Below, in pieces: positions 1-20,307 of a DNA stretch of 20,307 nt. The notes under the pieces are model-generated. The model worked only from the letters and a program-made list of their open reading frames with translations. It did not search any database and was not told the origin of the DNA. A program made the translations under genes and the position numbers. The DNA comes from a virus. The DNA lies in the IMG/VR virus record IMGVR_UViG_3300030118_000951, positions 1-20,307 of that record. The stretch is one strand, 5' to 3'. Positions within the stretch are counted from its first letter, which is position 1; each line of letters begins with the position of its first letter.

Positions 1-44
1 ACTGCTATTGCTAACCCATGTAAATACTCACCGTGGTATTTCAT
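1..44 (-). CDS. Start of a downstream late gene (partial)
   Basis: An ATG at 44 opens a frame that stays open to the window edge and begins MKYHGEYLHGLAIA. It follows the 68-aa gene by 34 bases in the same direction. A TAAGGAG sequence lies about 15 bases upstream of the ATG, farther than usual, so either the start is weak or the real start differs. Only 14 residues are visible and no family can be named. By position, after the coat and decoration-like genes, a tail or adaptor gene would be expected, but this is inference. Confidence 0.4.
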   Translation of the reverse strand, partial: MKYHGEYLHGLAIA

Positions 45-78
45 GTGGTTATGCGTAAACTCCTTACGTACCCAACAC

Positions 79-285
79 TTAAAGTGTGGGATATTTGAAA
101 TTAGGTAGCTCAAGTTGTTTCTCCTGTTCTACCTTCCCCTGATCGTTGTTGTCTAACTTTTGTAATATTAAATTTAGTGCTGTCTCTATAGTTTCCATTC
201 TTTTGTTCAAGGAATCTATTTCTTTGTTGTTTACACCACCAAGTTTAATAATTTTTTGAGTGGCTCTCAAATCATACGTTGCCAT
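79..285 (-). CDS. Small hypothetical protein, 68 aa, coiled-coil
   Basis: The frame is open upstream to 333, but the ATG at 285 is preferred because AAAGGA lies six bases before it and no ribosome site precedes the upstream ATG. The protein starts MATYDLRATQKI. Residues from about 20 to 50 form a heptad-like helix (KEIDSLNKRMETIETALNLI) suggesting a coiled coil, followed by a charged, polar tail. It lies just after the decoration-like gene, separated by a strong hairpin, and before the next late gene. No family is recognised. A small virion or tail-assembly protein is possible from context only. Confidence 0.7.
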   Translation of the reverse strand: MATYDLRATQKIIKLGGVNNKEIDSLNKRMETIETALNLILQKLDNNDQGKVEQEKQLELPNFKYPTL

Positions 286-304
286 TTGTTTTCCTTTGTT
301 TAAA

Positions 305-333
305 TTGAGGGAGAAGAATAACCCCTCCCTCAA
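305..333 (-). terminator. Intercistronic hairpin after the decoration-like gene
   Basis: Positions 305-313 (TTGAGGGAG) and 325-333 (CTCCCTCAA) are perfect 9-bp inverted repeats with an 11-base loop. The hairpin lies 12 bases past the stop codon of the upstream gene. In the direction of transcription the stem is followed by AATTTAAAC rather than a run of T, so it may be a weak or partial terminator, or a stem that stabilises the 3' end of capsid mRNA. Confidence 0.45.
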
Positions 334-345
334 AGTTATTTAGTA

Positions 346-822
346 TTAACTTGCAGTGTCGTGCTGTGCAGCAGTATTTCTGTCATTTTCATCAATTCCA
401 GAAATATCACACAATACGGCCCATACTCTAATTTTACCAGTGGCTGAACTTGCACCCTCTAATTTTACATCAAGAGTGTCTGCAGTTCCTCCTATAACAC
501 GCATAGCTGTTGAATCTATGGTGTCAAATTGAGCATAACCTGTTGATGTAGCATCGTGTGCATCCACAAAAAGGTCTACATTGTCTCCTGTGCCAACATC
601 AAGTGTCGATGAACTTGCAAGAGCAGTTAAAACTTCTACTCCCCCTGCCATAAGCAAAGTTTCTGCAGGTATGTCAATACACTGTAAAACATCGTTTTGA
701 TCTGGCCCAGTATCACTTCTAACTTGAGCTAAATCAATAGTGTTTTCAACTAAATATGGTATCCTCCCATTGGAAGGATGTCCAGCGGTGCCACCAGCAC
801 CTGTTACATTTAATGTACCCAT
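346..822 (-). CDS. Putative capsid decoration/accessory protein, 158 aa
   Basis: The ATG at 822 has AAAGGA about seven bases upstream. The protein is rich in Gly, Ala, Thr, Ser and Asp with few lysines. The N-terminus is flexible (MGTLNVTGAGGTAG), and beta-type stretches run through the middle (LDVGTGDNVDLFVDAHD, TADTLDVKLEGASS). This composition is typical of small beta-rich surface proteins. The gene lies 24 bases after the major coat gene, where many phages encode a decoration or head-fibre protein. There is no sequence-level family recognition, so the role is inferred from composition and position. Confidence 0.6.
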   Translation of the reverse strand: MGTLNVTGAGGTAGHPSNGRIPYLVENTIDLAQVRSDTGPDQNDVLQCIDIPAETLLMAGGVEVLTALASSSTLDVGTGDNVDLFVDAHDATSTGYAQFDTIDSTAMRVIGGTADTLDVKLEGASSATGKIRVWAVLCDISGIDENDRNTAAQHDTAS

Positions 823-846
823 TTTTTATTCCTTTCCAATTTAAGA

Positions 847-1806
847 TTAAGCTGCGTTTGTAAAAACGCCACTGAACACGCCTTTAAAGCCTGTGTCAGA
901 TTCGGCCCTAAGAACTTTTCTACCATAAACGTGTAGTCCTCTTACGATGTCAGAGAAACTATCTGGGTCTCTTATTACTTCAGTCTTTGCAATATGAGAT
1001 GCAGTAGCAACGCCAGACATATGTCCGTATAGGAAAACGCACTGGTTAGATGTGCTAGAACCAAAAGTTTGTGTGGCAGCTGATCCAGCTGAACCGTTCA
1101 CAATTGCGTTAGTTGTGTACAAATCAAAACCCATAAGTTTTTTATCTGTAACTCTTCCGTTCATCAATGGAGATTCTCCACCACCAGTTACACTCATGTC
1201 CATGATTTTGGACGCTGCTGTACGCAGTATTTGATATGTAAGAGGTGAAGAAACAAACCAACGGTTTTCTTCTGGTACATCGTTCTCATCTAAAACTCTT
1301 GCTGCTTTACTTATTAAATCAACTAATTCATCACCAGTGTTGGTGCTTGCAATAGATGATGCATGAGTTCCAGTAGTAGAGTCAGTAGCTGCGTTATCAT
1401 AGATGTACTTTAACACGCTATAGTCATAGTTCTTCTTTAATGCATAAGCACCTGAAGAGGTTGCTAGTGCTTCAAAGTTGACATGTGACTGTCTTTCTTC
1501 AATATCATCTACCTTAAATGCAAAGTAACTACCTTGATCAATAATCAATTGAATTTGATTATCGGTTAGGTTCTCTGTATTTACAGTTTGACCTCTAGCA
1601 TAGTCTTTGACTGTGATAGTTGGTTCTTTGATGATGTTTACCGTATCGCCAAAATTCTCGATCTCCCCAGTGTAGTCAGTATTAGTAATAGCTTCTACGA
1701 CTGATGCCCTACGGAAATACTTGAGAACTTTTTGACTGTATATCGCTGGTGCCCAGTTACCAACCGGTAAGTTTTGGTATCCGGCAGCGGATGACATAGT
1801 AGCCAT
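847..1806 (-). CDS. Major capsid (coat) protein
   Basis: This 319-aa protein begins MATMSSAAGYQNLPVGNWAP, followed by a helix with basic residues (YSQKVLKYFRRASVVEAI), as in N-arms of phage coat proteins. It continues with beta-rich stretches such as GDTVNIIKEPTITVKDY and DQGSYFAFKVDDIEE, a typical E-loop and P-domain pattern of HK97-fold coats in the P22/T7-like style. It lies directly downstream of the scaffold gene. AGGAGG precedes the ATG by seven bases, a strong ribosome site suited to the most abundant virion protein. It would form the icosahedral shell around the scaffold core. Fold assignment rests on pattern and gene order, not on an alignment. Confidence 0.9.
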   Translation of the reverse strand: MATMSSAAGYQNLPVGNWAPAIYSQKVLKYFRRASVVEAITNTDYTGEIENFGDTVNIIKEPTITVKDYARGQTVNTENLTDNQIQLIIDQGSYFAFKVDDIEERQSHVNFEALATSSGAYALKKNYDYSVLKYIYDNAATDSTTGTHASSIASTNTGDELVDLISKAARVLDENDVPEENRWFVSSPLTYQILRTAASKIMDMSVTGGGESPLMNGRVTDKKLMGFDLYTTNAIVNGSAGSAATQTFGSSTSNQCVFLYGHMSGVATASHIAKTEVIRDPDSFSDIVRGLHVYGRKVLRAESDTGFKGVFSGVFTNAA

Positions 1807-1830
1807 GATTTATCCTCCTTTATTAGCTAG

Positions 1831-2727
1831 TTAATCATTTACAACTTGACCAGATTTTACGGCCTGATCAATCTCCGCTTCATACTTCTCAAACTCCCAT
1901 GGCTTGAGTTTCTGAATGTCAGACATCTTCCAAACCCTTCCAGTCTTACCAGTAGTGTTTATCTGCTTTGCAGCAGTTTTAGTCACGGCTCTGGCAGCCT
2001 GTTTAGATTTATCAGAAGTCGGTTTCCTATTCATACCCATGTCCGCTTTATACAAATCAACAGTCCTACTTGCCCAAACAGGATCGGTATTGTTCTTTGT
2101 GATACCCTCAGAAATGCTTTTGGGCTGTTGTTCTAACCATCCTAAAAACTCAGGTGATTTCTTGATCTCATCGAAATCTGGATGATTGTTCAGAAGCTGT
2201 TTGTAGGCTGATTGCACTTTGAGTTTCTTTTCTTTCTCACTCAATCTACCTATTTCAGCTTGAAGGTCTTCAACTTGTTTCGCTGCCATATTGTGAGATA
2301 TGGTCTCTACAACTTGGTATACATCTGGATACTGATCCCTAAACTTATTAAGTTCTTCCGGTGTCTTTGGTGGAGCATACTTAGGTTGTGTTTTTTCAGC
2401 AGCTTTACTTTGTGCTTCTAAGACTTCCTTTTCTTGCTTCCATTCAGACAGCTTCTGATCGTAATACTTTTTAAGGTCATCGTATCTTTTCTTATACTTA
2501 CCTTCGTCTTCCTGAACTGGTTCCTCTTTACTTTCAGGTTGGGTGGAATCTATAAAACCTTCTACCTCTGGAGTGGCTTCCATCGTGGCCTTGATGTCAG
2601 TGTCCTCAGTTTCTGTTTCTTCTTCCTCAGCAGTAGTTACTCTGTCCTTTCCCTTGTACATATCTTGACGAGGGTCTGTACTTAGTGCTTCTGCTTTATT
2701 GCGTACATTAGTCTTTCTTTTTGCCAT
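1831..2727 (-). CDS. Capsid scaffold protein
   Basis: This 298-aa protein is very hydrophilic. It has an acidic region at about residues 33-75 (EEEETETEDTD and later QEDEG), then long charged helices from about 75 to 115 and 145 to 170 with coiled-coil character (KKRYDDLKKYYDQKLSEWKQ, EDLQAEIGRLSEKEKKLK), and a basic, lysine-rich C-terminal part. This is the usual organisation of phage internal scaffolds, whose C-terminus binds the coat protein. It sits immediately upstream of the coat gene, in the canonical position. GAGAAAGGA precedes the ATG. The leader between this gene and the preceding one carries two tandem hairpins. Confidence 0.88.
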   Translation of the reverse strand: MAKRKTNVRNKAEALSTDPRQDMYKGKDRVTTAEEEETETEDTDIKATMEATPEVEGFIDSTQPESKEEPVQEDEGKYKKRYDDLKKYYDQKLSEWKQEKEVLEAQSKAAEKTQPKYAPPKTPEELNKFRDQYPDVYQVVETISHNMAAKQVEDLQAEIGRLSEKEKKLKVQSAYKQLLNNHPDFDEIKKSPEFLGWLEQQPKSISEGITKNNTDPVWASRTVDLYKADMGMNRKPTSDKSKQAARAVTKTAAKQINTTGKTGRVWKMSDIQKLKPWEFEKYEAEIDQAVKSGQVVND

Positions 2728-2743
2728 TTTACTATTCCTTTCT

Positions 2744-2767
2744 CAGTGCCTCTTACGAGGGTGGCTG
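2744..2767 (-). repeat. Leader hairpin copy 2 (proximal to scaffold gene)
   Basis: On the plus strand the element reads CAG-TG-CCTC-ttac-GAGG-GTGG-CTG. It has a 3-bp outer stem, an asymmetric internal loop and a 4-bp inner stem. It is the proximal one of two copies; the distal copy is at 2788-2813, with the same outer stem and internal loop but a different inner stem. It lies within the 5' leader of the scaffold-coat message, 17 bases before the scaffold ATG. Confidence 0.6.
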
Positions 2768-2779
2768 TTTACGGGTTTA

Positions 2780-2815
2780 TAAAAATCCAGTGCCGAGGCA
2801 AATCGGGTGGCTGGA
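2780..2815 (-). terminator. Leader hairpin copy 1, terminator-like
   Basis: Read on the minus strand, TCCAG, an internal loop, CCGA, a six-base loop, TCGG and CTGGA form a hairpin that is followed directly by ATTTTTAT. The core 2788-2813 is the second copy of the element at 2744-2767. The short T-rich run makes it resemble a weak intrinsic terminator between the 327-aa gene and the scaffold gene. Attenuation or RNA processing are alternatives. A further 8-bp hairpin (2818-2825 with 2832-2839) lies just upstream, immediately after the stop codon. Confidence 0.45.
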
Positions 2816-2817
2816 AC

Positions 2818-2839
2818 TTTTAGTTATCATCAACTAAAA
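2818..2839. repeat. 8-bp inverted repeat after the 327-aa gene
   Basis: TTTTAGTT (2818-2825) and AACTAAAA (2832-2839) are a perfect inverted repeat with a six-base loop, starting four bases after the stop codon of the upstream gene. It is AT-rich and not followed by a T run in the leftward direction, so termination by it alone is doubtful. Confidence 0.4.
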
Positions 2840-2843
2840 CTTT

Positions 2844-3827
2844 TTAAGTCATCCTACCTGTAGGTGACTGAACTCTTTCGGGTTGTGGATTGCCTTCTGC
2901 TAACTGTTCTTCTTGTATAGCTCTTTCTGTTTCGGCTTTCCCCCTATTGTTTATCTTTTCTAACTTATCTATACCTATGATTTTTGCTATGTTTGGTCTT
3001 ATATATACTTCTCTGTTAGATAGAAGAACAGGTGTTTTACTCACCTGATCTGATTTTTTCAATGTTCCTTGATTTATTAATCTTTCTTCTTGTTCTTCAG
3101 CTTTCTTTATCATCTGTTCAATGTCTGTCAATCCTGCAAACTCTACAGCAGCTGCGTTGATTACGAATGACCCTTCTGGTAAATCCATCGGTACATCATC
3201 TGCTATACCTGTGTTACTCTTTCCGGGGACATCAATCATTCCATTCTTCTGTGGATCACCATCTGTGTTTACCATGTCTTCTTGTGGCATTGCAGGCACT
3301 TCTAATCCTCTTGCTGCCTCTACTACAGGCTGTTGAGCAGGCTGTGGTGCAGGTGCTGGTGTGGGCGGTGGTGTGGGTGGTGGTGCTTCTCTCTTTACTT
3401 CTTTTGGTGGTATGTCTGTTCTTTCAGGAATTATCTTCTCTTTACTACCAAATAATTTAGACATAACTTCTTCTTTATTTTCTGAATTATATAAATTACC
3501 ATATTCTTCTACAGTTATTTGCTCTTCTAGAGGCACTTGATCCTCTGGCATTACTCTTTCACCCTCTGGAAAATCACCTGTTCTACCTTTATAATCTAAA
3601 GCCATAAATTCTTCTACAGCAGGTGCTAATTGCTCTAATCTGTTTAATTCTTCAGGTGTAAGATTTTTTTCATAATCCTCTCGTAATCTTAATGCTTCTA
3701 CATGAGGATCACCTCTACCTATAAATTCATGATCTAGTTGTTCCATAGATAAACCTGATGGCTGTTGCACAGGTTGTTCTACAGGTATCTCACCGTTTGC
3801 TATCATATTTTCATTTGCTATAGCCAT
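2844..3827 (-). CDS. Hypothetical virion-type protein with Pro-rich linker, 327 aa
   Basis: The N-terminal 140 residues are acidic and helical. Residues 148-168 are a proline/alanine/glutamine linker (PPPTPPPTPAPAPQ). The C-terminal part holds DDVPMDLPEGSFVINAAA at about 210-226 and VLLSNREVYIRPNIAKIIG at about 267-285. The first resembles a motif seen in many marine phage structural proteins, of the form D-x-V-P-x-x-L-x-x-G-(S/E)-F-V-I-N. Its function is not known to me. The start overlaps the end of the lysozyme gene by 10 bases, and the scaffold gene follows after a 116-base leader. A virion or tail-associated role is likely from context. Confidence 0.72.
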   Translation of the reverse strand: MAIANENMIANGEIPVEQPVQQPSGLSMEQLDHEFIGRGDPHVEALRLREDYEKNLTPEELNRLEQLAPAVEEFMALDYKGRTGDFPEGERVMPEDQVPLEEQITVEEYGNLYNSENKEEVMSKLFGSKEKIIPERTDIPPKEVKREAPPPTPPPTPAPAPQPAQQPVVEAARGLEVPAMPQEDMVNTDGDPQKNGMIDVPGKSNTGIADDVPMDLPEGSFVINAAAVEFAGLTDIEQMIKKAEEQEERLINQGTLKKSDQVSKTPVLLSNREVYIRPNIAKIIGIDKLEKINNRGKAETERAIQEEQLAEGNPQPERVQSPTGRMT

Positions 3828-4291
3828 TCACCACTTTCCATCATGTTTGCTAGTATGTTTGCTCTTGTCTTCACTTGACTTGCCCATTTGCTATCCAGCA
3901 TTTCTTTTTTAGCTCTTTTAAAATCACCTTCTATCACAGAACCAAAAAAGTTAGGCCATTCTCTTTGATTAAATCTAGATACGCCCATGTTGAACACCAT
4001 ATCTATAATTACAGTCTTTCTCACTTCGTTTAGGTCTTTCATAAAAGTCCAGTGATCTACTTCTTTCAACACTCTGTCTACGTCATTAGACAACAACATC
4101 TTTGCTTCTTCTTCTGTAATACCTAGTCCATCTCCTGCAATGTTTCTACCTACACCAATGGTAGGATGCCCTACAAGTGTATCTCCAGCTCTTATTTCGC
4201 TGCCGTTTGCATCATCGTACACTTTCAATCGCATACCTTCGTGCAATACTAACTTGTCTATTAATTTTTCTCTTGTCTCTTCATTTATCAT
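3818..4291 (-). CDS. Endolysin, T4-type lysozyme (GH24 muramidase)
   Basis: This 157-aa protein is close to the usual size of T4-type lysozymes. The catalytic Glu is E18 in VLHEGMRLKVYDD, followed by D27 and T44 in HPTIGVGRN, matching the Glu-Asp-Thr triad of GH24. Further family features are the ITEEEAKMLLSNDV helix and the VIIDMVFNMGVSRF helix. It would cleave the MurNAc-GlcNAc bond of peptidoglycan for host lysis. There is no signal peptide or membrane anchor, so release to the wall would need the holin. Its ATG overlaps the stop of the holin-like gene as ATGA (4288-4291), so the two are likely translationally coupled. Confidence 0.93.
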   Translation of the reverse strand: MINEETREKLIDKLVLHEGMRLKVYDDANGSEIRAGDTLVGHPTIGVGRNIAGDGLGITEEEAKMLLSNDVDRVLKEVDHWTFMKDLNEVRKTVIIDMVFNMGVSRFNQREWPNFFGSVIEGDFKRAKKEMLDSKWASQVKTRANILANMMESGEWL

Positions 4292-4653
4292 TTTTTAAAT
4301 TGTCCTATTGATTTTAAACCAAAACTAGCACCGATACTTGCAAGAATACCCCAGCTCAACCAATCAGGGCAATCTTCTCTCAAAAATCTAAACCCATCAG
4401 ATAGATATGGCTGTGCAGCAGGAATGAAGCACGCTACTATGATAGAGATGAAACAAATTGTCCAGAGCTCGTCTTTCCAGCTATCTGCAGAAGCATCCAT
4501 TGCTTTCTCTTCCCAGTTCGCATCACTCTGCACTCTTTTTACCTGTGCTTCTATCTTTGCTACTTCTAGCTTTTGTTTTATCTCTGCTTTCTTCTGCCTA
4601 CCCTTCAACCATGTTCCTGCTAGGTTTGCTATCGGGCTTAAAAATTGTAACAT
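4288..4653 (-). CDS. Holin-like membrane protein
   Basis: The protein has 121 aa. Residues 17-60 are a charged helix (KGRQKKAEIKQKLEVAKIEAQVKRVQ). Two hydrophobic segments follow, about 64-80 (WTICFISIIVACFIPAA) and 98-116 (WLSWGILASIGASFGLKSI), and the C-terminus is basic (FKK). The arrangement recalls the phage and gene-transfer-agent holins annotated as 3TM holins. The gene directly precedes and overlaps the lysozyme, the usual holin-endolysin cassette. AGGAG precedes the ATG by about five bases. The specific holin class is not certain. Confidence 0.75.
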   Translation of the reverse strand: MLQFLSPIANLAGTWLKGRQKKAEIKQKLEVAKIEAQVKRVQSDANWEEKAMDASADSWKDELWTICFISIIVACFIPAAQPYLSDGFRFLREDCPDWLSWGILASIGASFGLKSIGQFKK

Positions 4654-4661
4654 GTTTACTC

Positions 4662-6128
4662 CTATGAAAATTGTCTATTTGCAAATCTTTGCACTGCTAT
4701 CTCATACTCTTCTTGTGAATTAAAGTATTTTCTTTCTCCTGCTATTGGGTCGTACACAGAAGGATTGCCTACAAATGCTCCAGAAGACAACCACCTTTCT
4801 ATCATTTCAGCACCACTTTGAGAACCGTTTTTGTACGGGCTCACATCTATTCTAGATAAATATTGCCAGTTAGATTGTCCTTGTGGAAATTTTTTAGGGT
4901 CTAAGGATACACCAAATTCTTTCATATAGTTATTTACAAATTTAACTGTTTGATCTGTGTGTTGTTTAGCCTGTGATGGATTAAAACCGTTATAACTCCA
5001 AGTCATACTGTGAGCTAACTGTCCTGTCTCTTGATCGTACTTAATTTCAGAACCACCCATACCCGGTTTTGGTTTACCTTTTCCAAATCTAAAGAAAGAT
5101 TGTGCTACACTTGCTGCTGTTAAAGCCAAAGCTACACCTACGTTTCCTGAAAGTGTTGCATACGTAATCCCTGCACTTAATCCTGCCTGTATATAATCTT
5201 TTTCTTTAAACGCTTCATAAGCATTATAAGCTGAGATTGCTGCTCCTCCATATTTTGCAACTCCTGCCAAAGTACCTTTTCCTATATTAGCACTGCTTTG
5301 CACTGCAGAAGTTTGTCCTTGTGCTACAGCACTTGTTGGAGCATATGTAGTTGCCCCTGTTGCAGCATCAGTTGCTAATTTACCAGTATAATCTACAAAT
5401 TGTTTTCCAGTTACTGGGTCTATTTTAATTATAGCTTCTGGAACTCCTAAACCACCACCGGTCATAGTTTGATAGTAAGATTGTGGATTTCTTATAAAAG
5501 CAGAACCTTGAAAACCACCAGTTAAACCTAATTTATCAAGAGCATATTTACCACCTTTAAATATTCCCTTAGCTATTTCTGGCACAGCTACTTCATCAGT
5601 AGCAACATTGTATGAAAGTTCTTTTGCAAACCTTCTGTAATCTGCAGCAGTAAAATCAAAAGGATTATCAACAGATGATTTTTCAAGTTGTTCTATATCT
5701 TCTCTCAATGCCATTCTATTGCTGTAATCAGGAGAGACATTACCAGATAAATTCACAGAGGCTCTGGGCACCGTGTTTGTATCAACTGCCAAACTAGTAA
5801 CTTTAGGTGTGTCTAAATTAATGTCTGGCTCAGAAACAAATAATTCTCCTGCACCTCCTCTTCTAGCAATAGCATCTCTAACTTCTTGTTCTCTTTTTCT
5901 TCTTTCTTTTACAGAGGTAGGGTCTTGAAAAGTAGATATTATATTAGATAAATCTTGAGAAGCAAACTGATCAACATTACCTCTCACAGAAATAGGAGGA
6001 GCAGCCGGCACTGTTTCCTGAACTTTAGTTACCCTGTAAGCAGGGTCTAAATCTTTTTCAGTTAAAAATGCAGACTGTTCTCCTAAACTCGTGTCTAAAA
6101 AACTTTCATCTACCTCTGGATACGCCAT
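4662..6128 (-). CDS. Hypothetical virion protein with glycine-rich membrane-active segment, 488 aa
   Basis: The N-terminal half is polar and probably partly disordered, with repeated Val/Pro/Thr/Ser stretches and a basic helix at about 74-90 (KERRKREQEVRDAIARR). Residues 284-346 are Gly/Ala-rich and hydrophobic (GTLAGVAKYGGAAISAYNAY, then GLSAGITYATLSGNVGVALA), like glycine-zipper segments of ejection or internal virion proteins. A basic patch (FRFGKGKPKPG) follows, then a compact C-terminal domain. The ATG overlaps the stop of the preceding gene as TAATG. An internal or ejection protein delivered into the host envelope is a reasonable inference, not a family match. Confidence 0.7.
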   Translation of the reverse strand: MAYPEVDESFLDTSLGEQSAFLTEKDLDPAYRVTKVQETVPAAPPISVRGNVDQFASQDLSNIISTFQDPTSVKERRKREQEVRDAIARRGGAGELFVSEPDINLDTPKVTSLAVDTNTVPRASVNLSGNVSPDYSNRMALREDIEQLEKSSVDNPFDFTAADYRRFAKELSYNVATDEVAVPEIAKGIFKGGKYALDKLGLTGGFQGSAFIRNPQSYYQTMTGGGLGVPEAIIKIDPVTGKQFVDYTGKLATDAATGATTYAPTSAVAQGQTSAVQSSANIGKGTLAGVAKYGGAAISAYNAYEAFKEKDYIQAGLSAGITYATLSGNVGVALALTAASVAQSFFRFGKGKPKPGMGGSEIKYDQETGQLAHSMTWSYNGFNPSQAKQHTDQTVKFVNNYMKEFGVSLDPKKFPQGQSNWQYLSRIDVSPYKNGSQSGAEMIERWLSSGAFVGNPSVYDPIAGERKYFNSQEEYEIAVQRFANRQFS

Positions 6129-6382
6129 TATTTTTTCTTATCTTCCTTTTTCATCTGTTCGTAATTATTCTTCAAATTGAGGAGCATTGCCAGCAAACTG
6201 GCCTTCCCCTGCAGTCGGTACAGCTCCAGTTCCGATTGTGCCGTTACCAGCCCCTGTAAGGTCTGAAGGTTGAGCCCCTGAAGGAGCTTCTGTAGGGCCT
6301 CCCATACCGGGGGGTTGTTGACCACTGGGGAGAGCTGCTTCAGCACCTCCTGATTGTTGTTGTTCTGTTGGTTGTTGGGCAT
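6128..6382 (-). CDS. Connector-like small helical protein overprinting the portal tail, 84 aa
   Basis: The ATG at 6382 has AAAGGA seven bases upstream, and the frame overlaps the last 72 codons plus stop of the portal gene (218 bases) in a different frame. After a poly-Asn/Gln start, the protein becomes a compact helical domain (NPPVWEALQKLLQG, then ELELYRLQGKASLLAMLLNL and NYEQMKKEDKKK). The E-x-x-x-Y-R-x-Q-G-x-x-x-x-L pattern resembles short proteins encoded beside phage portals. The 488-aa gene begins in its stop codon (TAATG). Good ribosome site, coupling and helical regularity all favour a real gene. The function is unproven. Confidence 0.75.
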   Translation of the reverse strand: MPNNQQNNNNQEVLKQLSPVVNNPPVWEALQKLLQGLNLQTLQGLVTAQSELELYRLQGKASLLAMLLNLKNNYEQMKKEDKKK

Positions 6383-8273
6383 TTTGCATTCCTTTCAGCA
6401 TTTCTGCGTATATTTGAGCTTGGTTGATATCATTGACTAAACTGTCCGGATCAATATCTTGTGAGATAGCTAGTTCTTTTATAAGATTAGGAATCTTAAT
6501 GAACGGGGCTAACATTGGGTTTACCACTGTCTGTAGTAACATTGTCAGTCTTTGTGAACGTACTTCTTTTTGCATTACAGAAGACACACCTTTTGGTTTG
6601 ATCTCTAAGTCTCCTACAATGTCAGGCTGTTCATCGTTAAACTGCATGTTCCATTGAAATAGTGATTCTCCCAACGGTTTCAAAAGATGATCATCCATGT
6701 TTTTAATCACCGTTTTTATGGATAAGCCAGCCGAACCTAACAACATTGATAGGCCAGCTGCTGTTCTGCCTGTGCCACTAACGCCTGTCTGCCCATGCAT
6801 AATACTGGGAATCCCAGTCTCTTCATCAGCCAACTGTCTAGCTTTATCATACATCTGTATGTTCTCACCAGCGGTATTAGGGAACTTAATACCATTTACT
6901 GCTGTTCCTGTAACGCCAGACTGTCTTCTGAATATCTTACCCGGAAATATATCGTAATTCTGTCCGGGAACTAATGATGTTTCATCTATATCAAATACTA
7001 AATTACCTGCAAGTGTCAAGTTATCAATAGCCATTCTTACATGACCATTCATTAACATCTGTGCATCTTCCATGTTTTCTGGTACTCCAATGCCCCACAC
7101 TTGATAAGGGCTTATTTCGTATGGAAATACCTGATATGGTATTCTGTGAGGTGTAAATGGGTTGATTACAGCACGTAATACCTGATTACCACATATCCAT
7201 GCATTTATCTGTACTTTACCCAGTGGGTCTACATCGCCTACATCTTTTCCTATCTGTTGAAGAAAAGATACGTCTACAGCACCCCAATACTCTAATACTT
7301 CATATCTTTCGTTTGCAGCTCTTGATAGATACTCATCATCTCTAATTAAACTCTCGAAATACTTATCTACGTAGTTTCCACCACCTGTCAACACAGTTCT
7401 AATAGCATCAGGGTCGAACATCGGCATGTCCATAAGACCACGAAGCTGTTCTCTGTTCATCCTGTGTCTTTGTATTACATAATCTGCATCGTGTATATTC
7501 GTTGCTATAGGGTCTGGGTATAAATCCCAGCAAGATACAGATTCTATTCTTGGTACATCTCTGTAATACGGTGAGTATACTCTCTCACCATTTTCATTTT
7601 TTTGCCATTTATGCACTGTTTTTGTATGTGTAAAGGGGCCTTTTACGATACCTGTACCTAATAATACAGACTCAAATATAGAGTTTCGTAACGTAGTTAC
7701 AGCGTTGGACTCTGTCAATTGATCGTGTATGACCTTTTCCATACGCATTGCAGCTTCCTGTGCAGGAGTTATTTGTGGTTCTCCCATCAAAGCAGGCCCT
7801 TCTGCTATCGGTGCACCTTCATATTTGTCTTTCAGACCGCCTAGATAGTCTGATTCCATGGCTTGAGTAGCTCCGGGTGGCATTTCTCTGCCATCTCCTT
7901 CAAACCCATAGGGACTTTTCATTTCATCTATTGGTGTTTTCAAATGTGCAAACTCAGTTATACCTTCAGGTACAGGTGTAGATTCCACAGTGAGTGGAAA
8001 CTTCTTGTTTGCAAATAAGATATCTACTATCTGCCCGTAGGCAGCCAACACTTTAGTTTTGGTTATTTTTATGAATACTTTAGACTTTTCAGTGTCTGTA
8101 TACTGTGTACTAGAGTCGTATACACCTCTGAAGTTCTTATAAGCCTTCAGCCAGCGTTCTTCATGAACTAATCTACCGTTTTCTGCCTCTCGCTGATAAC
8201 CATTGATTAAACCTACAAGTCCCGGAGCTTGACCTTCATCAAGTTCTGTAGATACGTCTACAGGATCACTCAT
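6165..8273 (-). CDS. Portal protein
   Basis: This 702-aa protein would form the dodecameric DNA channel at one capsid vertex and dock terminase during packaging. Recognisable portal features include the N-terminal region KVFIKITKTKVLAAYGQIVD (65-84), SVSCWDLYPDP (245-255) preceding IQRHRMNREQLRGLMDM, the DEETGIPSIMHGQTGVSGTG segment (483-502) and the following helices (AAGLSMLLGSAGLSIKTVIK). The closest general style is large portals of P22-like and marine podoviruses. Residues 631-702 are a Gln/Gly/Pro/Ala-rich tail that is also read in another frame by the 84-aa gene. The start follows two stop codons of the upstream gene (TAATAGATG). Confidence 0.92.
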   Translation of the reverse strand: MSDPVDVSTELDEGQAPGLVGLINGYQREAENGRLVHEERWLKAYKNFRGVYDSSTQYTDTEKSKVFIKITKTKVLAAYGQIVDILFANKKFPLTVESTPVPEGITEFAHLKTPIDEMKSPYGFEGDGREMPPGATQAMESDYLGGLKDKYEGAPIAEGPALMGEPQITPAQEAAMRMEKVIHDQLTESNAVTTLRNSIFESVLLGTGIVKGPFTHTKTVHKWQKNENGERVYSPYYRDVPRIESVSCWDLYPDPIATNIHDADYVIQRHRMNREQLRGLMDMPMFDPDAIRTVLTGGGNYVDKYFESLIRDDEYLSRAANERYEVLEYWGAVDVSFLQQIGKDVGDVDPLGKVQINAWICGNQVLRAVINPFTPHRIPYQVFPYEISPYQVWGIGVPENMEDAQMLMNGHVRMAIDNLTLAGNLVFDIDETSLVPGQNYDIFPGKIFRRQSGVTGTAVNGIKFPNTAGENIQMYDKARQLADEETGIPSIMHGQTGVSGTGRTAAGLSMLLGSAGLSIKTVIKNMDDHLLKPLGESLFQWNMQFNDEQPDIVGDLEIKPKGVSSVMQKEVRSQRLTMLLQTVVNPMLAPFIKIPNLIKELAISQDIDPDSLVNDINQAQIYAEMLKGMQNAQQPTEQQQSGGAEAALPSGQQPPGMGGPTEAPSGAQPSDLTGAGNGTIGTGAVPTAGEGQFAGNAPQFEE

Positions 8274-8276
8274 CTA

Positions 8277-8519
8277 TTAGCCCTCTGTGCCTTGATAGCC
8301 TTGCTTTTGTGTCTGCCCCATGATGTATCCTGCATCGCCCATATGTCTGTTTCCAGCTGGCTTTGGGGTTGCCACATTGTAGGAATCTAGGTTAGTTGTA
8401 CCTAACAAGTTCTGATCTAAGCCTTCTCTGTATAGAGAACCTTCGTTAGCCTCGTTCATTTCGCCTTGTTTGGACATTTGACCCATGATATATCCTGCAT
8501 CGTAAGTTCCTTTTGGCAT
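8277..8519 (-). CDS. Small protein with duplicated DAGYIMGQ motif, 80 aa
   Basis: AAAGGAGG precedes the ATG by six bases, one of the best ribosome sites in the window, so strong expression is expected. The sequence repeats DAGYIMGQ-x-x-KQG at residues 7-19 and 62-74, separated by a polar, Asn/Gly-rich linker. At DNA level the core repeat is 21 bases with one mismatch (8317-8337 and 8482-8502). No family is recognised. It is the gene immediately before portal, so a head-assembly, connector-binding or internal peptide role is conceivable. The two identical motifs may be docking peptides for a symmetric partner. Confidence 0.75.
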   Translation of the reverse strand: MPKGTYDAGYIMGQMSKQGEMNEANEGSLYREGLDQNLLGTTNLDSYNVATPKPAGNRHMGDAGYIMGQTQKQGYQGTEG

Positions 8520-8547
8520 GTTTACCTCCTTTTTTGGTTGTTAAAAA

Positions 8548-10785
8548 TTAAAATAATATTTCATTTAGTTGTCTATCTAAATCACTCGTAGGGTTTTTAT
8601 CGCCTATAATTCTATTTTTTTCAGGTTTTTTACTATCTTCTTGAATAGCTTTTTCCATATCATATAAATCTAAAGCTGCTGCAGTTCTTTTTTCTTCTTC
8701 TTGTCTTTTTAAAAAGTCCTGATATTCGGGTGTTTGTTTAAATTCTTCTCGTGCTTTATCTTGAAGTGTCATGCCTAAATCTACTGCAGCCTCTTGAGTC
8801 GAACCGGGTAAGATAATATTTTTAGCAAATTTTGGTATTTTAGTAATACCTTTACCAAGTAATGCTATTCCTACCTTTCCTGCTTTTTTTAATGTTTCTG
8901 GGTCTGTCACGTACTCTAAAAAATCAGGTCTAGCAGCTTCTACCATAGCACCATAACTTGTTACTTTTGAAGTATCTATATCATCAGCTCTAAACTCTTG
9001 TCCTTCAGGTTTCATACTATCGTATCTATCAAAAAAATCTTTTGCAGTCATATCTTGAACGTCTGCTTCTGTCAAATTATTATCTGTCATTATTTCTTTT
9101 ATTAAAGGACTTTCTGTATTTAACTTTCCCTTTACTTTAGTTTTTATTTTTTTAGGGCCGGGTTTATCAGGACTATAAAACTTTTCAGCTTCTTCGTAAG
9201 ATTCTCCCGTTTTTTCCATACGAGCTCTTATGTCTTTATCTTTTTGATCTCTTAATTTTCTTAAATTTGCTAGACCTTCTTCGTTTGTAATTGCAGTTGA
9301 AATATCAGCACCTTGTGCAACATTTCTTTTAATAGTGTTGTTCTTTTTTTTGTCTTCTGGTGACTCTCCTTTAGCAATTGCTTTTTTATTTGTATCTTGA
9401 GAATATATAAAATCTAAATTTTTAAGTGTATCAGTATTAAGTCCCAAACGAGAAGCAAGTGTTTTAACAGAAAGTTCACCCTTTGCATTAGCAGCACCTA
9501 AAGTTTCAGCTAAAAATCTTTCAAAACTATAAAATACATTGTCAACAACCAGCTTACCTTTTTGTTTTTGTACTTTAGCGTAATGTTCTTCCATTACGGT
9601 TCCAATTCCTTTTTCTAGTGCATCTACTGTTTCGTGACCTAATAACTCATCTGCTGCTTTTCTATATTTTATCTTTAATGTTTCATCATCTAGCTGATCT
9701 GCCATTTCATTTATGACTGTAGAAGCAAAAACTCTTCTTAAATCTGTATATCCTGATAATGGTCTACCTAGCATTAAAGCAATTTCATTTTCAATTCCTG
9801 AAAAAACTACATTCTTTAAATTAGTTTCCATTTGTGATCTAGTTAATGTAGGAAATATATCTCCTGAATCCGGGTCTAACTCACTCATAAAATCTAATAC
9901 AGAAGACAATAAAGGCCCTGTTTTTACGGTTGGCGGTAAATATTTTCTTCCAGCTTCTTTTTTAATACCAGTTATATCTGTAGGACTGGTTATTTTTTTA
10001 CTTGCAGAATCGTAAAAAGGATCGTACTCGGTAGGGCCTCCCTCCATAGCTAACTCAGCAGTTTTTGCCATGTCTATAAGTGCTTCTAACCTCTGTCCAA
10101 ACAACGCTGTAATTGTGGCTATTTTTACTTCTGTATTCTTAATACCTGCCACGTTTGTCAATATGGCATTTAAAACTTTTTTTGCATCTACATCACCTCT
10201 AAAAATTCTAGTGCCAGCAGTGCTAGATTTTGGACGTATATATAATTTACCTTGTTTAAATTGTTTATCTATAACATTTTTAGTAGGATTCCATGCATTC
10301 ATATTTATTGGAGATTTTATATCTGAGGCCTTCTCTTCAAACACAGAAATAGGTAAATCTAAATAATTATTTTTGTATTTTGGATCATCTGCAAATTCTT
10401 TTTTAATTTCACTTATAATTTTATTAGTGCTTCTTACTAATCCTGAAGCACCCACAGTAGTCCCTTTACCTAAACCTTTTGCTTTTGATGCTCCTTGTGA
10501 ACTTTGAAAATTATCTAAAAAGGTAATAATCTCGTCAGCTATATCTGGAAATCTTGTTTCATAAAATTCTTTTTTAAACCTTCCAGTTTTGTCATCGACT
10601 ACTTTAAACAATGCACCTTCAGAGTATAAACGAGCTATAATTCCATCTTTAATCGTAGCTGTGCCATTAGCAAATTTATCACTAAGTTCTTGCACAGAAG
10701 GAACCTTACCATTTACTGTAAGATTTTTTAATATATATTCAAAATCTTTTTTAAGAGGTTCAAATTTTTTTCTTTTCAATACCAT
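8548..10785 (-). CDS. 745-aa protein with tyrosine-recombinase-like core
   Basis: This long, lysine-rich protein sits between terminase large subunit and portal. Residues 200-405 read like a tyrosine recombinase catalytic domain: ITALFGQRLEALIDM (Arg I = R232), GRKYLPPTVKTG (possible catalytic-lysine hairpin, K281), GYTDLRRVFAST (R350, with Thr in place of the usual first His of HxxR), ELLGHETV (H384) and EEHYAKV (candidate nucleophile Y402). R232-R350 spacing (118) and H384-Y402 spacing (18) are longer than in XerD-type enzymes. N-terminal 200 residues could be arm/core-binding; residues 410-745 are charged and unrecognised. It starts four bases after the TerL stop. It could be a real recombinase, a degenerate DNA-binding fold, or a virion protein; I do not know which. 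Confidence 0.65.
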   Translation of the reverse strand: MVLKRKKFEPLKKDFEYILKNLTVNGKVPSVQELSDKFANGTATIKDGIIARLYSEGALFKVVDDKTGRFKKEFYETRFPDIADEIITFLDNFQSSQGASKAKGLGKGTTVGASGLVRSTNKIISEIKKEFADDPKYKNNYLDLPISVFEEKASDIKSPINMNAWNPTKNVIDKQFKQGKLYIRPKSSTAGTRIFRGDVDAKKVLNAILTNVAGIKNTEVKIATITALFGQRLEALIDMAKTAELAMEGGPTEYDPFYDSASKKITSPTDITGIKKEAGRKYLPPTVKTGPLLSSVLDFMSELDPDSGDIFPTLTRSQMETNLKNVVFSGIENEIALMLGRPLSGYTDLRRVFASTVINEMADQLDDETLKIKYRKAADELLGHETVDALEKGIGTVMEEHYAKVQKQKGKLVVDNVFYSFERFLAETLGAANAKGELSVKTLASRLGLNTDTLKNLDFIYSQDTNKKAIAKGESPEDKKKNNTIKRNVAQGADISTAITNEEGLANLRKLRDQKDKDIRARMEKTGESYEEAEKFYSPDKPGPKKIKTKVKGKLNTESPLIKEIMTDNNLTEADVQDMTAKDFFDRYDSMKPEGQEFRADDIDTSKVTSYGAMVEAARPDFLEYVTDPETLKKAGKVGIALLGKGITKIPKFAKNIILPGSTQEAAVDLGMTLQDKAREEFKQTPEYQDFLKRQEEEKRTAAALDLYDMEKAIQEDSKKPEKNRIIGDKNPTSDLDRQLNEILF

Positions 10786-10788
10786 CTA

Positions 10789-12474
10789 TTAATACCCAAA
10801 TATCTGATCTTGTGGTTCATATTGTTGTGTCTGCTTCATCATCCTATGCGGAGAATGCACATTCATCAGAGTTCTACTCATTACCATATACCTCAACGCA
10901 TCATAAGCATGATCTTCAGCTTTCGTATCCACATCTTCAGGGTTAGTTTTAGATATAGGTAGTGTAGGTAGAGTCCTGATTGTATTGTTGCACGTAGAAA
11001 AAAAACGAAGCCTAGGAGTACCATGGTCATCACAGGCTAATCTCCTGTGGACTTCTATCTTCCCTGCAATTCTGTTCCTGTCCGCTGGTGTCCATCGTGC
11101 TCCTCTTCGTATCATAGTCTCGGCAATAGAAGGCCCCAAACCTGTTCTGTTCCAACAGGAAGAATCCAGCGTTGTCTGCTGCATTGGTGGGTCTTCTCTT
11201 TCCATTTGTACTATCAAATCTCCTAACCTTTCTCCTGTGAACCCTTTTACATAGAGTTCTCTATAAATCCATATGTTATTGTCCCAATCTATAGCTCCCC
11301 AGAGTATACATGAGGGTGAAGAATACCCATAATCGCCTGATCGTATCCTAGTCCAGCCAGATGGTACATCAAACGGCTCTACAACGTGTGTTTCACGGCT
11401 AAATTCAGTAAAAGCAGAGCCATCTGCTACGTCCCAGTCACCTTCTAACAACCTTTTTCTCTCTATTTCAGGCAAAGACATCAACATTGCTTCATATTGA
11501 CCGTCTTCAAACAAATATGGGTTGTCTGTCAACCTTGCAGGCACGAATTTGCGTAAAAATAACGGCTGATCGGCCTTTGGGTGGTTCACTGGGTACTTTA
11601 AAACCTTACCAGTGTCAAAATCCTTAGCCCAGAAGGGGTCATTTGGTGGATTTGGGTCGATATACATCTTTTTTACCCACCAACCACCGGTTCCTCCGGG
11701 GTTTGCTGTACATCTCATGTACATTCCTAAGTCTTTATCCGTTGTTCTCAGTCGAGAACGTAAGTAATTCCACACATACGGTGTGGGATATTGTGTAATT
11801 TCGTCTATTCCTATCCAATTGAACGCTTGTCCTTGGTATCTAGTCACGTCTCGGTCATCATCTACGTATGAAAACCATATTCTAGCACCTGATGGGAACT
11901 GCCAGATGGACTTTGCCTCCTTAAATACAGCTCCGGGGAACGCTTTTGGATAGAGTTGCTTGCTTTTGTCTATCAATTCGGTCAATTCTGCCAGTGTTCT
12001 TCTTAACAGCAAGCCCCTATGGTTGGGATTTGATGCATCTCGCAGCACATCTGCTAATAATGCATAGGATTTTCCCCCTCCTGCTGCTCCTCCGTATAAG
12101 ACATCTCTTTCAGGTGACTCAAGGAACATAGTCTGTGGGCCTTCGTTAGCCCTGAATACTACGTCATGGTGCTGTAAATGCTCACGTACAGCTTGAGGCA
12201 CCTTCTTCAAGTCCTCATCTGTGATCACACTGACGGACTTCTGTCTTCCCTTCAGAGCATTGTCCACCTTGACAGCAGCTTCTTGAGCTTCTTTGGCTGA
12301 ACGCCTCGCTTTCTTAGCCTGTTTCGTCAGTCTTTCAGCTCTTCGCTTCTTTTCAGATAGCTGTCTCTGAGTAGCCAATCTGGCCTTCATCTTCATAGAC
12401 CAGTTATATCTCGTCTTTGGTTCTCCCTCTTTCTTGGGAGGTCTACCTCTTTTTGGTTTCTGTTCTTCTGTCAT
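10789..12474 (-). CDS. Terminase large subunit (packaging ATPase-nuclease)
   Basis: The ATPase domain shows a Walker A at 128-136 (GGAAGGGKS, K135), a Walker B at 220-225 (WIGIDE) and the coupling motif TANPGGTGG at 256-264. The nuclease domain shows acidic residues in SGDYGYSS (D381), TTLDSSC (D437) and EDHAYDALRY (D521/D525). The protein of 561 aa translocates DNA into the procapsid through the portal and cuts the concatemer. The first 100 residues are a highly basic extension that begins KPKRGRPPKKEG, an AT-hook-like RGRP core. The ATG overlaps the stop of the preceding gene as ATGA (12471-12474). Confidence 0.95.
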   Translation of the reverse strand: MTEEQKPKRGRPPKKEGEPKTRYNWSMKMKARLATQRQLSEKKRRAERLTKQAKKARRSAKEAQEAAVKVDNALKGRQKSVSVITDEDLKKVPQAVREHLQHHDVVFRANEGPQTMFLESPERDVLYGGAAGGGKSYALLADVLRDASNPNHRGLLLRRTLAELTELIDKSKQLYPKAFPGAVFKEAKSIWQFPSGARIWFSYVDDDRDVTRYQGQAFNWIGIDEITQYPTPYVWNYLRSRLRTTDKDLGMYMRCTANPGGTGGWWVKKMYIDPNPPNDPFWAKDFDTGKVLKYPVNHPKADQPLFLRKFVPARLTDNPYLFEDGQYEAMLMSLPEIERKRLLEGDWDVADGSAFTEFSRETHVVEPFDVPSGWTRIRSGDYGYSSPSCILWGAIDWDNNIWIYRELYVKGFTGERLGDLIVQMEREDPPMQQTTLDSSCWNRTGLGPSIAETMIRRGARWTPADRNRIAGKIEVHRRLACDDHGTPRLRFFSTCNNTIRTLPTLPISKTNPEDVDTKAEDHAYDALRYMVMSRTLMNVHSPHRMMKQTQQYEPQDQIFGY

Positions 12475-12698
12475 CTATCTAAGTGTACACCTATTTTCAT
12501 TCGCTTTGTCAGACCGGGGTTTGATATCTTCCTACCCGATGCTGTACTTAGCCATCTCGCAGCTTTTGCAGGCCCACAGCTGTTTGCGAATGTAAACGCC
12601 TTTTCTAACAATTCCAACTCTTTCTCTATAGGAATATATTCTTTTCCATCCTCTGATAGTTCATATCCAAATGGGATGGTTGATGTTGTTCTTCTCAA
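12471..12698 (-). CDS. Mini protein resembling the serine-recombinase 'Recombinase' DNA-binding domain, 75 aa
   Basis: Translation appears to start at TTG (12698), overlapping the upstream stop as TTGA, with GGTGAG five bases before. The sequence PFGYELSEDGKEYIPIEKEL followed by LEKAFTFANSCGPAKAARWL and ISNPGLTKRMK resembles the PF07508-type region of large serine recombinases (GY-x-x-x-x-G-x-x-x-P, then helices and a small helix-turn-helix). No catalytic resolvase domain is present. It is coupled on both sides, to the 248-aa membrane protein and TerL, so it belongs to the packaging operon. A DNA-binding accessory of packaging is possible. The family call is by pattern only. Confidence 0.65.
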   Translation of the reverse strand: MRRTTSTIPFGYELSEDGKEYIPIEKELELLEKAFTFANSCGPAKAARWLSTASGRKISNPGLTKRMKIGVHLDR

Positions 12699-13441
12699 TT
12701 ACTCACCGTACATGTTAATTGTTCAGGGCACATACCCTCATAGGTAACAATAGTAAAACTGTCCTGATTAGGAAATCTATATCTACACTGCATACCCTTC
12801 ATGCCGCTGCTGTTGTCTAGGTAAGGTCTAAACTGTGAAAGTTTACAGCTTATATATCTTTCGTGTTTAGGAAACCTTTTGTTAAACATACTAGCATGTG
12901 CTTGGTCGTATCCTTCATTTATACAGATGGCGTAGCCCGTTTGAAACTCACCACAGAGTTCGTGTGCTTTTACTTTACTAGCTACTGCTGTGGCAATCCA
13001 TATCATCATAGCTGCTGCCAGTAATGCTACCACTGCTATAGAAGATATCTCTATCATCCTTCTCTGTCTTTCTTGCTGTTTATAAATCATTTCTTTTCTT
13101 TGTTTTCTGATTCTTGCTTGCATTTGCAAAAGTTCATTCCATGCATTCGGCCCATGTGCAAAGTTAATGAACGTCCTAAGTTCATTCTCCATCGCTTGAG
13201 CCTTTTTCTTAGCTGCGAAAGCATTTAACGCCTCCTCTTCAATAGACGCACCCGCAAATATCTTTTTAAATAGCGGAGGCTTTTGCGACATCTTTTGAGC
13301 TTGGTTGATATCGGAGCAAGCACCCATCCATCTACCCATATCTCCATACATGCTCTCCACGTCACGACCCACTTCGAAGCCTTTCTTAATGACGTTAAAA
13401 GCTGCAGTTGCTGTAGCCAGTGCCGTAACTGGATCAACCAT
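12695..13441 (-). CDS. Membrane protein with cysteine-rich C-terminal domain, 248 aa
   Basis: The first 130 residues are helical and end in a strongly basic stretch (RIRKQRKEMIYKQQERQRR). One clear transmembrane segment follows at about 133-154 (SSIAVVALLAAAMMIWIATA). The remaining 94 residues contain six cysteines (C163, C173, C199, C219, C238, C244). With positive charge before the segment, an N-in, C-out orientation is expected, placing the six cysteines in the periplasm where disulfides could form. GGGAGAAG lies upstream of the ATG. No family is recognised. Placement between TerS and TerL is unusual for a lysis gene; envelope remodelling or superinfection exclusion are speculative options. 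Confidence 0.75.
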   Translation of the reverse strand: MVDPVTALATATAAFNVIKKGFEVGRDVESMYGDMGRWMGACSDINQAQKMSQKPPLFKKIFAGASIEEEALNAFAAKKKAQAMENELRTFINFAHGPNAWNELLQMQARIRKQRKEMIYKQQERQRRMIEISSIAVVALLAAAMMIWIATAVASKVKAHELCGEFQTGYAICINEGYDQAHASMFNKRFPKHERYISCKLSQFRPYLDNSSGMKGMQCRYRFPNQDSFTIVTYEGMCPEQLTCTVSN

Positions 13442-13465
13442 GTATATATCTTCTCCCTTCCTCTG

Positions 13466-13774
13466 TTAAGCATTCTTCTTCCTATTTCTTTTTAAACTTT
13501 CTTTTGCTCTTTTAGCTATGGCTACTACCTCTGTCTTACCCATAACTTTTGCTCTCTGTTCCATAACTGTTAATATCTGTATCTTTCTAGCGTATGGTTT
13601 ATTTATTCTTCTTACCTTGGCAACAGTTGCTCTAGCGTCAGCAGGTGTTGCAAATTTTATACTGACTGTATCTTTTGGATTCTCATCTGTATACAGCCTA
13701 CGATCACTGCCCTTTGGTTTTTTTCCTGTCCCTTTCTTTGGGTCTCTTTTCTTTCTTGATGATTTCTTTGGCAT
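13466..13774 (-). CDS. Basic hypothetical protein, 102 aa
   Basis: The first 25 residues are almost entirely Lys, Arg, Gly and Pro (KKSSRKKRDPKKGTGKKPKG). A compact-looking domain follows: RRLYTDENPKDTVSIKF, then ATPADARATVAKVRRINKPYARKIQILTV as separate blocks, and a helical, basic end. The strict pattern suggests a conserved small fold, but I cannot name it. The basic tail suggests nucleic-acid contact. A purine-rich stretch (AAGAGAGAAG) precedes the ATG. It belongs to the TerS-to-TerL run of small genes. Confidence 0.75.
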   Translation of the reverse strand: MPKKSSRKKRDPKKGTGKKPKGSDRRLYTDENPKDTVSIKFATPADARATVAKVRRINKPYARKIQILTVMEQRAKVMGKTEVVAIAKRAKESLKRNRKKNA

Positions 13775-13868
13775 GTTTTTTTCTTCTCTCTTCTTGTATC
13801 TTTTGCAGTTCTTCTACTGTATAGTATTTTCTAGTCACGAAATCCAGTACCAAACAGGCTATGCTCAT
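13704..13868 (-). CDS. Possible 54-aa overlapping small gene
   Basis: An ATG at 13868, two bases after the stop codon of the 79-aa gene, opens a frame of 54 codons ending at 13704, beginning MSIACLVLDFVTRKYYTVEE and becoming a very charged helix (QKIQEERRKKHAKEIIKK). It fills the 96-base gap before the 102-aa gene and overlaps its first 71 bases in another frame. There is no clear ribosome site, so it would depend on coupling. The basic tail partly mirrors the Lys-rich coding of the overlapped frame, so this remains doubtful. Confidence 0.35.
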   Translation of the reverse strand: MSIACLVLDFVTRKYYTVEELQKIQEERRKKHAKEIIKKEKRPKERDRKKTKGQ

Positions 13869-13870
13869 GT

Positions 13871-14110
13871 TTAATAATTATAGGTGATCTTACCACCTAG
13901 TTTTTTCTTTTTTCTTTTTTTCTTTATTTTCTCTATTGCACCGCCCAGTGCCTTTTTATCTCCTGACTTATCTCCTGTATCTACAGTTCGTAGTCCTATC
14001 TGTTTTCTTATTAGTTTTAAATCTTCAGGGTCTTTTGGGTCTAGCACTCTAAGATTACCGTCCATGTCCCTGACTATTATTTCAGGTGGTTTATATTTAT
14101 CATCTGCCAT
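13871..14110 (-). CDS. Hypothetical protein with Lys-rich tail, 79 aa
   Basis: GGAGG precedes the ATG by eight bases. The N-terminal half (PPEIIVRDMDGNLRVLDPKD, then EDLKLIRKQIG) looks like a small ordered domain. The C-terminal part contains IEKIKKKRKKKKLGGKI, a very basic segment, and ends YNY. No family is recognised. It lies two bases after TerS, so both are likely made together. A nucleic-acid or packaging-related role would fit the basic segment and context but is inference. Confidence 0.72.
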   Translation of the reverse strand: MADDKYKPPEIIVRDMDGNLRVLDPKDPEDLKLIRKQIGLRTVDTGDKSGDKKALGGAIEKIKKKRKKKKLGGKITYNY

Positions 14111-14112
14111 AA

Positions 14113-14523
14113 TTAATCCTCCACGTTTACAACTGGCATCTCCTTCTTAGCTGGCATCAATACCACACCGTGAAGTAACTTACCTTCTACATCAATCTTC
14201 TCTTGTTTGCCCAGACCGACCCTGTCGAGAAGTGTCTGTGCAGCCTTCAGTCGCAACTCTGCCCTAGGGTGTTCACCTACATCATTCATACCTTCGACTA
14301 CACGATTGATTGCTGTAACCGAGTGTGCTGCAAGTTCTACTTTTGCCTGTTCTATAATTTCATCCTTGAGAGACTGTAATACGTGCTGTCTAGAAGATGG
14401 CTTGTAACCAGCCAGCTCTAGTGCCTTTGTAATATTACCACCACACTTGAATAGTTCTGTTAAGAACGATTGCTGTTTTTCGGTTAGCTCTCTGGATTTT
14501 TCTTTTAGTAATCCTTGATTCAT
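14113..14523 (-). CDS. Terminase small subunit
   Basis: This 136-aa protein has an N-terminal helix-turn-helix region typical of TerS (ELTEKQQSFLTELFKCGGN, then ITKALELAGYKPSS, residues 12-44), followed by helices (QHVLQSLKDEIIEQAKVELA) and an oligomerisation-type helical segment with HPRAELRLKAAQTLLDRVG (85-103). TerS binds the packaging start site and regulates TerL. It is the first gene of the late block. The ATG at 14523 has no recognisable ribosome site. Upstream is a structured leader and a strong promoter, so initiation may be controlled by that leader. Confidence 0.85.
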   Translation of the reverse strand: MNQGLLKEKSRELTEKQQSFLTELFKCGGNITKALELAGYKPSSRQHVLQSLKDEIIEQAKVELAAHSVTAINRVVEGMNDVGEHPRAELRLKAAQTLLDRVGLGKQEKIDVEGKLLHGVVLMPAKKEMPVVNVED

Positions 14524-14551
14524 ATTTGTTGCTGTGTTAAGTTGGAAACCA

Positions 14552-14619
14552 GCATAAACGGTTGCTGTCCCCTGTTCATCCCTGTGTTGTAATTGGTGAG
14601 ACCTGAACGAAGTTTATGC
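14552..14619 (-). promoter_or_regulatory. Structured 5' leader of the late transcript
   Basis: GCATAAAC (14552-14559) and GTTTATGC (14612-14619) form a perfect 8-bp closing stem. Inside, GTTCA (14574-14578) pairs with TGAAC (14604-14608), with a further short GGT/ACC hairpin. The structure begins about five bases after the expected transcription start and ends 28 bases before the TerS ATG, which lacks a ribosome site. A cis-acting RNA element is a reasonable inference. Confidence 0.5.
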
Positions 14620-14630
14620 CTTATTATATA

Positions 14631-14658
14631 ATTATACTGTATATACAGACTTTGTCAA
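14631..14658 (-). promoter_or_regulatory. Leftward sigma70-type late promoter with palindrome in the spacer
   Basis: On the minus strand TTGACA (14653-14658) and TATAAT (14631-14636) are both perfect consensus hexamers separated by 16 bp. The spacer contains the 12-bp palindrome CTGTATATACAG (14637-14648), which directly abuts the -10 box. The start point is expected near 14624, giving a 100-base leader for TerS and the late block. The palindrome is well placed for a repressor to block polymerase. It resembles LexA half-sites (CTGT/ACAG), but with a 4-base rather than 8-base gap. Confidence 0.75.
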
Positions 14659-14666
14659 GTTTTTTC

Positions 14667-14695
14667 TTGACAGGTTGCTCATAGGGGTGTATAAT
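14667..14695 (+). promoter_or_regulatory. Rightward perfect-consensus sigma70 promoter
   Basis: TTGACA (14667-14672) and TATAAT (14690-14695) are separated by exactly 17 bp, an ideal sigma70 promoter. It points away from the late promoter and into a 420-base region with no convincing gene, ending at the bidirectional-looking terminator at 15121-15162. The -35 boxes of the two divergent promoters form the inverted repeat TGTCAAG-N6-CTTGACA (14653-14672). Confidence 0.75.
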
Positions 14696-14701
14696 AAAAG
14701 G

Positions 14702-15165
14702 TAAGCCTTTGGGGGAGCATATATATAGGTATACTTATAGACAGCAACGGGGTCTTACTTAGGTACAGCCACGGACAGCAACTGGTTTAAACCCCCATTT
14801 TTCCAAAATTATTATCGGCATTGCATACACATGTATAGGTAGCCCCAGTGTCCCACGCATAGGGTAATCGCAGAAAATTAATATTTTTTCTTATTAAAAT
14901 AACAAAAGCTAATTATTAATTACATTTACAATTATATCTAATTTGTATTTTAAAACGGTAAACTAATCGCCTAGCGTGTGTATTATCCAAACTATGCTGA
15001 CAATTTTCTGGTTTAATCTAATTAAATTACAATGTTAAACAGCTGGTGGGCGTGTCATTCAACCCAAAGCAAATCCAATATTATCAGTAGTTTATGAATT
15101 AAGTAGGTATTTAAGTAAGGCATAAAAAAACCCATCGTTGCAACCTACATACAGCAATGGGCTTT
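14702..15165 (+). ncRNA. Candidate non-coding transcript
   Basis: This is the stretch expected to be transcribed from the perfect promoter at 14667-14695. Only frames of about 20 codons or fewer, without ribosome sites, are visible on this strand. The 5' part holds two ACAGCAAC elements (14741-14748, 14775-14782) and a GGGGT...ACCCC pairing followed by ATTTTT near 14803, which could end a short, roughly 100-nt form. Otherwise transcription could continue to the hairpin at 15131-15161, followed by CTTTTATT. This is inference from promoter, lack of genes and terminator only. Confidence 0.4.
15121..15165 (-). terminator. Terminator of the leftward early block, possibly bidirectional
   Basis: On the minus strand CCCAT and TGC pair with GCA and ATGGG (with a 3-base bulge), followed immediately by seven T and an A/T tail. 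It lies 13 bases past the stop of the last early gene. On the plus strand the same stem is followed by CTTTTATT, so it may also stop the candidate rightward transcript. Stem: 15131-15135 with 15157-15161, and 15139-15141 with 15154-15156. Confidence 0.65.
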
Positions 15166-15174
15166 TATTGTTTA

Positions 15175-15372
15175 TTATTTCTTTTTTATCGTGCAACCCT
15201 CCTTTATTCTTAATGGTCTTTTCAAATATTCGTTATATCTTAAGGCTGTATCTTTATCTGCAAACAGCAACAGATCCGTTTGTGTGTCTATAAATTGGTT
15301 ACTTGTTAAGCAATAAGGTTTAACTGTATTACTTGCCTTATCCAATTCATATAACATTACTTTTTTAGCCAA
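15175..15372 (-). CDS. Hypothetical protein, 65 aa, TTG start
   Basis: AAAGGAGG ends five bases before the TTG at 15372, giving a protein that begins AKKVMLYELDKASNTVKPYC after the initiator. The open frame continues upstream, but there it overlaps a 28-aa membrane peptide gene and has no ribosome site, so the TTG start is preferred. The body (LTSNQFIDTQTDLLLFADKD, then ALRYNEYLKRPLRIKEG) looks like a small alpha/beta fold. No family is recognised. It is the last gene before the terminator of the leftward early block. Confidence 0.7.
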   Translation of the reverse strand: MAKKVMLYELDKASNTVKPYCLTSNQFIDTQTDLLLFADKDTALRYNEYLKRPLRIKEGCTIKKK

Positions 15373-15383
15373 TTTATCCTCCT

Positions 15384-15470
15384 TTATATAATTAATAATA
15401 TTATAAGTATAACAGCAATTATAATTATACTTACACACAATTTATATACTAAACTTATAAAACTTTCCAT
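15384..15470 (-). CDS. 28-aa single-pass membrane peptide
   Basis: The ATG at 15470 overlaps the stop codon of the preceding gene (TAATG). The frame ends in TAA just before the AAAGGAGG of the next gene, so it exactly fills the intergenic space. The peptide begins MESFISLVYKLCVS and ends in 14 hydrophobic residues, nearly all Ile, Leu, Val and Ala, a single transmembrane helix. AT-rich sequence readily gives Ile/Leu codons, so chance cannot be excluded, but the precise fit to its neighbours argues for a real coupled gene. Function unknown. Confidence 0.5.
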   Translation of the reverse strand: MESFISLVYKLCVSIIIIAVILIILLII

Positions 15471-15763
15471 TATTCACCTATTAACTTTTGATGGTTATTA
15501 ATAGGTAAATTATCAGAGTAGATTTTAGTTTTATTATCAAATTGTGATCTTTTAATAAGTTTACCGTCTACGTAGAATCTAAACTCTGCTATATGTTTAG
15601 TAAGCATTCGCCTTGTTGTCCTATGCTTAATAAAGTCAAAAGACCATACGGCACTAGACCCAACTTTAATATGAACTATTCCCTCATCTCTTACACCGTA
15701 TGACTTACTACCATTATATATACAAGCAGTAACATCATTCCAAATTGGATAACTTCTACTCAT
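15470..15763 (-). CDS. Hypothetical protein starting MSRSYPIWNDV, 97 aa
   Basis: The beginning MSRSYPIWNDVTACIYNGSK, followed by KSYGVRDEG and a VGSS motif, resembles a small protein family of unknown function that recurs in marine phages and cyanobacteria, as far as I recall. It continues with basic residues (FIKHRTTRRMLTKHIAEF) and a beta hairpin (RFYVDGKLIKRSQF). GGAAGG precedes the ATG, and its start overlaps the end of the 48-aa gene by four bases. The function is unknown. Confidence 0.8.
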   Translation of the reverse strand: MSRSYPIWNDVTACIYNGSKSYGVRDEGIVHIKVGSSAVWSFDFIKHRTTRRMLTKHIAEFRFYVDGKLIKRSQFDNKTKIYSDNLPINNHQKLIGE

Positions 15764-15906
15764 TTTTCACCTTCCTTTTCTTGAGTCCAATATGTATATA
15801 ATGCATCAACTTCCTTTTCACTAGCAGTATATATCCACTTATAGTTATTATTATATTGTTTTTCTAATTTAACTATAAAATCTATTTTTTGTTTTTTAGT
15901 TTTCAT
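15760..15906 (-). CDS. Small hypothetical protein, 48 aa
   Basis: The ATG at 15906 overlaps the stop of the 115-aa gene as ATGA and has GAGAGGAGG eight bases upstream. The frame extends further upstream, but that part lies inside the 115-aa gene without its own ribosome site. The product, starting MKTKKQKIDFIVKLEKQYNN, is charged and helical, with several Tyr and Trp residues in the middle (NYKWIYTASEKEV). No family is recognised. Confidence 0.6.
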   Translation of the reverse strand: MKTKKQKIDFIVKLEKQYNNNYKWIYTASEKEVDALYTYWTQEKEGEK

Positions 15907-16250
15907 TGGTTCAACCTCCTCTCCTCTTGCTCTAGTTCGTGTGTTAATAATATCTGCGTGAAACTGTCCCACTCGTTTAGACTTTCGTAATCCTCCCAAG
16001 TTAGATCCATATTAAGTTCAAAATGGTATCCTTTTTGTTTAGGAAATTTCTTTCTTAATTCCTTAGTAATTGGAAAAGATATTCTAGTCCTTACGTGGTC
16101 ATCTCCTCCGTGTGGCATACTAAATACAATTTCAAAAAATGTATTCGGCAAGTATTTAAATAGTTCTGGTTCTATTGATTGATTGAAACCAAGATCCCAA
16201 GCAAGATTATTGCAAACTTCTAAATGTTTTTTACTTATAAATTTAGGCAT
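15903..16250 (-). CDS. Hypothetical protein, 115 aa
   Basis: GGAGG lies about ten bases before the ATG, and the start overlaps the preceding gene by eight bases. The sequence has an N-terminal helix (FISKKHLEVCNNLAWDLGF), a beta-rich middle (TFFEIVFSMPHGGDDHVRTR) and an acidic helical C-terminus (QILLTHELEQEERR). No domain is recognised. It is part of the leftward run of small early-type genes, which commonly encode host-takeover factors. That role is not shown here. Confidence 0.72.
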   Translation of the reverse strand: MPKFISKKHLEVCNNLAWDLGFNQSIEPELFKYLPNTFFEIVFSMPHGGDDHVRTRISFPITKELRKKFPKQKGYHFELNMDLTWEDYESLNEWDSFTQILLTHELEQEERRLNQ

Positions 16251-16551
16251 TTTTCTTTTTCCTCCCTTGTGTATCTACACTCATTAATTTATTATTATAG
16301 TTTAAAGCATCTGAAATATAACAATTAACTTGCCATAGATGAGATTCCATTCTTGTTTTTTCTCCTACAAGATTTCCTCTTAATGCTTTTAAGTCATCTA
16401 TTAATAACAGTATTGCATTGTCCAACTCATCTTTAGCATTCATTCCTGCAGTTGTATGAATTGGATTGCTCATATTATCGCCTTTTATTTTTTGAGCATT
16501 TAGTATTAATTGAGAGAGTTCTCTTATTTGATCTCTTAAGTACATAGTCAT
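16243..16551 (-). CDS. Hypothetical helical protein, 102 aa
   Basis: The ATG at 16551 is preferred over an upstream ATG because AAGGAAGG lies about ten bases before it. The protein begins MTMYLRDQIRELSQLILNAQ and is almost wholly helical, with a central acidic segment (KDELDNAILLLIDDLKALR) and a basic tail (GRKKKNA). A coiled-coil or oligomeric helical bundle is likely. No family is recognised. The upstream membrane-protein frame overlaps its first 77 bases. Confidence 0.68.
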   Translation of the reverse strand: MTMYLRDQIRELSQLILNAQKIKGDNMSNPIHTTAGMNAKDELDNAILLLIDDLKALRGNLVGEKTRMESHLWQVNCYISDALNYNNKLMSVDTQGRKKKNA

Positions 16552-16750
16552 TTTGTTTTTTCCTTCCTTTAAAATTGTTAAAATTACTATTGCCGTAAAT
16601 ACTCGCATACAAATGAAAAGAAATCAATAGCATAATTAAAAAAGAAATTAGCATCATTCCAAGTACGGCAACCAGAGTTTGGGCATCTCCGCCCACTATT
16701 AACAGTGTAGCGAAGATACTCCAAAAGTGAAAAAATATTGCAAATAGCAT
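16475..16750 (-). CDS. Small membrane protein with two hydrophobic segments, 91 aa
   Basis: The ATG lies three bases after the stop of the 105-aa gene, without a clear ribosome site, so coupling is likely. Two hydrophobic segments are seen at about 1-20 (MLFAIFFHFWSIFATLLIVG) and 24-48 (TLVAVLGMMLISFLIMLLIS), then a polar, basic tail. The last 25 codons overlap the next gene in another frame, and the tail there is low-quality (many Lys, Asn, Ser), so the true end as a functional protein is uncertain. Function unknown; it could be an inner-membrane modulator. Confidence 0.55.
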   Translation of the reverse strand: MLFAIFFHFWSIFATLLIVGGDAQTLVAVLGMMLISFLIMLLISFHLYASIYGNSNFNNFKGRKKQNDYVLKRSNKRTLSINTKCSKNKRR

Positions 16751-16753
16751 TTT

Positions 16754-17071
16754 TCAGTCTGACAATTTTCCGTCTGACAATTTTTGCTGTCTTTCATAAT
16801 CGTCTAACTTGTTAGCGTGTTCAATGACTAATTCTCTGAAAAACTCCTCAAGTCTTTCCATACACAAATCGTCAAATGGCATAATCTTTTTCCATTTTCC
16901 CTTCCACTCATACATATTATAAAAATCTCTTTTGCTCATAATATCTGGATCGCAAACGTGGTCATAGTCAAATGCATAGACAAAAGGTCTTTCAGTCTTT
17001 TTACCAAAGTAATAATACAGATCGTGAATCCTTCTATTCTGTGTACTTTCTAATTTATGTTTTTTACCCAT
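16754..17071 (-). CDS. Hypothetical protein with KLSD repeat at C-terminus, 105 aa
   Basis: GGAG precedes the ATG by six bases. The body is rich in Tyr, Phe, Trp and Asp (HDLYYYFGKKTERPFVYAFD, and KGKWKKIMPFDD), then a helix (MERLEEFFRELVIEHANKL). The end reads KLSDGKLSD, which is encoded by two copies of the CTGACAATTTT element (plus-strand view) that also occurs elsewhere in this block. The repeat may therefore be a DNA signal that happens to be translated. No family is recognised. Confidence 0.7.
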   Translation of the reverse strand: MGKKHKLESTQNRRIHDLYYYFGKKTERPFVYAFDYDHVCDPDIMSKRDFYNMYEWKGKWKKIMPFDDLCMERLEEFFRELVIEHANKLDDYERQQKLSDGKLSD

Positions 17072-17073
17072 TT

Positions 17074-17271
17074 TTATTCTCCTATTGATTTTGTATTATC
17101 ATTTATCATATCTTCATTAGCAATCTTTTCTAACTCTGATTGAATTAAATCTTGCAAATCAAAAGAATATTTATGCTCGTCCAATGGTATCTTACAAATG
17201 CCATTCTTTTCAAATTCATTAAGAACAGCATCTGTAATTAGCATAGCAACGTCTAAATTATTCCTTGCCAT
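17074..17271 (-). CDS. Hypothetical acidic helical protein, 65 aa
   Basis: The ATG at 17271 overlaps the stop of the DUF932-family gene as TAATG, so it is probably translated by coupling. The product is short, acidic and helical (LDVAMLITDAVLNEFEKNG, then LQDLIQSELEKIANED). No motif is recognised. Its tight linkage to the DUF932 gene may indicate a joint function, which is inference only. Confidence 0.65.
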   Translation of the reverse strand: MARNNLDVAMLITDAVLNEFEKNGICKIPLDEHKYSFDLQDLIQSELEKIANEDMINDNTKSIGE

Positions 17272-18335
17272 TATGCCACCATCTGTAGTTCATTCCAATG
17301 ATCAGAATCCAAGCAAGAACGCACCTTGTTTTCCCTTTCAATTTGTACTGATCCTACATTACTACCATTCCTAGAAGTATACGCTGTGACAGTTTCTCCC
17401 TTAGAATTGGTTCTCTCCCAACTGCTGTCTGTGTGTGTACTCCAATGTGTTAATGCATTGTATACTGCGTACAGCGTCCCACCAAGTGACTCTTTTTCCT
17501 TGCCATATTGGTACATAAGAAAGTCATTCAGTTTAACATTGATCAACTGTTTTAGTTCTACACCCTCTTCCTTCAGTGCGTCCTTGATAATAGTTGCTGA
17601 CTCTGATTTACGTTTAGCAATGGTATTTGCAAACAGCATTGCCACTTGCTCGTCAGTTACTTTGGTATCCCTCCAATTGCATAACTTGTCATAGTCCCTA
17701 TTGTACAAGTCTACTGAGTTAGCAATCTTAGATACAGCACTAGCATAATTGATATTAGAAGTATGCTTTTGTTTACTGTGGTAAAACTTCTCGCCCCCAA
17801 ATACCAAAGTGTTTAAACATAACTTTCTATACATTCCAGAGAATACTTGAAATGCAAATGATCCGTCTAAACTGTTAAAAGTATCTGATCGCATAGTTAC
17901 AACGTCCTCATCTGATACTCTTTTAGTATGATTAAGAAAATGGATAGTACGTCTTGCCTTTGCACCTTTATCCCAAAGTTGATCTATAATCTCAATTTGA
18001 TCTGGATCATAAGCACTACTATTCTTAATAGCATCTGCGTGTCTTTTATAAACGTCTAAGTGTGGTACAATCTTATAAGTTCTGCCGTGTACACCTAAAC
18101 ATTCATTGGTATCTGCTCTGACTACAGCGTGTTTACCGTCAACCCTAGTCATTATATTAGAGTGACCTTCTACATAATCAGTAGCACCATTTTTTCTAAA
18201 GTTATAATGCTCAGTAGTTTCAAAAAACAACGGTCTCTTTTCAACTTTGAAATCAAAAAAAGATAGATCGTCTATATTGTTATGCGTGTTAGTGGTGGGA
18301 TTGATAACTCCCATTACATCATTTGTACTTGTCAT
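17271..18335 (-). CDS. DUF932 / phage-plasmid-like protein (TIGR03299-type), 354 aa
   Basis: The protein shows the organisation of the DUF932 family found in phages and plasmids: an N-terminal region with RADTNECLGVHGRTYKIVPH (about 93-112), a middle with GAKARRTIHFLN and DGSFAFQVFSGMYRKLCLNT, and a C-terminal region with GGTLYAVYNALTHWSTHTDS and a final segment around SDHWNELQM. The biochemical role of the family is not established. It is often encoded near DNA-metabolism or anti-defence genes. AGGAAGG lies seven bases before the ATG, and a sigma70-like promoter lies upstream at 18377-18406. It is the largest gene of the leftward early block, so strong expression soon after infection is likely. 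Confidence 0.85.
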   Translation of the reverse strand: MTSTNDVMGVINPTTNTHNNIDDLSFFDFKVEKRPLFFETTEHYNFRKNGATDYVEGHSNIMTRVDGKHAVVRADTNECLGVHGRTYKIVPHLDVYKRHADAIKNSSAYDPDQIEIIDQLWDKGAKARRTIHFLNHTKRVSDEDVVTMRSDTFNSLDGSFAFQVFSGMYRKLCLNTLVFGGEKFYHSKQKHTSNINYASAVSKIANSVDLYNRDYDKLCNWRDTKVTDEQVAMLFANTIAKRKSESATIIKDALKEEGVELKQLINVKLNDFLMYQYGKEKESLGGTLYAVYNALTHWSTHTDSSWERTNSKGETVTAYTSRNGSNVGSVQIERENKVRSCLDSDHWNELQMVA

Positions 18336-18376
18336 ATTATTTCCTTCCTAAAATAATTTGGTTAATAACAAATAAT

Positions 18377-18406
18377 GTTATACAGCAAGATCAATAATGC
18401 TGTCAA
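18377..18406 (-). promoter_or_regulatory. Internal leftward sigma70-like promoter before the DUF932 gene
   Basis: On the minus strand TTGACA (18401-18406) and TATAAC (18377-18382) are 18 bp apart, in the only 80-base gap of the early block, just upstream of the DUF932 gene. The palindrome CTGTACAG lies 13 bp upstream of the -35 (18419-18426), at the stop codon of the preceding gene. Confidence 0.6.
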
Positions 18407-18415
18407 GATAATTTA

Positions 18416-18547
18416 TTACTGTACAGCAAACTTTTCTTTTTTCTCTTCTTTATCTCTCTCGATCTTCCAATGTTTGAAACACAACCACTTATCCCATTGA
18501 TAGATCACAGCGTTGGCTGTACAGTAATGACAAATTTTAGCTGACAA
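18416..18547 (-). CDS. Small putative zinc-finger protein, 43 aa, TTG start
   Basis: The frame is open farther upstream, but there it runs inside the 66-aa gene. A TTG at 18547 with AGGT four bases before is the most likely start, giving an 11-base overlap with that gene. The product contains C-x-x-C (CHYC) and, after 13 residues, C-x-x-H (CFKH), in the order ICHYCTANAVIYQWDKWLCF, then a charged helix (KIERDKEEKKEK). This spacing suits a treble-clef or ribbon-like zinc site. Start choice is uncertain because TTGTCAG repeats provide several possible TTG codons. Confidence 0.5.
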   Translation of the reverse strand: MSAKICHYCTANAVIYQWDKWLCFKHWKIERDKEEKKEKFAVQ

Positions 18548-18710
18548 TTTTACCTGACAAATCGCTGACAAATTTATGTCGGTTCTTACGAAAGTATGAC
18601 AATTCGCTGACAATTTGCTGTACATCCTCTTTTGTAATGTCATGCGTGACAGCAATCAAATGCAACGGTTTACCCTCTTCATAATCATCCATGATAGATG
18701 ACAATTTTTT
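18528..18710. repeat. TGACAAWTT repeat cluster
   Basis: Plus-strand copies of TGACAA followed by TT or ATT begin at 18528, 18542, 18555, 18566, 18597, 18608 and 18699, four of them within 44 bp and several spaced 11 to 14 bp. CTGACAATTTT copies also occur at 16759, 16774 and 14997. Regular near-helical spacing within a gene-dense block is typical of operator or iteron arrays. The copies lie inside the 66-aa gene and around the start of the 43-aa gene. Confidence 0.55.
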
Positions 18711-18737
18711 TATATTTACATCACCCAATGAACACAT
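18537..18737 (-). CDS. Putative helix-turn-helix-like small protein, 66 aa
   Basis: GAGGT lies six bases before the ATG at 18737, and the start overlaps the preceding stop by 17 bases. Residues 15-45 (MDDYEEGKPLHLIAVTHDIT, then EDVQQIVSELS) have the pattern of a small helix-turn-helix: helix, glycine turn, I-A-x-x-H-x-I-T-x-x-D-V. The C-terminus (FVSDLSGKIVS) is encoded by TTGTCAG-type repeats. The gene could be a small regulator, consistent with repeats inside and just after it acting as its own operators. This last point is inference. Confidence 0.6.
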   Translation of the reverse strand: MCSLGDVNIKKLSSIMDDYEEGKPLHLIAVTHDITKEDVQQIVSELSYFRKNRHKFVSDLSGKIVS

Positions 18738-19044
18738 CTTTACACCTCAGTCTGTAGATAGTTTCCAAAGCGACATTTCTATATGCTTTTTTCTGCATGT
18801 CGAATACAGTTAGATACTTGCTAGGATCGTTGACACTTTTCCCACCTGTCAAATATTTCTGTACACCCAAACGACAAACCATATTTCTTTCAGTGCCGTC
18901 CTTCTTTATAAAAGATACAGAGAATATCTTCCCCTTCACCTTTTGCTGTATATACTTACTCTTCTCTTCATTGGTGAGAGAAGCAATGACAACGCCATGA
19001 CCCCTCCACATATCTAATTCATCTTTTATGCTACTGTCCTTCAT
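18721..19044 (-). CDS. SH3-like beta-barrel phage protein, 107 aa
   Basis: The core GKIFSVSFIKKDGTERNMVC (38-57) followed by RLGVQKYLTGG, then YLTVFDMQKKAYRNVALETI (77-96) matches the pattern of small phage proteins annotated as SH3 beta-barrel fold proteins, where a V-x-F-x-K-x-D-G-x-x-R segment is followed by L-x-V-x-D and Y-R-x-(I/V)-x-L. The molecular function of that family is unknown to me. GAGG lies shortly before the ATG, and the gene overlaps the preceding one by 14 bases. Confidence 0.7.
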   Translation of the reverse strand: MKDSSIKDELDMWRGHGVVIASLTNEEKSKYIQQKVKGKIFSVSFIKKDGTERNMVCRLGVQKYLTGGKSVNDPSKYLTVFDMQKKAYRNVALETIYRLRCKDVFIG

Positions 19045-19267
19045 TTTTCCTCACTCTCTGTAAATAAGTTTCTAAATCTTGCTGTCCAGAATCACCGTCT
19101 ACATACTCCGTAGCTGTCGTTCTATTCTCTGGTAACAGCAACCGTAGTTCTATCATATCTTTCTTAATCTTTTCAAGTTGCTCTGTAAGTTCCTTGATTC
19201 TTGTATATGCTGTATATAAAGTTTCTTGTAAATCCTTTATAGTCTTCTCATACATCTCGTCTGTCAT
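19031..19267 (-). CDS. Coiled-coil hypothetical protein, 78 aa
   Basis: Residues 1-45 form a continuous heptad-like helix (EKTIKDLQETLYTAYTRIKE, then LTEQLEKIKKDMIELRLLL). The remainder is polar (TTATEYVDGDSGQQ) and ends in a short helix. GGAGA is about 11 bases before the ATG. Neighbouring genes overlap on both sides (20 and 14 bases). No family is recognised; dimerisation is likely. Confidence 0.65.
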   Translation of the reverse strand: MTDEMYEKTIKDLQETLYTAYTRIKELTEQLEKIKKDMIELRLLLPENRTTATEYVDGDSGQQDLETYLQRVRKNEGQ

Positions 19268-19433
19268 ATCGTAAATATCTCCTCTCTACTAATCTAACAA
19301 ATAAGTTTCTAAAACTATGATAGTTATCCACTTCTTTTTCATCTTGCCAATTAATATGTATGTCTAATATCTGCGACAAAAAGTGTGGTAGTTCACTATC
19401 AACATTGTGAAAATCACTATCGTTCATTTTCAT
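19248..19433 (-). CDS. Hypothetical protein, 61 aa
   Basis: The ATG overlaps the stop of the 55-aa gene (ATGA at 19430-19433). The product is rich in Asp, His, Asn and Arg (DSDFHNVDSELPHFLSQILD, then FRNLFVRLVERRYLRYDRR), with an acidic first half and a basic second half. No family is recognised. Confidence 0.6.
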   Translation of the reverse strand: MKMNDSDFHNVDSELPHFLSQILDIHINWQDEKEVDNYHSFRNLFVRLVERRYLRYDRRDV

Positions 19434-19597
19434 TCTTCACTCCCACACAAGGTTACTTCACCGTCATGTACAAACATGCTGTTTAGCCAATATTTAGATT
19501 GTCGATACGATCCTCCTTCTTTAGGCACAACTAATCTAATAGGCAGTTTTTTATCTGGCATCTTCTTCAACATCTCAATTAAAGTTTCTGCATTCAT
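19430..19597 (-). CDS. Hypothetical protein, 55 aa
   Basis: The ATG at 19597 is preferred, with AAGGA eight bases upstream. It lies just after the stop of the 72-aa gene. The sequence MNAETLIEMLKKMPDKKLPI followed by RLVVPKEGGSY, then a final beta hairpin (MFVHDGEVTLCG) follows a pattern common in short phage proteins (helix with L-x-x-x-P-D, then strand and hairpin). No function is known to me. Confidence 0.62.
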   Translation of the reverse strand: MNAETLIEMLKKMPDKKLPIRLVVPKEGGSYRQSKYWLNSMFVHDGEVTLCGSEE

Positions 19598-19598
19598 A

Positions 19599-19817
19599 TT
19601 AATGATCCTTTCCAAAATAGGATAACTCATTTTCCAATACAGCAATCTTTTCTTTTGCTGTAGCTATCTCTGTTATATGTTTATCAAGTTCTTTAGTAAA
19701 TTCACTATGCTCTGGTATAGACGTTGGATTGACCATTAGTACATCTATATTAGTTTTAGCATCTAGAATCTTTGCTGTATAGATACTAATAAGGTTCTTT
19801 ACTATCTGTCTTTGCAT
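19599..19817 (-). CDS. First gene of the leftward early block, 72 aa, helical
   Basis: AAGGAAGG stands five bases before the ATG at 19817. The frame extends upstream to a TTG at 19910 but that part has no ribosome site and covers promoter-like and operator-like sequence, so it is not included. The product MQRQIVKNLISIYTAKILDA continues into two helices (EFTKELDKHITEIATAKEKI, then AVLENELSYF). A helical hairpin or coiled coil is likely. No family is recognised. Confidence 0.65.
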   Translation of the reverse strand: MQRQIVKNLISIYTAKILDAKTNIDVLMVNPTSIPEHSEFTKELDKHITEIATAKEKIAVLENELSYFGKDH

Positions 19818-20231
19818 AATCCCTTCCTTTCTGTATAGGATATATATGTAAACCCCCCAACCAAATCTGGACGGTGATACATAAGTATCAAATCGACTGA
19901 TACTAGTCAATATGAAAAAGATACTGTACAGCGTTTATTATTCTTGACCGTGCCTAAGTCTTAGTATATTTAGCTGTACATGATTTATTCAAACAAAGTT
20001 TTATATTGCTTATCGTTTATAAGTCTAGTGGTGACAGTTAGGTATGTATCTAGATTAAAAGTGACTATGCTAAATCTGTTACCACGAATAAATAGACTGT
20101 ACAGCTTGTTAGGTGGGACAGGAAACATACCGTTGACAAAATCAATGATGGGAATCCTATTAACCAAAGCTCTTGCGTATGTCGTTGTAACTTTGGGACT
20201 GTACAGTCAAATAACTAAGGAAGGATGACAA
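19818..20231. other. Divergent control region at the right end
   Basis: No convincing gene is present. Two opposed frames cover the same bases (plus 19980-20228 and minus 19985-20167) and neither has a ribosome site. The region holds the dyad at 19884-19904, three copies of CTGTACAG (19924, 20097, 20199) and a near-copy CTGTACAT at 19974. Weak plus-strand promoter candidates are TTGACC-N15-TATATT (19944-19970) and TTGACA-N19-TATTAA (20133-20163). It separates the leftward early genes from a rightward gene. Confidence 0.6.
19882..19910 (-). promoter_or_regulatory. Leftward early promoter candidate with operator dyad
   Basis: On the minus strand TTGACT (19905-19910) is 17 bp from TACTTA (19882-19887), a poor -10 box. 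The spacer and -10 are covered by the perfect dyad AGTATCA-N7-TGATACT (19884-19904). The gene at 19817 would have a leader of about 60 bases. The dyad is the stronger evidence. The promoter assignment is tentative. Confidence 0.4.
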
Positions 20232-20307
20232 ATGACAAATACTAAACCAAAACTAGTAAAACTAAAACCAAAAATTAAACCATTGTCTGACAGTGGACAG
20301 ATACAAT
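20232..20307 (+). CDS. Start of a rightward gene (partial)
   Basis: AAGGAAGG (20217-20224) lies seven bases before the ATG at 20232. The frame stays open for 25 codons to the window edge, beginning MTNTKPKLVKLKPKIKPLSD, a basic, lysine- and proline-rich N-terminus. It is the only gene in the window that is read rightward. DNA replication genes, absent from this window, may lie farther right, but this is inference. Confidence 0.7.
   Translation, partial: MTNTKPKLVKLKPKIKPLSDSGQIQ

Follow-up and report, generated by a model that had tools for sequence, protein, structure and literature searches.

Cultured phages of the HMO-2011 type carry their integrase gene upstream of the replication genes, and one of them, CRP-3, is temperate and integrates at tRNA-Met (PMC9038755, PMC6918029). 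The HMO-2011-like subgroups IV-X have been described as devoid of lysogeny genes (PMC9038755). The DNA analysed here, a linear virus record of 20,307 bp that we refer to as the window, represents part of the genome of an HMO-2011-like marine podovirus, since its large terminase (TerL) and its portal protein are ~50% identical to those of the Pelagibacter phages HTVC115P and HTVC033P, of HMO-2011 and of the CRP roseophages. Read from right to left, the late genes encode TerS, TerL, a protein termed X, an 80-aa protein, portal, a 488-aa protein, a membrane protein and a lysozyme, followed by two more proteins, the second of which has the position of a scaffold protein, and the major head protein (Table 1). 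In phages the TerL-portal interval is normally among the best-conserved regions of the genome, whereas here it holds a hypervariable recombinase family.

Table 1. Features of gene X and of its neighbourhood, in coordinates of the window.
Feature	Position	Strand	Basis or remark
Slot gene X, 745-aa tyrosine-recombinase-family protein in the TerL-portal interval	8548..10785	-	ORF with ATG start; family-wide conservation
X residues 1-195, N-terminal, mostly helical, core-binding-like by position	10201..10785	-	AlphaFold core model, mean pLDDT 84 over 1-440
X residues 196-430, catalytic domain	9496..10200	-	core model, fold search, profile alignment, conservation
R232 codon (Arg I)	10090..10092	-	167/167 homologues
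K281 codon (beta-hairpin Lys)	9943..9945	-	150/167 homologues
T347 codon, site of the usual HxxR His	9745..9747	-	T 61, S 32, A 29, K 13, Y 8 of 167
R350 codon (Arg II)	9736..9738	-	167/167 homologues
H384 codon (His III; second His/Trp position before Tyr)	9634..9636	-	H 93, R 69 of 167
Y402 codon (nucleophile)	9580..9582	-	164/167 homologues
X residues 431-745, C-terminal extension, poorly modelled	8551..9495	-	shuffled among relatives independently of the core
Large terminase TerL	10789..12474	-	end lies 3 nt before the X start
80-aa protein, X-portal interval	8277..8519	-	tracks the phage backbone; not exchanged along with X
Portal protein	6165..8273	-	
TerS	14113-14523	-	
Perfect sigma-70 consensus promoter, 5' of TerS	14631..14658	-	TTGACA-16-TATAAT, 12/12 match; pair recurs in many relatives

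Owing to its location in the packaging operon and its start only 3 nt past TerL, X is probably co-expressed with TerL and portal, and the promoter in front of TerS is likely the head of a TerS-TerL-X-portal transcription unit. A second perfect sigma-70 promoter (12/12) stands back to back with it on the plus strand (14667-14695) and reads into a non-coding stretch that ends near a hairpin at ~15130-15165; such divergent pairs of perfect promoters recur in ~26 loci including HTVC115P. Just 3' of the plus-strand promoter (~14700-14880), many relatives share a conserved non-coding element of the type GCATAC...ACCCCCCGTGACCC.TGCGT.CCC, which had no match in Rfam and might represent a small RNA leader, a packaging site or an origin. 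As a recombinase site, the palindrome TGTCAAG-N6-CTTGACA (~14653-14672) was rejected, because it is formed by two -35 boxes standing back to back, the spacing of which differs from phage to phage. Its TTTTTT spacer (window 14653-14672; locus L188 5926-5945) reads AAAAAA in G007, i.e. it is inverted in place, which template switching at a hairpin would explain. Two other genes of the window deserve mention: a 75-aa protein before TerL (12471-12698) resembles the DNA-binding recombinase domain of large serine recombinases (PFGY...), with no Pfam match and PHROG_95 integrase only at E 0.28, and a DUF932 protein (17271-18335, E 2e-17) is kept in related genomes.

A preliminary description of this DNA had read a tyrosine recombinase signature into X, and R232, K281, T347, R350, H384 and Y402 do occupy the positions and local contexts assigned to them in the 745-aa minus-strand ORF (8548-10785). 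In an alignment of 29 members with a mean identity of 21%, the sole invariant columns are M1, R232, R350, H384 and Y402, and K281 is conserved to at least 90%. Across 167 distinct, non-identical homologues, conservation in the core is highest at R350, R232 and Y402, with both arginines present in every homologue and the tyrosine in 164, and position 384 is His in 93 and Arg in 69. This residue pattern is far beyond chance. The first His of the HxxR motif is indeed missing, as had been pointed out: it is T347 here and never a fixed His across the family. The same histidine is known to vary within the tyrosine recombinase superfamily. For close allele pairs with usable values, dN/dS of the core ranges from 0.04 to 0.3, and the C terminus mostly has higher values; a pair with 24% identity was left out as too diverged. 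Judged by these ratios, the core is under purifying selection and X is a working gene and no relic.

Used as a single query, X found nothing in Pfam, PHROGs, the PDB or INPHARED. Among 70 family members, 15 match PF00589 (Phage_integrase) at E<=0.01 (best 2e-6), the window protein not being one of them, and 19 match a PHROG integrase (best 1e-8); two members match the NCBIfam XerA model. In a separate PF00589 search of 14 records, most of them X-bearing, matches occurred at the slot gene only and were all below the curated cut-off. A profile alignment of the X family with six canonical HMO-2011-type integrases superposed R232, DLRR and GH (prob 57%, E 1e-4; TerL control 0.3%). The AlphaFold model of residues 1-440 (pTM 0.82, mean pLDDT 84) retrieved XerA (E 4e-3, prob 0.99), lambda Int and TopoIB as top PDB folds in Foldseek, with XerH and Cre further down, and recombinases or TopoIB make up nearly all of the top matches. 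These E-values are modest, with none passing 1e-3, so that the predicted fold supports the recombinase claim and does not carry it; the fold search with the full-length model was weak because of its disordered C terminus. Neither outcome that would have contradicted the preliminary description, a confident model lacking the recombinase fold or homologues in which the catalytic residues are not conserved, was observed. Family-wide conservation, the profile matches of relatives and the fold establish the tyrosine recombinase core as real, and X very probably belongs to this superfamily. Moreover, the Arg-Lys-Arg-His/Arg-Tyr set kept throughout the family, the remote profile matches of the relatives and the fold allow the prediction that X is catalytically competent.

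Searches with TerL and portal gave ~150 related contigs, and two further scans using only X subfamily alignments as queries gave 144 loci. The placement in the packaging block holds throughout: TerL is directly upstream of X in all 131 loci with upstream sequence, and portal is adjacent downstream in all 109 loci with downstream sequence. TerL adjacency was first called in 127 of the 131; in the four exceptions (L311, L319, L321, L322) the contig ends within X, so that the start of X was placed wrongly, and TerL lies 417-469 bp upstream. One branch has a TerL-portal interval that consists of a single gene for 520-850 aa plus a ~75-aa gene; the large slot proteins are connected to one another by BLASTP or profile alignment and are all recombinases. 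The carriers are uncultured HMO-2011-like marine phages. Five family members (X and four others) had no match in the 50,697 phage records of INPHARED and no cultured member was found; in cultured relatives the slot holds small unrelated genes or nothing.

Other branches use the interval differently. The ~320-aa slot proteins of L040, L045 and L048 were considered as family members and rejected, since they are unrelated to X and do not chain with it. Proteins of 200-355 aa, likewise unrelated to X, occupy the slots of L040, L041, L045, L048, L049 and L063, and, among those with inspected termini, a GKVY..(S/R)KPK tail at the C terminus is shared. A related phage contig in a Blastopirellula MAG bin (L198) is devoid of the X gene; its TerL (6747-9338) appears to hold an intein-like insert, and a homing-endonuclease-like ORF (15006-15710) precedes its head protein.

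Within the fixed slot, X is the most sharply variable gene that we measured in the packaging block. Between the window and G015, TerL is 99% and portal 97% identical and X only 24% over most of its length; for G007 the values are 99% for TerL and 44% for X, and in L002, with a TerL 98.8% identical, X has no detectable BLASTP similarity. In our sample, which is redundant and chosen by similarity to the window, so that its figures are descriptive, the X core was without a match or below 50% in 230 of 364 pairs whose TerL is 95-100% identical, and its similarity followed that of portal weakly (rho 0.15, compared with 0.82 for TerL, 0.73 for the 80-aa gene and 0.66 for the post-portal gene). In 150 pairs with TerL at least 93% identical, the DNA ceases to be homologous +5 nt from the X start codon and becomes so again +1 nt past the stop codon (medians). 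X is swapped as a whole ORF between near-identical phages. Boundaries as sharp as these would also be expected of ordinary flanking recombination, given near-identical flanks and wholly different alleles. Besides X, the head block has a second highly variable gene, that of the 488-aa post-portal protein (4662-6128), with 42% and 28% identity where portal has 97% and 79%; a family search with it gave no match above noise.

The C-terminal extension, which comprises ~150-350 aa in the X family, is shuffled separately from the core. Proteins with cores of no or very little similarity share C-terminal 150-aa regions that are 50-90% identical (L116/L135 90%, L004/L093 69%, L014/L017 60%), and the core scores less than 60 bits in 20 of the 80 pairs whose C termini are similar. 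The window itself has the stretch 8873-9018 in common with G015, though not the rest of X. Compared with all other proteins of the loci, the C-terminal regions had no homology beyond the slot. A Gly/Ala-rich hydrophobic segment is often found at 70-90% of the length of X-family proteins and is weak in X of the window; in most members its hydrophobicity is no greater than in shuffles of the same region, and we place no weight on it.

With some hesitation, and a little short of an even chance, we read X as a tyrosine recombinase with a late or virion-linked action on phage DNA rather than as a classical integrase. Such an enzyme would cut and rejoin phage DNA late in infection or right after ejection, using a site specific to each allele, and might serve to circularise a terminally redundant genome or to resolve concatemers, by analogy with Cre, which acts near pac in phage P1. 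The recombining core, whose wholesale exchange between phages is observed, would provide this activity and the C-terminal extension may tether it to packaging or virion partners. The DNA that swapped alleles have in common reaches to the start codon on one side and to the stop codon on the other, so a target specific to one allele would be expected within X itself or in some other variable region rather than in the conserved flanks; lox- or dif-like inverted repeats in the slot were in no excess over TerL and portal controls. This negative search for a DNA target counts against our reading, and so does the hypervariability, which is unexpected for a housekeeping enzyme that circularises the genome. 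A bolder version, in which the virion carries a polymorphic recombinase with a wholesale-swapped core, the C-terminal extension is its packaging or ejection module and each particle delivers an allele-specific DNA-rearranging enzyme into the host, we consider unlikely. Most phage tyrosine recombinases are integrases, and a lysogenic integrase that moved to the TerL-portal slot and is often swapped to change a non-tRNA host attachment site is a somewhat unlikely alternative with several points in its favour: the PHROG and Pfam matches of the relatives are to integrases, int modules are commonly swapped between phages, the slot is essentially empty in the six int-bearing cultured phages, no other integrase was found in near-complete X genomes, and X and a canonical int never occurred together among the records sampled. 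The HMO-2011-type relatives also include CRP-3 as a proven temperate phage (PMC6918029). In contrast, a 3.5 Mb scan for tRNA-type attP sites (T-arm and acceptor with a strict 3'-tRNA+CCA end) found none in the X loci or in five near-complete X genomes. As a control, the same scan recovered sites in CRP-3, CRP-212, CRP-235 and CRP-738, i.e. in four of the six int phages, and tRNAs in CHOED, with no tRNA-type site in HMO-2011 or CRP-1. This speaks against a tRNA-targeting integrase, though not against integrases as a whole. The swapped DNA is the ORF alone, hence no flanking attP travels along. No repressor-like or partition gene is present in the Pfam matches of G002 or in the 25 of 60 G001 families shown, and two limited-pattern genome scans for prophage copies or phage-host junctions gave only a phage contig without X. 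The late-operon position and the C-terminal extension of 150-350 aa likewise speak against an integrase.

The sharp hypervariability and the shuffled modules also resemble polymorphic effectors, and a second hypervariable gene lies past portal (4662-6128). X could then be a virion- or late-delivered DNA-cutting effector against host or rival-phage DNA with the C-terminal extension as delivery module, an idea to which single members add weak matches to pilot proteins (E 0.007 and 0.013) that are maybe coiled-coil artefacts. We regard it as quite improbable, because polymorphic effectors usually carry unrelated toxic domains, whereas all large slot proteins are recombinases, and because no PADLOC, toxin or secretion family was supported, the defence-family scan giving scattered single-member matches. 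That X is a DNA-binding regulator built on the integrase fold, in the manner of SPbeta MrpR/YopR or phi3T SroF, is very improbable: integrase-fold repressors do occur among the weak fold matches, but the catalytic Arg-Arg-Tyr is kept in 164-167 of 167 homologues. The repurposed DNA-binding fold that the preliminary description had offered as another option fails for the same reason, since the nucleophile and both arginines are retained in a core under purifying selection. Protelomerases resemble the X family in protein length (500-850 aa) and in their R-K-R-H-Y set. That X forms the hairpin ends of a linear plasmid prophage is nevertheless extremely improbable, as the slot has no large palindrome, none of 70 members matches the Telomere_res Pfam profile, the Pfam scan of G002 found no ParA/ParB family, and the matching ends of G001 and G002 fit genomes that are circular or permuted.

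Beyond the preliminary description, our data show that X is hypervariable as a whole gene, that its C-terminal extension is shuffled on its own and that no tRNA-type attachment site is present in the X loci and genomes scanned. Profile libraries fail to recognise X of the window, and the family belongs to a widespread uncultured branch of HMO-2011-like marine phages. An X that works on phage DNA or is carried in the virion would give tyrosine recombinases a new role; should it instead be an integrase, the subgroups described as lacking lysogeny genes may need re-examination.

Compared with known systems, X shares its superfamily with the HMO-2011-type integrases (HMO-2011 gp09, CRP-1, CRP-3, CRP-212, CRP-235, CRP-738), with Arg I, DLRR and GH aligned. 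However, these enzymes comprise ~290-370 aa rather than 520-850 aa, lie upstream of the replication module (PMC9038755, PMC6918029) and not in the TerL-portal interval, and four of their six genomes carry a tRNA attP, compared with none of the X genomes; in addition, X has the C-terminal extension and is devoid of the HxxR His. XerA and XerH are the best fold matches of the core, and XerA is also the NCBIfam model matched by two members, but X differs from them as a fast-swapped late-operon phage gene with a long C-terminal extension and without a dif-like site found. Cre of P1, which is among the fold matches too, comprises ~340 aa and its gene is not located in the TerL-portal interval; X is larger, sits in this interval and has no lox-like site found, and yet, as a phage-coded tyrosine recombinase, it may play a role on phage DNA like that of Cre.
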